A stretch of DNA of 64,000 nucleotides from Paenarthrobacter sp. AR 02 (GTDB lineage Bacteria > Actinomycetota > Actinomycetes > Actinomycetales > Micrococcaceae). Location: positions 62,001-126,000 of the forward strand of contig NZ_JAJUKH010000013.1 of assembly GCF_021538675.1 (NCBI RefSeq), read 5' to 3'. This document shows positions 1 through 64,000 of this stretch, one piece after another; the first letter of the stretch is position 1; each line of letters begins with the position of its first letter. Position numbers and translations under genes: made by a program. The notes beneath the pieces are model-generated. The model had not been told where the DNA came from. It saw nothing but the letters and a program-made list of their open reading frames with translations, and ran no database searches.

Positions 1-317
1 AAATTACCGATGCCGATTTGAAGGACCGACGCATCCTGGGCGATGAGGGATTCATTTCCATCATCACGGTGATCAACCGCACCACGGGCAAGATTGTTTC
101 GGGTCCGGAGATCCATGCCCGCGGCGTGGCAGAGGATGATTCCGTCTTCGACGAGATCATTCCCAAGATCAATGCCGCGCTGGAAGACGCCGTGCTGAAT
201 AACGCCGATCACACCAACCACCAGTTGCAGCAAGTGGTGCGGAGGATTATCGGGACCTGGGTCAACCGCAAGCTTCGCCGCCGGCCCATGATCATCCCGG
301 TGGTCCTGGAAGCCTAA
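1..317 (+). CDS. rnj: Ribonuclease J, C-terminal fragment (5' end outside window)
   Basis: The reading frame is open from base 3 and ends at a TAA at 315-317, giving about 104 C-terminal residues. The ending, with RRIIGTWVNRKLRRRPMIIP followed by VVLEA, is the conserved tail of bacterial RNase J, a metallo-beta-lactamase/beta-CASP exo- and endoribonuclease in mRNA decay and rRNA processing. Only the C-terminal domain is visible; the metal-binding and beta-CASP parts lie upstream. In actinobacteria this gene commonly lies between dapA and ftsK, which fits ftsK following here. Identification rests on the conserved tail and synteny. Confidence 0.9.
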   Translation, partial: ITDADLKDRRILGDEGFISIITVINRTTGKIVSGPEIHARGVAEDDSVFDEIIPKINAALEDAVLNNADHTNHQLQQVVRRIIGTWVNRKLRRRPMIIPVVLEA

Positions 318-342
318 GCTGCGACAGCCAGCAACATGCATG

Positions 343-384
343 CCCAAGGGGGCCTGAAATCCGCGGATTTCAGGCCCCCTTGGG
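343..384 (+). terminator. Perfect 42-bp palindrome, probable rnj terminator
   Basis: Two 21-nt arms (343-363 and 364-384) are exact reverse complements with no loop, centred on CCGCGG. There is no U-tract afterwards. The palindrome ends one base before the TAGCGT hexamer (386-391) proposed as the ftsK -10 element, so terminator and promoter nearly touch. Confidence 0.7.
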
Positions 385-398
385 GTAGCGTGGCACTT

Positions 399-3263
399 AT
401 GGCGACCCGTACTACCTCCACGCCACGAGGCAGCTCCAGCAGTAAATCCGGCGGCACAGGCCGAGGCGCGGCTGCCCCCAAAAGCGGTGCAACGGCGGCC
501 AAAAGCGGCCGGGGCAGCACTGCGCGCACCAAGCAAGCTGCCGCCGTCGAGCCCCAGGCTCCGCTCCCGCTGCGCCTGCTGGCAGGCGCGTGGCAGGGCA
601 TTGGGCACGTGGTGGGTGCCGGTGTCCGGCGTATCGGCCACGACGTCAGCGACCTCGATCCCGAGGACCGTCGCGACGGTGCCGCATTGTTCAATCTGGT
701 GTTGGGCGTAGCGATTGCCACCTTCGCCTGGTGGGGCCTCACAGGCTGGCTGCCTGACATCGTCTACAGCGTTGTGAACGGAACGTTCGGCTGGATGTCC
801 CTGGTCCTGCCGTTTATGCTGTTCATCTGCGCCTTCCGGCTGTTCCGGAAGCCGCAGGATGGCCGCGGCAACAACCGTGTAGGTATCGGCTTCATGATCA
901 TGACCGTCGCCGGATCGGCGCTGGCCCACGTCATTGGTGGCTTGCCCTCCGTGGCGGACGGCTTCGACGGCCTGCGCAGGGCGGGCGGCATGCTCGGCTT
1001 CCTGGCCGCCGCTCCCTTCGCCGCCATCCATCCAGCTATCCCTGTGCTCCTTTACAGCCTGCTGGCTTTCGTCTCGGTGCTGATCGTGACGGCGACGCCG
1101 TTCGGTGCCATCCCGTCCCGGATCCGAGGGGCCTACAACCACCTCATGGGCGTCGACCTGATGGACGGTTCCGGCAAGGACGACCACGACCGCAGCTATC
1201 TGTACGAGAATGAAGCACCCAAGCCGCGGAAGAAGAAGCGGGTGCGTCTCTTCGGCAAGGACGAGGAAACCGACGCCGGCCTGGAAGGTTACGTCGGGGA
1301 CGAGGCCTTTGAGCACGCCATAGTGGACGACGACGAAACTCCGGGTCCGTCCGAACCTCGCGTACCGCCGGGCGTGCGGCGTCCGACCCAGGCCGAGATC
1401 GCTGTCGGGAAAATCAAGGCCGCCCAGGGACTCGCGGGCGCAACGCCGGGTATCGATAACCCCACCGAAGCCATTCCCGTCCTGACCCCGGAGATGACGG
1501 CGCCTGCACCTGCAATCGCCCAGGTGCCTGCGAAACCGGCAGGGGCGCCGCTTCCGCAAACACCCATTCCCCAGCGCACGGAGCAGTTGTCCTTGGCTGG
1601 TGACGTCACCTACACGCTTCCGGCTTCGGACTACTTGACGCCGGGTTCCATCCCGAAGGAGCGCACGGAAGCCAACGACGCCGTCGTCGCTGCCCTGACT
1701 GACACCCTCACTCAGTTCAACGTCGATGCGTCGGTGACAGGCTTCAGCCGCGGTCCGACCGTGACGCGCTATGAAATCGAGCTGTCTCCGGGAACCAAGG
1801 TGGAGCGGGTCACCGCCCTGTCGAAGAACATTTCCTATGCCGTGGCGTCCAGCGACGTGCGGATCCTGAGCCCGATTCCCGGCAAGTCGGCCATCGGCAT
1901 CGAAATTCCCAACACGGACCGCGAAACCGTCTCCCTGGGTGATGTGCTGCGGAGCCAGAACGCGCGGCGCACGGACCACCCCATGGTCATGGGCGTCGGC
2001 AAGGACGTCGAAGGCGGCTACGTGGTGGCCAACCTGGCAAAGATGCCGCACTTGCTCGTTGCCGGTGCCACCGGTGCCGGTAAGTCCAGCTTCGTGAACT
2101 CGATGATCACTTCCATCCTCATGCGGGCCACACCGGATGAAGTGCGCATGGTCATGGTTGACCCCAAGCGCGTGGAACTCACGGCCTATGAGGGCGTCCC
2201 GCACCTGATCACGCCCATCATCACCAATCCCAAGAAGGCTGCGGAAGCGTTGCAGTGGGTGGTCCGGGAGATGGACGCACGCTACGACGACCTCGCCAAC
2301 TACGGCTACAAGCACATTGACGATTTCAACAAGGCTGTGCGGGCCGGCAAAGTAGTGCCCCCGGTCGACTCCAAGCGGGTCATCAAGCCGTACCCGTACC
2401 TGTTGGTGATCGTCGATGAGCTTGCCGACCTCATGATGGTGGCCCCACGTGATGTTGAAGACTCGATCGTCAGGATCACCCAGCTGGCCCGTGCCGCCGG
2501 TATCCACCTGGTCCTGGCTACCCAGCGCCCGTCAGTGGACGTCGTCACCGGCCTGATCAAGGCAAACGTCCCATCCCGAATGGCGTTCGCAACGTCCTCC
2601 GTGACGGACTCCCGCGTGGTCCTGGACCAGCCGGGTGCAGAGAAGCTCATTGGCCAAGGTGATGCGCTGTTCCTGCCGATGGGTGCCTCCAAGGCGATGC
2701 GCGTCCAGGGTGCTTGGGTGACCGAATCCGAGATCCACAAGGTAGTGGAGCACGTCAAGGGCCAGTTGCAGGCCGTCTACCGTGACGACGTTGCCGCCGA
2801 GGCTCCGAAGAAGCAGATTGACGACGACATCGGAGACGACCTCGACGTGCTGCTGCAGGCGACAGAGCTCGTGGTCACTACGCAGTTCGGTTCAACCTCC
2901 ATGCTGCAGCGCAAGCTTCGTGTGGGCTTCGCCAAGGCCGGTCGCCTGATGGACCTTTTGGAGTCCCGTGGCGTCGTAGGCCCTTCCGAGGGTTCGAAGG
3001 CCCGCGATGTCCTGGTCAAGCCCGACGACCTCGCCGCCGTCCTCGCGGCGATGAAGGGTCAGGAGTCACCGGCTGCGCCCGATGCCCACACTGCGGCCCT
3101 GAGCGACAACGCGAACTCGAATATCGCCGTCGGCGGTTATGCGGAAGACCTGGTCCAGGCGGACCTGGACAACCGGACGCAGGCCATTGAGTACTACGAC
3201 GGGGCTGACGGTCCCGATGACGAAGAAGGCGGCGAAGACGCCTGGTCCCTCACGGGACGGTAA
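399..3263 (+). CDS. ftsK: DNA translocase FtsK
   Basis: FtsK/SpoIIIE-family septal DNA pump that clears chromosome from the division site and activates dimer resolution. The protein has 954 residues. A basic, Ser/Gly/Ala-rich N-terminus is followed by hydrophobic segments between about 95 and 255, an acidic/Pro-rich linker to about 420, then the RecA-like motor. Walker A GATGAGKS is at about 556-563 with Lys562, Walker B VIVDE ends near 674, and RPSVDVVTGLIKANVPSR is the typical FtsK signature. A gamma winged-helix DNA-reading domain lies near 825-890. I chose ATG 399 because TAGCGT ends 7 nt upstream, a leaderless arrangement; an in-frame ATG at 336 lies upstream of the terminator palindrome and is unlikely. 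Confidence 0.96.
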   Translation: MATRTTSTPRGSSSSKSGGTGRGAAAPKSGATAAKSGRGSTARTKQAAAVEPQAPLPLRLLAGAWQGIGHVVGAGVRRIGHDVSDLDPEDRRDGAALFNLVLGVAIATFAWWGLTGWLPDIVYSVVNGTFGWMSLVLPFMLFICAFRLFRKPQDGRGNNRVGIGFMIMTVAGSALAHVIGGLPSVADGFDGLRRAGGMLGFLAAAPFAAIHPAIPVLLYSLLAFVSVLIVTATPFGAIPSRIRGAYNHLMGVDLMDGSGKDDHDRSYLYENEAPKPRKKKRVRLFGKDEETDAGLEGYVGDEAFEHAIVDDDETPGPSEPRVPPGVRRPTQAEIAVGKIKAAQGLAGATPGIDNPTEAIPVLTPEMTAPAPAIAQVPAKPAGAPLPQTPIPQRTEQLSLAGDVTYTLPASDYLTPGSIPKERTEANDAVVAALTDTLTQFNVDASVTGFSRGPTVTRYEIELSPGTKVERVTALSKNISYAVASSDVRILSPIPGKSAIGIEIPNTDRETVSLGDVLRSQNARRTDHPMVMGVGKDVEGGYVVANLAKMPHLLVAGATGAGKSSFVNSMITSILMRATPDEVRMVMVDPKRVELTAYEGVPHLITPIITNPKKAAEALQWVVREMDARYDDLANYGYKHIDDFNKAVRAGKVVPPVDSKRVIKPYPYLLVIVDELADLMMVAPRDVEDSIVRITQLARAAGIHLVLATQRPSVDVVTGLIKANVPSRMAFATSSVTDSRVVLDQPGAEKLIGQGDALFLPMGASKAMRVQGAWVTESEIHKVVEHVKGQLQAVYRDDVAAEAPKKQIDDDIGDDLDVLLQATELVVTTQFGSTSMLQRKLRVGFAKAGRLMDLLESRGVVGPSEGSKARDVLVKPDDLAAVLAAMKGQESPAAPDAHTAALSDNANSNIAVGGYAEDLVQADLDNRTQAIEYYDGADGPDDEEGGEDAWSLTGR

Positions 3264-3302
3264 CGCTCCGGACGACGGTGCCTGAGACGGTAGCCTAGAG
3301 GG

Positions 3303-3905
3303 GTGACTACAGCCGAGGGTGATAATGCAACGTCCAGCAGCTCCGACATCTGGAACCTGCCCAACATCCTCACGATGCTCCGCATTGTCCTGGTGCCGTT
3401 CTTCGTCTGGTTCCTTGTGGCCGACAACGGCAACAACGGGATTTGGCGCTGGGCCGCGGTGGTTGCTTTCGCAGTCGCCATCTACACGGACAAGCTCGAC
3501 GGCGACATCGCCAGGGCGCGGGGCCTCATTACCAACTTCGGCAAGATTGCCGACCCCATAGCCGACAAGCTCCTCATCGGTTCCGCGCTGGTGCTGCTGT
3601 CCATACTGGGGGAGCTGCCCTGGTGGGTCACCATCCTGATCCTTGTCAGGGAATGGGGCATCACCGCCCTGCGATTCGTTGTGATCCGCTACGGAGTGAT
3701 GCCGGCTTCCCGGGGTGGCAAACTCAAGACGGTCATCCAGACGGTGGCCATCTTCCTGTACGTCCTGCCGCTGAAGGCGATCGCGCCGTGGCTGGGAGAC
3801 GTTGCTTTCTGGGTCATGATGGTGGCCCTGGCCATCACGCTGTGGACCGGCGTCGAATACGTTGTCCAGGCCATGCGGCTTCGGGCAGCCGGACGCCGCG
3901 CGTGA
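3303..3905 (+). CDS. pgsA: CDP-diacylglycerol--glycerol-3-phosphate 3-phosphatidyltransferase
   Basis: Integral membrane CDP-alcohol phosphatidyltransferase, 200 residues, which makes phosphatidylglycerophosphate from CDP-diacylglycerol and glycerol-3-phosphate. The family motif D-x2-D-G-x2-A-R-x8-9-G-x3-D-x3-D is complete: DKLDGDIARA, then GKIADPIADK. Several hydrophobic helices follow. The start is GTG 3303, six nt after TAGCCT (3291-3296) and without a Shine-Dalgarno sequence, so the message is probably leaderless. The stop overlaps the cinA start by 4 nt, implying translational coupling. Some actinobacterial paralogues use inositol phosphate acceptors, so the acceptor is assigned by similarity and synteny (pgsA-cinA-clgR). 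Confidence 0.9.
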   Translation: MTTAEGDNATSSSSDIWNLPNILTMLRIVLVPFFVWFLVADNGNNGIWRWAAVVAFAVAIYTDKLDGDIARARGLITNFGKIADPIADKLLIGSALVLLSILGELPWWVTILILVREWGITALRFVVIRYGVMPASRGGKLKTVIQTVAIFLYVLPLKAIAPWLGDVAFWVMMVALAITLWTGVEYVVQAMRLRAAGRRA

Positions 3906-4414
3906 GTACTCACGCCTCAGGGTCCGGCGGCGCCCAAACCGCGACGGCGGCAGTTGCGGCGGCAATCGAACGGCACCTGACGGTGGCCACGGCCGAGTCG
4001 CTTACGGCCGGTTTGGTAGCTGCCACCCTCGCCAACACACCCGGAGCATCCGGGATGCTCCAGGGCGGCGTGGTGGCCTACCAGAATTCAGTCAAAGCAG
4101 ATGTCCTGGGGGTACCGGCCGACCTGCTTGCTGCCGTTGGGTCCGTCGACGGCGGTGTCGCCGAGGCAATGGCCGACGGCGCGCGGCGCGCCTGCGGGTC
4201 GGACGTCGGGATTTCCACCACCGGAGTAGCCGGACCGGAGCCCCATGACGGCAAAGCAGTGGGAACAGTCTTTATCGGTGTGGCAACGCCAACGTCGGTT
4301 TCCGCGTTCGAGTACCGGTTTTCGGGGGATCGGCAGGCCATCCGGGAGCAGGCCCGCGAGGCCGCAATGGTGCGTCTCCTTGCCGCGCTAAGTGACGTTG
4401 GTTACCGTTCGTAA
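3902..4414 (+). CDS. cinA: CinA C-terminal domain protein (nicotinamide-nucleotide amidase)
   Basis: A 170-residue protein consisting only of the CinA C-terminal (PncC) domain, without the N-terminal MoaB-like domain found in full-length CinA. The conserved stretches ATAESLTAGLVAATLA, GGVVAYQNSVK and STTGVAGPEPHDGK(A)VGTVFIG are present. The domain deamidates nicotinamide mononucleotide to nicotinate mononucleotide in pyridine-nucleotide recycling. The GTG start at 3902 overlaps the pgsA stop. The short form is normal for actinobacterial pgsA-linked copies. Confidence 0.9.
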   Translation: MSTHASGSGGAQTATAAVAAAIERHLTVATAESLTAGLVAATLANTPGASGMLQGGVVAYQNSVKADVLGVPADLLAAVGSVDGGVAEAMADGARRACGSDVGISTTGVAGPEPHDGKAVGTVFIGVATPTSVSAFEYRFSGDRQAIREQAREAAMVRLLAALSDVGYRS

Positions 4415-4644
4415 AGTAGCCGGGAACAAAAACAGATTGCCAATAGTTGTGTCATTGTGTCGCTTCGGAAGAGCCGGGGCGCCTAGGATGTAGAAACCAA
4501 CCCGGTCCGCCAGCCAGCGAACCGGATGAACGAGGGAGCAAGGCGATACAGATGGTAAAGCAGCCCGTATCCGTGAACGGCGTTGTCCGCTGGAAGGATG
4601 TGGGCTTGGCTGATCAGACACAGAGCGAACAGAAGGAGCGCAAA

Positions 4645-4986
4645 ATGGTTGTACTACGCCACGAGATCGGTGATGTACTGCGCGATGTCCGCCAGCGTCA
4701 GGGCCGTACCCTCCGCGAGGTTTCGCACAGCGCCCGTGTCTCACTCGGTTACTTGAGTGAAGTTGAACGCGGCCAAAAGGAGGCTTCCTCCGAGCTCCTG
4801 TCCTCAATCTGCACAGCCCTGGATGTTCCGTTGTCCCACATGCTCCGCGAAGTCAGCGACCGCGTAGCCGTTGCTGAAGGCGTGTCCGTGCCGGACACCG
4901 TTCCGCAGGAATTTTCACAGCGTTACGGTCGCGACCTGGACCTCACGGACGACTTCCCGCAGGGAATGCTCTCCGGAGCCCGGTAA
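4645..4986 (+). CDS. clgR: ClgR-type XRE transcriptional regulator
   Basis: A small Cro/C1-type DNA-binding protein. The helix-turn-helix is at about 7-62 ([20 protein letters not shown], then [19 protein letters not shown]). Position after pgsA-cinA and the sequence match ClgR, the actinobacterial activator of clpP/clpC and other proteolysis and stress genes. From ATG 4645 it has 113 residues, close to mycobacterial ClgR, with AAGGAG about 7 nt upstream. An in-frame ATG at 4552 with a weaker GGGAG would add 31 poorly conserved-looking residues and cannot be excluded. A TAGGAT hexamer at 4484-4489 could be the -10 element. The C-terminus ends LSGAR rather than the Ala-Ala tail that makes Streptomyces ClgR a Clp substrate. 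Confidence 0.85.
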
Positions 4987-5002
4987 CCGTTACACAGGAA
5001 TG

Positions 5003-5039
5003 AAGGAAGGGCCCCAGCCGTCGGCTGGGGTCCTTCCTT
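5003..5039 (+). terminator. Hairpin terminator between clgR and marR
   Basis: An 18-bp stem with one G-U wobble (5003-5020 with 5022-5039) and a one-base apparent loop follows the clgR stop by 17 nt. Because marR converges from the other side, the hairpin may act in both directions. Confidence 0.8.
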
Positions 5040-5100
5040 GCTGTATTCGGTGATTGTGGGCACTTTGTTCCTTGATGGGGGGCGCCGGCCTGTGCGCAAC

Positions 5101-5634
5101 CTAGGCTGGGTCGGCCGGAGTGTTTTCCTTAAGAGTGACATCCCTCAATACGCCATCGCCGTAGATGGCGTTGAGTCGGCCCATGTAGTCCGCCAGCGTC
5201 TGGACGTCCTCCAGCGGCCACTCACCGAGCCGTTCCCGGAACACCTGCCGGCGGGCGTCCTGGACCTGGTGCATCTTCTCTTCGCCCTTCTCCGTCAGTC
5301 GGATGGACTGGGCGCGGCCGTCCTGCGGATCGGCTTCCTTGTACACGAGGCCAATGCTTTCCAGGAAGGCGATTTGGCGGCTGACAGAGGGCTTGCCCAC
5401 CCCGATGCACGTAGCGAGCTCGGTGAGCCGGATGGGACCTTCCCTCCGTATGACGGTAAGGAGTCCGTAGGCAGCCGGCTCCATGTCCGGATGGACCTGT
5501 CGGGACAATTGGTGGGAGATTGAACGGGCGCGGCGCCAGAGCAGGCTCAGCTGGTGTTCCACCTGCTGGAGGGCGTCGTCCACGGCGTCGCCTGCAGGGA
5601 CCGTGTCGGGCGCGCTCTGGAGAGGATTGCTCAT
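5101..5634 (-). CDS. MarR-family transcriptional regulator
   Basis: A 177-residue winged-helix regulator. The family core is clear: YGLLTVIRREGPIRLTELA, then GVGKPSVSRQIAFLESIGLV and the wing DPQDGRAQSIRLTEKGEE, flanked by dimerisation helices. MarR proteins usually repress a nearby gene and respond to phenolic ligands; no obvious partner target is adjacent, so the regulon is unknown. The ATG at 5634 lies 7 nt downstream of a TAGAAT hexamer (complement of 5642-5647), suggesting a leaderless transcript. An ATG at 5643 is the alternative. It is divergent from the DUF3046 gene. Confidence 0.85.
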   Translation of the reverse strand: MSNPLQSAPDTVPAGDAVDDALQQVEHQLSLLWRRARSISHQLSRQVHPDMEPAAYGLLTVIRREGPIRLTELATCIGVGKPSVSRQIAFLESIGLVYKEADPQDGRAQSIRLTEKGEEKMHQVQDARRQVFRERLGEWPLEDVQTLADYMGRLNAIYGDGVLRDVTLKENTPADPA

Positions 5635-5675
5635 GGCAACCATTCTAGAGTCCGGCGGCATGAGAGACTCTATCC

Positions 5676-5900
5676 GTGAGGGCAAGTGACTTTTGGCGAT
5701 TGATGGACGACGAATTCGGGGCCGGCTACTCCCGGGTTCTGGCCAGCTCCCTGGTGCTTGCCGGCGTCGGTGGACGCACTGCGGTGGAGGCCCTGGCGGC
5801 CGGGTACCAGCCCCGCGAAGTGTGGTTGGCCCTGTGCGACGTCCAGGATGTCCCCCTCGAACGCAGGTTGGGCAAGGACATCAAGCCGGCCTCCAGCTAA
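5676..5900 (+). CDS. DUF3046 family protein
   Basis: A 74-residue protein starting at GTG 5676. The N-terminal pattern RASDFWRLMDDEFGAGYSRV and the closing RRLGKDIKP match DUF3046, an uncharacterised actinobacterial family regularly encoded just upstream of recA. No catalytic motif is evident; it looks like a small soluble helical protein. The 246-nt gap to recA contains a LexA box, so recA has its own promoter and this gene is probably not part of the SOS unit. Confidence 0.85.
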   Translation: MRASDFWRLMDDEFGAGYSRVLASSLVLAGVGGRTAVEALAAGYQPREVWLALCDVQDVPLERRLGKDIKPASS

Positions 5901-5941
5901 GTACGTTGAGGTCTCCGCGGCGTGACACGCCGACCCATTGT

Positions 5942-5957
5942 TCGAATATCTGTTCGG
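5942..5957 (+). promoter_or_regulatory. LexA (SOS) box upstream of recA
   Basis: TCGAATATCTGTTCGG matches the actinobacterial LexA consensus TCGAAC-N4-GTTCGA at 14 of 16 positions counting the spacer as free. It lies about 190 nt before the recA start. A TATGCT hexamer at about 5965 just downstream could be the -10 element of the damage-inducible recA promoter. Confidence 0.85.
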
Positions 5958-6146
5958 ATGGGGATATGCTCACGGAAGAGGAAAATTGATCCTGAAAGAC
6001 GCATTCCACGGCATCCAGCGGTCCCGTTTATCCACATAGCGGGGGTCGGCTTGTAAAAATGTCCGGGCACCGTAATAGCGTCGGTCATGACAGGAAAGCG
6101 GCCCTTCGGGCCACTCCACAGCGAGAAAGCATCAGAGGTGTGAACC

Positions 6147-7187
6147 ATGGCGGCAGCCCCGGATCGTGAGAAGGCGCTCGAAGCAGCGCTTGCCCAGATC
6201 GACAAGCAGTTCGGCAAAGGCTCTATCATGCGCCTGGGTGACGACACCCGTGCGCCCATCGAGGTCATTCCTACCGGGTCTATTGCCTTGGACGTAGCCC
6301 TGGGCATTGGCGGACTGCCGCGCGGGCGTGTCGTGGAGATCTATGGCCCGGAATCCTCGGGTAAGACCACCGTTGCCCTCCACGCGGTAGCCAACGCGCA
6401 GCGCGCCGGCGGTATTGCGGCCTTCATCGATGCCGAGCACGCGCTCGACCCAGACTACGCAGCAAAGCTGGGCGTGGACACCGACGCGCTCCTGGTCTCG
6501 CAGCCGGACACCGGCGAGCAGGCCCTGGAAATCATGGACATGCTGGTGGGCTCCGGCTCGCTGGACATCATCGTCATCGACTCCGTTGCAGCTTTGGTTC
6601 CGCGCGCCGAAATTGAAGGCGAAATGGGTGACTCCCACGTTGGCCTCCAGGCTCGCCTCATGAGCCAGGCCCTGCGTAAGATCACCGGCCGCTTGAGCCA
6701 GACCAAGACCACCGCCATTTTCATCAACCAGTTGCGTGAAAAGATCGGTGTCTTCTTCGGCTCCCCGGAAACCACCACCGGTGGTAAGGCGCTGAAGTTC
6801 TACGCTTCCGTGCGCATCGATGTCCGGCGCATCCAAACCCTGAAGGAAGGTGCGGATTCCGTGGGTAACCGCACCAAGGCAAAGATCGTCAAGAACAAGA
6901 TGGCTCCGCCGTTCAAGATCGCCGAGTTCGACATCATCTACGGGCAGGGCATTTCCCGCGAGGGCGGGATCATCGACATGGGTGTCGAGCACGGCATCAT
7001 CAAGAAGTCCGGCTCATGGTTCACCTATGACGGTGACCAGCTTGGCCAGGGCATGGAGAACTCGCGTCGATTCCTGCGCGATAACCCTGAACTGGCTCAG
7101 GAGCTGGAGCGTCTGATCAAGGAAAAGCTCGGCGTAGGTGTCAAGCCTGAGGAAGACTCGCCGAAGCTGAAGGCCGTTGACGGCTAG
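6147..7187 (+). CDS. recA: Recombinase RecA
   Basis: A 346-residue RecA, the strand-exchange ATPase and LexA coprotease. Walker A GPESSGKT is at 67-74 (Lys73), Walker B ends IIVIDS near 142, and the L2/allosteric segment [13 protein letters not shown] and NQLREKIGV are intact. There is no intein, unlike some mycobacterial RecA proteins. The acidic C-terminal tail is present. ATG 6147 has GAGGTG about 8 nt upstream. The leader from the LexA box is long and holds a small GGCCC-TTC-GGGCC-type hairpin near 6103-6115. recX overlaps the 3' end. Confidence 0.98.
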
Positions 7188-7719
7188 GAAAGGTCCGGAC
7201 CCGGACTCTTCAGTTGCGGCTGATCCTGAACCAGATCCCGAGTCCGTGGCGCGTGCCATCGTCCTGAGGCAATTGACGATGGCGCCGCGGAGCCGGTTGC
7301 AGCTGTCCCGGAAACTGGCCGAGCGGAATGTCCCTGAAGACGTGGCCGAGGCTGTCCTGGACCGGTTCGAAGAGGTTCAGCTGATCGACGACGCCGAGTT
7401 CGCCAGGATGTGGGTCCGTAGCCGGTCGCAAAGCAAGAAGCTCGCCAAGGGCGCACTTCGCCGCGAACTTTCAGACAAAGGCATTGAGCTGGAAGACGCA
7501 GAAGAGGCGCTCTCCCAGCTCAGCGATCAGGACGAGGAACTGGCAGCGCGTGAGCTCGTTCAACGCAAGCTGCGGCCTGGCATTGACTTGACCGATCGCG
7601 CGGAGCGGGACAAGTACACACGTCGTCTTGCCTCGATGCTCGCACGCAAGGGCTACGCGCCCTCCTTGGCCTTCAGGATCGTCGGTGAGGTGCTGGCAGA
7701 AGCCGGTACCCTTGAGTAG
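7177..7719 (+). CDS. recX: Regulatory protein RecX
   Basis: A 180-residue all-helical RecX with three-helix repeats ([60 protein letters not shown]). RecX inhibits RecA filament extension. The open frame reaches TTG 7177, which overlaps the last 11 nt of recA and would couple translation. An in-frame GTG at 7246 would give a shorter protein that still contains all repeats, so the exact start is uncertain. It should be co-induced with recA from the upstream LexA box. Confidence 0.92.
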
Positions 7720-9248
7720 TGAGTTTGACCATTCCTTCCCCAGCAGCTTCCGCCAATCCTTCGGCCGCGCCCCGGACTTACCAGGTCCGGACCTTTGGCT
7801 GCCAGATGAATGTCCACGATTCCGAGCGGATGGCCGGACTCCTCGAGGACGCGGGCTACGTACCGGCTGACGGTGACATCGCCGACGTCGTGGTTTTCAA
7901 CACCTGCGCTGTTCGGGAAAATGCGGATAACAAGCTCTACGGCAACCTTGGCCAGCTGCGGCAGGTCAAGGAAGCGCACCCCGGAATGCAGATTGCCGTT
8001 GGTGGCTGCCTGGCCCAGAAAGACCGCGAGACCATCGTGAAGAAGGCGCCATGGGTGGACGCCGTTTTCGGCACCCACAACGTTGGTGCCCTTCCGGCCC
8101 TCCTGAACCGTGCTCGTCACAACAACGAGGCACAGCTTGAGATCCTCGAATCGCTGGATGTGTTCCCGTCAACGCTTCCCACCAAGAGGGACTCGGTGTA
8201 CTCCGGCTGGGTGTCCATTTCTGTCGGCTGCAACAACACCTGTACGTTCTGCATCGTTCCCTCGCTGAGGGGCAAGGAAAGGGACCGCCGTCCCGGGGAG
8301 ATCCTGGCAGAGATCCAGGCCCTGGTGGATGATGGCGCAGTCGAGGTGACGTTGCTTGGGCAGAACGTGAACTCATACGGGGTTGAGTTCGGGGACCGGC
8401 AGGCGTTCTCCAAACTGCTCAGGGCCTGCGGGGATATCGAAGGACTGGAGCGCGTCCGTTTCACCAGCCCACATCCGGCTGCGTTCACCGACGACGTCAT
8501 TGACGCCATGGCCGAGACGCACAATGTCATGCCCCAGCTGCACATGCCGCTGCAGTCGGGCTCGGACAAGGTCCTTAAGGACATGCGCCGTTCCTACCGG
8601 TCCAGCAAGTTCCTGGGAATCCTGGACAAGGTCCGGGAGCGCATCCCCAACGCCGCGATCACCACCGACATTATTGTTGGCTTCCCCGGTGAGACTGAAG
8701 AAGACTTCCAGGCAACGCTTGATGTCGTGGAAAAGTCACGCTTTTCCTCGGCCTTCACCTTCCAATACTCCAAGCGTCCCGGCACACCTGCTGCCGATTT
8801 GCCGGACCAGCTCCCCAAGGCCGTTGTCCAGGAACGGTTCGAGCGCCTCACCGCCCTGCAGGACCGCATCGCCGCCGAGGAGAATGCAAACCAACGTGGC
8901 CGGCAGGTGGAAGTTCTGGTGACCGCCCAGTCCGGTCGCAAGGCCGAGGAAACGCATCGGCTGTCTGGCCGATCCAAGGACCAGCGGTTGGTTCACTTCT
9001 CCGTCCCAGCGGGGGCTGAAACGCCTCGTCCGGGTGATTTTGTCACGGTGACCATCACCGAAGCCGCGGCATTCCACCTTGTGGCGGATCCTGCCACCGC
9101 GGAGGACTACGTGCTGCGCAGGTCCCGTGCGGGCGACGCATGGGACCGGGCACAGGCAGATTCCTGCGGTGTTCCTGCACCCGGCTCACTCTCCGCAAAG
9201 GGTGGCGTGTCCCTGGGCATGCCATCGCTGCCCGTACGCCGCTCCTAG
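7719..9248 (+). CDS. miaB: tRNA-2-methylthio-N6-dimethylallyladenosine synthase MiaB
   Basis: Radical-SAM methylthiotransferase that adds the 2-methylthio group to i6A37 of tRNAs reading U-initial codons. The N-terminal UPF0004 domain carries its auxiliary cluster cysteines ([12 protein letters not shown] with Cys28, then NTCAVRENA, then GGCLAQ). The SAM cluster is GCNNTCTFC (three cysteines in CxxxCxxC near 170-178). A TRAM domain (about 375-450) precedes roughly 45 poorly conserved C-terminal residues. Start GTG 7719 overlaps the recX stop by 1 nt. miaA follows after 15 nt, so both i6A37 steps are in one transcript. Confidence 0.96.
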
Positions 9249-9263
9249 GGCGGGCAGCGCGAC

Positions 9264-10175
9264 GTGTCGTTCTCCCACCCTGAACCTCAGCCTCCCGTCA
9301 TTGCCGTGGTTGGACCGACCGGATCCGGCAAATCGGATCTCGGGGTCGATCTTGCCCTGGCTTTGGACGGTGAAGTGATCAACGCGGATGCCCTGCAGTT
9401 CTACCGCGGTATGGACATCGGAACAGCAAAGATCACCGTGGAAGAACGCAAAGGCGTTCCCCATCACCTTCTTGACACCATGGATGTCACTGAAGAGGCC
9501 AGTGTCGCGGACTTCCAGGCCGAGTGCCGCGCCGCCATCCAGGAGATCCATTCACGGGGCAAGCGCGCCATCATCGTGGGCGGTTCAGGACTCTACGTCC
9601 GGGCGGCGCTGGACGTATTGGAATTCCCGGGGACCGATCCATCGGTTCGGAAGGAACTCGAGCAGGAATGCGAAGCACATGGGTTGGCGCCGCTGAGGAC
9701 CAGGCTGGAAGCTGTCGATCCCGTGTCTGCAGCGCGGTTGGGGGATGCCCGCCGCGTGATCCGGGCACTTGAGGTCCACCGGATAACGGGCCGTCCGTTC
9801 AGCTCCTTCATGCCTCAGCGTGAGTATTTCCAGCCCGCTGTACAAATTGGCCTGTCGGTGGACCGTGAGGTCCTCCGGGAAAGACTCGCCCAAAGGGTGC
9901 ATCGGATGGTTGCAGCCGGGCTTCAGGATGAAGTGGAGCGCCTCGATGCCGCCGGTTTGAGGAACGGCAAGACAGCTTCCCGGGCCTTGGGATACGCCCA
10001 ATTCCTCAAAGTGCTCGACGGCGAGGCTGACGTCCCCGCTGCCGCTGAAGAGACCATCGTTGCTACGCGGCAGTTCGCCCGGCGTCAGTTGACGTGGTTC
10101 CGGGCGGATCCGCGGATCACGTGGTTGGACTGGCAAGACCCCGGGCTCGTGGCCAAGGCAGCAGCTGCGGCCTGA
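9264..10175 (+). CDS. miaA: tRNA dimethylallyltransferase MiaA
   Basis: A 303-residue enzyme that transfers a dimethylallyl group from DMAPP to N6 of A37 in tRNA, supplying the substrate for MiaB encoded immediately upstream. The P-loop GPTGSGKS is at 17-24, [15 protein letters not shown] supplies the catalytic Asp and base-binding region, and PHHLLD and GGSGLYVRA are family motifs. The start is GTG 9264. The C-terminus has RRQLTWFR, the usual tRNA-contacting end. Confidence 0.96.
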
Positions 10176-10216
10176 CGAATTTCGGACCGGCGAGCCGTGG
10201 CAGGTAGCCTAGTGCC

Positions 10217-11185
10217 ATGGACGAAACCGCTTCCCTTTCCGCCGAGCAGCCCGCTGCTGCCGGCGCTTCCGTAACCGCTGCCAATCTGTCCGGGCTGGCG
10301 TTTTCCAAGGGCCACGGAACGGGTAATGACTTCGTCCTCATTGCGGACCCAGGCGACGCCCACGAGATCACCCCGGAGCAGGTCGCCCAGCTATGCGACC
10401 GGCACCTCGGCGTTGGGGGAGATGGCCTGATCCGTGCGGTGCCCTCGAGGTTCCTTCCCGAAGGCCGCGCCCTGCTTGAACAGGACCCTGCCGCCGAGTG
10501 GTTCATGGACTACCGCAACGGTGACGGTTCCCTGTCGGAGATGTGCGGCAACGGAGTTCGGGTCTTCGTCCATTTCCTCATCGCCGAAAAGCTGGTGGAA
10601 CTGGGCCCAGGCGAGACTTTGACCATTGGCACCCGTGGCGGCGTCAAGAAGATCGTGCGCACCGCCACGGGTTATGCCGTGGACATGGGGCCTTGGGAGT
10701 TCATTTTCCCCAAGGAAGCCACCAGCAAGGCCATGGATGCCCTGGTCAGCGCGGACGGCCTCGAAGTCGCCCGGCCGGGCCTCTCAGTCAGTATGGGAAA
10801 CCCCCACACAGTGGTCGCACTGGCGGAGCTCAGCGAGCTGACGGCCACGCAGCTGTTCAAGCCTCCTGTCGTGGATCCCAAGCCTGCCAATGGCACCAAT
10901 GTCGAATTCGTCGTTCCCGCCGAACCGCTGGTTGAAGACGGTGTGGGAACCATCACCATGCGTGTCCACGAACGTGGCGTGGGGGAGACGCAGTCGTGCG
11001 GCACGGGAGCCTGCGCCGCAGCGGTGGCGATCCGCCACTGGGCCGGCAGTACGGCCCCGAACGACTGGCACGTCAAGGTACCGGGCGGCGTCGTGGGTGT
11101 GAAGTTCTTCCCGGGTGCCGGCGGCCGTGAGCACGTTGAGCTCAGCGGTCCCGCCGTGATCGTAGCTACTGGGACGCTTTCCTGA
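10217..11185 (+). CDS. dapF: Diaminopimelate epimerase
   Basis: Converts LL- to meso-diaminopimelate for lysine and peptidoglycan synthesis. Both catalytic cysteines are present: Cys110 in [11 protein letters not shown] and Cys261 in [13 protein letters not shown]. The product is 322 residues, with about 30 extra residues (Ala/Ser/Glu-rich) before the usual start of homology at [14 protein letters not shown] 10217 follows TAGCCT (10205-10210) by 6 nt and lacks a Shine-Dalgarno sequence, so the long N-terminus is probably real and the transcript leaderless. Its last 20 nt overlap the 3' end of the convergent methyltransferase gene. Confidence 0.96.
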
Positions 11186-11780
11186 CCCTGATGATCCTGA
11201 AGGACTTGGACGTGCTTTCACGGGACACCGTGAAGGTGCTGTCCAGTTCTTCGGCTAGCCAGCGTTGGAGCGAGTCCGACCCCAGGTTTTTCTGGACCAC
11301 CAACCAGGCGTTGCCCCCCGGTGCCAGGCGCGGGAGCCACGTCAAGAGCAGCGTGTGAAGTTCCGCCTTGCCGATCCGGATGGGCGGGTTCGACCAAATG
11401 GTGTCGAACTCCAGGTCGGGATCCACTTGGTCGGGAAGACTGGCCGTTACGTTGTCCAGGCCAAGCGCCTCAGCATTCTCGTTGGTCAGCGTCACGCATC
11501 GCTCATTCACGTCCACGGCGTAAACCCGTGCATGGGGAGCCTTCAATCCGAGGGTCAGGGCTATGGGACCCCATCCGCAACCGACGTCCAGCAGGTTGCC
11601 CTGCGGTGCTGGGGGCGGAACTTCCGAGAAGAGGATCGCCGTGCCCTTGTCCACACCGTCGGGGCTGAAGATACCCGAGGAGGTCTGCAGGTGGCGGGTA
11701 GCGCCAGCTAGCTCCACCGTGAGTGGTTTGCGGATGAAGGGTCCAGCTGGCTGGGCAGTGAAATAGTGTGCAGACTCCAT
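11166..11780 (-). CDS. RsmC-like class I SAM methyltransferase
   Basis: A 204-residue methyltransferase small-domain protein. Motif I is [16 protein letters not shown], the acidic motif II is [10 protein letters not shown], and the catalytic motif IV is SNPPIRIGK, the N-P-P-x type used for N-methylation of guanine or adenine in nucleic acid. This resembles the C-terminal half of RsmC (16S rRNA m2G1207), and single-domain actinobacterial versions are usually annotated that way; the substrate is not proven. The ATG at 11780 lies 8 nt after TAATCT (complement of 11789-11794), possibly leaderless. It ends inside dapF. Confidence 0.85.
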
Positions 11781-11866
11781 AATTTGCCAGATTAGTGGGC
11801 CGACGGCGACATGGGAAACTGCCGCATCCCGCTGATGGGTTGACAGCGGCTGCTAAAGTGGAAGTC

Positions 11867-11887
11867 ATGTTCTTGATCTTTGAGTAG
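11867..11887 (+). CDS. Leaderless six-codon ORF (MFLIFE) upstream of hflX
   Basis: ATG-TTC-TTG-ATC-TTT-GAG-TAG starts 7 nt after TAAAGT (11854-11859), the same promoter-to-start spacing seen for many full genes in this window, with no room for a Shine-Dalgarno sequence. It would be the first thing translated on a transcript running about 390 nt to hflX. Five of six residues are hydrophobic or aromatic. A role as an attenuating or antibiotic-sensing leader peptide is inference; only the position and the promoter match are seen. Confidence 0.45.
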   Translation: MFLIFE

Positions 11888-12275
11888 TCTGCCGAAACAC
11901 GGCACCGCCCGCGATGCAGGTCCGCTTGGCCCCGAGCCAAGCGCACGGCCTTTCCGCCCGGCAGGTCCCACCTGGCAAAGTCAGCCAATGCACGGCGCAG
12001 CTGACTGACACTGAAGAAGATCACACCATCCAGTGCCTTGGCGTAACCGTTGACGACGGCTGCCAGGAAGAACGGATGTCAAATTCCTTGGTTGCCCCGG
12101 ACCTCCGCGCGGACCCTATTTCGTTTGAATCGCAGCGGCCTTCCCTGCCGTGGAGGCACGGCCGCGCAGCACACAGGAGGCCCCTTTGGCCCAAGCCCGT
12201 CAGCCCAGCGCGAATAGCGCCCCATCAGCAAGCAAACAGCACTATTCTGGAATAGCCGAACAGTCTAAGGAGACC
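11888..12275 (+). promoter_or_regulatory. Long hflX leader with hairpins
   Basis: 388 nt without a convincing gene separate the short ORF from the chosen hflX start. Visible structures are an 8-bp stem CGCTTGGC/GCCAAGCG (11923-11943), a CAGGT/ACCTG stem near 11962-11974, and GCCGTG/CACGGC (12147-12162). A strong AGGAGG at 12175-12180 is followed after 5 nt by an in-frame TTG (12186), an alternative hflX start. No U-rich terminator is obvious. Confidence 0.4.
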
Positions 12276-13838
12276 ATGACCACCCAGAAGCACTCCGGAT
12301 CCGATTCCGACGCCCAGGACATGAGTCCTGAACAAATCCAGGCCGTCATCGACCGGATTCTTTCCAAGGATGTACCTGCGCAGGCATCCAATGACAACGA
12401 TGCCGGCAGTGTGTTCGGCAAGGCGCAGGCGATCTCGACGCTGGACCAGGAACACAGCATTTACGATGGCGACCAGGAAGATCTGGCTGAACGCCGGGCC
12501 CTGCGTCGTACGGCCGGGCTTTCCACGGAACTCGAAGACGTCACCGAGGTCGAATACCGGCAGTTGCGCCTTGAGCGCGTCGTCCTTGCCGGCCTGTGGA
12601 CTGAGGGAACGCTCGCAGACGCAGAGAATTCGCTGCGCGAGCTGGCTGCTTTGGCCGAGACCGCCGGCTCGGAGGTTCTGGATGGTTTGGTCCAGCGCCG
12701 TACCAAGCCGGACCCCGGGACTTTCCTGGGATCAGGTAAGGCCCAGGAGCTGAAGGACATCGTGGCAGCCACGGGCGCCGACACCGTGGTGGTCGACACC
12801 GAACTGGCACCTTCGCAGCGACGTGGACTCGAAGACATCGTCAAGGTCAAGGTGGTGGACCGCACCACACTGATCCTCGACATCTTCGCCCAGCACGCCA
12901 AGAGCCGCGAGGGCAAGGCCCAGGTTGAACTGGCCCAGCTTGAATACCTCCTGCCGCGTCTTCGTGGTTGGGGCGACTCCATGTCCCGCCAGGCAGGTGG
13001 CCAGGTGGGTGGAGCCGGAGCCGGTATGGGTTCGCGTGGTCCTGGTGAGACCAAGATCGAACTGGACCGCCGTCGAATCCGCACGCGCATGGCCAAGCTT
13101 CGGCGTGAAATCGCCGCGATGAAGCCGGCGCGCGAGACCAAACGTGCCAACCGCCGTCGCAATGCCGTTCCGTCCGTCGCTATTGCCGGGTACACCAACG
13201 CAGGCAAGTCCTCGCTGCTCAACCGCCTGACGGACGCGGGTGTCCTGGTGGAGAACGCTTTGTTCGCCACCTTGGATCCCACAGTCCGCAAGGCCCAGAC
13301 CCCGGACGGCATCGGGTACACGCTTGCCGATACCGTGGGGTTTGTCCGTTCGCTGCCTACCCAGCTGATCGAAGCCTTCAGGTCCACGCTGGAGGAAGTG
13401 GCGGATGCGGACTTGATCCTGCATGTCGTCGACGCTTCGCACCCGGATCCCGAGGGACAGATCGCCGCAGTGCGGTCCGTGTTCACGGAAGTCGATGCCC
13501 GGAAGGTCCCGGAAATCATTGTCCTGAACAAGGTCGATGTCGCCGATCCCTTCGTCGTTGAGCGACTGAAGCAAAAGGAGCCCCGCCATGCGGTGGTTTC
13601 AACCCGCACGGGCCAGGGCATCGCGGAACTGCTGGAGGATATCAGCCGGTCCATTCCACGGCCGGGTGTACGCCTTGAGCTGCTGATTCCCTACGACCGC
13701 GGAGACATGATCAGCAAGCTGCACAGCTCCGACTCGGAAATCCTGAGCCTTGACCACGAGGAATCCGGGACGCGCGTGGTTGTCATGGTCCGCGAAGGAC
13801 TGGCAGCCGAGCTGGAGTCATTCGTCAGCAATGGTTGA
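12276..13838 (+). CDS. hflX: GTPase HflX
   Basis: A 520-residue ribosome-associated TRAFAC GTPase that splits stalled 70S ribosomes and contributes to stress and macrolide/lincosamide tolerance in several bacteria. The HflX N-terminal domain (VVDTELAPSQRRGLEDIVKV, then DRTTLILDIFAQHAKSREGK) precedes a coiled linker and the G domain: G1 GYTNAGKSS at about 305, G3 DTVGFVRSLP, G4 NKVD. About 110 residues precede the conserved core, a common actinobacterial extension. ATG 12276 has AAGGAG directly upstream (3 nt spacing); TTG 12186 with a better-spaced AGGAGG would add 30 residues. The stop overlaps the helicase start by 8 nt. Confidence 0.94.
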   Translation: MTTQKHSGSDSDAQDMSPEQIQAVIDRILSKDVPAQASNDNDAGSVFGKAQAISTLDQEHSIYDGDQEDLAERRALRRTAGLSTELEDVTEVEYRQLRLERVVLAGLWTEGTLADAENSLRELAALAETAGSEVLDGLVQRRTKPDPGTFLGSGKAQELKDIVAATGADTVVVDTELAPSQRRGLEDIVKVKVVDRTTLILDIFAQHAKSREGKAQVELAQLEYLLPRLRGWGDSMSRQAGGQVGGAGAGMGSRGPGETKIELDRRRIRTRMAKLRREIAAMKPARETKRANRRRNAVPSVAIAGYTNAGKSSLLNRLTDAGVLVENALFATLDPTVRKAQTPDGIGYTLADTVGFVRSLPTQLIEAFRSTLEEVADADLILHVVDASHPDPEGQIAAVRSVFTEVDARKVPEIIVLNKVDVADPFVVERLKQKEPRHAVVSTRTGQGIAELLEDISRSIPRPGVRLELLIPYDRGDMISKLHSSDSEILSLDHEESGTRVVVMVREGLAAELESFVSNG

Positions 13839-15891
13839 GAAGTTGGCGGCGGACGCCGTCGAGTCGGTGGGCGAACAGGCCACCCTCGAATTGTTGGACC
13901 GGGCTGTTGCCGGCATGGGCGGACAAAGCCGTGCCGGCCAGCACGAGATGGCCAAACACGTTGCCCGGGCAATCGAGACCGGGGAGCATCTGCTGGTCCA
14001 GGCGGGGACCGGAACAGGTAAGTCGTTGGCGTACCTGATTCCGTTGATCGCGCATTCGATGGACAGCAATAAACCAACTCTCGTGTCCACCGCCACCTTG
14101 GCACTGCAGACCCAGATCGTAGGCCGGGACCTACCCCGGCTGCTGGAAAGCATCAACCCCGCTCTTAAGCGCCCCGTCAATGTGGCGTTGGTGAAGGGGC
14201 GGGCAAACTACGTCTGCCTGCAGAAACTTGAGGGGGGTTTCCCCAGCGAGGAGCCCTCCGAGGGACAACTGTTCTCACTGGGCGAGGACACCAGCGTTCC
14301 GCACTTTGCTGCGTCCATGGGCGGGCCGCAATCGCAGCTCGGCAAGGAAGTGGTCCGGCTTCGTGAGTGGGCCGGGAAGACGTCCACCGGCGATCGCGAC
14401 GAACTCATGCCGGGGGTCACCGACCGTGCATGGCGGCAGGTTTCGGTCACATCCATGGAGTGCCTCGGGGCGCAAAAATGCCCCATGGCCGAGGAATGCT
14501 TCAGTGAACTCGCAAGGTCCCGCGCAGCGGAAGCGGATGTCGTCGTCACGAATCACGCGATGTTGGCCGTGAGTGCGTTTGAGGGCCTGGCCGTGCTCCC
14601 CGAGTACGACGTCGTGGTGGTCGATGAGGCCCACGAACTTCAGGATCGCGTGACCGGAGCCGTGTCCGGTCAGTTGTCCGTGGCCATGGTCCATGCTGCA
14701 GCGTCCAGTGCGCGCAAGCACACGGCCATTACTGTGGATGCCCTCAACGCTGCGGCCGACCGGCTGGATATGGCCATCGCAGGCGTGCCCAATGGCTTGT
14801 TGCCCAACGGACTCAACGATGAACAGCTCGACTGCCTTGACCAGTTGCGCGACGCCACACGCGCGGCACTCTCGGATTCGAAGACGGACTCTTCAAACGC
14901 GGTCGACGGCGGTCGGCAACTGGCGCGATCACGGCTCATGCTCATCCTGGAATTGTGCGAACGTTTGCTCGCCGCCAAGGAGAACAGGGAAGTGGTGTGG
15001 TTCTCGCGAAACAGCAACTTCGACCCCCAGCAGGGCTACTCCCAGCCTGATGAAACAGCACCCGCCCTCATTAACATTGCGCCGTTAAGCGTCGCAGGCC
15101 GTTTGCGTGAAGGGCTTTTTGCCGGCCACACGGTGGTCCTCACCTCCGCCACGCTGGCCATAGGCGCGGCTTTTGAACCGGCCGCCGGTGGCTTGGGCCT
15201 TATCGGTGACGGCGCCCCGAGCTGGACGGGCATCGATGTGGGGTCGCCATTCGACTACCCCAAGCAGGGTGTGCTCTATGTGGCCAAGCACCTGCCCAAG
15301 CCTGGTCGGGGTACATCGCCGGAAGCCCTTGACGAGTTGGAAGACCTCATCAGGGCCTCGGGTGGGGGAGCGCTCTGCCTGTTCTCCTCACGGAGGGCAG
15401 CCGAGGAAGCGGCCGATGCCATGCGGCTCCGCCTTGACGTCGACATCCTTTGCCAGGGTGAGTCCACCATGGCTGCGCTGGTCAAGCAGTTCGCTGATGA
15501 GCCGGACACTTGCCTGTTCGGCACCATGTCCCTGTGGCAGGGGGTGGACGTTCCGGGCGGCTCCTGCCGACTGGTGGTCATAGACCGCATTCCCTTCCCA
15601 CGTCCGGACGACCCCCTGATGACCGCCCGTTCACGGGCGGTCGCGCAGTCCGGCGGAAACGGCTTCATGGCCGTGTCGGCCACCCACGCGGCCATTCGGT
15701 TGGCCCAGGGAGCTGGACGCCTGATCCGATCAACCGGTGACAAGGGTGTGGTGGCCGTACTTGATTCCAGGCTCTCCACAGAACGCTACGGCGGGTTTCT
15801 TCGGGCTGCCCTGCCGCCATTTTGGGCCACAACCGACCGCAAAGTAGTCCGAGGTGTCCTGGAGCGGCTGGGGTCGGCAAAGGGCTCCTAG
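13831..15891 (+). CDS. DinG/XPD-type ATP-dependent DNA helicase
   Basis: A 686-residue superfamily 2 helicase. Walker A AGTGTGKS is at about 58-65, the DEAH box is VVVDEAHEL near 268, and the C-terminal motifs GTMSLWQGVDVPG and QGAGRLIRS are typical of DinG/YoaA. Cysteines in NYVCLQK and SMECLGAQKCPMAEECF fit the Fe-S cluster of the family. Such helicases unwind 5' to 3' and clear R-loops or damaged forks. The start codon lies inside the hflX stop region (8-nt overlap), so the two genes are translationally coupled. No LexA box is visible in front, in contrast to E. coli dinG. Confidence 0.93.
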   Translation: MVEKLAADAVESVGEQATLELLDRAVAGMGGQSRAGQHEMAKHVARAIETGEHLLVQAGTGTGKSLAYLIPLIAHSMDSNKPTLVSTATLALQTQIVGRDLPRLLESINPALKRPVNVALVKGRANYVCLQKLEGGFPSEEPSEGQLFSLGEDTSVPHFAASMGGPQSQLGKEVVRLREWAGKTSTGDRDELMPGVTDRAWRQVSVTSMECLGAQKCPMAEECFSELARSRAAEADVVVTNHAMLAVSAFEGLAVLPEYDVVVVDEAHELQDRVTGAVSGQLSVAMVHAAASSARKHTAITVDALNAAADRLDMAIAGVPNGLLPNGLNDEQLDCLDQLRDATRAALSDSKTDSSNAVDGGRQLARSRLMLILELCERLLAAKENREVVWFSRNSNFDPQQGYSQPDETAPALINIAPLSVAGRLREGLFAGHTVVLTSATLAIGAAFEPAAGGLGLIGDGAPSWTGIDVGSPFDYPKQGVLYVAKHLPKPGRGTSPEALDELEDLIRASGGGALCLFSSRRAAEEAADAMRLRLDVDILCQGESTMAALVKQFADEPDTCLFGTMSLWQGVDVPGGSCRLVVIDRIPFPRPDDPLMTARSRAVAQSGGNGFMAVSATHAAIRLAQGAGRLIRSTGDKGVVAVLDSRLSTERYGGFLRAALPPFWATTDRKVVRGVLERLGSAKGS

Positions 15892-15925
15892 CCTCCCAGG
15901 GGGGTCCTCAGGACCCGCGTGAGGG

Positions 15926-16669
15926 CTAGAGGGAGCGCAGCACCGAGACGACCTTGCCCATGATGGTGGCCTGGTCGCCAAGGATGGGCTCGTACTGGGT
16001 GTTCTGGGGGAGCAGCCACGTATGTCCGTCGCGCTGCCGGAAGGTTTTCACGGTTGCTTCGTCGTCCAGGAGTGCGGCGACGATGTCTCCGTTGATGGCG
16101 TCGTTCTGGCGCCGCACCACGACCCAGTCTCCGTCGCAGATGGCCGCGTCAATCATGGAATCTCCGGCGACCTTGAGCATGAACAGTTCGCCATGCCCCA
16201 CGAGTTGCCGCGGGAGGGGGAGAACGTCCTCCACGGTCTGGTCGGCCAGGATGGGACCACCGGCGGCGATGCGGCCCACCAGCGGAACCATCGCTGTATC
16301 GCTGGCGCTGGCCAGTTCCGTCACAGCGAGTCCGCCCGTGCTGCGAAGCGCCGTGGGTGCTTCGACGCCGGGGATAGGACCGCTGTCCAGGGTCAAGGGC
16401 ATCAGGACTTCCATGGCCCGGGGCCGCTTCGGATCGCGGCGGAGGTACCCGAGCTTTTCCAATTGGGACAGCTGGTGGGTGACGCTCGAGAGGCTGGCAA
16501 GGCCGACGGTGTCGCCGATCTCACGCATGCTGGGCGGGTATCCGTTGTCATTCACGGACCTCTGGATGGTCTCCAGGATCTTCTTCTGACGGACGGTCAG
16601 GCTCTTGGGGCTCTTTTGAGGCTGTTGGCTCCGCAGGGGTACTGCGCCGCCCGTGGCTTTCGCTGCCAT
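15926..16669 (-). CDS. lexA: SOS repressor LexA
   Basis: A 247-residue LexA. The N-terminal winged helix ([20 protein letters not shown], then [19 protein letters not shown]) reads the SOS box. The self-cleavage site is the Ala-Gly in [10 protein letters not shown], with catalytic Ser in [14 protein letters not shown] and Lys in [11 protein letters not shown]. The open frame extends further upstream, but the ATG at 16669 begins the protein at the usual place and leaves LexA boxes in the untranslated region. It is divergent from the LysM gene; this pairing (lexA with a LysM division inhibitor) recurs in Gram-positive bacteria. Confidence 0.96.
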
Positions 16670-16802
16670 GTTCGCCAATGCCTTTCCATTCCGTCCCCGG
16701 AGTGCGTCCGGGGAAGTGGGGCCCGCAAAAATGTCAGACCCTCCTGTTCCACTGAAACAGTGCTGTTTCTTCACTCAAACGTAGGGCAGCCACAGGCGTT
16801 TA

Positions 16803-16818
16803 TCAAACATTTGTTCTA
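16803..16818 (-). promoter_or_regulatory. LexA box upstream of lexA
   Basis: TCAAACATTTGTTCTA differs from TCGAAC-N4-GTTCGA at two half-site positions. It lies 134 nt before the lexA start and is well placed for autoregulation. Confidence 0.75.
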
Positions 16819-16869
16819 GCGAGTCTCGACACCGTTCGTTGATAAGTGCTAAAAATGTCATAGCAAGGT

Positions 16870-16885
16870 TCGAATATGTGTTCTA
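16870..16885 (+). promoter_or_regulatory. Second LexA box in the lexA-LysM region
   Basis: TCGAATATGTGTTCTA shares its TCGAATAT left half with the recA box and has two half-site mismatches to the consensus. It lies 150 nt before the LysM gene start and could serve that gene, lexA or both. Confidence 0.75.
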
Positions 16886-16905
16886 TAAACCTGATGCTGA
16901 GTCCC

Positions 16906-16932
16906 GATGTTCGAAGAAAGTGTTCGAACATC
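16906..16932 (+). promoter_or_regulatory. 27-bp TTCGAA palindrome in the lexA-LysM region
   Basis: The arms GATGTTCGAA and TTCGAACATC are exact reverse complements around a 7-nt spacer (GAAAGTG). It contains LexA half-sites, but the spacing between them is one base longer than in a normal box. It may be an extended LexA operator on the LysM side. Confidence 0.6.
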
Positions 16933-17019
16933 CAAGGGCCGGCACAGGAGAACACCAAGAATTGGCAGCCAGGCGCCGGGCATCCGGCACATTGGCAATA
17001 GCTCAGAAGGGCTCAGCTC

Positions 17020-17379
17020 ATGTCCGCAATCACTACGTTCGCTGATTTCCGCACCACCCAGGTTCCCGCTCGCCTGCGCCTGACCCGGCGGGGGCGGATT
17101 GTGTTCTTCGGCATCCCCGCCATGTTGCTGGTGGCTGCGCTGCTGAGCCTTGCCGGTTTCATCACCGCGCCCGCAAAGGCCTCCGACTCGCAGTCACAGC
17201 TTCGACCCCCAGTCGCCGTTACAGTCACTGTCCAGCCCGGCCAGTCCCTGTGGGGTATTGCAGGAGCGGCAGCCCCTGAGCGGGACCCCCGCGATGTCAT
17301 CTCGCAAATCATCCAGCTCAATGACCTTCGTGGCGGCCGCATCCAGCCCGGTCAGCAGCTCTTCGTACCCGCCAACTAA
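17020..17379 (+). CDS. LysM-domain protein, probable SOS division inhibitor (YneA/DivS/Rv2719c type)
   Basis: A 119-residue membrane-anchored protein: a basic N-terminus, one transmembrane segment at about 27-50 (VFFGIPAMLLVAALLSLAGF), then an extracytoplasmic LysM domain at about 66-118 (VTVQPGQSLWGIAG, QLNDLRGGRIQPGQQLFVP). B. subtilis YneA, Corynebacterium DivS and mycobacterial Rv2719c are lexA-adjacent, LexA-controlled proteins that delay division after DNA damage; two have LysM domains. Position and the three operators in front support the same role here, though sequence identity is low across these proteins. ATG 17020 has AGAAGG about 9 nt upstream. Confidence 0.85.
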   Translation: MSAITTFADFRTTQVPARLRLTRRGRIVFFGIPAMLLVAALLSLAGFITAPAKASDSQSQLRPPVAVTVTVQPGQSLWGIAGAAAPERDPRDVISQIIQLNDLRGGRIQPGQQLFVPAN

Positions 17380-17458
17380 GTGTCGGACCCTGCGCGAAAC
17401 AGGGGTGGCCCGGCGTCACAGTTAGTTGGCAGTCGCAGCGGCCCCTTAAACTGACTGG

Positions 17459-18577
17459 GTGAGTGAGCAGCTTGAGCGACTTGACCGACTTCCCCTCCGG
17501 ACCAACCTGCGTGGACTGAGCCCCTACGGCGCACCGCAGCTTGATGTCCCCATTTTGCTGAACGTCAACGAGAACACCCATGGGGTCCCGGCGGATGTGC
17601 AGGCCGCCATTACGAAGGCCGTCGCCGCTGCTGCCACCGGTCTGAACCGCTATCCCGACCGCGAGTTCACCGAGCTTCGCGAATCCCTGGCCGAGTACTT
17701 GGGTCACGGTCTCTCCCGTGACAACATCTGGGCTGCCAATGGATCGAACGAAGTCCTCCAGCAGATACTCCAGGCATTTGGTGGGCCTGGTCGCAAGGCG
17801 TTGGGTTTTCCTCCCACGTATTCCATGTACCCGCTGCTCGCCAGCGGCACGGACACGGAATATGTCCGGGGAGTCCGGGCTGACGACTACGGATTGGATG
17901 CCCAGTCGGCTGCCGCCCAGGTTCGGGAGACCGGGGCCAACATTGTTTTCCTGTGCTCACCGAACAACCCCACCGGGACAGGGCTCGGGCTGGATGTTGT
18001 CGAGGCTGTCTATGAAGCCGGGGAAGCGAGCCGGGCGATCGTGATCGTCGACGAGGCGTACCACGAGTTTGCCCACGACAACACGCCCAGCGCGCTGACC
18101 TTGCTGCCCGGCAGGGAACGGCTGATCGTCTCGCGGACCATGAGCAAAGCCTTTGCCTTGGCCGGCGCGCGCCTGGGTTACATGGCCGCTGCGCCGGAGG
18201 TTACGGATGCGATCAGGCTGGTCCGGCTTCCGTACCACCTCTCGGCCATTACGCAGGCAACCGCACTCGCGGCGCTGAGCCACAGGGAAGCGCTGATGGC
18301 CGATGTTGAGGACATCAAAGTGCAACGCGACCGCATCGTCACCGAGTTGCTGCGGATGGGCCTCAAGCCTGCTGCATCGGACTCCAATTACGTCTTTTTT
18401 GGCGGGCTGGAGGATCCGCAGACCATTTGGCAGGGCTTGCTCGATGCCGGAGTGCTGATCCGTGACGTAGGAATTCCGGGCCACTTGCGGGTGACTGCCG
18501 GGACTGAGCCGGAAACCACGGCCTTCCTTGTCGCCTTGGAAGGCCTTTTGGACAGCCAAGCATCACGGCCCGCCTAA
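17459..18577 (+). CDS. hisC: Histidinol-phosphate aminotransferase
   Basis: A 372-residue PLP-dependent class I/II aminotransferase that makes L-histidinol phosphate from imidazole-acetol phosphate. LNVNENTHGVP, the SPNNPTG motif, IVDEAYHEF and the PLP lysine in SRTMSKAFALAGARLGY are in place. GTG 17459 lies 6 nt after TAAACT (17447-17452), a leaderless arrangement, so the his run has its own promoter here. hisD, usually directly upstream in actinobacteria, is absent from this window. Confidence 0.95.
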   Translation: MSEQLERLDRLPLRTNLRGLSPYGAPQLDVPILLNVNENTHGVPADVQAAITKAVAAAATGLNRYPDREFTELRESLAEYLGHGLSRDNIWAANGSNEVLQQILQAFGGPGRKALGFPPTYSMYPLLASGTDTEYVRGVRADDYGLDAQSAAAQVRETGANIVFLCSPNNPTGTGLGLDVVEAVYEAGEASRAIVIVDEAYHEFAHDNTPSALTLLPGRERLIVSRTMSKAFALAGARLGYMAAAPEVTDAIRLVRLPYHLSAITQATALAALSHREALMADVEDIKVQRDRIVTELLRMGLKPAASDSNYVFFGGLEDPQTIWQGLLDAGVLIRDVGIPGHLRVTAGTEPETTAFLVALEGLLDSQASRPA

Positions 18578-18623
18578 ACTTGTCAATAGACCCCATCCAA
18601 CTTCCGTGTAGAAGGACGTCCCA

Positions 18624-19250
18624 ATGAGCGAAACCGGCGCCACGCCGTCCGCTGCCCGCACCGCGCGCATGGAGCGCACCACCAGCGAATCCTCCGTCCT
18701 GGTGGAGATCAACCTGGACGGCTCCGGTGTCTCGGACATCAGCACCTCGGTTCCCTTCTATGACCACATGTTGACGGCGCTGTGCAAGCACTCCCTGATT
18801 GATATGACTGTCAAGGCCACGGGCGATACCCACATCGACGCCCACCACACCGTGGAGGACGTAGCCATTACCTTCGGCGAGGTCCTGCGGACTGCGCTGG
18901 GAAACAAGGCCGGGATCCGTCGCTTCGGTGAGGCAACCGTTCCGTTGGACGAAGCCCTCGCCCACGCGGTGGTTGATGTTTCGGGACGCCCCTACCTGGT
19001 GCATGGCGGTGAGCCTGCGGGCCAGGAATACCACCTCATTGGCGGACACTTCACGGGCTCGCTGACCCGTCACGTTTTTGAAGCCATTACCCTGCACGCG
19101 GGTATCTGCCTGCACATGCGGGTGCTCGCGGGGCGAGACCCGCACCACATCGTGGAAGCCCAGTTCAAGGCGTTCGCACGGGCACTTCGCGCTGCAGTTG
19201 AATCAGACCCGAGGGTCGAGGGAATCCCCTCAACGAAGGGAGCGCTATGA
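18624..19250 (+). CDS. hisB: Imidazoleglycerol-phosphate dehydratase
   Basis: A 208-residue monofunctional IGP dehydratase with two Mn-binding repeats: [17 protein letters not shown] and [34 protein letters not shown]. It dehydrates imidazole-glycerol phosphate in histidine synthesis. There is no N-terminal phosphatase domain of the E. coli HisB type. ATG 18624 has GAAGGACG upstream. Its ATGA overlap with hisH suggests coupled translation. Confidence 0.96.
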
Positions 19251-19996
19251 GCAGTCAGGTCCTCAAGGACGGCGCGGTTACCGATACCGTGGCCGCCATC
19301 AAGCCGTCCTCACCTGAAGGTAAGCCCACCGTGACGGTGCTGGACTACGGCTCGGGCAACGTCCGTTCGGCGGTCCGCGCACTGGAACGTGCCGGTGCCC
19401 ACGTGTTGTTGAGCGCCAAGCCCGAGGACGTTCTCAACGCCGACGGCCTGGTCGTTCCCGGCGTCGGTGCTTACGAGACTGTCATGAAGGAACTTAAGGC
19501 CGTCGACGCCATCCGCATGATCGGCCGCCGGGTGGCCGGTGGCCGGCCCGTGCTCGCTATCTGCGTTGGACTGCAGGTCCTCTTCGAGGCAGGTGTCGAA
19601 CACGGTACGGAGTCCGAAGGCATGGCCGAATGGCCCGGCAAGGTGGAGTTGCTCCCCGCAGCCGTTGTGCCGCACATGGGGTGGAACACCGTGGACGTCC
19701 CGGAGGGCTCCAAGCTCTTCGCCGGAGTCGAGCAGGAGCGCTTCTACTTCGTGCACTCCTACGGCGTCCAGGAATGGAACTTTGACGTCGTCCAGCCTCG
19801 CATGGCGCCTCCCATGGTGACGTGGTCCGAGCACGGCGCGCGCTTCATCGCCGCCGTTGAGAACGGGCCCCTCTGCGCTACCCAATTCCACCCCGAAAAG
19901 TCCGGTGATGCCGGAGCCCGGCTCCTCCGCAACTGGGTGGACGGCCTGCGCAAGCCTGCGTCAACAGCGGAAACCCCTGAAAGCGGTGCCGCCTAG
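19247..19996 (+). CDS. hisH: Imidazole glycerol phosphate synthase subunit HisH
   Basis: Glutamine amidotransferase subunit that feeds ammonia to HisF. The nucleophile is Cys in [12 protein letters not shown], with the triad His and Glu in [29 protein letters not shown] marks the normal start of homology, so about 25 N-terminal residues and 10-15 C-terminal residues are extra. The partner gene hisF is not in this window; in many actinobacteria it follows hisA. Confidence 0.95.
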
Positions 19997-20155
19997 ATGT
20001 GGTCGGTTGTCCTCATGGGCCTCGCCGGCGTGCTGGTGGGAGGCGGAATTTCCTTCCATCAGCAAAAGAAGCCCACTTGGGTTTCAGTTTCTTTCTACGT
20101 GCTGGCAGGGATGTCCCTGCTGGCCGCATACCTCCTGACGCTGCCCGGTAACTAA
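19997..20155 (+). CDS. Small two-helix membrane protein between hisH and priA
   Basis: A 52-residue ORF (ATG 19997, TAA 20153-20155) begins on the base after the hisH stop. It has two hydrophobic stretches, [19 protein letters not shown] and [18 protein letters not shown], separated by the basic, polar loop HQQKKPTW, so a helical hairpin in the membrane is likely. I do not recognise a characterised family. Its tight spacing in a his operon and the clean reading frame argue that it is expressed. Nothing in it suggests a histidine-pathway activity. Confidence 0.7.
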
Positions 20156-20184
20156 TCCGCGCCCCCACGATTTCAAGGACACTC

Positions 20185-20928
20185 ATGACCACCTCCACCC
20201 AGTCCGTTCTGGAACTCCTTCCCGCCGTCGATATTGTCGATGGCCAGGCGGTTCGCCTCCTGCAGGGTGAAGCGGGTTCGGAAACCAGCTATGGAACGCC
20301 GCTCGAAGCTGCCTTGAACTGGCAGGACGCAGGTGCCGAGTGGGTGCACATGGTGGACCTGGACGCGGCCTTCGGCCGGGGGAACAACGCCGCGCTCATC
20401 AGTGAGGTCGTCTCGCAGCTCAACGTCAAAGTGGAGTTGTCCGGCGGCCTGCGGGACGACGAGTCGTTGGAGCGGGCGCTGGAACTGGGCGTGGCACGGG
20501 TAAACCTTGGCACCGCCGCGCTGGAGAACCCGGACTGGACCCGCCGGGCCATTGAGCGCTTCGGCGACCAAATCGCCGTCGGACTTGATGTCCGGGGCAC
20601 CACCCTGGCTGGTCGTGGCTGGACCAAGGAAGGCGGCGACCTTTGGGAGGTACTTGCACGCCTCGAGGACGCCGGGTGCGCCCGTTACGTGGTCACGGAT
20701 GTCACCAAGGACGGAACGCTGCAGGGTCCCAATGTGGAGTTGCTGCGCCAGATGGTTGAGAAGACGGGCAAGCCCGTGGTGGCCTCGGGCGGCATCTCAA
20801 GCCTCGAAGATCTCCGCGTCCTGCGCGAACTCGTGCCGTTGGGCGTCGAAGGGGCAATCGTGGGCAAAGCCCTGTATGCCGGTGCCTTTACGTTGCCTGA
20901 GGCCCTGGACGTCGCCGGTCGACGCTGA
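20185..20928 (+). CDS. priA: ProFAR isomerase HisA/PriA (probably bifunctional with phosphoribosylanthranilate isomerase)
   Basis: A 247-residue TIM barrel. [23 protein letters not shown] and the catalytic Asp regions ([25 protein letters not shown]) match HisA. Most actinobacteria lack a separate trpF and use this enzyme for both histidine and tryptophan isomerisation (PriA); the HGxEV/R-type loops differ from proteobacterial HisA in the PriA direction, but dual activity is assumed from lineage, not shown. The start of the SseB gene overlaps its stop. Confidence 0.93.
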
Positions 20929-21839
20929 TGCCGCACGAGGCTGGACACCAGCACGAAGAACAAGGCCACGGAGGGCGTCAGCTCCCAGGACACATCGCCG
21001 CTGCTTTGAAGGGTGCCGGGGGAGCAACTGATTCGGCGGGACGCCCTTGGGCAGGTCGGAGCCTCAGCGGGGACGACGCCAAGATCCACAACTTCGAGGA
21101 CGACGACGGTACGGCTGATCCCGGCTACACCGCGGCCATCGCTGCACTCATCGCTGGCACCGCGACTGAGGCCGGCGTGGTGGAAGCTCTTGCCACCGCG
21201 AGGGTTTTCGTTCCGGTTGTCGCGCAACTCGCTGAAGAAGCCGACGGCGTCGACGGCCTGCATGCGGACAAGCAGGCCGATATGGCGTTGATCACACTCA
21301 AGGCCCCCGATGGCCGCACGGCGATGCCCGTCTTCACGTCCGCGGCGGCTTTGGAGGCGTGGCATTCTGAAGCCCGTCCGGTGGCTGTCTATGCCGCGCG
21401 GGCGGCCCTGTCCGCAGTTTCGGAAGATGCCCAACTGTTGGTGCTGGACCCCGGTTCCCAGTACACGTTCGTTGTGCGGCGGCCGGCTATGTGGGCTTTG
21501 GCCCAGCAGCGGGACTGGACGCCGTCATACCTTGATGATCAACTGGAGTCTGCTCTCGCTTCAGCGGCCCTGGAATTTCCGGCCGTGCGCCGACTTGAAA
21601 CACGGCCCGGCGGCGGTGTGTCCACGCTGACGGCGGATGGCAGCACGGTTGCCGGCGGAGGTCCTGGCCCGGAACTCCAGGTGGTGCTCTACCTTGAGGA
21701 CGGACTCGGTGCCGCGGATGTCCAGGCGCTTGTTGGTGGCCTGCATGAAGCGTGGGCGCGGATGGAAACCTTTGCCGAAAGTGTTGACTCCATTGAAGTG
21801 AAATTGCAGCGTGCAGCACAGGAGCCTGGGCGGCACTAA
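20928..21839 (+). CDS. SseB-family protein
   Basis: A 303-residue protein. After a His/Gly/Glu-rich first 60 residues, the SseB N-terminal domain is seen at about 75-200 (RVFVPVVAQLAEE, MALITLKAPDGRTAMPVFTS, ALEAWHSEARPVAV), with a second domain to the end (ELQVVLYLEDGLGAADVQAL). SseB-like proteins are widespread but without a settled biochemical function. It is translationally coupled to priA (1-nt overlap), an association repeated in other actinobacteria, and no enzymatic motif is visible. Confidence 0.8.
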   Translation: MPHEAGHQHEEQGHGGRQLPGHIAAALKGAGGATDSAGRPWAGRSLSGDDAKIHNFEDDDGTADPGYTAAIAALIAGTATEAGVVEALATARVFVPVVAQLAEEADGVDGLHADKQADMALITLKAPDGRTAMPVFTSAAALEAWHSEARPVAVYAARAALSAVSEDAQLLVLDPGSQYTFVVRRPAMWALAQQRDWTPSYLDDQLESALASAALEFPAVRRLETRPGGGVSTLTADGSTVAGGGPGPELQVVLYLEDGLGAADVQALVGGLHEAWARMETFAESVDSIEVKLQRAAQEPGRH

Positions 21840-21891
21840 CGGCAGTACCGGTCCCTCCGGGCTGCCCCGGGGGGAACAAGAGGATTTGCCA

Positions 21892-23196
21892 GTGAATTTC
21901 GCTCTCTACAAAGAGATGCTGTCCATCCGTCCTGTCCGGCGTCTGTTGGTGGTGGGCATGATTGCCCGTATCCCGCATTCGGCGGCCGGCGTGCTCCTGA
22001 CGTTGCATATTGTCCTGACTCTGGGGCAGGGATATGCCGCGGCGGGTGCTGCTGCCGCTGTCATGACGATCGGCATTGCCGTTGGCGCTCCATGGCGTGG
22101 CCGTCGAGTGGATACCGTGGGCCTGCGGCGGGCTTTGATCCCTTCCGTTGTTTCCGAAACGGTCATCTGGACGATCGTTCCCCACGTGTCCTATGAATGG
22201 CTGCTGCCCTTGGTTTTTGTTGGTGGCCTCTTCACGCTGCCCATCTTCAGCGTGGTCCGACAGTCGTTGGGTGTCATGGTGGACGGTGAGCAGCGCCGTT
22301 CGGCCTTCGCCCTCGATTCCATCGCGACGGAACTGGTCTTCATGATCGGCCCGGCTGTCGGCGCCGTCGTGGCCACTGCCGGATTCTCGGCGGTGGGCCT
22401 GACCGCGGTGGGGATCTCGGTTTCGGTCGCGGGGCTTTTCCTCATGTGGTTCAACCCGCCAACACGCAGCGATGTCGCCTGTACGCCGAAAGAGTCCGCC
22501 GACCGGGCTGCAGCAGACCTGGCAGCCGCCGAGGCTGCCATGGTGGCGTCGGCTCCGGCCCACGTCCAGGAGGCTGCCTCGGAGATGGCGCCCGCCACGT
22601 CCCGTACGGCGGCGATCCGCAGCAAGGTGGCGCGGAACTTCAGCTGGTTTACCGTTTCGGTTGCAGCGCTCTTTGCGGTGGCGGCCGGATCGGGCATGGT
22701 CCTTAGCGGTTCAGATGTGAGCATCGTGGGCCTGCTCGAAAGGGGTGGCCACCAGAACCAGATCGGCATCGTGTTCTTCTTCTGGTGCGCAGCGTCCGTT
22801 ATTGGCGGGCTCATCTACGGTTCCATGAAGCGGCAGATTTCGCCGATGCTTTTGCTGCTGGGCATGGCCGCGTTGACCATTCCGATGGGTTTCGCCCACG
22901 ACACGTGGACCCTCGCCTTCCTGTCGATTCTTCCGGGACTGCTCTGCGCTCCTGTGTTGTCGGCATCGTCGGAGAAGGTGGCCGACCTCGTGGATGAGGA
23001 ACGCCGTGGCGAGGCCATGGGCTGGTACGGTTCTGCGCTCACTGCCGGTGTTGCCCTCGGCGCGCCGCTGGCAGGCATCTTCATCGATAACGTCGGCCCG
23101 TCGGCCGGTTTCGCGGCCATCGGTGCTGCGGGAGTCGTCCTGTGCCTTGCCGGCCTGGCCCTGATGTCGATGCGTCGGAGATCCGCCCGCGTGTAA
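21892..23196 (+). CDS. MFS transporter
   Basis: A 434-residue major facilitator with about 12 hydrophobic segments in two halves, separated by a charged, Ala-rich cytoplasmic loop at about 205-255. The loop-2-like sequence GAPWRGRRVDTVGLRRALI corresponds to the MFS A motif region. The substrate cannot be read from sequence; drug or metabolite efflux is usual for this type. GTG 21892 has AAGAGGA upstream and gives a better start than the further open frame. It ends the his-linked run and is followed by a strong terminator. Confidence 0.85.
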   Translation: MNFALYKEMLSIRPVRRLLVVGMIARIPHSAAGVLLTLHIVLTLGQGYAAAGAAAAVMTIGIAVGAPWRGRRVDTVGLRRALIPSVVSETVIWTIVPHVSYEWLLPLVFVGGLFTLPIFSVVRQSLGVMVDGEQRRSAFALDSIATELVFMIGPAVGAVVATAGFSAVGLTAVGISVSVAGLFLMWFNPPTRSDVACTPKESADRAAADLAAAEAAMVASAPAHVQEAASEMAPATSRTAAIRSKVARNFSWFTVSVAALFAVAAGSGMVLSGSDVSIVGLLERGGHQNQIGIVFFFWCAASVIGGLIYGSMKRQISPMLLLLGMAALTIPMGFAHDTWTLAFLSILPGLLCAPVLSASSEKVADLVDEERRGEAMGWYGSALTAGVALGAPLAGIFIDNVGPSAGFAAIGAAGVVLCLAGLALMSMRRRSARV

Positions 23197-23206
23197 GGAT
23201 TTCAAA

Positions 23207-23250
23207 CGACGACGGCGACCCCACCGGATGTGGTGGGGTCGCCGTCGTCG
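23207..23250 (+). terminator. Terminator after the his/MFS run
   Basis: A 19-bp perfect stem (23207-23225 with 23232-23250), GC-rich, with a 6-nt loop, followed by GTTCTT. It sits between convergent MFS and DUF1844 genes and probably serves both. Confidence 0.85.
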
Positions 23251-23269
23251 GTTCTTGAGGCTGTTGGGG

Positions 23270-23668
23270 CTAGTTCACTGGTCCGGTGAACTTCTCGCCC
23301 GGGCCCTTGCCAGGGGCGTCGGGGATAAGTGAAGCCTCGCGGAAGGCCAGTTGCAGCGAGCGAAGGCCGTCGCGCAAAGGTCCTGCGTGCTGGGAGCCGA
23401 TTTCCGGGGCGGCGGCCGATACCAGTCCGGCGAGGGCCGTGATCAGCTTGCGGGCCTCATCCAGGTCCTTGAGGTCCTCGGCGTTGGGGTCGTCGGCCAG
23501 GCCGACTTTTACGGCCGCCGCACTCATCAGGTGGACGGCGCCGGTGGTGATGACCTCCACGGCAGGTACTTCCGCGATGTCGCGGATCTGCTGGGAGACG
23601 CCGGCGTCAGCGGCCGGGGCGGCGTCTCCGCCAAAGGAGTTGCGGGAATTGCTGTCTTCAGTGCTCAT
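23270..23668 (-). CDS. DUF1844 family protein
   Basis: A 132-residue acidic protein. The core ISQ-type helix pattern (QQIRDIAEVPAVEVITTGAV, then HLMSAAAVKVGL, DLDEARKLITALAGLVSAAA) is the DUF1844 domain, small and helical with no known activity. Genes of this family lie beside infC in many actinobacteria, as here (divergent). I placed the start at ATG 23668; the frame stays open far upstream antisense to infC, but that extension is low-quality sequence with no homology. Confidence 0.85.
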   Translation of the reverse strand: MSTEDSNSRNSFGGDAAPAADAGVSQQIRDIAEVPAVEVITTGAVHLMSAAAVKVGLADDPNAEDLKDLDEARKLITALAGLVSAAAPEIGSQHAGPLRDGLRSLQLAFREASLIPDAPGKGPGEKFTGPVN

Positions 23669-23759
23669 ACTGGTAAGCTTGTCACAGACCGACTGGAAGT
23701 CGTTATTTGCAGTCAAACGATCCCGCCGCCCGCAATGTGCGCTTGGCGGGTTGTTTCTG

Positions 23760-24007
23760 TAGAATTGTCTTTCAGTTAGCAAGCGGAGTTCTCTCCCACC
23801 CGCGTCAGCCGTTTCCCCCAGGGGACAGGATTCCGTAAAAGGACAAGAGGTTGCCGGGTACCTGGTCGGACACTTTGAGGGTGTGAACCCTGAAGTGCGT
23901 ACTTCCCCTAGGGGAGTGCCCCCGATCTTCGAGGCCTTCGATTGCGCCAGCAATTGGGGGCCTTCTCTATTTGCCGGTGACATCACCACAACCACAGGAG
24001 CTTTAAC
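23760..24007 (+). promoter_or_regulatory. infC promoter and long structured leader
   Basis: A TAGAAT hexamer at 23760-23765 would start a leader of about 235 nt. It contains a palindromic CCCCTAGGGG near 23905-23914 and a composite hairpin in which GCCCCC (23918-23923) pairs with GGGGGC (23956-23961), enclosing an ATTGC/GCAAT stem (23941-23954), followed by the pyrimidine-rich CTTCTCTATTT. infC operons are often controlled by leader RNA; here the control mechanism is inference. The rest of the 339-nt gap shows no gene. Confidence 0.55.
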
Positions 24008-25051
24008 ATTAGCGAGCCAAGAATCAATGAGCGTATCCGCGTCCCCGAGGTGCGGTTGGTCGGCCCTGCCGGCGAACAGGTAGGAATTGTCCGCATTGAG
24101 GACGCCCTGCGTCTTGCTGCCGAATCCGATCTCGATCTCGTTGAAGTTGCGCCGCAGGCCAAGCCCCCTGTTTGCAAGCTGATGGACTTCGGCAAGTACA
24201 AGTACGAGGCCGCCGTCAAGGCACGTGAAGCGCGCAAGAACCAGACCAACACGGTTCTGAAGGAAATCCGCTTCCGACTCAAGATCGACAAGCACGACTA
24301 CGAGACCAAGCGCGGACACGCACTTCGCTTCCTCGGCGCTGGCGACAAGGTCAAGGCCATGATCCAGTTCCGTGGCCGTGAGCAGCAGCGTCCCGAAATG
24401 GGCATCCGCCTGCTGCAGCGCTTCGCAGAAGATGTTGCTGAGGTTGGCATCATTGAGTCCAGCCCGCGCATCGATGGCCGCAACATGGTTATGGTGATCG
24501 GACCGCTGAAGAACAAGGCAGAAGCCAAGGCTGAAGCCCGCCGTGCTTCGCAGCGTGCAGAAGCCAAGGCCCAGAACGAGGCCAAGGCTGCAGGCCGTGT
24601 GGACACCACGGGGGAGCAGGCGACGCTCACGCAGAGCCTGGCTGACCTTCTTCCCGAGGGCTTCCAGGTAAGCGAAGCAGAGCCCACGCAGGAAACTGTT
24701 GAAGCTCCCGAGGTCGAGGCTCCCGCAGCTGAAGAAGCCCTGGCAGCCAGCGAGCCCGCGGTTGTTGAAGAAGCTCCCGTTGTTGAGGAAGCTCCTGTAG
24801 CCCAGGAAGCTCCCGCGCCGGCAGCCAAGGAAGCTGTGGCCGAAAAGGCTCCGGCAGCCAAGGCCGCACCGGCCAAGACAGAATCGGCACCTGCTCCGGC
24901 AGCTCCGAAGCCGGCTGTACCCGCAGCAGCTCCGAAGCCGGCAGTTCCTGCGGCTCCGAAGCCTGTCGCCAAGCCGGCAGCTCCCAAGCCGGCAGCTCGG
25001 CCCGCGGCCCCCAAGGCCACGCCGAAGCCTGCTGCACGCAAGACCAACTAG
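24008..25051 (+). CDS. infC: Translation initiation factor IF-3 with long Ala/Pro-rich tail, AUU start
   Basis: The IF3 N-terminus [20 protein letters not shown] begins exactly at ATT 24008, preceded by AGGAG with a 7-nt spacer. No ATG, GTG or TTG lies near the proper start, so this is the AUU start used for IF3 autoregulation in E. coli. The N-domain, linker ([17 protein letters not shown]) and C-domain ([20 protein letters not shown]) fill about 180 residues. About 165 more follow, becoming repetitive in Ala, Pro, Glu and Lys ([19 protein letters not shown] and similar). Total length is 347, against roughly 175-200 in most bacteria. rpmI and rplT follow. Confidence 0.93.
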
Positions 25052-25168
25052 TTCAACGCCGCGGAGGCCTGTCCTCCATCGGCAAGCAACCAGCACGCTG
25101 GCCCCTGTAGGCCGGCTGCGCGAAAGAATCGCGGACTCGTCCGTGGATACGTAAGGAGATCGGTTCCC

Positions 25169-25363
25169 ATGCCGAAGATGAAGACCCACAGCGGTGCTAA
25201 GAAGCGCTTCAAGCTGACCGGTACCGGCAAGCTGAAGCGTCAGCAGGCCAACCGCCGCCACTACCTGGAGCACAAGTCCTCCACGTTGACCCGTCGCCTT
25301 GCCGGCGACAAGATCGTCTTCAAGGGCGATGCCAAGGTCATCAAGAAGATGCTCGGCGTCTAA
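25169..25363 (+). CDS. rpmI: 50S ribosomal protein L35
   Basis: A 64-residue basic protein of the large subunit, with [20 protein letters not shown] and [10 protein letters not shown] typical of bL35. It lies 117 nt after infC; ATG 25169 has AAGGAG about 10 nt upstream. Second gene of the conserved infC-rpmI-rplT operon. Confidence 0.97.
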
Positions 25364-25482
25364 GTTCCAAGTTCTCTGGGTCCCGCCAACCGGCAGGAAC
25401 CGACTACACCAAAAGCCTTCTCAGGCCCGCCGGATTTCCGGCAGTAGCAGCTTGGGATAAAGATTTCTGAAGGAGTACGCAC

Positions 25483-26157
25483 GTGGCACGTGTGAAGCGG
25501 GCGGTAAACGCCCACAAGAAGCGCCGGGTTGTCCTCGAACGCGCCAAGGGTTACCGCGGTCAGCGTTCGCGCTTGTACCGTAAGGCAAAAGAGCAGCTGC
25601 TGCACTCGTTTGTGTACAGCTACGGTGACCGCCGCAAGAAGAAGGGCGACTTCCGTCGCCTCTGGATCCAGCGCATCAACGCTGCATCCCGCGCCAACGG
25701 CCTCACCTACAACCGTCTGATCCAGGGCCTGAAGGCCGCTGAGGTTGAGGTTGACCGCCGCATGCTGGCCGAACTGGCCGTTTCCGACGCCAACGCTTTC
25801 GCTGCACTGGTGAACGTTGCCAAGGCTGCCCTGCCGGCTGACACGTCTGCTCCGGCTGCAAAGGCTGAAGCTGCCCCCAAGGCTGCAAAGGTTGCTCCGG
25901 CTGCCGCTACGGCTACGGCTGTCAAGGCTGTTGTCTCCGAGAAGCCGGCCATCGACGGCGCAGTTGCTGCTGATGGCGACGAAGCTCCGGAAGGCTACGC
26001 CATCAAGGGCAACGCCGAGTCCAAGAAGTACCACGTGCCGGGTTCCACCTGGTACAACACCACTGCTGCCGAATACTGGTTCTCCACGGTTGAGGCTGCA
26101 AAGGCTGCTGGCTTTGAGCCGGCCGGCGGCGAAGCCCGCCAGCAGATCAAGAACTAG
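25483..26157 (+). CDS. rplT: 50S ribosomal protein L20 fused to a C-terminal sunset-type domain
   Basis: Residues 1 to about 117 are a complete bL20 ([20 protein letters not shown] through the [10 protein letters not shown] end), needed for early 50S assembly. An Ala-rich linker of about 45 residues leads to a second domain at about 170-215 containing [20 protein letters not shown] and [20 protein letters not shown], ending GFEPA. The G-Y-x-I-K-G-N...Y-H-x-P-G-S...A-E-x-x-F pattern is what I know as the sunset domain, found as an add-on to some actinobacterial ribosomal proteins. Total 224 residues against about 118 normally. The start is GTG 25483 with AAGGAG upstream. Confidence 0.94.
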
Positions 26158-26182
26158 TCGCAACAGCCACTAAAGTTCTTAT

Positions 26183-27094
26183 ATGAACGAAACCGGGCGC
26201 CCGCAAGACTTTTCGATGACCAACCCCCGAGCTGATCGGGTGAGGGATGTCGCCAAGCTTGCCGGGCGCCCGGCGCGTTTAAAGCGCGGGCGCTTCCTGG
26301 CTGAGGGGCCGCAGGCCGTACGGGAGGCGCTAAGCCTGCACCGTGACCGGACAGCGGCAGGTGGCGCCGCCGTCGTGCATGAAGTTTTCGCCAGTGAAGC
26401 GTGCCTGGAGCGGCTTCCCGAACTTGCCGACCTCGCACAGGGCACCCAGCTCCGGCTCGCCAGTGATGAAGTCCTGGCAGCGATGGCGGACACCGTCAAC
26501 CCGCAGGGGATTGTGGCCGTCTGCAGTTTTCTCGACGTCAGCCTGGAGTCAGTTCTCGACGCCAGTCCCCGCCTCATTGCCGTGATGTGCCAGGTACGTG
26601 ACCCCGGAAATGCCGGCACGGTCCTGCGTGCCGCTGATGCTGCCGGCGCGGACGCCGTGGTCCTGACCGAATCCAGCGTGGACATCTACAATCCCAAAGC
26701 AGTCCGTTCAACCGCAGGTTCCTTGTTCCATCTGCCCGTGGTCCTGGGGGTGGAGGTTGAGGAGCTGGTTGCACGGTGCCGCGAGTTGGGCATCGGTGTC
26801 CTGGCCGCAGACGGCTATGGGACGGTCAATCTGGATAAACTCCAGGACGAAAACGCGGCGCGGAGGCTCGGTAACGATACAGTGGCGTCCGAGTACGCCC
26901 TTGAGGGGCCGACGGCCTGGTTATTCGGGAACGAAGCCCAGGGCTTGTCCGACGCAGAACTGGCCCTTGCCGATCATCGCGTCGCTGTGCCCGTCTATGG
27001 GGCCGCGGAGAGCCTCAATCTTGGTACGGCGGCCACCGTCTGCCTTTACGCCAGCGCACGCTCCCAGCAGGGCGTCAGGGTGGGGAATGCATAA
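26183..27094 (+). CDS. TrmH/SpoU-family rRNA 2'-O-methyltransferase
   Basis: A 303-residue trefoil-knot (SPOUT) methyltransferase. The SpoU substrate-binding region is at the N-terminus (LKRGRFLAEGPQAVREAL). The three SPOUT motifs are QVRDPGNAGTVLRAADAAGA, AWLFGNEAQGLSD and ESLNLGTAATVCLYA. It probably methylates ribose in 23S rRNA; the exact position is unknown. ATG 26183 follows TAAAGT (26171-26176) by 6 nt, a leaderless start. It is downstream of rplT, as in many genomes where the next gene is pheS; here pheS is 6 kb away. Confidence 0.9.
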   Translation: MNETGRPQDFSMTNPRADRVRDVAKLAGRPARLKRGRFLAEGPQAVREALSLHRDRTAAGGAAVVHEVFASEACLERLPELADLAQGTQLRLASDEVLAAMADTVNPQGIVAVCSFLDVSLESVLDASPRLIAVMCQVRDPGNAGTVLRAADAAGADAVVLTESSVDIYNPKAVRSTAGSLFHLPVVLGVEVEELVARCRELGIGVLAADGYGTVNLDKLQDENAARRLGNDTVASEYALEGPTAWLFGNEAQGLSDAELALADHRVAVPVYGAAESLNLGTAATVCLYASARSQQGVRVGNA

Positions 27095-27195
27095 TTAGCC
27101 CGTCGCCGGGTACGGTAATGCTTGCAGGGGCAGGCAATGACGATTCTTCTTGACCCTTTCCAACCATTTCCCGAACCCGAAGAGGTGAAGCTTTC

Positions 27196-28122
27196 GTGGC
27201 TGCAGGTGGCGGTACCAAAGCGATCGTGGCGGCTCTCGCCGCCAATCTGACTATCGCTGTATTGAAGTTCATTGCGTTCTTCCTGACGGCGTCATCGTCA
27301 ATGCTCGCGGAGGCAATACACTCCGTTGCCGACTCCGGCAACCAGCTCCTGCTCCTGGTGGGCGGCAAGCGTGCCAAACGTGCTGCGAGCCCGGAACACC
27401 CGTTCGGCTACGGACGTGAGCGGTACATCTACGCCTTCATCGTCTCGATCGTTCTCTTCAGTGTCGGTGGCCTGTTTGCCCTCTACGAGGCCTTTGAGAA
27501 GTTCCAGCACCCGCACGGCATCGAAGGCGACTTCTGGTGGGTTCCGCTGGCCGTCCTCGTAGGTGCCATCATCGCCGAGGGGTTCTCCTTCCGGACCGCC
27601 ATCATCGAGTCGAACCACATCCGCGGCAAGCAGACCTGGGTAAAGTTCGTCCGAAACGCCAAACAGCCTGAATTGCCTGTGATCCTCCTGGAGGACTTCG
27701 GCGCCCTGCTCGGCTTGGTGTTCGCCCTCTTTGGCGTGAGCATGACCCTGGTTACCGGTGACGGTATCTGGGACGCCTTCGGCACGGCCATGATTGGTTT
27801 GCTGCTGGTAGCCATCGCCATCGTGCTGGCCATGGAGACCAAGTCTCTTCTTCTGGGCGAGTCTGCAACCAAGGAGGACGTGCAGCGGATCACCGAAGCC
27901 CTGGAGGCGGGCGGAACCCACATCATCCACCTTAAGACCATGCACCTGGGACCGGAGGAGTTGCTGGTGGCCGCCAAGATTTCCATGGGTGCCTCCGAGA
28001 CTGGCCAGGAGATCGCCAAGGGCATCGACGACGCCGAGCAGCGGATCCGGGCCGCTGTTCCGATTGCGCGGGTCATCTACCTTGAACCGGACATTGAGCG
28101 GGTCCAGGCGCAGCAGGCCTAG
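27196..28122 (+). CDS. Cation diffusion facilitator family transporter
   Basis: A 308-residue membrane protein with about six transmembrane helices and a C-terminal cytoplasmic domain. The metal-site helix has H-S-V-A-D (AEAIHSVADSGNQ), and HPFGYGRERYIYAF is the conserved CDF loop. The second metal-site helix contains LLEDFGALLGLVFAL. Family members export Zn, Fe, Mn or Co in exchange for protons; the metal is not readable here. GTG 27196 has GAGGTGAAG about 8 nt upstream. Confidence 0.88.
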   Translation: MAAGGGTKAIVAALAANLTIAVLKFIAFFLTASSSMLAEAIHSVADSGNQLLLLVGGKRAKRAASPEHPFGYGRERYIYAFIVSIVLFSVGGLFALYEAFEKFQHPHGIEGDFWWVPLAVLVGAIIAEGFSFRTAIIESNHIRGKQTWVKFVRNAKQPELPVILLEDFGALLGLVFALFGVSMTLVTGDGIWDAFGTAMIGLLLVAIAIVLAMETKSLLLGESATKEDVQRITEALEAGGTHIIHLKTMHLGPEELLVAAKISMGASETGQEIAKGIDDAEQRIRAAVPIARVIYLEPDIERVQAQQA

Positions 28123-28125
28123 GAC

Positions 28126-28171
28126 TTAAACGAAGAATGGCTCCGCACCGGCGGAGCCATTCTTCGTTTAA
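28126..28171. terminator. Bidirectional terminator between CDF and MFS genes
   Basis: Perfect 21-bp arms (28126-28146 and 28151-28171) around an ACCG loop, with A-rich and T-rich outer ends, so U-tracts form in both directions between convergent genes. Confidence 0.9.
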
Positions 28172-28217
28172 GGGCCTTGCCCAGGCTGATGAGGCGATGT
28201 ACCAGCCAGCCAGGCCA

Positions 28218-29426
28218 TCAGCTTGCCAGCGGCTTCCTGCGTTCCAGCAGGCCGCTCACAACGGCAACGCCGAGGCCCAGAACGGCCAGGACCGCACCCA
28301 CGAGTGCCGGAGCGACATAACCCCAACCCCACGCGATGACTGTGCCCCCGAGGAAAGCGCCCAGTGCGTTGGCAATGTTCAGGGCCGAGTGGTTCAAGGA
28401 GGAGGCAAGGGAAGCTGCGCCCGGAGCGGCATCCAGCAGGCGTGTCTGCAGGGCGGGGGTCAGCATGGATCCCACGCCGCCAACGACGAAGGCCATGATG
28501 AAGGCTGCCCATGCCCAGTGCGCCGCGATAGCGTAAACCACCAAGGCCACGGCGATCCCGGGCATGACCCAGTAAATGGTCCCCATGACGGACTTGTCCG
28601 CGATTCTTCCGCCAATGATGTTGCCGGCCACCATGCCAAGCCCATAAAGGGCCACAACGGCGGGGATAAGGCTCTCGGGTATACCGGCCACGGACGTCAT
28701 CGTGTGGGCGATGTAGGTGTAGACGGCAAAGAAGCCGCCGAAGCCGATGATGCCGATCAACAGCGCCAGCCACACCTGGAGGCGTTTGAGGGCTCCCAGC
28801 TCACGCCGGATGCTGGCGTCCGGGTGGGCGGCTTCGAACGGGACGAACTTCCACACCATGACAACGGTGAGAAGTCCGATGGCGCCGACAATGATGAACA
28901 GCAGCCGCCAACCGAAAGTTTGTCCCACCCAGGTGGCTAAAGGCACGCCGATGACATTGGACACCGTCAGGCCGGCCATCACCATGGAAATCGCCCAGCC
29001 GCGCTTTGTGGGAGCCACCAGGCCCGCCGCGATAACAGCTGCCACTCCGAAGAAGGCGCCGTGGGGGAGCCCGGAGGCGAAGCGGGAGAGCAGCATGGAA
29101 CCGTAGTCCGGGGCGATGAAGGACGTCAGGTTTGCCACGGACAGGAAAAGCATGAGACCCAAGGCAAGGTGCTTCTTGGGAAGTTTTGCGCCGAAGGCTG
29201 CAAAGATCGGCGCGCCGATGACGACGCCCAGAGCGTAGGCGGAGATGAGGCTGCCTGCCTCAGGGGTGCTGATATGCAGCCCTTCCTCGATTTCCTTCAG
29301 GAGGCCCATCATGGCGAACTCGGTGGTACCGATGGCAAACCCGCCCATTGCCAGGGCCAGGATGGCCATGCCAAGGTGGCGCTTGGTAGCTTTCGCTGTG
29401 GCGGACGGGGACACGGTGGTAGTCAT
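28218..29426 (-). CDS. MFS transporter, DHA1-type (AraJ/SotB-like)
   Basis: A 402-residue, 12-helix major facilitator. The N-terminal helix has FAIGTTEFAMMGLLKEI, a hallmark of the AraJ/SotB/NepI sugar and drug efflux group, and FGAKLPKKHLALGLML is the A-motif loop. The substrate is unknown. ATG 29426 has AAGAAGCAGG upstream; an upstream in-frame ATG at 29486 would add 20 non-conserved residues. No divergent regulator of its own is adjacent. Confidence 0.87.
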   Translation of the reverse strand: MTTTVSPSATAKATKRHLGMAILALAMGGFAIGTTEFAMMGLLKEIEEGLHISTPEAGSLISAYALGVVIGAPIFAAFGAKLPKKHLALGLMLFLSVANLTSFIAPDYGSMLLSRFASGLPHGAFFGVAAVIAAGLVAPTKRGWAISMVMAGLTVSNVIGVPLATWVGQTFGWRLLFIIVGAIGLLTVVMVWKFVPFEAAHPDASIRRELGALKRLQVWLALLIGIIGFGGFFAVYTYIAHTMTSVAGIPESLIPAVVALYGLGMVAGNIIGGRIADKSVMGTIYWVMPGIAVALVVYAIAAHWAWAAFIMAFVVGGVGSMLTPALQTRLLDAAPGAASLASSLNHSALNIANALGAFLGGTVIAWGWGYVAPALVGAVLAVLGLGVAVVSGLLERRKPLAS

Positions 29427-29560
29427 AAGCCTGCTTCTTGAGGGGTGCCTGATCGGCCGGGAAACGCGGAGAAAATCCGATAACAAGTTTAGTCGCGCTC
29501 AGGCGAGGTGACGTCAGCATGTGACGATGCCCATGGACGAGCCGGCCATAGACTGTTCGG

Positions 29561-29995
29561 GTGACTGGACTCATTAACGTTGTTGGCGCCGCCGTCGTGG
29601 ACTCCCTGGAAGCACCCACCCGTCTTCTCGCTGCACGCCGCACAGCCCCTCCCCAGTTCGCAGGGATGTGGGAGTTCCCCGGTGGCAAGGTGGAAACGGG
29701 CGAAACGGCAGAGGCCGCACTGCACCGGGAACTCGCCGAAGAGCTGGGGGTTGAGGTCCGTTTGGGCCAGGAGCTTGAATCCGGAAAGAGCGCCGGGTGG
29801 ACCCTCAACGAGCGTGCATCCATGCGGGTATGGTTCGCGGAGCTGACCGCAGGGGAGCCCCGCCCACTGGAAGATCACGACGAACTGCGCTGGATGTCGT
29901 TGGACGGCCTTGACGACGTTCTCGGACTTGCATGGATTCCGGCAGACCTGCCGATTGTCCAGGCCCTGCTTGATCGGGTGGCTGCCGGCGAGTAA
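29561..29995 (+). CDS. NUDIX hydrolase (8-oxo-dGTP diphosphatase, MutT-like)
   Basis: A 144-residue Nudix protein. The complete Nudix box G-x5-E-x7-R-E-x2-E-E-x-G is seen as GGKVETGETAEAALHRELAE then ELGVE, and FPGGK-type MWEFPGGKVE precedes it as in MutT. MutT-type enzymes remove oxidised dGTP before incorporation. GTG 29561 lies 6 nt after TAGACT (29549-29554), suggesting a leaderless message. The substrate is assigned by similarity. Confidence 0.88.
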   Translation: MTGLINVVGAAVVDSLEAPTRLLAARRTAPPQFAGMWEFPGGKVETGETAEAALHRELAEELGVEVRLGQELESGKSAGWTLNERASMRVWFAELTAGEPRPLEDHDELRWMSLDGLDDVLGLAWIPADLPIVQALLDRVAAGE

Positions 29996-30032
29996 GCTCC
30001 CCAGCGACTTGTGCACAGCCCCGCAGGGCGCC

Positions 30033-31127
30033 TCAGAACAGCGGCTCTTGTCCCGGCAAGGGTGAGGCAGCTTTGGCCTCCGAAGGCGCTCCTGAACCGT
30101 CGGTGGGGCGGGCATTGCGGTGGCTGAAACCGGAGCTTCCAGTGAAGCCGTGCTTGGCCTTGAAGAAACTGATCCTGCCTGCCAACCAGCTCCGGTAATC
30201 CTTGGAGGCATAGGAACCCTGGCCGTACAGTCGGCGGTATCTGCCCACCAATTCCGGATGCTGGGCGGCGAGCCAACTCATATACCATTCCCTGGTCCCG
30301 GGCTTGAGGTACAGGGCCCCGGCGGTGACTCCCGTGGCACCCGCCTTGGCCAGTTCGGTGAACAAGGCGTCGAGGGCTTCATCGGAATCCGTGAGCCACG
30401 GCAGGATGGGCATTGCCATGACCCCGCATCCCAGGCCGGCGTCACGGAGTCGGGCTATGAGCTTCAACCTCGCACGGGGGGAGGGGGTCCCGGGCTCAAT
30501 GAGCTCTGCGAGGTCTTCGTTGGTCATGGCAAGCGAGATGCCGAGGTCCACGGGAACCTGGGTTGCCGCATGCTTGAGCAGGGGGATGTCCCGGGCCAGC
30601 AATGTGCCTTTGGTCAGGATGGAGAAGGGTGTTCCTGAGTCCGCCAGTGCCCGGATGATTCCCGGCATGAGCGCATACCGGCCTTCGGCCCTCTGGTAGG
30701 GGTCCGTGTTGGTGCCGAGGGCAACCTGGTGTCGCTGCCAGGAGGGCTTGGCCAACTCCTTGCGCAGGACCTCCGCAGCGTTGATCTTGACCACCACCTG
30801 CGAATCGAAGTCCCGGCCGGCGTCGAATTCCAGGTAGGTGTGGCTCTTGCGGGCAAAGCAGTAGACGCAGGCGTGGCTGCAGCCCCGATAAGGATTCACC
30901 GTCCATTCAAAGGGCATGGCCGAACCGGAAGGCACCTTGTTGAGCACTGACTTTGCGGTGACCTCATGGAAGGTGACTCCGGAGAATTCGGGTGTCGAGA
31001 CGGAACGCACAAGCCCGGCAAGCGGCAGCAGGGCCTCCATGGCCGGGGCAGGGCCGGAAGGCGTGTTGCCACTGTTATCGGACGCCAACCCACGTGCCGG
31101 TGAAAGTGCTTGTGCGTCCCATCTCAT
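30033..31127 (-). CDS. Rv2578c-family radical SAM protein
   Basis: A 364-residue radical SAM enzyme. The cluster motif CxxxCxxC is in YRGCSHACVYCFARKSHTY near 80-87. The following VVVKINAAEVLRKEL and TDPYQRAEGRYALMPGII match the SplB-like group called Rv2578c in actinobacteria; the reaction is unknown, though the resemblance to spore photoproduct lyase and related proteins suggests a DNA- or nucleotide-linked role. The C-terminal about 40 residues are low complexity. The start at ATG 31127 places a LexA box (31137-31152) immediately upstream, so the gene is probably damage-inducible. Confidence 0.85.
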   Translation of the reverse strand: MRWDAQALSPARGLASDNSGNTPSGPAPAMEALLPLAGLVRSVSTPEFSGVTFHEVTAKSVLNKVPSGSAMPFEWTVNPYRGCSHACVYCFARKSHTYLEFDAGRDFDSQVVVKINAAEVLRKELAKPSWQRHQVALGTNTDPYQRAEGRYALMPGIIRALADSGTPFSILTKGTLLARDIPLLKHAATQVPVDLGISLAMTNEDLAELIEPGTPSPRARLKLIARLRDAGLGCGVMAMPILPWLTDSDEALDALFTELAKAGATGVTAGALYLKPGTREWYMSWLAAQHPELVGRYRRLYGQGSYASKDYRSWLAGRISFFKAKHGFTGSSGFSHRNARPTDGSGAPSEAKAASPLPGQEPLF

Positions 31128-31136
31128 GGTCTCTAT

Positions 31137-31152
31137 TCGAAGGTATGTTCGA
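31137..31152 (-). promoter_or_regulatory. LexA box in front of the Rv2578c-type radical SAM gene
   Basis: TCGAAGGTATGTTCGA matches TCGAAC-N4-GTTCGA at all half-site bases except position 6, and outer bases extend the symmetry to ATTCGAA/TTCGAAT. It is the most symmetric normally spaced box in the window. It ends 9 nt before the start codon at 31127 and would cover the promoter. Confidence 0.85.
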
Positions 31153-31216
31153 ATAAATGTCAAGGCTTCGGCGGGCAGTCCGTACACGCGGATGGCGGTG
31201 TTGCTAGGGTTGGCCC

Positions 31217-31858
31217 ATGATTCTCCTGACTGGCTTCGAACCCTTTGGCGAGGATGCGGTCAATCCGTCGTGGGTAGCCGTGCAACGTGCCAGGGACATC
31301 CTCCGGAACGAGGGCCACGCGGTGGAAGCACTCGAACTGCCGTGCGTTTTTGGCAGGTCGGCTGCCGCCCTGAACGCGGCCATGGATCGGCTGGTTCCTG
31401 ACGTGGTGGTTTGCGTGGGCCTGGCAGGCGGGCGTGAGCGCGTATCGCTGGAACGTGTCGCCATCAATTGCGATGACGCCAGGATTCCGGACAACGCCGG
31501 CCAACGGCCCATCGACCAGGAAGTTATCAGGGGCGGACCAGCTGCCTACTTCTCCAGCCTGCCGATCAAAGCAGCACTCCGGAACCTCCAGATCGCCGGC
31601 ATCAAGGGCGAAGTCTCACAATCAGCCGGCACGTACGTCTGCAACCACGTCTTCTATGCGCTCATGCACGCGCTGGCGTCCAGGCCCGGGGTCCGCGGGG
31701 GCTTCATCCACGTCCCCTACCTTCCGGAGCAATTGCCACCGGCCGCTGCCACTCCGTCCATGCCCCTTGAAGTGATGGCCGAAGGCGTTGCCTCGGTTGT
31801 CCGCACGGCGCTTGGAACCACAACGGACATACAGCTGCCCGCAGGAGCAATCCACTAA
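31217..31858 (+). CDS. pcp: Pyroglutamyl-peptidase I
   Basis: A 213-residue cysteine peptidase (family C15) that removes N-terminal pyroglutamate. LLTGFEPFGEDAVNPSW opens the protein, the catalytic Glu lies in RVSLERVAINCDDARIPDN, the Cys is in SAGTYVCNHVFYALMH, and the His is in GGFIHVPYLPEQ. ATG 31217 follows TAGGGT (31205-31210) by 6 nt with no Shine-Dalgarno sequence (leaderless). It is divergent from the radical SAM gene and convergent with the SIMPL gene. Confidence 0.94.
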   Translation: MILLTGFEPFGEDAVNPSWVAVQRARDILRNEGHAVEALELPCVFGRSAAALNAAMDRLVPDVVVCVGLAGGRERVSLERVAINCDDARIPDNAGQRPIDQEVIRGGPAAYFSSLPIKAALRNLQIAGIKGEVSQSAGTYVCNHVFYALMHALASRPGVRGGFIHVPYLPEQLPPAAATPSMPLEVMAEGVASVVRTALGTTTDIQLPAGAIH

Positions 31859-31872
31859 ACAGGAGCAGTCCA

Positions 31873-32502
31873 CTAAAGGAGTTCCCACTCCACCGTGACA
31901 GAAGCGGAGACTGACGATTCGCCGGCCTCCACCGGGAGCGCTTCCGCGGAAAAGGAGGCCCTGACCAGCCCGCCCATGGGAATGGGGGAGCCTGGAACTG
32001 GTTGTTGGGAAATGGATCGAACGGCTCCAAGCCGCGCGCCTGCCAGACCGGCGTACTGCTCCGCCCTGGCCAAGGCGTCCTGCCACGCCGCCTCCTGTGC
32101 CTGTGCATTGATGGGAGCCGTATCCGCGAAGCCTTGCTCGATACCGTTGATTCTGATGTCGTCCCCACCGGCGGCAATCGCGGCAGCGATGGCAGCCGGA
32201 GCATCTGCCTGGGTGCGGATGCCCACCTGCAATGTGGTGGATGCGACGTAGGCGGTCACCTTTTGGCCCTGCCCTTCCACCCATGCGACGTCGGCACGGA
32301 GGTTCAAGCCACTCGTTCGCATGTCAACGCCGGCCACGCCGGCTTCATGCAAAGCCGTAGCGACAGCGGAAGCCGCCTTTCCGGCGTCGTCATATGCCTT
32401 TCCCGCAGTCTCGCGGCGGGTTTCCACGCCGAGAGTCAGCGTGACCAGGTCGGGGGCGGCCTTGGCGCTGCCGGTGCCGGTGACGGTGATGGTTCGCTTC
32501 AT
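31873..32502 (-). CDS. SIMPL domain-containing protein (DUF541)
   Basis: A 209-residue protein with the SIMPL/DUF541 pattern: ITVTGTGSAKAAPDLVTLTL at the start, repeated VAWVEGQGQKVTAYVASTTL, and a C-terminal ESSVSASVTVEWEL strand. No signal peptide or transmembrane segment is evident, unlike the periplasmic E. coli YggE. Function is not established; YggE-type proteins are linked to oxidative stress. The start is 2 nt after the stop of the HEERH protein gene, so the two form one transcript. Confidence 0.85.
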   Translation of the reverse strand: MKRTITVTGTGSAKAAPDLVTLTLGVETRRETAGKAYDDAGKAASAVATALHEAGVAGVDMRTSGLNLRADVAWVEGQGQKVTAYVASTTLQVGIRTQADAPAAIAAAIAAGGDDIRINGIEQGFADTAPINAQAQEAAWQDALARAEQYAGLAGARLGAVRSISQQPVPGSPIPMGGLVRASFSAEALPVEAGESSVSASVTVEWELL

Positions 32503-32504
32503 TC

Positions 32505-32951
32505 TTAAGCCTCGATTCGTTGGTCGGCTGGTCCGCCCTGCCGACGCTTGTGGTTGTCAATGTAGCCGCCGGCGGCGAGGCCGGCCTGGCGCTCAAAGAA
32601 GTTCATCGACGCCGGGTCTCCGCTGCGCAGCAGTGACCACCCGGCAGCGATCCCGTATAACGCCAGGAAGGGCAGCCCAAGGCAATACGCATACTGGGTG
32701 CTGTGCCGCTCCTCGTGTCCCAGGAGGGTGGCGTTGCTGCCTGCCAGGCCATGGGGTGCCCGGTAAAGAATTACATTCCCCACGGTGAACGCTCCCGCAT
32801 GGGGCAATTTCCAGCGGTACCCGGCAGCGATCACCAGGCCGCGGGGACCGTGCGACAGGCGGGAGCGCGACGCCACCGCCACCCCAAGTCCCAACGGCGT
32901 GGACAGGTTGATGACATTTGCGATCTGCCTCAGGCGCTGCGCGGGAGTCAT
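32505..32951 (-). CDS. Uncharacterised small protein with a HEERH motif
   Basis: A 148-residue protein. Residues 79-83 read H-E-E-R-H within LLGHEERHSTQYAYCLG, a HExxH arrangement like a zincin metal site, followed by a hydrophobic LPFLALYGIAAGWSLL. This part resembles the H-E-x-x-H-x-x-Q stretch of DUF4157-like proteins, but I cannot assign a family. The C-terminal NFFERQAGLAAGGYIDNHKR could hold a third ligand. ATG 32951 follows TAGCAT (complement of 32958-32963) by 6 nt, a leaderless start. Metal binding and protease activity are untested. Confidence 0.65.
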   Translation of the reverse strand: MTPAQRLRQIANVINLSTPLGLGVAVASRSRLSHGPRGLVIAAGYRWKLPHAGAFTVGNVILYRAPHGLAGSNATLLGHEERHSTQYAYCLGLPFLALYGIAAGWSLLRSGDPASMNFFERQAGLAAGGYIDNHKRRQGGPADQRIEA

Positions 32952-33129
32952 GAAGCCATGCTAGACCCGTGGGTCCTGCGGAGGCCGGACGGGAGACAGG
33001 CGTTAAATCAGGTCCATGACGTTCAACTAGACTGGACGTTAGTGCCAGCCGTCCGCGGCGAGCACTGCCCTTTTTCGTTTTCCAGGCCAGCATTGCCGGC
33101 CGCTCCCTACTCGTAGCTAAGAACAGTAG

Positions 33130-34191
33130 ATGACTGACACTTTGCCAGGCGCTGCCAGCCCGAATCCGCTGGATGAAGCCGCCATCACCGCCGCCGTCGA
33201 GGACGCGCTCGCAGCCATCGCGGCAGCTTCCTCCCTCGAAGAACTCAAGGCTGTCCGCCTCGCCCACACCGGCGAGAAGTCGCCCCTGAGCCTAGCCAAC
33301 CGTGAAATTGGCGGCTTGGCCAAGGAGCACAAAGCTGCTGCAGGCAAGCTCATGGGGTCCTCCCGCGGCCGGGTCAACCAGGCGCTCGCAGCCCGGACCG
33401 AGGTGTTGGAGGCAGAGAACGATGCCCGGATCCTCGTCGAGGAAACTGTGGATGTCACCGCCGCTCCGCGACGTCGCCGTGCCGGTGCACGCCACCCGTT
33501 GTCCACGCTTCAGGATCGCGTGTCGGACATCTTCGTGGGCATGGGTTGGGAAATCGCCGAAGGCCCCGAGGTCGAGTCGGAATGGTTCAACTTCGATGCC
33601 CTGAACTTCAAGCCGGACCACCCGGCCCGCGAAATGCAGGACACGTTCTTCGTGGAGCCCCCCGAAGCGCACCTGCTGATGCGTACCCACACCTCGCCGG
33701 TACAGGTACGTTCCATGCTGGAACGTGAAGTGCCCATCTATGTCCTGTGCCCCGGCAAGGTGTTCCGCACCGATGAACTCGATGCCACCCACACCCCTGT
33801 CTTCCACCAGTTCGAGGGCCTTGCGATCGACAAGGACCTCAGCATGGCAGACCTTCGCGGAACGTTGGAGCACTTCGCCCGGCAGATGTTCGGCGACGAA
33901 GCCTCCATCCGCCTGCGCCCCAACTACTTCCCGTTCACGGAACCGTCCGCGGAGTTGGACATCTGGCACCCCGGAGCAAAGGGCGGCCCACGTTGGATCG
34001 AATGGGGTGGCTGCGGCATGGTCAATCCCAACGTCCTCCGGGCAGCCGGCATCGATCCGGACATCTATTCAGGTTTTGCCTTCGGTATGGGCATTGAGCG
34101 CACGCTCATGTTCCGCAACGAAGTCGGCGATATGCGCGACATGATCGAAGGCGACGTACGTTTCAGCGAGCACTTCGGGATGGAGATCTAA
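33130..34191 (+). CDS. pheS: Phenylalanine--tRNA ligase alpha subunit
   Basis: A 353-residue class II synthetase catalytic subunit. The N-terminal coiled coil (about 15-95) is followed by the catalytic core: motif 2 region EKVFRTDELDATHTPVFHQF appears as PGKVFRTDELDATHTPVFHQ, and motif 3 is FAFGMGIERTLM. ATG 33130. A TAGACT hexamer at 33028-33033 is a candidate -10, giving a leader of about 90 nt. pheT follows after 2 nt. Confidence 0.97.
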   Translation: MTDTLPGAASPNPLDEAAITAAVEDALAAIAAASSLEELKAVRLAHTGEKSPLSLANREIGGLAKEHKAAAGKLMGSSRGRVNQALAARTEVLEAENDARILVEETVDVTAAPRRRRAGARHPLSTLQDRVSDIFVGMGWEIAEGPEVESEWFNFDALNFKPDHPAREMQDTFFVEPPEAHLLMRTHTSPVQVRSMLEREVPIYVLCPGKVFRTDELDATHTPVFHQFEGLAIDKDLSMADLRGTLEHFARQMFGDEASIRLRPNYFPFTEPSAELDIWHPGAKGGPRWIEWGGCGMVNPNVLRAAGIDPDIYSGFAFGMGIERTLMFRNEVGDMRDMIEGDVRFSEHFGMEI

Positions 34192-34193
34192 CA

Positions 34194-36737
34194 GTGCGTA
34201 TCCCACTTTCCTGGCTGCGTGAATTCGCGCAGGTCCCGGCCGATGCAACGGCCGAAGACGTCATGGCTGACCTGGTCAAGGTCGGCTTTGAAGAAGAAGC
34301 AGTCCACCGTCCCACGGATGAACTCAGTGGCCCGATCGTCGTAGGCCAGGTCCTGAGCCTGGTCAAGGAGCCGCAATCCAACGGCAAGACCATCAACTGG
34401 TGCCAGGTCCGCGTCGTTCCCGAAGGACAGGAGCAGACCCTCACCGGCAAGGGGATTGATCCTTCCGGCGTGCAGGGCATCATCTGCGGTGCGCACAACT
34501 TTGTTGAGGGCGACAAAGTAGTTGTCACCCTGCCCGGTGCTGTGCTGCCGGGAAACTTCCAGATTTCCGCGCGCAAGACCTACGGCCACTTGTCCGCAGG
34601 CATGATCGCTTCCGTCCGTGAACTGGGCATTGGCGATGACCACGATGGCATCCTGGTGCTGTCCAGCATTGGCTTGGATCCCGAAATCGGCACCGACGCG
34701 ATGGAACTCCTGGGCCTTTATGACCAGGCAGCGGAAATCAACGTCACCCCGGACCGCGGATATGCGTTCTCCATCCGCGGTGTTGCGCGGGAGTATGCCC
34801 ATGCAACGGGAACATCGTTCGTAGATCCGGCGTCGAAGGTCAACGCGCCGGCCTCCCTCCAGGGCGGCTACGGAGTCAAGCTCAACGACGACGCACCCAT
34901 CTACGGAAAGCCCGGCTGTGACCGCTTCGTTGCGCGCACCGTCCGCGGCGTGGATGCTTCGCGTCCCACCCCGCCGTGGATGTCCTCGCGCCTTCGCCTG
35001 GCCGGAGTACGCTCCATCTCCTTGCCCGTGGATATCTCCAACTACGTGATGCTGGAGCTCGGCCAGCCGAACCACTGCTACGACCTCGATAAGCTCTCGG
35101 GCGACATCGTGGTCCGGCGTGCCGTCACGGGGGAGAAGATCACCACCCTCGATGGCAAGGAGCGTACGCTCGACGTCGAGGACCTGCTGATCACTGATGG
35201 CTCCGGCGCCATTGGCATCGCCGGTGTCATGGGTGGCGCCCACACTGAGGTGTCGGATTCCACGACCAACATCCTGGTTGAAGCCGCGCACTTCGACGAA
35301 GTATCCATTGCCCGGTCGCGTCGCCGCCACAAGCTGCCGTCCGAAGCGTCCAAGCGCTTCGAGCGCGGCGTCGACTGGCACGTGGCCAACATTGCCGCCC
35401 AGCGCGTCGTGGACCTCTTGGTAGAGCTGGCCGGCGGTACGGCAGACGAGGCGGGGACCGACGTCGGAACCGCCCCTGACCCCGTCACCATCGAGCTGCC
35501 CGCTGAGTTCGCTGCTGCCCGGATCGGTATCGAGTTCACCGACGAGCAGATCACAACCTCACTTGAGGATCTGGGGGCCGTGGTGGAGAAGACTGCCGCC
35601 GGCTACCGGGTGACTGCTCCGAGTTGGCGTAATGACCTCGAAACCAAGGAGGACCTCTCTGAGGAAATCGCACGGCTGGTTGGCTACGACAACATCCCGT
35701 CAACCCTCCCGGTAGCGCCTCCGGGCCGTGGCTTGACCCGCAGCCAGCAGCAGAAGCGTCGTGTTGTCCAGGCCTTGGCTGATGCAGGGCTCACCGAGGT
35801 GCTGTCATACCCGTTCGTTTCCAAAGCCGCCAACGACACCTTCGGTGTTGCGGAGGAAGGCGCGGAACGTCCGGCATTGAAGCTGGCTAACCCGATCAGC
35901 GAGGAGAACGGCTACCTCCGTACGTCCATCCTCCCTGGCCTCATTGAGGTAGCACGCCGCAACCACTCACGCGGTTTCCGCGACCTGGCACTGTACGAAG
36001 TGGGTTCGGTCTTCCTTCCGGGCGACAAGCTTGGTACGGAGTCCATCCCGCCGTTGGGCGTCAGGCCTTCAGATGAGGTGCTTGATGCGTTGTACGACGG
36101 CGTCCCGCACCAGCCGCTGCACGTCGGCGCTGTCCTGACCGGCCACGACTCGCCGGCTGCCGCGACGCACCAGCCCCGCGCCTGGGATTGGGCAGACGCC
36201 CTGGACGTTGCCCGCCTCATTTCCGACGTTCTTGGGGTTGAACTGGTTGTCAGCCAGGGTAGCCACCAGGCGTTCCACCCGGGGCGTGCCGCTGAGCTTT
36301 CCCTGCGGAACGGCGATGTTGTCGGTTACGCGGGAGAGCTCCACCCGAAGCTCCTGGCAGCACACGACATGCCTGCGCGATCTGTGGCTATCGAAGTCAA
36401 CGTCGAGGCATTGTTTGAAGCCGCTGCGGACGTGATTGTTGCCAAGCACATCTCCGGGTTCCCTGTTGCGACGCAGGACGTTGCGCTGGTGGTTCCGCAG
36501 GATGTACCAGCAGACCAGGTTTTGGCTGCCCTGCGCGAAGGTGCAGGTGAACTCCTTGAGGATGTCGCCTTGTTCGACGTTTACGTGGGTCCGGGCATCG
36601 AAGAGGGGAAGAAGTCGCTGGCCTTCGGACTGCGTTTCCGTGCCAACGACCGCACACTGACTGCCGACGAAGCGTCAGAAGCTCGGGCCTCGGCTGTCGC
36701 AGTCGCCGCTGAACGCTTCGGTGCTGTCCAGCGCTGA
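34194..36737 (+). CDS. pheT: Phenylalanine--tRNA ligase beta subunit
   Basis: An 847-residue partner of PheS in the (alpha-beta)2 enzyme. The order is a tRNA-binding domain (about 42-155, QVLSLVKEPQSNGKTINWCQ), B3/4 editing domain, B5 domain, the inactive synthetase-like core (LANPISEENGYLRTSILPGL), and a C-terminal FDX-ACB anticodon-binding domain (SGFPVATQDVALVVPQDVPA). The start is GTG 34194. It is followed by a clear terminator. Confidence 0.97.
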   Translation: MRIPLSWLREFAQVPADATAEDVMADLVKVGFEEEAVHRPTDELSGPIVVGQVLSLVKEPQSNGKTINWCQVRVVPEGQEQTLTGKGIDPSGVQGIICGAHNFVEGDKVVVTLPGAVLPGNFQISARKTYGHLSAGMIASVRELGIGDDHDGILVLSSIGLDPEIGTDAMELLGLYDQAAEINVTPDRGYAFSIRGVAREYAHATGTSFVDPASKVNAPASLQGGYGVKLNDDAPIYGKPGCDRFVARTVRGVDASRPTPPWMSSRLRLAGVRSISLPVDISNYVMLELGQPNHCYDLDKLSGDIVVRRAVTGEKITTLDGKERTLDVEDLLITDGSGAIGIAGVMGGAHTEVSDSTTNILVEAAHFDEVSIARSRRRHKLPSEASKRFERGVDWHVANIAAQRVVDLLVELAGGTADEAGTDVGTAPDPVTIELPAEFAAARIGIEFTDEQITTSLEDLGAVVEKTAAGYRVTAPSWRNDLETKEDLSEEIARLVGYDNIPSTLPVAPPGRGLTRSQQQKRRVVQALADAGLTEVLSYPFVSKAANDTFGVAEEGAERPALKLANPISEENGYLRTSILPGLIEVARRNHSRGFRDLALYEVGSVFLPGDKLGTESIPPLGVRPSDEVLDALYDGVPHQPLHVGAVLTGHDSPAAATHQPRAWDWADALDVARLISDVLGVELVVSQGSHQAFHPGRAAELSLRNGDVVGYAGELHPKLLAAHDMPARSVAIEVNVEALFEAAADVIVAKHISGFPVATQDVALVVPQDVPADQVLAALREGAGELLEDVALFDVYVGPGIEEGKKSLAFGLRFRANDRTLTADEASEARASAVAVAAERFGAVQR

Positions 36738-36754
36738 TCCCGCAGTTGCACGCT

Positions 36755-36787
36755 AAATCCCCGGAACCTCCTCGGTTCCGGGGATTT
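36755..36787 (+). terminator. pheST terminator
   Basis: A 14-bp perfect stem (36755-36768 with 36774-36787), TCCTC loop, followed by TTCGTTTT; it lies 18 nt after the pheT stop. Confidence 0.92.
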
Positions 36788-36817
36788 TCGTTTTATCGAG
36801 ATTCCACTCCCAGCATA

Positions 36818-36880
36818 TTGACAGACTATTCACACATGTATGACAGTTTTGTCATGCACATGTGAAACATGTGTATCACA
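36818..36880 (+). promoter_or_regulatory. Promoter with nested inverted repeats before the secreted protease
   Basis: TTGACA (36818-36823) and TATGAC (36839-36844, 15-nt spacing) form a possible promoter. The latter lies inside a symmetric array: CACATGT (36833-36839) with ACATGTG (36858-36864), enclosing ATGACA (36840-36845) and TGTCAT (36850-36855). A third CATGTGTATCACA follows. The region is much richer in A and T than its surroundings and looks like an operator. Confidence 0.55.
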
Positions 36881-36923
36881 TCCCTCGCACGGCTCTCCAA
36901 GGGCCGTCCCTTGAAAGGTACCC

Positions 36924-37790
36924 ATGAAAAAGCAGAATGTTGCTGTGCTTGTCGGGGCTGCGGTAATGGCTTTGACGTCCTCGCTTGGAGGAGCTGCCAT
37001 GGCGTCAGAGCCGACGCCGCAACCAGCGTCCGCCGAGGTCCAGCCCGTGTCCCACACCGTGGATAAGTCCCAGACGTCCGGCTCCGCCGCGTCCCCGTTG
37101 GCCGACCGTTATTCCATCGCCGCGCCCACCAAGAATGGGGGTGCCTCTACGGATTCAGTCATCGGCGCTGACGGCCGGGTCCAGATCACCAACACCACGG
37201 CAGCACCCAACCGCTCCATCGTGCAGATTGAATTCAACGGCGGTTACATCTGTTCCGGTTCGCTCATCTCCGACGACACCGTGCTGACCGCCGGGCACTG
37301 TGTCCACACGGGCGGCACGGGTTCCACAGCTGATTACTCCTGGGGGGTCAAAGTAGCGCCGGGTCGGAATGGGTCGAGCAACCCTTACGGTACCTGCGGT
37401 GCTACCCAACTCCTCACGGACCAGCGCTGGATCGACTCGGCCAACACCAACGCCGACTGGGGCGTCATTAAACTCGACTGCACCATTGGCAACACCACCG
37501 GGTGGCTCAATTACACCGGTACGACGGCCAGCCTGAACGGAACCACCGCAACAGTGCGCGGCTACCCGGGCGACAAGGCATTTGGAACCATGTGGTCCAT
37601 GACGGGCACCATCGACAGCTCCGCAACCGAAAAGGTCTACTACAAGATGGACACCTACGGCGGCCAGAGTGGAGCACCTGTATACAACAGCTCCAACACC
37701 ATCGTTGCCATCCACACCAACGGTGGCAGCACCAACTCCGGTACCCGAATCACGCCCACCCTGGCTAACTATCTGACCTCGGTGAAGTAG
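36924..37790 (+). CDS. Secreted trypsin-fold serine protease (V8/glutamyl-endopeptidase type)
   Basis: A 288-residue secreted protease. A Sec signal peptide spans about 1-27 (KKQN, then VAVLVGAAVMALTSSLGGAA), followed by a Ser/Pro-rich propeptide to about 85. The mature domain has catalytic His125 (LTAGHC), Asp178 (NADWGVIKLD) and Ser249 (YGGQSGAPVY). The I-C-S-G-S-L-I and G-Y-P-G-D segments resemble the S1B group containing staphylococcal V8 protease, so cleavage after acidic residues is possible but not shown. ATG 36924 has GAAAGG upstream. It is an independent unit between pheT's terminator and the convergent nitrilase gene. Confidence 0.88.
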   Translation: MKKQNVAVLVGAAVMALTSSLGGAAMASEPTPQPASAEVQPVSHTVDKSQTSGSAASPLADRYSIAAPTKNGGASTDSVIGADGRVQITNTTAAPNRSIVQIEFNGGYICSGSLISDDTVLTAGHCVHTGGTGSTADYSWGVKVAPGRNGSSNPYGTCGATQLLTDQRWIDSANTNADWGVIKLDCTIGNTTGWLNYTGTTASLNGTTATVRGYPGDKAFGTMWSMTGTIDSSATEKVYYKMDTYGGQSGAPVYNSSNTIVAIHTNGGSTNSGTRITPTLANYLTSVK

Positions 37791-37793
37791 GCG

Positions 37794-38780
37794 CTACAGG
37801 ATCTCGACTGGCCGGTCTGAGAAGCGCGCGGCTCGGGCGTCGAGCTCATTGCCCTGTGGTTGGCTGAGGGAGGCGTAGAGTTCCGGCCGGCGGCCCCGTA
37901 TCCACCGCCGGCCGGTTGAGAGAGGCACCAGGCCGAGGTCCAGCTCGGCCGTAACGATTGCTTCGCCTGCACTCCAGGTTTCTGCGATGATCGCCCCATA
38001 GGGGTCGATGATCATGGCGTTACCCGTGCGGATCTCGTCGTAGTCAGGGCCGACGCCGTTGCTGAAGATGATGAAAAGGCCGTTGTCGTGGGCGCGGGAA
38101 GGCAACCAGCGCATGAGCCACCCGCGCCCGTGGGGTCCACGGAAGGCCGCTTCAATGGCGGCAGGATCTGCTGCACGGTTTTCCCACAAGGTGCTGGGGA
38201 TGGGCTTCATTCCCCGGGGACTCCGGGAGTTGGTGCCACCGGTTTGATGAGGGGCCAGCAGCACTGTCGCGCCCAGGAGTGCTGTCGCCCGGACGTTTTC
38301 GACCAGGTTGTTGTCCCAGCAGATCAGGATTCCGGCTTTGACGCCCCAAGGGGTGTCAAAGACCGTGAACCGGGATCCGCTGTCGATCGCCTCGTGTTCA
38401 AAGGCGTGGATCTTCCGGTGGGTGTGCCGTGCTCCGTCGGGGAGGCATACCGTGTAGGAGTTGTAGAGTCTTCCGTCGCTGTCTGCCTCGAGGTATCCGA
38501 CGCCGATGCCTACGCCCAGATCCCGGGCGAGTTTCTGGACGGCGAGGATGCTGGGGCCGCCCTCCGTCTCGGCTAGTTGATGCAAGCGTTGGGGCGTGTG
38601 TCGCCGGAGGTGCCAGTAGCCGAGCAAGCACATTTCCGGGAACACGACCAGTTGCGAACCATCCATGGCTGCAGCGGTGGCGAGCCGGTGAATGGTCTCG
38701 AGGTTGAGGTCCGGACGGTCCTGGATTGCTTCGAACTGGACTGCCGAGGCGCGAAGTATGGTCTGTGGATTATCGGGCAT
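37794..38780 (-). CDS. Carbon-nitrogen hydrolase (nitrilase superfamily)
   Basis: A 328-residue nitrilase-fold hydrolase. The catalytic triad is Glu49 (VVFPEMCLLGY), Lys123 (THRKIHAFE) and Cys154 (GILICWDNN). This superfamily hydrolyses C-N bonds of amides, carbamoyl compounds or nitriles; the insertion IEAAFRGPHGRGWLMRWLPS makes the substrate hard to guess. ATG 38780 has AAGGAG about 4 nt upstream, better than the further in-frame ATG at 38825. The divergent LysR gene is its probable regulator. Confidence 0.87.
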   Translation of the reverse strand: MPDNPQTILRASAVQFEAIQDRPDLNLETIHRLATAAAMDGSQLVVFPEMCLLGYWHLRRHTPQRLHQLAETEGGPSILAVQKLARDLGVGIGVGYLEADSDGRLYNSYTVCLPDGARHTHRKIHAFEHEAIDSGSRFTVFDTPWGVKAGILICWDNNLVENVRATALLGATVLLAPHQTGGTNSRSPRGMKPIPSTLWENRAADPAAIEAAFRGPHGRGWLMRWLPSRAHDNGLFIIFSNGVGPDYDEIRTGNAMIIDPYGAIIAETWSAGEAIVTAELDLGLVPLSTGRRWIRGRRPELYASLSQPQGNELDARAARFSDRPVEIL

Positions 38781-38854
38781 GGGTTCTCCTTGGGTTTGTC
38801 TCTCCCATGCTTCTTGCGATGACACATTCTGTCTAATGAAAGTTTTGGCCTAAT

Positions 38855-38873
38855 CCATTCTGTTTTGGAATGG
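38855..38873. promoter_or_regulatory. Candidate LysR operator between nitrilase and lysR genes
   Basis: CCATTC-N7-GAATGG is an exact inverted repeat (38855-38860 and 38868-38873) that contains the T-N11-A LysR recognition form. It sits in the 162-nt divergent promoter region, about 75 nt from each start codon. Confidence 0.6.
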
Positions 38874-38942
38874 AATTGTTGGGTGTCTGCGTGCCGCACC
38901 GCAGTATGTGAACGGAACTTGTCCTGTCGATAGTGTTATGAG

Positions 38943-39824
38943 ATGGAACTACGCCTTTTGCGGTCGTTTATCGCGGTTGCCGTGAACCAGAACTTCGGGG
39001 CTGCTGCCAAGGCGCTGTCCACAACCCAACCCGCCCTGACCAAGCAGATCCAGGTCCTGGAACGGCAGGCGGGAACCACGCTGTTCACCCGGGGGCGCCA
39101 CGGTGCAGCGCTGACGTCTGCCGGCGAGGCGTTGCTGGTCGACGCGGTCGACCTGGTGCGCAGGGCGGATGCCTTGGCCCGGCGCATGGAGCGGGTAGCA
39201 GCGGGGGCTGAGGGTATTCTCAACGTGGGATTCGGGATGTCGACGATCGATGTAGCGCCCCAGTCTGTCGCGGCTTTCCGTGCGCGGCACCCCGGAATCG
39301 ACATCAAGCTCGAAGACATGTCCTCCTCCCGGCAGTTCGACGCACTCCGTGACGGCACGCTCAGCGTGGGGTTTGTTCGCATGCCTGCTCCGCAGGACAT
39401 TGCCGCCCGGGTGATTCGGCGGGACCATCTGGCACTCGCCATCCCTGCCGGTGAGCCTGTTCCCGGGACCGGTCGAAAGGGTCTGCGGGCTTGGCTCCAG
39501 GACCAGGCCTTGGTACGCCTCGTCCCCGCCCGCGGGCCGGGATTGGCCGCTCAAACAAGCGAGTTGTTTATGGATTTGGGGTGCAGTCCCACCACGGTGT
39601 ACGAAACGTCCGACCTGCTCACGGTCGTGGCCCTCGTAGCCGCCGGAGCGGGCCCTGCTGTGGTCCCCGCCAGCGCCTCGGCCATCATCCCCGCCGGCGT
39701 GCAGTTGGTAAAGGTCGATCTGGAGTCCGCGAGCTGGGACATTGGCATTGCCTGGCTTCGCGGGAGCACCAACCCGTTGCTTCCCTTGTTTGTGGAATCA
39801 ATCAAGGTCGTGGAAAAGGCATGA
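38943..39824 (+). CDS. LysR-family transcriptional regulator
   Basis: A 293-residue LysR protein. The winged helix is at 1-60 (ELRLLRSFIAVAVNQNFGAA, then AKALSTTQPALTKQIQVLER), followed by a linker helix and a two-lobed effector domain. ATG 38943 follows TAGTGT (38931-38936) by 6 nt, a leaderless start. By the usual divergent arrangement it should control the nitrilase gene. Its stop overlaps the phosphopantetheinyl transferase start by 4 nt, so the regulator and that enzyme are coupled, which is unusual. Confidence 0.9.
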   Translation: MELRLLRSFIAVAVNQNFGAAAKALSTTQPALTKQIQVLERQAGTTLFTRGRHGAALTSAGEALLVDAVDLVRRADALARRMERVAAGAEGILNVGFGMSTIDVAPQSVAAFRARHPGIDIKLEDMSSSRQFDALRDGTLSVGFVRMPAPQDIAARVIRRDHLALAIPAGEPVPGTGRKGLRAWLQDQALVRLVPARGPGLAAQTSELFMDLGCSPTTVYETSDLLTVVALVAAGAGPAVVPASASAIIPAGVQLVKVDLESASWDIGIAWLRGSTNPLLPLFVESIKVVEKA

Positions 39825-40471
39825 TCGACGACCTTTTGCTTGAGGTGCACCGGCTCGATGACATGCTGGCTTCTGCTGGGCACCCACCGGACCTGGGACA
39901 ACCGGCAAAGCGTCGGGCCTCCAGGTTTGCCAGCGCCAAGGACCGGGACGAATTCGTTGCGGCCCGGATTTCGCTGCAGCTGTTCGCTGCAACGCTCCTC
40001 AACGTGGAACCCCAGCAGCTCGTGGCGAACTATCACTGCCCGCAGTGCGGGCAAGGCCAGGACCACGGCCGTCCCGGGTTCCTGCTCGACGGCGGCCCCG
40101 CACCTCTCGCGCTCAGCGCGTCCCGGGCGTCGGGCTGGCTACTACTGGCCGGCGTCGCCCATGCTCCCGAAGAACTACGGTTGGGAGTGGATCTTGAATC
40201 GACTGGCACAGCAACCTTCGAAGGCTTCGACGACGTCGCGCTGACCGCAACCGAGAAACGCTTACTGTCCACCATCCCGGATCAGGAGCGAGATAGTCAG
40301 CGCGCGCGGCTGTGGGCGCGCAAAGAGGCTTGGCTAAAGATGACCGGGGAAGGCCTGCGGCACAACCCGGCAGAGTTGGATGTGCTGGAGCGCCGCGGTG
40401 TGCAGGACCTGGACATTGTCGGCGGCCGGGCGCTGCCGGACGGACTGGTGGCCGCCTTGGCGATCGGCTAA
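39821..40471 (+). CDS. 4'-phosphopantetheinyl transferase (Sfp type)
   Basis: A 216-residue enzyme that attaches the phosphopantetheine arm of CoA to a carrier-protein serine. The Mg/CoA motif is RLGVDLE near 122-128, the second is LWARKEAWLKMTGEGL near 165, and YHCPQCGQGQDHGRP is the cysteine/histidine segment typical of actinobacterial members. ATG 39821 overlaps the lysR stop. The most evident client is the carrier domain of the Pls-type synthetase encoded 1.3 kb away, on the opposite strand. Its 3' end overlaps the M1 peptidase gene by 4 nt. Confidence 0.88.
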   Translation: MIDDLLLEVHRLDDMLASAGHPPDLGQPAKRRASRFASAKDRDEFVAARISLQLFAATLLNVEPQQLVANYHCPQCGQGQDHGRPGFLLDGGPAPLALSASRASGWLLLAGVAHAPEELRLGVDLESTGTATFEGFDDVALTATEKRLLSTIPDQERDSQRARLWARKEAWLKMTGEGLRHNPAELDVLERRGVQDLDIVGGRALPDGLVAALAIG

Positions 40472-41811
40472 CGCGGTGACGGCAGCGCGGGAAGTGCTGC
40501 CTCGTACAGCCACGGACGGAGAACGGCAGCGGCATCCAATCCCGGAATGAATGCGTTCGCGGCTACGATGAAGGCTTCCGTGGACACTGACCCGTGCCGG
40601 TTCTTGGCTGTCCAATGATGGAGGAAACCGAAGAACGCCTCGTCGCCGGCCGCCATTCGTATGGCGTGAACCGCCAAGGCCCCACGTTTGTAGACCCGGT
40701 CATCGAACATCAGCTCCGGGCCGGGGTCGCCAACCAGCAGGTCCTGCGGCCCGGCGTCGAGCCTCTTCCACGCGGCCGTAGCCCGCGCTGCGACAGTCAT
40801 GGTCCCGGATTCCTCGGACCACAACCACTCGGCGTAACAAGCGAAGCCTTCGTGCAGCCAGATATCTTTCCAGCTGTTGACGGTCAGGGAGTTCCCGAAC
40901 CACTGGTGGGAAAGTTCGTGGGCGATCAGCCGCTGGGATTCCCAGGCGTCGCGCATATGGTTGCGACCGAAAATGGAGACCGTTTGGGCCTCCAAGGGGA
41001 TTTCCAGCTCGTCTTCGGTGACCACGGACGTGTAATCGCTGAACGGGTACGGTCCGAAGCAATCCTCGAAAGTCCGCATCATGTCCGGCTGGCGTTCCAG
41101 ACCCCGCAAGGCGTCGGTCGCCATTTCGGGGGTAACGGCAACGAACTGGGGCACCCGGTGGTGGGTATCGTCGGCCTGCAAGGGCACCTTGGTGTAGCGG
41201 CCGATCTGCACGGTGGCCAGGTACGTCGCCATCGGCTCGGACTGCTCGTAGACCCAGGTTTCCCTGCTGGACTTCCGGGAGTGTGATACGAGCCGCCCAT
41301 TGCATACCGGACGGTAGTTGTCATCGGTGGTCACCGAGATGAGGAAGCTCGACTTGTAGCGGGGGTGGTCATTGCAAGGGAACCAGGACGCTGCGCCGTT
41401 CGGCTGGCCGGCCACCAGTACGCCGTCGTTCAATTCCTCCCAGCCAACATCTCCCCACAATCCGCGGCGGGGTTGCGGATTGCCGTCGTAGCGGATCTCC
41501 AGTGAGAACTGTTGGCCGGGCTTGAGCGCGGACGGGGGAGCCAGGACCAGGTGCTGGGCCCTGTGGCTGAATTTCTGGAGCTTCTTGCCATCCAGCTGGA
41601 CCTTGGTGGCCCGCAATCCCACCAGGTCCAGGACTATCTGCGCTGTCTGTTCCAACGCCGTGCACCGCAGGACCGCCTTGCCGATCAGCTTGTTGCTGCC
41701 CAGCCTGACGTCGAGGTCCAACTCATACCGGTCCACACGGTAGCTGGTGCTGCCGTGGTCCAGGGTGTAGGGGTCGGCTTCGGGCATGGGGGTGGTGATG
41801 GGTGCGGTCAT
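40468..41811 (-). CDS. M1-family zinc metallopeptidase
   Basis: A 447-residue gluzincin. The zinc site is HELSHQWFGN near 296-305 with the third ligand Glu in WLHEGFACYAEWL. The usual exopeptidase GAMEN motif is replaced by LEIPLEAQT, so classical N-terminal amine binding is in doubt. No signal peptide is evident and the ERAP-like C-terminal domain of full-length PepN is missing, as in many short actinobacterial members. It begins 12 nt after the stop of the Pls-type synthetase gene, so both are probably co-transcribed. Confidence 0.9.
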   Translation of the reverse strand: MTAPITTPMPEADPYTLDHGSTSYRVDRYELDLDVRLGSNKLIGKAVLRCTALEQTAQIVLDLVGLRATKVQLDGKKLQKFSHRAQHLVLAPPSALKPGQQFSLEIRYDGNPQPRRGLWGDVGWEELNDGVLVAGQPNGAASWFPCNDHPRYKSSFLISVTTDDNYRPVCNGRLVSHSRKSSRETWVYEQSEPMATYLATVQIGRYTKVPLQADDTHHRVPQFVAVTPEMATDALRGLERQPDMMRTFEDCFGPYPFSDYTSVVTEDELEIPLEAQTVSIFGRNHMRDAWESQRLIAHELSHQWFGNSLTVNSWKDIWLHEGFACYAEWLWSEESGTMTVAARATAAWKRLDAGPQDLLVGDPGPELMFDDRVYKRGALAVHAIRMAAGDEAFFGFLHHWTAKNRHGSVSTEAFIVAANAFIPGLDAAAVLRPWLYEAALPALPSPR

Positions 41812-41823
41812 GATCTGCCCAAT

Positions 41824-44800
41824 CTACTTGAGACGGGGCGCTTGTGCAGACGGACCCACCCACGGGCTCACCGGGTTGCCCATCCAGTACGTCCCTGCAG
41901 GGACAGTTTCGCCACGCATGACCAGCGACGCCGGGCCCACCGTTCCGCCGTCACCGATGCTGGCCGCGGGGAGGATGACGCCGTGCGGACCCATGGTGGC
42001 CCCGTTGCCCAGCGTCACGGTATCCAGGCTCATGACGCGGTCGTGGAACAGGTGTGTCTGGACCACGCAGCCGCGGTTGACGGTGGAGTTCTCGCCAAGT
42101 GTCACGAGGTCGGCTTCGGGGAGCCAGTAGCTTTCACACCAGGTACCGCGGCCGATCCTGGCGCCGAGCCCGCGCAGCCACCACACCAGGGCGGGCGTGC
42201 CCGCAGCGGACCTGGCGAACCACGGCGCACTGACCATTTCGATAAACGTATCCACAACCTCGTTGCGCCAGATAAACGAGCTCCAGAGCGGATGTTCGCC
42301 AGCGCGGATAGTGCCCACGAGGACCCACTTGGCGACGATGGCGCTGAGTGCTGCCACGCCTCCGGCTGCCAACATCACGACGCCGCCGAGGATCGCCGCG
42401 ATCCAGTAGCCCCATCCCCGGGCCAGCCAATCGAGGACCAGCATGACCCCGACGGCGATGGCAACAGTCAGGATGACAGGAACCAAACGGCACAATTCCC
42501 ACAGTGCGCGGGCGATTTTGAGCTTGGGGGGCGGCTGGAATGTCCGTGTCTGGTCCGCGTCGACGGCTGTGCGGCGCGACCTGACCGGGGGACTGCCCAG
42601 CCACGACGTGCCCGACTTCGCCTTGGCCGGGGTGGCCGACAGGACCGCTACCAGGGAGTTCTTGGGCACATTGCGCCCGGCCGCCGTCATCCCGGAGTTA
42701 CCAAGGAATGACCGTTTTCCGATCTTGGCCGGGGCGATTTTCATCCAGCCACCGCCGAGTTCGTAGGATGCCACCATGGTGTCGTCAGCCAGGAACGCGC
42801 CGTCGCCGATGGTCGTCATCCTGGGCACCAGCAGCACTGTGGAGGCTTCCACGTTCTTGCCCACCTTGGCTCCGAGCAAGCGCAGCCAAACAGGCGTGAA
42901 CAGGCTTGCATAGACCGGGAAGAGCAGGTCGCGGGCCATGTCCAGCAGGCGTTCCGTGGCCCACACCTGCCAGCCAATCCGGCTACGGACACGGAAATAC
43001 CCTTCCTTAAGACCGAGGCCAAGGAGCCGGGCAACAATGAGGATGAGCACCAGGTTTCCGAAGAACCACGTCAACGCCGCCAGGGGCAGGGCCATGGCTA
43101 TCTGGGGGAACGCGCTCTCCAATGAATCGTGTCCTTGGATGAACGCCATAAAAAGCATCGCAGCAGCGAAAGCGGAGATGTACGGTATCAGGGCCAGAAG
43201 CGCAGAAGCGCCGGCAAAAGCGGTGAACCACAGCCGGTCCACAGCGGAAGGACGGGCGGGATACTCAGGCCAGTCGTGTTTTGCCTTGCCGCGTCGTTCG
43301 GCTGGGGATCCAGCCACGAAGTGCCCGGCCTTCACTTTGCCCAGGACCGCGGATCCGGCGTCTACGTGTGCGCCTGCACCAATGGTGGCACCGGGCATGA
43401 GGGTGCTTCGCGCACCGACCACGGCACCGGCTCCCACGTGTATCTGGCCGATATGGACCGAGTCGCCGTCCACCCACCAGCCGGAGAGATCGACTTCCGG
43501 CTCGATGTTGGCACCATTGCCCAATGACAGCAGACCGGTGACAGGCGGCAGGGAATGCAGGTGCACATCCCGGCCGATCCTGGCACCGAGGGCGCGCGCG
43601 TAGTAGGGCACGAACGGGGCGCTGGCGAGGCCGATGGCCCCGGAGAGGTCTTGTATTTGTTCGGCGAGCCACAAGCGAAGGTGGGTTTTGCCGGACCTGG
43701 GGTAGGTGCCAGGCTCGATCTTGCCGAGCAGCACGCGTGCCGCTATTACCGAAATGGTCATACGGCCCAGCGGGCTGACGAAGACCAGCCAGGATGCCGC
43801 GATCCACCACCAGGACACCACAGGAGCTGCGGCGAATCCGGCAAAGTCTGCCAGTAACCTGTTCGCGGCCATCAGGTAGGTGAGCCAACGCATTCCCACC
43901 AGGATGTGAAGGGGCACGCCCATGAGGACCTGGAAGATCTGCGACTTCAAGGCTGTGGGACGCACGGTGCGCTCGACAGGCGGACCTGCCGCACCGCCGT
44001 CGGGCAGTGATTGCCGGGCGGCATCGATCAGGGCTCCGACACGCGGGGTCGCGTAGATGTCAGCGACAGTGATGGTGGGGTACCGGACCCGGAGGGCAGA
44101 GACGAGCTGGGCTGCGGCCAAGGACCCGCCGCCGTAGGCGAAGAAATCCGCGTCGAGGGAGCTCACGGGACTGCCCAGCACCGACTCCCACTGGTCCACC
44201 ACCCAACGGGCGTCGTCGGGCAGGTTCAGGGGCGCGTTGTTGGCCTCAGCAGCGCTGGTTCCCGCCAGCGGCCAGGGGAGGGCATGCCGGTCCACCTTTC
44301 CGCTGGTCTTGGTGGGCAGCGAATCCACCACGGTGAGCAGGGGGATCAATGCTGCCGGAAGGCTTTCGCCCAGCAGGCGGCGGGCCTGCTCCAGGTTTAG
44401 CCCGTGGCCGTCAACGGGGGCGAGATAGCCCACCAGGATCTGGTTGCCGGCAGCAGTGGTCTGAACTGCGGCGGCAGCGCCGGCAACTCCCGGGAGTGCC
44501 TGCAGCGCCGCGTCCACCTCGCCCAGTTCGATGCGCCGTCCACCCAGCTTGACCTGTTCGTCCGCGCGACCCATGAAAATCAGGCCCTCCGGTTCGAAGC
44601 GGACGAGGTCCCCGGAACGGTAGGCACGGTCCCAAGCCAGCGTGGCCATGGGTGCATACTTCTCGGCATCCTTGGCGGGATCGAGATAGCGGGCCAGCCC
44701 GACGCCGCCGATGATCAGTTCACCGATCCCGCCTTCCGCGACCGGGACACCATCAGAATCGACGACGGCGAGGTCCCAGCCGTCCAACGGCAGCCCGATC

Positions 44801-45780
44801 CGAACCGGGCCGGGTCGGCCCAACGGTGCGGCGCAGGCGACGACGGTGGCCTCGGTGGGTCCGTAAGTGTTCCAGACTTCGCGGCCATCGACGGCGAGCC
44901 GTTCGGCCAGCTCCGGCGGGCATGCCTCGCCGCCGAAGATGAGGAGGCGGACGTTTTCGAGGGACTCTGTCGGCCACAACGCAGCAAGGGTGGGCACCGT
45001 GGAAACCACGGTGATGCCGTGGTTGATCAGCCAGGGACCCAGGTCCATGCCGGTCCGCACCAACGCCCGCGGAGCCGGGACGAGGCAGGCACCGTGGCGC
45101 CAGGCGAGCCACATCTCTTCGCAGGAAGCATCGAAGGCTACCGACAGGCCCGCCAGCACTCTGTCCTGGGGACCGATGGGATCGGCTTGGAGGAAAATCC
45201 GTGCTTCAGCGTCAACGAAGGCGGCGGAAGATCGGTGTTTAACTGCAACACCCTTGGGCGTACCAGTGGATCCCGAGGTGAAGATGATCCAGGAGTCGTC
45301 ATCCAGCCCCGGTTTTGAAGGTTCCGATACAGGCTCGCGTGCGGCACCGGCGGCTCGGATATCAAGTCCCGCCCCTACCACCGCGGCAACCTTGGCTTCC
45401 CCGAACACGAGGCGTGCCCGTTCCTCGGGATCGTCGGCATCAACCGGAACGTACGCGGCGCCGGCCATGAGGATTCCCAGGATGGCGATATACAACTCGT
45501 TGGTGCCGGAAGGGATGCGGATGCCGAGCTTGTCACCACGACCCAGGCCCGCAGCGTTCAATCGTGCGGCGAAGGCCCTGACCGCCCTGAGGAGTTCGGT
45601 GTAGCTGAGTGATTTTTGCCCGTCATCCAGAGCCGAAGCCTCGGGGAAGGACGCTGCGGTCTCTTCCAGAATGTCCACCAGCGTGCGCTCGGCTGGTGCA
45701 GCGGTGCCGCCCGGCAACTGGGGGCGGTAGGTGGTCAGGGCGGGTGCCGGCCCGGCCCCCACGGGATGTTCTGTGCTCAC
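41824..45780 (-). CDS. Pls/PosA-type membrane non-ribosomal peptide synthetase
   Basis: A 1318-residue synthetase with the epsilon-poly-L-lysine synthetase layout. The adenylation domain is at about 35-500 (TSGSTGTPKG near 166; FDASCEEMW near 216; YGPTEAT; GKVDR). A carrier domain follows with the phosphopantetheine Ser in YGGGSLAAAQ near 551. The rest has about six transmembrane helices in pairs around three left-handed-helix acyltransferase-like domains (about 745-830, 980-1055, 1200-1300). There is no condensation or thioesterase domain. Pls enzymes polymerise one amino acid iteratively in the membrane. GTG 45780 is preferred; TTG 45810 would add 10 residues. Confidence 0.9.
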   Translation of the reverse strand: MSTEHPVGAGPAPALTTYRPQLPGGTAAPAERTLVDILEETAASFPEASALDDGQKSLSYTELLRAVRAFAARLNAAGLGRGDKLGIRIPSGTNELYIAILGILMAGAAYVPVDADDPEERARLVFGEAKVAAVVGAGLDIRAAGAAREPVSEPSKPGLDDDSWIIFTSGSTGTPKGVAVKHRSSAAFVDAEARIFLQADPIGPQDRVLAGLSVAFDASCEEMWLAWRHGACLVPAPRALVRTGMDLGPWLINHGITVVSTVPTLAALWPTESLENVRLLIFGGEACPPELAERLAVDGREVWNTYGPTEATVVACAAPLGRPGPVRIGLPLDGWDLAVVDSDGVPVAEGGIGELIIGGVGLARYLDPAKDAEKYAPMATLAWDRAYRSGDLVRFEPEGLIFMGRADEQVKLGGRRIELGEVDAALQALPGVAGAAAAVQTTAAGNQILVGYLAPVDGHGLNLEQARRLLGESLPAALIPLLTVVDSLPTKTSGKVDRHALPWPLAGTSAAEANNAPLNLPDDARWVVDQWESVLGSPVSSLDADFFAYGGGSLAAAQLVSALRVRYPTITVADIYATPRVGALIDAARQSLPDGGAAGPPVERTVRPTALKSQIFQVLMGVPLHILVGMRWLTYLMAANRLLADFAGFAAAPVVSWWWIAASWLVFVSPLGRMTISVIAARVLLGKIEPGTYPRSGKTHLRLWLAEQIQDLSGAIGLASAPFVPYYARALGARIGRDVHLHSLPPVTGLLSLGNGANIEPEVDLSGWWVDGDSVHIGQIHVGAGAVVGARSTLMPGATIGAGAHVDAGSAVLGKVKAGHFVAGSPAERRGKAKHDWPEYPARPSAVDRLWFTAFAGASALLALIPYISAFAAAMLFMAFIQGHDSLESAFPQIAMALPLAALTWFFGNLVLILIVARLLGLGLKEGYFRVRSRIGWQVWATERLLDMARDLLFPVYASLFTPVWLRLLGAKVGKNVEASTVLLVPRMTTIGDGAFLADDTMVASYELGGGWMKIAPAKIGKRSFLGNSGMTAAGRNVPKNSLVAVLSATPAKAKSGTSWLGSPPVRSRRTAVDADQTRTFQPPPKLKIARALWELCRLVPVILTVAIAVGVMLVLDWLARGWGYWIAAILGGVVMLAAGGVAALSAIVAKWVLVGTIRAGEHPLWSSFIWRNEVVDTFIEMVSAPWFARSAAGTPALVWWLRGLGARIGRGTWCESYWLPEADLVTLGENSTVNRGCVVQTHLFHDRVMSLDTVTLGNGATMGPHGVILPAASIGDGGTVGPASLVMRGETVPAGTYWMGNPVSPWVGPSAQAPRLK

Positions 45781-45898
45781 AGGCCTAGCTTTGCGCAGAA
45801 AGGTGAACAAAAGGTGTCTGTCGTTTCCTGTTCGTCACATTTTCTTGCACCACTGTTTGCCTGTAGGTCGCCAGTTGTTCGGGAGCCGGGCTTTGGAG

Positions 45899-46864
45899 TT
45901 ACGGCAGAAGCAGGACTTTGCCGGTGGTCCGGCGGCCTTCCAGGTCACGGTGGGCCTGGGCAGCTTCGGCCAAGGGGTAGGTTGCGCCGACCCTGACCGA
46001 GAGCGTTCCGCTGGCGGCGGCGTCGAAAATCTCGGCCGAGCGCCACCGGCGCTCGTGTGTATTCTGCACGAAGTGGGCCATGGTTGGCCTGGTCAAGGTC
46101 AAGGAGCCTCCGGCGTTCAGGCGCTGGGGATCGAATGGCGGCACCGGCCCGGACGCGGCACCAAAGAGCACCATGGCTCCCCGGATGCGCAGGCTCTTGA
46201 GGGATTCGTCAAAGGTGTCTTTACCGACGCCGTCGTACACCACGTTGACGCCTTCGCCGTCGGTCAGTTCACGGACCTTGTGGGCGAAACCGTCGTAGCG
46301 GAGGACCTCGTCAGCTCCGGCCAGCCTGGACAGCTCGGCCTTTTCGTCGGAGGAGACGGTGGTAAGCACGCGTGCCCCGCGGGCCTTCAACAGCTGGGTC
46401 AGCAGGAGGCCAACGCCTCCGGCCCCCGCGTGCAGCAGGACGGTGTGTCCCGGCTCCACCCGGAAGGAGGAGTTCATCAGGTAATGCGCTGTGATCCCTT
46501 GCAGCGGAAGGGCAGCTGCAGTGTGGTCGTTGACGCCGTCCGGAACCGGAAGCGCTTTCGCAGCATCCACGAGAGTGTAGTCGGCGTAGGTGCGGGACCC
46601 TTCAGCCGTGGCAATACGGTCGCCAACGGCAATGTCCTCCACGCCCTCACCCACCGCCTCCACCGTGCCGGCGGCTTCTGCGCCGGGGGTGAAGGGGTAG
46701 TCAACCTTGTAGGTTCCGTTGCGCTGGTAGGTTTCGATGAAGTTCACCCCGGCAGCTGCGACCTTGATCAGCAACTGGCCGGGACCGGGGGCTGGTGCTT
46801 CCACAGAGGCGTATTCGAGGACTTCAGGTCCTCCGGGCTGCTTTGCGACAATGGCGTGCGTCAT
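45899..46864 (-). CDS. NADPH:quinone oxidoreductase (zinc-independent MDR family)
   Basis: A 321-residue medium-chain reductase. VAAAGVNFIETYQRNGTY and TPGAEAAGTVEAVGEGV mark the QOR1/zeta-crystallin type without zinc ligands. The nucleotide fold is HAGAGGVGLLLTQLLKARGA. Such enzymes reduce quinones or enones with NADPH. ATG 46864 has GGAG 5 nt upstream. It lies 88 nt upstream of the synthetase start on the same strand; a functional link is not evident. Confidence 0.93.
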   Translation of the reverse strand: MTHAIVAKQPGGPEVLEYASVEAPAPGPGQLLIKVAAAGVNFIETYQRNGTYKVDYPFTPGAEAAGTVEAVGEGVEDIAVGDRIATAEGSRTYADYTLVDAAKALPVPDGVNDHTAAALPLQGITAHYLMNSSFRVEPGHTVLLHAGAGGVGLLLTQLLKARGARVLTTVSSDEKAELSRLAGADEVLRYDGFAHKVRELTDGEGVNVVYDGVGKDTFDESLKSLRIRGAMVLFGAASGPVPPFDPQRLNAGGSLTLTRPTMAHFVQNTHERRWRSAEIFDAAASGTLSVRVGATYPLAEAAQAHRDLEGRRTTGKVLLLP

Positions 46865-46949
46865 GGTGGCTCCTCACTCCGGGGCGGTCCTTCCGGTGCC
46901 CGGTTTCAGAATCCATCCTAGGGAGGTTGGGGCCTTCCATGTCGAACGG

Positions 46950-48038
46950 CTAGCGGCGTCCGTGCGTCGAAGCCACGGGACAGTCGAAGCCGCGGCCTGC
47001 TGCGAGGCCCACCTCGTTGAGGTAGCTGACCACGATCCCGTACGACTGCATGAGCGTGGTTTCGGTGTAGGGAATCGAGTGCTTGGCGCAGAATTCCTTC
47101 ACGATGCCGGCGGCCTTGTGAAGGTGCGGACGTGCCATGTCCGGGAACAAGTGGTGCTCTACCTGCCGGTTGAGTCCGCCCAAGAGGAAGTCCATGAAGC
47201 GACCGCCGGAGATGTTGCGGGAGGTCAGGATCTGGCGGTTAAGGAAGTCCACGCGGCTGTCCTTGGGAAGCACGGGCATGCCCTTATGGTTGGGGGCGAA
47301 GGATGCGCCCATGTAGAAGCCGTAAACCATGATCTGGACGCCGAGGAAAGCGAACGCCATTCCGATGGGCAGGAAGGTGAAAGCCAGCACCGGCAACGCC
47401 GTCAGGCGTGCCACGAGGATGGGGGTTTCCACCCAGCGGTGCCGGACCTTCTGCTTGCCGAAGACAAAGCGGATGGAATCGAACTGCAGGCTCAGGCCAA
47501 GCAAGGTCAACAGCGGGAAGAAGAACCAGCCCTGCCGGCGCGTGAGGAATGCCAGGCGGCCCTTGCGCTCGGCCGCGGCGTCCTCGTAGAACACCAATGC
47601 GTTGTTCCGGATGTCGGGGTCCTTGGAAATGACGTTGGGGTGATTGTGGTGGGCGCCGTGTTTCTGTTCCCACCATGAGTAGCTGATGCCCGCAACGCCT
47701 GTGGCCAGGAGACGCGCCGACCAATCGTTGGCGCGGCGGGAGGCAAAGATCTGCTTGTGTCCGGCTTCGTGGGCCAGGAAGCTCAACTGCGTGCAGAGAA
47801 TGCCGACGGCCGCGGCAATGAGGAGCTGGTACCAGGATTCGCCAATGAGGGCGAAGCCGAGCCAGGTGCCGGCCATGAGCAGTATCAGGGCTACGAAAAC
47901 CCAGATATAGAAGCCGCTGCGGCGCTCGAGGAGTCCTGCGGACTTGACGCTCTTGAGGAGCTCTGAGTAGCTCTGAACGACGGGATTTGGCTGAATTGCG
48001 CGTGCTTTGGGGCGCTCAGCGGTGGACGTGGGTGCCAT
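46950..48038 (-). CDS. Membrane fatty-acid desaturase
   Basis: A 362-residue di-iron desaturase. The three histidine boxes are HEAGHKQIF, HGAHHNHPN and QVEHHLFPDM; the Q in the last box is typical of front-end or acyl-CoA desaturases (mycobacterial DesA3-like) rather than delta-9 plant types. About four hydrophobic helices are seen. There is no N-terminal cytochrome b5 domain, so electrons must come from a separate reductase, and none is adjacent. The ATG is at 48038. It is divergent from argC. Confidence 0.92.
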   Translation of the reverse strand: MAPTSTAERPKARAIQPNPVVQSYSELLKSVKSAGLLERRSGFYIWVFVALILLMAGTWLGFALIGESWYQLLIAAAVGILCTQLSFLAHEAGHKQIFASRRANDWSARLLATGVAGISYSWWEQKHGAHHNHPNVISKDPDIRNNALVFYEDAAAERKGRLAFLTRRQGWFFFPLLTLLGLSLQFDSIRFVFGKQKVRHRWVETPILVARLTALPVLAFTFLPIGMAFAFLGVQIMVYGFYMGASFAPNHKGMPVLPKDSRVDFLNRQILTSRNISGGRFMDFLLGGLNRQVEHHLFPDMARPHLHKAAGIVKEFCAKHSIPYTETTLMQSYGIVVSYLNEVGLAAGRGFDCPVASTHGRR

Positions 48039-48160
48039 TTATATGCCCCGTATCACTAACGGGCAACGCTGCAGCCGACGTTCGGACTGCACGGTCTGGA
48101 TCACCCTCCACTAAGCATACGCGCAATGTCCTAACAAATGTGACAGCTCACATTAGGCAT

Positions 48161-48200
48161 GCATAAATATCGGACAGCATGAATATTCTTGCTGTATAGT
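48161..48200 (+). promoter_or_regulatory. argC promoter with candidate ARG boxes
   Basis: TATAGT (48195-48200) lies 6 nt before the argC start. Immediately upstream are two AT-rich ArgR-like half-palindromes: GCATAAATAT (48161-48170) and CATGAATATTCTTG (48178-48191), about 18 nt apart. They resemble the TGAAT-N4-ATTCA type ARG box and would block the -35 region when bound by ArgR from the same operon. Confidence 0.65.
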
Positions 48201-48206
48201 GGAGTC

Positions 48207-49238
48207 ATGACTATTTCTGTTGCCGTCTCCGGTGCCAGCGGCTACGCCGGGGGAGAAGTGCTGCGCTTGCTCGCGGGCCATCCGAACGTCACCATCGGTG
48301 CGATCACGGCGCACAGCAACGCCGGTTCCAGACTAGGGGAGTTGCAGCCGCATCTCCATGGTTTGGCCAGCCGGATCCTTGAAGACACCACGGTGGAAAA
48401 CCTGTCCGGCCACGATGTGGTGTTCCTGGCCCTTCCCCATGGCGCTTCCGCAGAGATCGCCGCCCAGCTGCCTGAAGGCACCGTAGTGATCGACGCCGGC
48501 GCGGACCACCGCCTCCAGGACGCCGCGGCGTGGGAAAAGTTCTACGGCTCGGACCACGCGGGCACCTGGCCTTACGGCCTGCCGGAACTGCCGGGGCAGC
48601 GTGAGGCGCTCAAGGGCGCCACCCGCATCGCAGTCCCGGGCTGCTACCCGACGTCGGCCCTGCTCGCCTTGACGCCCGGGTTTGCCAAAAATCTCCTCCT
48701 GACGGACGACGTCGTCATTGTCGCCGCCTCAGGCACCTCGGGCGCCGGCAAGGCAGCCAAAGTCAACCTCATTGGCAGTGAAGTCATGGGTTCCATGAGC
48801 CCGTATGGCGTGGGTGGCGGTCATCGCCACACGCCGGAAATCGAACAGGGCCTGTCCAATGCCGCGGGCGAGCCGGTCACGGTGTCCTTCACGCCCACCC
48901 TCGCCCCGATGAGCAGGGGCATCCTCACGACGGCGACCGCAAAGGCCGGGCACGGTGTGACGTACGCCGAACTCCGGCAGGCCTGGGCAGATGCCTACGA
49001 CGACGAGCCGTTCGTCCACCTGCTGCCAGAGGGCCAGTGGCCCACCACCAAATCGGTGCAGGGTTCCAACCATGCCGTCATGCAACTGGCGTTTGACCAG
49101 CACACAGGCCGCGTGATCGTGACCTGCGCTATCGACAACCTCACCAAGGGGACCGCCGGCGGCGCCGTGCAGTCCATGAACATTGCCCTCGGCCTGGATG
49201 AAACCGCCGGCCTGAACCTGCAGGGAGTAGCACCGTGA
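48207..49238 (+). CDS. argC: N-acetyl-gamma-glutamyl-phosphate reductase
   Basis: A 343-residue NADPH-dependent reductase, the third step of arginine synthesis. The nucleotide motif is [14 protein letters not shown], and the catalytic Cys is in [20 protein letters not shown] 48207 sits 6 nt after TATAGT, so the operon transcript starts at or next to the codon; an ATG at 48189 lies upstream of the promoter hexamer and is excluded. First gene of argCJBDFRGH. Confidence 0.97.
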
Positions 49239-50401
49239 CCATTACCGCCCCCAAGGGATTCCGCGCCGCTGGCGTCACAGCCGGCATCAAGGCATCAGGC
49301 AACCCGGACCTCGCCCTGGTCGTCAACGACGGACCGTCGAAGGCAGCCGCTGCTGTGTTCACCTCCAACCGCGTAGCGGCCGCTCCCGTGCACTGGTCCC
49401 GCCAGGTGGTCAGCGACGGCCGTGTGGACGCCGTCGTTCTGAACTCCGGGGGTGCCAACGCCTGCACCGGACCGCAGGGTTTCCAGAACACCCACGCAAC
49501 CGCGGAGAAAGTGGCAGAGGTGCTGGGAGTCTCAGCTTCCGACGTCGTGGTTTGCTCTACTGGCCTGATCGGCGAGCAACTGCCCATGGACAAAATCCTC
49601 CCGGGCGTCGAAGCGGCCGCCAAGGAGCTCAGCGAGGACGGCGGTCCCGCTGCGGCCACGGCCATCATGACCACGGACAGCGTTTCCAAGGAAGCGGTTT
49701 TCACCGGAACCGATGCTGAAGGCAAGCAGTTCACCGTCGGTGGCATTGCCAAGGGTGCCGGCATGTTGGCACCAGGCTTGGCCACCATGCTGGTGGTCCT
49801 GACTACGGACGCCGAGGTGCCTGCTGACGAGCTCGACGTCGTCCTCCGCGATGCAACGCGCGTCACCTTTGATCGCACGGACTCCGATGGCTGCATGTCC
49901 ACGAACGACACCGTGGTGCTGCTGGCGTCCGGGGCCTCCGAAGCCCTGCCTTCCACCGAGCAGTTGAGCGAAGCCGTGACTCGGGTCTGCGCCGAACTGG
50001 CCCGCAAGCTCATCGGCGACGCCGAGGGCGCCAGCCACGACATCGCCATCCGCACCTTCAACGCTGCCAGCGAACGGGACGCCGAAACCGTCAGCCGGTC
50101 CGTCGCCCGGTCCAACCTGTTCAAGGCAGCCATCTTCGGCAAGGACCCCAATTGGGGCCGTGTCCTCTCCGCTGTGGGAACAACGGACGCCGTGTTCGAA
50201 GCCGATCAACTCAACGTCGCCATGAACGGCGTCCAGATCTGCCGCAACGGCAGCATCGGCGAGGACCGAAATCTGGTGGACCTTGAGCCGCGCGAAGTGC
50301 TGGTCGAAATCGACCTGCAGGCCGGCGACGCCGAGGCGACAATCTGGACCAATGACCTCACGCACGATTACGTGCATGAGAACAGCGCCTACTCAAGCTG
50401 A
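49235..50401 (+). CDS. argJ: Glutamate N-acetyltransferase / amino-acid N-acetyltransferase ArgJ
   Basis: A 388-residue ornithine acetyltransferase that recycles acetyl groups between acetylornithine and glutamate. The autocleavage site is the Ala-Thr in [13 protein letters not shown]; Thr184 becomes the nucleophile of the beta chain. The GTG at 49235 overlaps the argC stop by 4 nt. Whether it also uses acetyl-CoA (bifunctional form) cannot be decided from sequence. Confidence 0.96.
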
Positions 50402-50411
50402 GCGGAAAACG

Positions 50412-51356
50412 ATGACTGCGCACACTCGGGAGACCACGTCAATGAGCGACGCCCAGGACAAGGCCGGGACACTGATCGAGGCGTTGCCGTGGATCCAGCG
50501 CTTTGCCGGCACCACCATGGTGATCAAGTATGGCGGAAACGCCATGGTCAATGACGAGCTGCGCCGTGCCTTCGCTGAGGACATCGTGTTCCTCCACCAC
50601 GTGGGCATCCACCCCGTGGTGGTTCACGGCGGCGGCCCCCAAATCAACTCCATGCTCAGCCGGCTTGGCATTGAATCCGAGTTCAAGGGCGGCCTCCGGG
50701 TCACCACGCCCGAGGCCATGGACGTAGTCCGCATGGTCCTCACCGGCCAGGTAGGCCGCGAACTCGTCGGCCTCATCAACTCCCACGGACCGTACGCCGT
50801 CGGCATGTCCGGCGAGGATGGCGGCTTGTTGCGCGCCGTACGCACCGGCACCGTTGTTGATGGCGAGGAAGTGGACCTTGGCCTCGTAGGAGAGGTTGTA
50901 GGGGTTGACCCCGCAGGTATCAAGGACATCCTCGACGCCGGGCGCATCCCCGTGATTTCGACCGTCGCTCCCGAAATCCTGGACACGGGAGACGGTACCG
51001 GCTCCACCACCGGCCAGGTGCTCAACGTCAACGCGGACACCGCCGCCGCAGCCGTTGCTTCCGCACTGGGCGCCACCAAGCTCGTCATCCTGACCGACGT
51101 CGAGGGCCTCTACGCCAACTGGCCGGACAAGTCCTCGCTGATCTCCTCGCTGACGGCCACCGAGCTCCGTGAAATGCTGCCTCGCCTGGAGTCCGGAATG
51201 ATCCCTAAAATGGCCGCCTGCCTCAAAGCAATCGACGAAGGCGTGCAGCGCGCCCACATCGTGGACGGGCGCCTCGCGCACTCGATGCTGCTGGAAACCT
51301 TTACGACCGCGGGTATCGGCACCCAGGTTGTCCCCGACGAGGAAGTGAACGCATGA
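50412..51356 (+). CDS. argB: Acetylglutamate kinase
   Basis: A 314-residue amino-acid kinase, the second and usually arginine-inhibited step. [23 protein letters not shown] and [13 protein letters not shown] are the substrate and ATP motifs. An N-terminal helix (about 10-30) of the kind used for hexamer formation and arginine sensing is present. ATG 50412 is 10 nt after argJ; ATG 50442 is an alternative that removes ten residues. Confidence 0.96.
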
Positions 51357-52693
51357 GTACCGAACTGAGCCATTCCGCCGAAAGCCGCAGCAGCGATGGG
51401 GGGCCGGGTGTGGTCGGGCACCGCGAAGCGGGCGGGGCCCCCATCGCTGCGGAGGCTGCCGCAACCACCCTCGTTACCCAGAGCTCGGGAGCTGACTGGC
51501 TTGCCCGTTACTCGTCCTCGCTCATGGGCGTCTTCGGCACCCCGCAGCGTGTCCTGGTGCGCGGCGCCGGCTGCCTGGTGTGGGACGCCGACGGCAAGGA
51601 ATACCTTGACCTCCTCGGCGGCATCGCCGTCAACGCGCTGGGCCACGCCCACCCGTTCGTCACGTCGGTCATTTCAAGCCAGCTCGCCACTCTTGGCCAT
51701 GTGTCCAACTTCTTTACAAGCCCAACGCAGATCGCGCTCGCCGAGAAGCTCCTGGCGATCTCCAACGCTCCCGCGGGTTCCAAGGTGTTCTTCGCGAACT
51801 CCGGCACGGAGGCCAACGAGGCCGCGTTCAAGCTCGCCCGCCGGAACAACTCCGACGGCAAGCGCACCAAGATCATCGCACTCGAAGGTGCTTTCCACGG
51901 ACGCACCATGGGCGCTTTGGCGCTCACGGCCAAGGAAGCGTACCGCGCCCCGTTTGAACCACTGCCCGGTGGCGTGGTCCACATCCCGTTCGATGACGTC
52001 GAGGCGTTGCGTGCCGCCGTCGACGATTCCACCGCAGCCGTTTTCCTGGAACCCATCCAGGGCGAAGCGGGCGTCCGGCCCCTCAGCGCCGACTACCTGC
52101 AGGCGGCCCGTGAGACCACCGCGGCCGCAGGGGCGTTGCTCATCCTGGATGAGGTCCAGACCGGCATCGGCCGCACCGGCAAGTGGCTGGCCAGCGAGGG
52201 TGGGGGCATCGTGCCCGACGCCGTCACGCTCGCCAAGGGCCTCGGTGGCGGCTTCCCGGTGGGTGCCTTGATCACTTTCGGAAGTACGACGTCGGCCCTG
52301 CTCACCGCAGGACAGCACGGCACCACTTTCGGTGGGAACCCGGTGGCCACGGCCGCCGCGCTTGCCACGCTGCACGCCATCGAAAGCCAGGGCGTCCTGG
52401 AGAACGTGCTGGCCGTCGGGGCACACCTGCGCGAGGGCCTGGCCTCCGTTGAGGCCGTCACCGATGTCCGCGGCGAGGGCCTGCTGATCGGCTTCGATGT
52501 GAACGCCGACATCGCACCCGCCATGGTGACGGCAGCTTTGGATGCCGGCTTCATCATCAACAGTCCGGGACCACGGACCATCCGCCTCGCACCTCCGCTG
52601 ATCCTGACCACCGGGCAGGCCGACCGGTTCCTGTCAGCTTTGCCCGCCTTGATCGCCACGGCTACCGCCCAAACCGCTAAGGACGCACAGTGA
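51353..52693 (+). CDS. argD: Acetylornithine aminotransferase with inserted N-terminal segment
   Basis: A 446-residue class III PLP aminotransferase. The PLP lysine is in [14 protein letters not shown], preceded by [16 protein letters not shown]. Homology to other ArgD proteins begins near [19 protein letters not shown] at about residue 45. The preceding segment is Gly/Ala/Glu-rich and is encoded largely by a 61-bp inverted repeat (51390-51450). The ATGA overlap with argB fixes the start at 51353. The extension adds about 35-40 residues compared with typical family members. Confidence 0.95.
51390..51450 (+). repeat. 61-bp inverted-repeat element inside argD
   Basis: Arms GCAGCGATGGGGG (51390-51402) and CCCCCATCGCTGC (51438-51450) are exact reverse complements; the 35-nt middle has a small CCGC-GAA-GCGG hairpin. 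The element is read in frame as part of the argD N-terminus. It resembles REP-type palindromes that have landed inside genes. Confidence 0.6.
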
Positions 52694-53694
52694 GCACGTC
52701 AACCACCCGCCACTTCCTCAAGGACACGGACCTGAGCCCTGCCGAGCAGGCCGAGGTCCTGGACCTCGCCGTCAGGATGAAGGCAGCGCCGTACAGCGTG
52801 CAGCCCTTCGCCGCGGAGGGCAACGGCCGCAAGACTGTTGCCGTGATCTTCGACAAGACCTCCACCCGGACGCGTGTCTCCTTTGCCACGGGCATTGCGG
52901 ACATGGGTGGCAACGCGCTGATCATCAACCCGGGTGAAGCGCAGATTGGCCACAAGGAATCCGTGGAAGACACCGCGAAGGTCCTGGAGCGCATGGTCTC
53001 CACCATCGTGTGGCGCACCGGCGCCCATTCCGGCCTCGTGGCCATGGCGGAAAACTCCAAGGTTCCCGTCATCAATGCCCTCTGCGACGATTACCACCCG
53101 TGCCAACTCCTTGCAGATCTCCTGACCGTGAAGGAGCACAAGGGCGAACTGGCCGGACTGAGCATGGCCTACTTGGGGGACGCGGCCAACAACATGGCCA
53201 ACTCCTACCTGCTGGCCGGCGTGACCGCCGGTATGCACGTCCGCATCTCCGGTCCCGAAGGCTACCTGCCGGATCCGGAAATCGTGGCAGCAGCCGAGGA
53301 GCGCGCCGCGGAGACCGGTGGTTCCGTCCTGATCACCAGTGACGCCGCCAAAGCACTCAACGGCGCCGACGTCGTGGCGACGGACACGTGGGTTTCCATG
53401 GGCCAGGAAGCCGAAAAGGAAGCCCGCTTGCAGCTGTTCCGCGACTACTCCGTGGATGAAGCTGCCATGGCGCAAGCCGCGCCGGACGCCGTCGTTCTTC
53501 ACTGCCTTCCTGCTTACCGCGGCTACGAGATTTCAGCCGGCGTCATCGATGGCCCGCAGTCGATCGTGTGGGACGAGGCCGAGAACCGCCTGCACGCCCA
53601 GAAGGCACTCATGGCGTGGCTGATGCACCGCTCGGGGCTTGCCTTCGTCGAGGGTCTTTCGCCGGTTGAAGGCACCGGGGAGAGCACGTTCTAG
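52690..53694 (+). CDS. argF: Ornithine carbamoyltransferase
   Basis: A 334-residue transcarbamylase that makes citrulline. Carbamoyl-phosphate motif STRTRVS, ornithine loop region [16 protein letters not shown], and catalytic HCLPAYRG are present. The GTG at 52690 overlaps the argD stop by 4 nt. The C-terminal extension past residue 310 is short and unremarkable. Confidence 0.97.
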
Positions 53695-54230
53695 TGTCCA
53701 CCAATCCGTCCGTGCCGGGCGCAAGCCCAGCCACCAAGACTGCCCGCCAGGCGCGAATCACCGCGATCCTGACGGGTGAGTCCGTGCGTTCCCAGGCAGA
53801 GCTTGCAGCTCTGTTGGCGGACGACGGCGTCCAGGTCACCCAGGCCACCCTGTCCCGCGACCTTGTGGAACTGGGTGCCGTGCGGGTGCGTGGAAAGGAT
53901 GGCGCATTGGTCTACGCCGTCCCGGGGGAAGGCGGCGACCGCAATGCCAAGAGCGGGGTCACCCAGGAAATCCTGGACGCACGGCTCTCCAGGCTCTGCG
54001 GGGAACTGCTGGTGACGGCGGAAGCATCGGGCAACATCGTCGTCCTGCGCACGCCTCCGGGTGCGGCGAACTTCCTGGCACTCGCCGTCGACCACTCCGT
54101 GATGCCGTCCGTATTGGGTACGATCGCAGGCGATGACACTTTGCTGCTGGTCGCACGGGACCCCGACGGCGGGGCAGAACTGGCAGCCAGGTTCCTGCGG
54201 ATGGCCGAAGAAGCCGGCCCGGGCAACTAA
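53694..54230 (+). CDS. argR: Arginine repressor ArgR
   Basis: A 178-residue repressor. The N-terminal winged helix ([20 protein letters not shown], then [16 protein letters not shown]) binds ARG boxes; the C-terminal core ([15 protein letters not shown]) trimerises and binds arginine. The GTG start shares one base with the argF stop. It is encoded inside the operon it should repress, between argF and argG, as in other actinobacteria. The first 15 residues are extra. Confidence 0.95.
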
Positions 54231-54237
54231 CTGCTTT

Positions 54238-54282
54238 ACACAGTATTGATTCAGCAGCACCTAATTCACACAGCATTGATTC
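54238..54282 (+). repeat. Two 15-bp direct repeats, 30-bp period, before argG
   Basis: ACACAGTATTGATTC (54238-54252) and ACACAGCATTGATTC (54268-54282) differ at one base and start exactly 30 nt apart; the second runs into the palindromic ATTCGAAT. They fill most of the 85-nt argR-argG gap and are AT-rich for this genome, so they may be an argG-specific promoter or operator. Confidence 0.55.
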
Positions 54283-54315
54283 GAATGAACCAAGCAACAA
54301 CAAAGGAGCACACTC

Positions 54316-56936
<2,621 letters not shown>

Positions 56937-56951
56937 TACAGCTGGACCTTG

Positions 56952-56997
56952 AACACCCCTGTGGGATGGCACATCATGTGCCGTCCCACAGGTGTTT
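56952..56997 (+). terminator. Terminator of the arg operon
   Basis: A 16-bp stem with one wobble (56958-56973 with 56977-56992), extended by partly paired flanks and followed by TGTTT, 21 nt after the argH stop. Confidence 0.85.
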
Positions 56998-57019
56998 AAG
57001 CGTGCGTTAGCATGGCGCT

Positions 57020-57757
57020 ATGACTCAGATCACCCCTGGGGCGTTGCCCGCAGAGCTTCACAAAGCCGCCGGCACCGTCACCCGCCTCCTCGCCAAACTG
57101 GACGACGCCTCCGTCGCTGGCCCATCCCAGCTCCCCGGTTGGACCCGCGGCCACGTGCTGGCGCACATCACCGGAATCGCCAACGCGATGGCCCGCCAAC
57201 TCGACTACGCACGGCGCGGCGAGAAGATCGAACTGTACGACGGCGGCATGGACGGCCGTAACAAGGCAATCGAACTTGCGGCGGGACACAGCGTGGCCCA
57301 GCACACGGAGTCAGTTACCAAGGCGGTGGAGTCCGCGGTTGCGTCGTTCGATGCCTTGGAACCCGACGATTGGCAAGCGCCCATCACCTACCGTGACGGG
57401 ACAGTGCTCGACGGCGGACTGGCACTGTGGAGCGAACTGACCATCCATGCCTCGGACCTGGGGCTCGGCTTTGGACCAGAGACGTGGAGCCGGCCGTTCT
57501 GCGAACACCTCATCGGGTTCCTGGCGGCCCGTGTTCCGGGAGAGTACAAGCTGGTACTTCAACCCACGGGCCTTCCCCAGATGAGCATCGGCAGTGGCAG
57601 CACCTCCATCGCCATCACCGGAATGCTGACGGACATCGCCGCATGGCTAGCCGGCCGCGAACCCAGCCTCGGAAGCCTGCGTGCCACCGCAGCCGCCGAC
57701 GGCGTAGAACTACCTGAGCTCCTGCCCTGGCCCGCGGCCCAGCCAGCCACCCGCTAA
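57020..57757 (+). CDS. Maleylpyruvate isomerase-type mycothiol-dependent enzyme (DinB fold)
   Basis: A 245-residue protein. The N-terminal DinB-like four-helix domain has SQLPGWTRGHVLAHITGIAN with a metal-type His pair, as in mycothiol-dependent maleylpyruvate isomerase, and LWSELTIHASDLGLGFGPET carries a further His. The C-terminal region (about 150-245) matches the second domain of the family. The thiol partner and substrate are unknown. ATG 57020 follows TAGCAT (57008-57013) by 6 nt, leaderless. Its stop codon lies at the edge of a tandem repeat. Confidence 0.85.
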   Translation: MTQITPGALPAELHKAAGTVTRLLAKLDDASVAGPSQLPGWTRGHVLAHITGIANAMARQLDYARRGEKIELYDGGMDGRNKAIELAAGHSVAQHTESVTKAVESAVASFDALEPDDWQAPITYRDGTVLDGGLALWSELTIHASDLGLGFGPETWSRPFCEHLIGFLAARVPGEYKLVLQPTGLPQMSIGSGSTSIAITGMLTDIAAWLAGREPSLGSLRATAAADGVELPELLPWPAAQPATR

Positions 57758-57762
57758 CCGCT

Positions 57763-57890
57763 GACGCTCTCTCACGTCCCGGACGCTTGGGGCGGACGCT
57801 CTCTCACGTCCCGGACGTTTGGGCCGGACGCTCTCTCACGTCCCGCCCGCTAACCGCTGACGCTCTCTCACTTCCCGGCGGCTGAAACAG
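57763..57890 (+). repeat. Four tandem copies of a 32-bp repeat
   Basis: The 18-nt core GACGCTCTCTCACGTCCC begins at 57763, 57795, 57827 and 57859, exactly 32 nt apart; copy 4 has one change (CTTCCC). The 14 nt between cores is similar in copies 1 and 2 and diverged in 3 and 4. Copy 4 covers the stop codon of the Ada-AlkA gene. The core is bounded by GACG and CGTC. A related cluster is at the right end of the window. Confidence 0.85.
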
Positions 57891-59370
57891 GGCGCTTGGC
57901 TGCCGCCCGCCACAGGTGCATGGTGGCGTAGGAGCGCCACGGGCTGACTTCCGTGAAGTCGGGGCTGAGCCCCGAAAGGACCGGCAGGACTTTCAACCCG
58001 TTCCGGACGGCGGCGTCGTTGGCAAGGAAGACATCAGGGGCGCCCAGCACACGCATGGCAACATACCCAACCGTCCATGGCCCCACGCCGGGGAGCGGGA
58101 GCAATTTGCGTTCCAGGCTTTCAAAGTCGTCGCCGTACCCAAAATCGAGTTTCCCTGTGGCCATGGCTTCACTGGCGGCCATGATCGAGTCGATCCGGCG
58201 CTGGGGTCCGCGCAGCAGTGCCCGACCCTTGTCGGCGAGGTCCGCCGTCGTCGGAAACAGCCTCTCCAGTCCTGGCCCGGCCCCTTCGATCGTGGAGCCG
58301 GCCGCGGAGAGCTGGGTCAGCGCGGTGCGGGCGGCAGCCACAGTGATCTGTTGACCGATCATTGCCCTCACCAGGAGTTCCTCGGGGTCGACGGCTCCAG
58401 GCATCCGGATTCCGGGGATCGTTGTGACGCTGGCCGCGAGTCGGGGGTCTGCTGCGAGGGCATCATCGATCGCCCGCGGATCAGCGTCCAGGTCGAACAG
58501 CCTCCGGACACGACTCAACAGGGTGGGGAGGTCATGGAGGTCTACAGCGCTGGCGTTGAGCTGCAACGGCTTGGCGGGGGAGGCCGGCTTGTAGGAAACC
58601 GAGAACGACGCGGTACTTCGGGGGAGGCGCAGGGTGCGTCCATAGGTCCTGGTTCCGTCCCCGGAGGTGCTGGCATATTCGATGCCTGGAATGGCACGAA
58701 CCGCCAGAAAGTCGAAAATCCCGGGATCGAACGGTTCCCTGTAGGGCAGGTTCAACGTCAGTGCCGCGGGAGCTTCGACCGGCGACGTCCCAGCACGCCA
58801 GCGTTGCACGGACTTTGCAGCGGTGGCGCGCAGCGCCGTCGGGGTCATCGCGAATACTTCGCCGATCGTGTCGTTGAATTGCCGCACGCTGTTGAAGCCG
58901 GACGCAAACGCCACATCCGCGAGCAGCATGTCAGTGGAGACCAGCAGCGTCCTGGCTGTCTGCGCCCTGCTTGCGCGGGCCAGGGAGAGTGGACCGGCGC
59001 CCAGTTCCTGGCTGAGGATACGGTTGAGTTGCCGTGCCGAGTAGCCCAGACGGTGGGCAAGGCCGTCCACGCCCTCGCGCGTGATGACGCCGTCGTTGAT
59101 CAACCGCATTGCCCGGCCGGCGATGTCCGAGCGGATGTTCCACGCCGACGTTCCAGGAACTGCCTCAGGGAGGCAGCGTTTGCACGCGCGGTAGCCGGCC
59201 TCGTGCGCTGCAGCCGAGGTCTCATAGAACGTGACGTTTTCGGCCTTCGGCGTCCGGGCGGGGCACGACGGTCGGCAATAGATGCCGGTGGAGCTGACAG
59301 CAGTAAAGAATTGACCGTCGAACCGGATGTCGCGGGCGTCAATTGCCCTGTAGCGCTGCCAGAAGTCCAT
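57868..59370 (-). CDS. Ada-type regulator fused to AlkA-type DNA-3-methyladenine glycosylase
   Basis: A 500-residue fusion. The Ada methylphosphotriester sensor has its four zinc cysteines (Cys32, Cys36 in [10 protein letters not shown]; Cys63, Cys66 in ACKRC). An AraC-type double helix-turn-helix follows (about 85-185), then the AlkA N-domain and the HhH-GPD glycosylase (about 290-480) with [18 protein letters not shown] and the catalytic Asp region. It should sense methylated phosphate backbone and excise alkylated bases. There is no O6-methyltransferase PCHR domain. The ATG at 59370 is divergent from a second glycosylase gene. The last codons lie in the repeat. Confidence 0.92.
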
Positions 59371-59452
59371 GGCTCCATCCTGCCAGCGGAACTGGGCGAC
59401 TGCTAGCGGAAATCGGACATAGCCGTTCGGGCGACTTTGCTAGGGTCTGGGC

Positions 59453-60121
59453 ATGAGCCAGTCCGTGGAGAACTACCTTCTCGAGCCAGCCAAGGTCCGC
59501 GAATTCCTCGCGGGAGATCCGCGTGCCATCGCTCCGTTGATCCTCGGCGGCGTCCTGACGCACCACTCCGAAGCCGGTCCTGTTTCGGTCAGGCTTACGG
59601 AGGTGGAGGCGTACATGGGCCCACGGGATTCGGAACACCCGGATCCCGGATCGCACACCTTTGGCGGCCCCACGCCACGGAACGCACCCATGTTCGGCCC
59701 TGCGGGGTTTCTGTACGTCTACTTCACCTACGGCATGCATTACTGTGCCAACATCGTCTGCGGTCCCGACGGCGCTGCTTCCGCGCTGCTCCTGCGGGCA
59801 GGCGAAATTGTGGAAGGAGAAGGGCTGGCCGCCCTCCGGAGGCCGGCGTCCAAGGCTCACAAAGACCTGGCCAGCGGACCTGCCAGGCTCGCTTCGGCGT
59901 TGGGACTTACGACGGCGGACACCGGACGTGACGCGCTCGCGGAACCGTTCAGCCTCTGGTTGCCCAGGACCCCGGCGGCAGCGGTGGCGAGCGGCCCGCG
60001 AGTGGGGGTTGCCGGACCGGGAGGAAGCACTGACTATCCGTGGCGTTTCTGGATCGAAGATGACCCCACGGTGTCGCGTTATAAAGCGGCAAAGGCCCGA
60101 AACCGCACGCCCGCCACATGA
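59453..60121 (+). CDS. DNA-3-methyladenine glycosylase, AAG/MPG family
   Basis: A 222-residue monofunctional glycosylase of the eukaryote-like AAG fold. RLTEVEAYMGPRDSEHPDPG holds the catalytic Glu, RNAPMFGPAGFLYVYFTYGM the intercalating and DNA-contact region, and a C-terminal RVGVAGPGG-type stretch follows. ATG 59453 lies 6 nt after TAGGGT (59441-59446), a leaderless start. With the divergent Ada-AlkA gene it forms a two-gene alkylation repair locus; shared control by the Ada domain is plausible. Confidence 0.92.
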   Translation: MSQSVENYLLEPAKVREFLAGDPRAIAPLILGGVLTHHSEAGPVSVRLTEVEAYMGPRDSEHPDPGSHTFGGPTPRNAPMFGPAGFLYVYFTYGMHYCANIVCGPDGAASALLLRAGEIVEGEGLAALRRPASKAHKDLASGPARLASALGLTTADTGRDALAEPFSLWLPRTPAAAVASGPRVGVAGPGGSTDYPWRFWIEDDPTVSRYKAAKARNRTPAT

Positions 60122-60139
60122 CGTCATCCGCCACATGAC
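60111..60139 (+). repeat. Short direct repeat at the 3' end of the AAG gene
   Basis: CCGCCACATGAC occurs at 60111-60122 and 60128-60139, 17 nt apart; the first copy contains the stop codon. It looks like a local duplication. Confidence 0.5.
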
Positions 60140-60211
60140 TCCAGCCCCACACGTTTACCGAAATCGCTGTAGAGTGGTAGGTCTGTCTTTTGCGATAGGG
60201 GTTACGGTTCG

Positions 60212-62440
60212 ATGCACGACGCTGATTTGGTCCACGAGCAGGAATATGTGGCTGGGCTGTACGCCCGGCTCGATGAGCTGCGCGCAGAAAAGCGCGAGCA
60301 GCTGGCGCAAGTGCGCAAGACCGGCGCAGTGGGAACCATGCAGAACGTTTCCGAACGTGACGCCTTCGCGGCACTGTACGAAGACCGCCTGGCCCAGCTC
60401 GACGCCGTCGACGACCGCCTGGTGTTCGGCCGGCTGGATCTGGACTCCGGAGAAGCCCAGTACATCGGTCGCATCGGCCTGTCCACCGCCGACCTTCAAC
60501 GGCTCATGGTCGACTGGCGTGCTCCCGAGGCAGGCCACTTCTACCAGGCGACCGCCTTCGATCGCCAAGGTGTGCGCCGTCGTCGGCACCTGATCCTGCA
60601 GGGCCGGGACGTCAAGGCGATCGAAGACGACGTCCTGGACGCCGGTCTGCTGGCCGACGACGAGTCCCTTCAGGGCGAGGGTGCCCTCCTGGCGGCGCTG
60701 AACTCAAAGCGCACGGGCCGCATGTCCGACATCGTAGGTACCATCCAGTCGGAGCAGGACAGGATCATCCGTTCCTCCATTTCCGGAGCGCTTGTGGTTC
60801 AGGGCGGACCGGGTACCGGTAAGACTGCCGTCGCCCTGCACCGTGCTGCCTACCTGCTGTACACGCACCGGGATCGGCTCAAGAGCGCCGGCGTCCTGCT
60901 GGTTGGCCCGTCGTCGTCGTTCATGCACTACATCGAACGCGTGCTGCCCTCGCTGGGTGAAACCGGCGTGGTGATGGCCAGCCTGGGCCGCTTGATGCCG
61001 GGCATCAACGCCGTTCCCGAGGAAGACGCGGACGTTGCTGCCCTCAAGGGCAAGCTGGACATGGCCAAAGTTGTTGCCAACGCTGTTGCCAACCGGCAGC
61101 GGACCCCCGCCGAAGACCGCATCCTGGAAGTTGATTCGCGGAAACTCACCCTCACGGTCCGCCAGGTACGGCGTGCCCGGGAGAAAGCGCGTGCAACGGG
61201 CAAGCCGCATAACGAAGCCAGGCTCACTTTCGTCAAGATCCTCCTCCGCGAGCTCACTGAGCAGTTGACGGACCTTGTCGAAGAATCGAACATCGGCAAC
61301 AACGCTGATCGCGCCTACCTCGCCGAAGACGTCCGCTCCGCGCGCGACGTCCGTATCGCCTTGAATCTTTGCTGGATGCCGATGACGCCGGAGAAACTCA
61401 TCTCCGAGCTGTTCAGCAAGCCCGCCATCCTTGAGGCCTGCACGCCGAACCTTACGCCGGACCAGCGCGCACTCCTGCAGCGGCCCGTTGACGCCCCGTG
61501 GACCGAAGCGGACGTTCCTTTGCTGGACGAAGCAGCCGAGCTGCTGGGCGAACTTGACCCGGCCGCCGGCAGGGGATTGGCCCAGCAAGAAGCAGATCGT
61601 GCCCGCGACCTTGCCAACGCCAAGCAGACCCTTGCCAACATGGAAGCCATGGGCGTGGACGTCCTGGTGACCGCAGAGGAGCTTGCTGAGCAGAACCAGG
61701 AGCGCGAGGGCCGCCTCACGGCGGCCGAGCGTGCCACCAGCGACCGTTCATGGGCCTTTGGCCACATTGTGGTTGACGAAGCCCAGGAGCTTTCACCCAT
61801 GCAGTGGCGGCTCCTGGTGCGGCGCTGCCCGCTCAAGTCCTTCACGATCGTGGGCGATATTGCCCAGACGAGCGCAGCGGCCGGTGCCAATTCGTGGCAA
61901 AGTGCCCTGGCGCCGTCGTTCGGTGACCGCTGGAGGCTTGAAGAACTCACGGTCAACTACCGCACTCCGTCGCAGATCGCCGAGGCTGCCGTCCGGATGG
62001 CTAATCGGGCGGGCCTTGTGGTCTCGGCCCCCAAGGCTGTCCGCGAGGGCAAATGGTCGCCCATTGTCGATCACGTAGAGGCCGACGGAATTGTCCCGCG
62101 CCTGGTTGAGGTCCTGCCGGAGGAGGTGGAAGCGCTCGACGGCGGCCTGCTGGCAGTCATAGCCGACGGGCCCCTGCTTCCCCAGGCCACCGCTGCACTG
62201 CGGAAGGTCTACGGATCGCGTATCGGCACGGGTGCCGGAAGCTACGAGCAGGACATCGTCGTGATCAGCCCCAAGGAAGCAAAGGGCCTGGAATTCGACG
62301 GTGTTGTAGTCCTGGAACCGGCTGCCATGCTGAACCATGAACATGGCAAGGTGGGGGACCTCTACGTGGCCATGACCCGTGCCACGCAGCGCCTGCGCCT
62401 CATCGCCGCTGCGCCGGTACCGGCGGGCATCGAGCGCTAG
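60212..62440 (+). CDS. HelD/UvrD-like superfamily 1 ATPase
   Basis: A 742-residue protein. A long N-terminal coiled coil (about 1-75: EYVAGLYARLDELRAEKREQ) precedes a split SF1 motor: Walker A GGPGTGKTAVALHRAAYLL near 199, VVDEAQELSPMQW near 521, and late motifs KEAKGLEFDGVV and YVAMTRATQRL. This is the layout of HelD, which binds RNA polymerase and removes it from DNA; actinobacterial class II HelD (HelR) can protect against rifampicin. A role as a plain DNA helicase cannot be excluded. ATG 60212. A TAGAGT hexamer at 60170-60175 may be the -10. No rifamycin-associated palindrome was seen. Confidence 0.9.
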   Translation: MHDADLVHEQEYVAGLYARLDELRAEKREQLAQVRKTGAVGTMQNVSERDAFAALYEDRLAQLDAVDDRLVFGRLDLDSGEAQYIGRIGLSTADLQRLMVDWRAPEAGHFYQATAFDRQGVRRRRHLILQGRDVKAIEDDVLDAGLLADDESLQGEGALLAALNSKRTGRMSDIVGTIQSEQDRIIRSSISGALVVQGGPGTGKTAVALHRAAYLLYTHRDRLKSAGVLLVGPSSSFMHYIERVLPSLGETGVVMASLGRLMPGINAVPEEDADVAALKGKLDMAKVVANAVANRQRTPAEDRILEVDSRKLTLTVRQVRRAREKARATGKPHNEARLTFVKILLRELTEQLTDLVEESNIGNNADRAYLAEDVRSARDVRIALNLCWMPMTPEKLISELFSKPAILEACTPNLTPDQRALLQRPVDAPWTEADVPLLDEAAELLGELDPAAGRGLAQQEADRARDLANAKQTLANMEAMGVDVLVTAEELAEQNQEREGRLTAAERATSDRSWAFGHIVVDEAQELSPMQWRLLVRRCPLKSFTIVGDIAQTSAAAGANSWQSALAPSFGDRWRLEELTVNYRTPSQIAEAAVRMANRAGLVVSAPKAVREGKWSPIVDHVEADGIVPRLVEVLPEEVEALDGGLLAVIADGPLLPQATAALRKVYGSRIGTGAGSYEQDIVVISPKEAKGLEFDGVVVLEPAAMLNHEHGKVGDLYVAMTRATQRLRLIAAAPVPAGIER

Positions 62441-62477
62441 GAAATTCACGGGCTGCAATCCTGCTAACTTAGATCTC

Positions 62478-63788
62478 GTGTCACACGTAAACAACCTCGA
62501 GTCCCAGCACAACGATCCCGCCTTTGCCAACGTCTGGCAGGAGCTCAAATGGCGCGGCCTTGTCCACGTTTCCACTGATGAAACGGAACTGGAAAAGCTG
62601 CTCGCCGGGGACCCGATCACGTATTACTGTGGCTTCGATCCCACCGCACCGTCACTGCACCTTGGCAACCTCGTGCAGTTGCTGGTGATGCGTCGCCTTC
62701 AGCTGGCCGGCCACAAGCCGCTCGGCCTGGTCGGCGGATCCACCGGCCTGATCGGCGACCCACGCCCGACGGCGGAACGCACCCTGAACACCAAGGACAC
62801 CGTTGCAGAGTGGGTCGGCTACCTTCAGGGCCAGGTCCGCCGTTTCCTGAGTTTCGAGGGCGAAAACCCGGCCCGGATGGTCAATAACCTTGACTGGACC
62901 GCCCCGCTGAGCGCCATCGACTTCCTGCGTGAAATTGGAAAGCACTTCCGTGTGGGCACCATGCTCCGCAAGGACGCTGTCGCCTCACGACTGAACTCGG
63001 ACGAGGGCATCAGCTACACCGAATTCAGCTACCAGATCCTGCAGGGCATGGACTACCTCCAGCTGTTCCGCGACTACGGCTGTGCCCTGCAGACCGGCGG
63101 CTCGGACCAGTGGGGCAATCTCACCAGCGGCACGGAACTCATCCGCAAGGTGGAGGGCAAGAGCGTGCATGCCCTGGGCACACCGCTCATCACCAACTCG
63201 GACGGCACCAAGTTCGGCAAGAGCGAGGGCAACGCCATCTGGCTCGATCCCGAAATGTGCAGCCCGTACACGTTCTACCAGTTCTGGCTGAACACCGCGG
63301 ATGCCGACGTCGTGGACCGGCTCAAGGTGTTCACCTTCCTTTCGCGTGCAGAGATCGAGGCGCTGGGGGAGTCCGTGGCGGAACGTCCCTTCGCCCGGGA
63401 AGGCCAGAAGAAGCTCGCCTACGAAGTCACTTCGCTGGTGCACGGCGTGGACGCAACCGAGAAAGTGATTGCCGCTTCGGCCGCACTTTTCGGCAACGGC
63501 GACCTCACGGTTCTGGACGAACGCACCCTGGAAGCCGCCACTGCGGAACTTCCCTCGGCAACCATCGGCGCTGACGGCCTGGGGATCATCGACCTCTTGG
63601 TTGCCTCCGGTCTATCGGACAGCAAGTCCGCAGCCCGTCGGACTGTGGGCGAAGGCGGTGCCTACGTGAACAACGCCAAGGTTTCGGATCCCGACGCCGT
63701 CATCGGCCAGGACCAACTGCTTCACGGCCGGTACCTGCTGCTGCGACGCGGGAAAAAGAACCTGGCCACGATTGAGGTTTCAGCCTAA
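62478..63788 (+). CDS. tyrS: Tyrosine--tRNA ligase
   Basis: A 436-residue class I synthetase. The HIGH equivalent is PSLHLGNLVQ, the tyrosine pocket is YQILQGMDYLQLFRDYGCAL then QTGGSDQWGN, and the KMSKS loop is KFGKSEG near 243. An S4 RNA-binding domain closes the protein. GTG 62478 lies 7 nt after TAACTT (62465-62470), a leaderless start; the open frame continues upstream into the HelD gene but without homology. Confidence 0.97.
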   Translation: MSHVNNLESQHNDPAFANVWQELKWRGLVHVSTDETELEKLLAGDPITYYCGFDPTAPSLHLGNLVQLLVMRRLQLAGHKPLGLVGGSTGLIGDPRPTAERTLNTKDTVAEWVGYLQGQVRRFLSFEGENPARMVNNLDWTAPLSAIDFLREIGKHFRVGTMLRKDAVASRLNSDEGISYTEFSYQILQGMDYLQLFRDYGCALQTGGSDQWGNLTSGTELIRKVEGKSVHALGTPLITNSDGTKFGKSEGNAIWLDPEMCSPYTFYQFWLNTADADVVDRLKVFTFLSRAEIEALGESVAERPFAREGQKKLAYEVTSLVHGVDATEKVIAASAALFGNGDLTVLDERTLEAATAELPSATIGADGLGIIDLLVASGLSDSKSAARRTVGEGGAYVNNAKVSDPDAVIGQDQLLHGRYLLLRRGKKNLATIEVSA

Positions 63789-63811
63789 ATCCAGTCAACA
63801 ATCCAGCTCGA

Positions 63812-63848
63812 AAAAGGCCGGCAACCGTTATGGTTGCCGGCCTTTTTT
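63812..63848 (+). terminator. tyrS terminator
   Basis: An inverted repeat of AAAAAGG and CGGCAACC against GGTTGCCG and CCTTTTTT, with one unpaired C, a 5-nt loop and a T-tract, 24 nt after the tyrS stop. Confidence 0.92.
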
Positions 63849-63880
63849 GTGTTTAAGCCCCGTGGCTTTCGTTTTGGGTG

Positions 63881-63976
63881 GACGCTCTCTCACGTTCAGC
63901 CTGTTTCAGACCGACGCTCTCTGACGTTCCGCCGGTTTGGGGTGGACGCTCTCTCATGTTCGGCTGGTTTGGGGGT
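63881..63976 (+). repeat. Three further copies of the 32-bp-period repeat
   Basis: Cores beginning GACGCTCTCT start at 63881, 63913 and 63945, again exactly 32 nt apart, with variants CACGTTC, GACGTTC and CATGTTC. The inter-core segments share a GTTTSRG-like T/G-rich part. The remaining 24 nt of the window do not continue the core. Confidence 0.85.
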
Positions 63977-64000
63977 GTTCGACAGCGGTGGGTTGGGGTT

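Follow-up and report, generated by a model that had tools for sequence, protein, structure and literature searches.

The stretch of DNA analysed here, 64,000 nucleotides from the soil bacterium Paenarthrobacter sp. AR 02 (the window), very probably encodes a Pls-type membrane non-ribosomal peptide synthetase (NRPS) that polymerises L-lysine via the epsilon-amino group. The gene, pls, lies on the reverse strand (41824..45780) and specifies a 1318-residue homolog of epsilon-poly-L-lysine synthetase; it is probably an unremarkable version of the enzyme behind this antimicrobial polymer, and the product predicted from its sequence is most likely epsilon-poly-L-lysine. It is one more probable polylysine synthetase in a distribution already in print, and the new detail is the joint absence of synthetase, peptidase and transferase at one site. 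Directly computed support comes from architecture, pocket identity, gene order and co-occurrence.

The synthetase gene and its domains

The reading frame from GTG at 45780 is unbroken, with 1318 residues and a single terminal stop. A second in-frame start, TTG at 45810, lies ten codons upstream, and because three close relatives retain the intervening stretch, either codon may be the true start. The protein passed the curated cut-off of TIGR02353 (NCBIfam, Pls/PosA family non-ribosomal peptide synthetase) with 702.9 against 423.1 bits, a family name that leaves the substrate unfixed and a threshold that members of other Pls/PosA classes pass as well. The alignment spans profile positions 2-695 of 695, and as judged from sequence the gene is a Pls/PosA-family synthetase. 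The nearest named relatives are Paenarthrobacter and the neighbours include pheT and two genes that we take from their sequences to be argC and argJ, in agreement with the Micrococcaceae-type chromosome proposed in a preliminary description of this DNA; since pheT and argC-argJ adjoin pls the locus is taken as chromosomal.

The size and layout given in that description (1318 residues in which adenylation and carrier domains precede six hydrophobic segments interleaved with three hexapeptide-like stretches) were recovered by Pfam, hydropathy and AlphaFold2. Pfam placed AMP-binding at residues 38-364 (PF00501), PP-binding at 525-587 (PF00550) and Hexapep at 780-812, and the scan found no condensation or thioesterase family in Pls at E <= 0.001. 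The adenylation domain covers approximately residues 33-505 (44266..45684; this and all following Pls features are on the reverse strand) and is followed by the carrier (thiolation) domain (residues 525-587, 44020..44208), whose Ser553 is kept in 86/86 aligned sequences. Two PF00550 matches were found in the genome, the Pls carrier being one.

Hydropathy analysis of the C-terminal half gave six segments, which fall with the model helices into three pairs, at residues 615-636 and 649-685 (43726..43938), 847-883 and 893-929 (42994..43242), and 1089-1161 (42298..42516), the last comprising segments 1089-1124 and 1119-1161, which overlap as printed. Two further segments, 952-970 (1.41) and 93-116 in the adenylation domain (1.78, above the first two of the six), are taken from their position as not membrane-spanning. 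AlphaFold2 modelled residues 598-1318 (mean pLDDT 88.3, pTM 0.89) with three runs of short, regularly spaced strands, each following long helices; the runs resemble left-handed beta-helices, the handedness being presumed. These are C1 (approximately residues 732-837, 43270..43587), C2 (approximately 970-1061, 42598..42873) and C3 (approximately 1207-1305, 41866..42162). Hydropathy and the model together predict six transmembrane helices and three beta-helix domains, and the three acyltransferase-like domains, whose absence from a model was to count against the earlier reading, appear in this one.

Comparison of C1 with hexapeptide acetyltransferases gave VIA-align Z scores of up to 7.8 (3.9 A over 148 residues). 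Foldseek and VIA-align gave the membrane-domain model middling matches: the best Z, 7.8, falls short of the 8 under which the tool advises caution, and the matches lie mostly on model residues 73-441, so that C2 and C3 were barely sampled. A profile search of the PDB found hexapeptide-type proteins for C1 (E 5.5e-07) and C3 (E 7.3e-07), and C2 had weak matches in the PDB sequence search (E 0.4 and 0.82); the assignment of C2 as a probable beta-helix stretch draws on the model strands plus these matches. The PDB sequence searches matched hexapeptide-type proteins and returned no solved structure of a Pls/PosA membrane domain. The C3 motif Q1241-x-H1243-x3-D1247 is unchanged in 86/86 aligned sequences, and H1243 is the sole invariant histidine of the membrane domain among them. 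It is a single candidate catalytic histidine, testable by mutation, in a family without a PDB-matched membrane-domain structure.

The adenylation pocket

Pls matched the adenylation domain of Streptomyces albulus Pls (PDB 7wew) over residues 11-506 with an E value of 1.7e-197. Identity between the two adenylation domains is 65.5% over 478 columns, against 38.2% between the PosA homolog and 7wew. All ten pocket residues (DAESIGTVVK) are common to the window and S. albulus Pls, and with the layout and the TIGR02353 match this bears out the earlier identification of a Pls-type synthetase. The residues Met218 and Ser313 of the PosA ornithine pocket (PosA numbering) are absent; A218 and V314 occupy the corresponding places in the window Pls. 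The same code was found in 84/86 aligned sequences, the exceptions being the Acinetobacter baumannii PosA homolog (DMEHNGTVSK) and locus L045 (DFECLSVVTK); this uniformity is partly the result of selection, because the scan pattern ASCEEMW fixes pocket positions A218 and E221 and the 80 related loci (L061-L140) are the best 80 among the matches listed. In an unrooted FastTree phylogeny of 36 adenylation domains a branch with support of 1.000 has the window and S. albulus on one side and the PosA homolog, L045, L147 and two separate adenylation domains on the other. The branch leading to PosA and the remaining classes is long and joins next to the pair of S. albulus and L141 (support 0.977), and so the tree does not show that the window is nearer to S. 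albulus than to this point of attachment.

Neighbouring genes

The start codon of an M1 metallopeptidase gene (40468..41811, reverse strand; 447 residues; PF01433, PF17900) lies 12 nt downstream of the pls stop. By family and position the protein is PldII-like, and we take PldII itself to be an M1 enzyme. An HExxH-x18-E zinc site (HELSH...E) is present, with H298, E299, H302, E321 and E274 kept in 83/83 sequences, and the structure model has a pLDDT of 91.5. Inspection by eye found no signal peptide. An annotated M1 peptidase also adjoins Pls in Streptomyces sp. NBC_01454, whose protein is 40% identical to that of the window, and in Kitasatospora sp. NBC_00039. A counterexample is the Pls of Rhodococcus opacus plasmid pROB01, whose 8-kb flanks held neither an annotated M1 peptidase nor a tblastn match. 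In S. albulus, pldII is described as translationally coupled to pls and self-protective (PMC9223678), and by analogy the window peptidase may protect the cell from the polymer. PldII is, however, reported outside the membrane, unlike what the missing signal peptide would suggest for the window peptidase, and a review states that inactivation of Pld and PldII altered neither production nor polymer length (PMC8506220); both points count against the proposed reading.

A 4'-phosphopantetheinyl transferase gene (39821..40471, forward strand; PF01648, scanned with 8 extra N-terminal residues) is convergent with the peptidase gene and overlaps it by 4 nt. Besides this transferase the genome search found one PF01648 match, in a 118-residue frame, and the neighbouring transferase may switch the synthetase on.

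Distribution and the pls site

The preliminary description regarded such a product as rarely described outside streptomycete-type producers, and this did not hold. Pls homologs have been reported for Arthrobacter, Glutamicibacter and Micrococcus (PMC8117764), a NAPAA region appears in a published Paenarthrobacter genome (PMC11719660) and, according to an Antarctic survey, its Micrococcaceae strains had NAPAA clusters in common (PMC11078813); NCBI, too, already names the family. The TIGR02353 cut-off was passed by 123 of the 150 sampled genomes of the genus (27 below) and by 163/295 of the family, and rarity in Micrococcaceae is rejected; a phylum-wide draw gave 14/296, the gene being much less frequent outside Micrococcaceae in that draw. 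The titles, abstract openings and passages of the literature available to us (PMC11719660, PMC12025171, PMC11078813, PMC8506220) contained no polylysine measurement from a Micrococcaceae strain.

The peptidase accompanies the synthetase closely. It was matched in 80/80 related loci (the best 80 among the matches listed), starting <=400 nt downstream in 75, and at E <= 1e-30 in 123/123 genomes over the Pls/PosA cut-off (weakest best E 6.1e-97). Among the 27 genus genomes under the cut-off a peptidase match occurred only in G142, a partial one at 43%; of the 26 without a match, six were assigned by elimination. The transferase lies <=1 kb from the peptidase in 25/80 loci and was matched anywhere in the locus in 28/80 (again the best 80 among the matches listed), and in 5/21 loci having both peptidase and pheT no transferase lies between the two; a universal three-gene unit is unsupported by these counts. 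In many relatives, synthetase, peptidase and transferase come or go together: all three are absent between pheT and the quinone oxidoreductase gene in 20/20 mapped genomes where no family member passes the cut-off. Presence and absence at the site require five to six changes on the tree. Recent horizontal acquisition by this genome is not favoured, since the base composition of the pls region is similar to that of the remainder of the window and since many relatives, too, have pls bordered by qor and argC-argJ.

Our broader proposal is a joint one, that in Arthrobacter-type Micrococcaceae the synthetase, self-protecting peptidase and dedicated transferase form a fixed-site cassette, passed on by vertical descent and lost as a unit on several occasions, and that the C3 motif Q-x-H-x3-D is where polymerisation takes place throughout the Pls/PosA family. 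It is put forward tentatively, at a little below an even chance, and its cassette part is weakened because of the five loci in 21 that have peptidase and pheT with no transferase at the site. If the cassette reading is true, common soil bacteria would have in polylysine a trait that is both old and optional. Relatives that carry the genes at this site and relatives that lack them there offer a natural comparison for testing the role of the polymer.

Proposed mechanism and alternatives

The adenylation domain, with a pocket identical to that of S. albulus Pls, would activate L-lysine as the adenylate, and the neighbouring transferase, judging from genome content and co-occurrence, would load the phosphopantetheine arm onto Ser553 of the carrier. 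The lysyl thioester would then go to the membrane domain, where the three beta-helix stretches probably act as one unit and C3 (Q1241, H1243, D1247) most likely joins the epsilon-amine to the carboxyl of the next lysine. Chains may cross the membrane via the six-helix part, and the M1 peptidase would hydrolyse polymer in self-protection, as reports on S. albulus PldII suggest.

A Pls-family synthetase for another diamino acid (L-ornithine, 2,4-diaminobutyrate or L-beta-lysine) is unlikely. PosA is reported to make delta-poly-L-ornithine (PMC10522769), and the arginine-pathway genes argC and argJ are close by; however, the pocket agrees with S. albulus Pls at ten of ten residues and departs from the PosA homolog at four, no lysine aminomutase or diaminobutyrate aminotransferase was found among the eight proteins scanned from 36924 to 48038, and argC-argJ remains beside the site in 20/20 mapped genomes without pls, so that a connection with the supply of arginine or ornithine is not favoured. 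Still less credible is that the gene is a decayed remnant of an NRPS, or that its enzyme adds one lysine to an acceptor in lipid or cell wall without polymerising: the hexapeptide stretches are acyltransferase-like, a point in favour, but the full-length TIGR02353 match, the intact carrier serine and C3 motif and the linked M1 peptidase all speak against it.

A weightier alternative, to which we give somewhat less than even chances, is compatible with a lysine-polymerising enzyme and denies its use only, namely that the gene is a real polylysine synthetase, silent or minor here and without secreted polymer in nature. The Pls of Corynebacterium variabile is described as silent in its own host, with no detectable polymer and the protein undetected by proteomics (PMC8117764), which makes a silent gene plausible in the window, and in 27/150 genus genomes no family member passes the cut-off; against this, the pls frame is intact and synthetase and peptidase are retained together in the other 123.

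Comparison with known systems

The putative polylysine synthetase of the window resembles S. albulus Pls in its identical pocket and in 65.5% identity to 7wew, a comparison of the adenylation domain only. In S. albulus the peptidase gene (PldII) is also reported to be directly adjacent to pls (PMC9223678), the window peptidase being likened to it by family and position. C. variabile offers, by the paper's description, a non-streptomycete actinobacterium with the same domain order and a peptidase neighbour, but the product of its Pls was proven by heterologous expression, from the S. albulus pls promoter in S. coelicolor M145 (PMC8117764), whereas the window Pls is known from sequence. PosA, the delta-poly-L-ornithine synthetase described from A. 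baumannii (PMC10522769; homolog L144), has the same overall architecture and keeps the C3 Q-x-H-x3-D. The homolog differs in its 32% identity to the window Pls, in its pocket (DMEHNGTVSK) and in its surroundings, where no M1 peptidase is annotated or matched by tblastn within 5 kb.

Synthetase frame, domains and likely substrate

The pls frame is intact, running on the minus strand from a GTG at 45780 to a stop at 41824 and encoding 1318 residues, as the preliminary description had it; the start is either this GTG or a TTG at 45810, since the ten residues added by the latter are conserved in three Paenarthrobacter relatives. By Pfam the protein has an adenylation domain, a single carrier domain and a hexapeptide stretch, with no condensation or thioesterase domain listed, and hydropathy gives six hydrophobic segments in the C-terminal half, both in agreement with the earlier layout; residues 952-970 and, within the adenylation domain, 93-116 are also flagged and were left out of the count on grounds of position. 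The C-terminal half falls in the Pls/PosA family (702.9 bits vs an NCBIfam cut-off of 423.1), which bears out the assignment to the Pls type, and the gene is a member of a kind already known.

The best solved relative of the adenylation domain is that of S. albulus Pls (7wew; E 1.7e-197; 65.5% identity over 478 aligned columns), to which the corresponding domain of the A. baumannii PosA homolog is 38.2% identical. At the ten pocket positions, chosen after the Stachelhaus scheme, the window and S. albulus share the code DAESIGTVVK, which occurs in 84 of 86 aligned sequences; the PosA homolog has DMEHNGTVSK and a further locus, L045, DFECLSVVTK. This uniformity is partly a product of selection, the loci having been gathered by a scan for a peptide (ASCEEMW) that already sets two of these positions, and the best 80 retained, but identity with the S. 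albulus code was not selected. Given the closeness of the adenylation domains and the shared pocket, the likely substrate is L-lysine. An unrooted adenylation-domain tree of 36 rows parts the window and S. albulus from the other classes with support of 1.000. The long branch to those classes joins next to the S. albulus pair (0.977), and a kinship of the window with S. albulus closer than this is not shown by the tree.

Membrane domain and a candidate condensing site

The best AlphaFold2 model of residues 598-1318, built from an alignment of 34 sequences, had a mean pLDDT of 88.3 and a pTM of 0.89 (73.1 to 81.1 mean pLDDT in the other four). It shows long helices followed by short regular strands, in three such stretches (C1, C2 and C3), which may be read as left-handed beta-helices, a handedness that the model output itself does not give. 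C1 aligns with hexapeptide acetyltransferases, VIA-align giving a Z of 7.8 at best (3.9 A, 148 residues); by the tool's own caution, a Z below 8 may mean just a common arrangement. Sequence profiles match C1 (E 5.5e-07) and C3 (E 7.3e-07) to hexapeptide-type proteins. A model lacking three acyltransferase-like domains did not result, and of the three hexapeptide-like domains first proposed, C1 and C3 are upheld by both model and profile, with C2 having its strands and weak matches. As a three-beta-helix model of PosA has been described in print (PMC10522769), the present model is one of agreement, not discovery.

Across 86 aligned sequences, the PosA homolog and L045 included, H1243 is the sole never-varying histidine of the window's membrane domain; it lies in C3, as do the nearby Q1241 and D1247, and the pattern Q-x-H-x3-D recurs in five further proteins (L145-L149). 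Conservation by itself is no proof of catalysis, since 36 other positions of this domain are invariant and H742 of C1 is conserved in 84/86. As a candidate for the condensing site, C3 ranks first. Mutational work reportedly exists already (Kito 2013).

Neighbouring genes

An M1 peptidase gene (40468-41811, minus strand) begins 12 nt past the pls stop. A peptidase match was found in all of the best 80 related loci, starting no more than 400 nt downstream in 75, and the zinc ligands and the glutamate of a GxMEN-like motif are invariant in 83/83 aligned sequences. The match is split in two pieces in genomes G016 and G092, both with a Pls-family match, possibly through a frameshift or assembly error. 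Plasmid pROB01 of R. opacus carries a Pls of the lysine-pocket class, near which an M1 peptidase was neither annotated (within 8 kb) nor matched (tblastn, 20-kb stretch).

The peptidase gene overlaps end-to-end by 4 nt with a phosphopantetheinyl transferase gene (39821-40471, plus strand). A search of the genome matched PF01648 twice, in this transferase and in a 118-aa frame about as long as AcpS, and found two PF00550 carriers, that of Pls and a 100-aa frame of acyl-carrier size, which makes the transferase the natural candidate for activating Pls. Its adjacency is not universal: a transferase match occurs somewhere in 28 of the best 80 loci, no more than 1 kb beyond the peptidase in 25 of the 80, and between peptidase and pheT in 16 of the 21 loci with both; it is absent from that site in the other five (L072, L083, L085, L086 and L121), with merely 177 nt separating peptidase and pheT in L072. 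Against its counterparts in L061, L062 and L079 it has 59-66% identity, vs 87-97% for the other genes compared, through either fast evolution or replacement. Between pheT and the transferase lie a nitrilase-like and a LysR gene (37794-39824), the LysR stop overlapping the transferase start; neither was matched in those three loci, and a comparable pair lies ~4 kb from pls in a Kribbella locus (L102).

Distribution and history in the genus

The preliminary description called the product one rarely described outside streptomycete-type producers, a view that does not hold: members of the Pls/PosA family occur widely in the genus, with 123 of 150 genomes over the Pls/PosA cut-off (a count taking in every class, the lysine class not separated), and in the wider bacterial family, and are already in print. 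At least two PF01648 matches occur in 122 of the 123, and one in G027 (68% complete); among the 27 genomes under the cut-off, 25 have one, G118 (63% complete) none and G099 two. A peptidase match (E <= 1e-30) was found in 123/123 and in 1/27 respectively, six of the 26 without one having been assigned by elimination; the one match among the 27, in G142, is partial (43%) and looks like a paralog. Fisher tests gave 7.7e-27 for the transferase and 2.3e-30 for the peptidase, where G142 was scored as peptidase-less, giving 123/0 and 0/27; as relatedness is ignored, these values mean strong association and nothing more. For 20 of the 27, tblastn was used to map the pheT-argC region. In all 20 pheT is followed by a quinone oxidoreductase gene (qor), and neither pls nor peptidase nor transferase was matched between the two (tblastn, E 1e-8, any coverage); pheT and qor lie about 80-170 nt apart in 17 of these genomes and 1.5-1.65 kb apart in the remaining three.

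Whether the genes were gained or lost is not separated by the argC-argJ-qor tree by itself, a quick search with 20 Pls-negative rows and 26 Pls-positive rows, the latter being those of 81 sources (best 80 loci and window) that hold all three genes. The trait changes six times on it, at least five of them forced by well-supported branches, and two long branches, L085 and L089, come together. Loss is favoured over gain because qor and argC-argJ also flank pls in Kocuria, Citricoccus, Galactobacter, Glutamicibacter, Sinomonas and Psychromicrobium loci. Where the genes are contiguous, a single deletion would account for each joint loss.

Comparison with known systems

Other Pls/PosA-type proteins were noticed as well. 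Membrane-domain proteins at L145:4272-7379, L146:4115-7222, L148:3886-7242 and L149:312-3437, from three other Micrococcaceae genomes (G088 twice, G232 and G319), possibly represent a split, multi-carrier synthetase: no adenylation domain is found by Pfam, tandem carriers number three or four in the proteins of L146, L148 and L149, which were scanned, and the protein of L145 starts similarly. A separate A-T protein with pocket DIWQSTADDK adjoins in L148 and L149, together with a PLP-dependent enzyme and TauD dioxygenase in L148 and an ornithine cyclodeaminase-family enzyme in L149; these are reminiscent of SbnA/SbnB, which would point to a possible supply of 2,3-diaminopropionate. A second A-T-membrane class, with pocket DFECLSVVTK, comprises L147:4427-8710 (1428 aa) and L045, the latter 28.8% identical to the window protein.

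To what is known of Pls the sequence comparisons add, by inference, the joint presence or absence of synthetase and neighbour genes at one site and, secondly, the single invariant histidine of the membrane domain. The pairing of pls with a peptidase gene has precedents. In S. albulus, pldII adjoins pls, is termed translationally coupled and is viewed as self-protection (PMC9223678); inactivation of Pld and PldII left production and polymer length unaltered according to a review (PMC8506220). A pls-peptidase pair is described from Corynebacterium variabile, whose synthetase yielded epsilon-polylysine in S. coelicolor (PMC8117764). The window peptidase differs from PldII as reported in that no signal peptide was seen in it by eye. 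The synthetase has the pocket code of S. albulus Pls, from which the PosA homolog departs at four positions.
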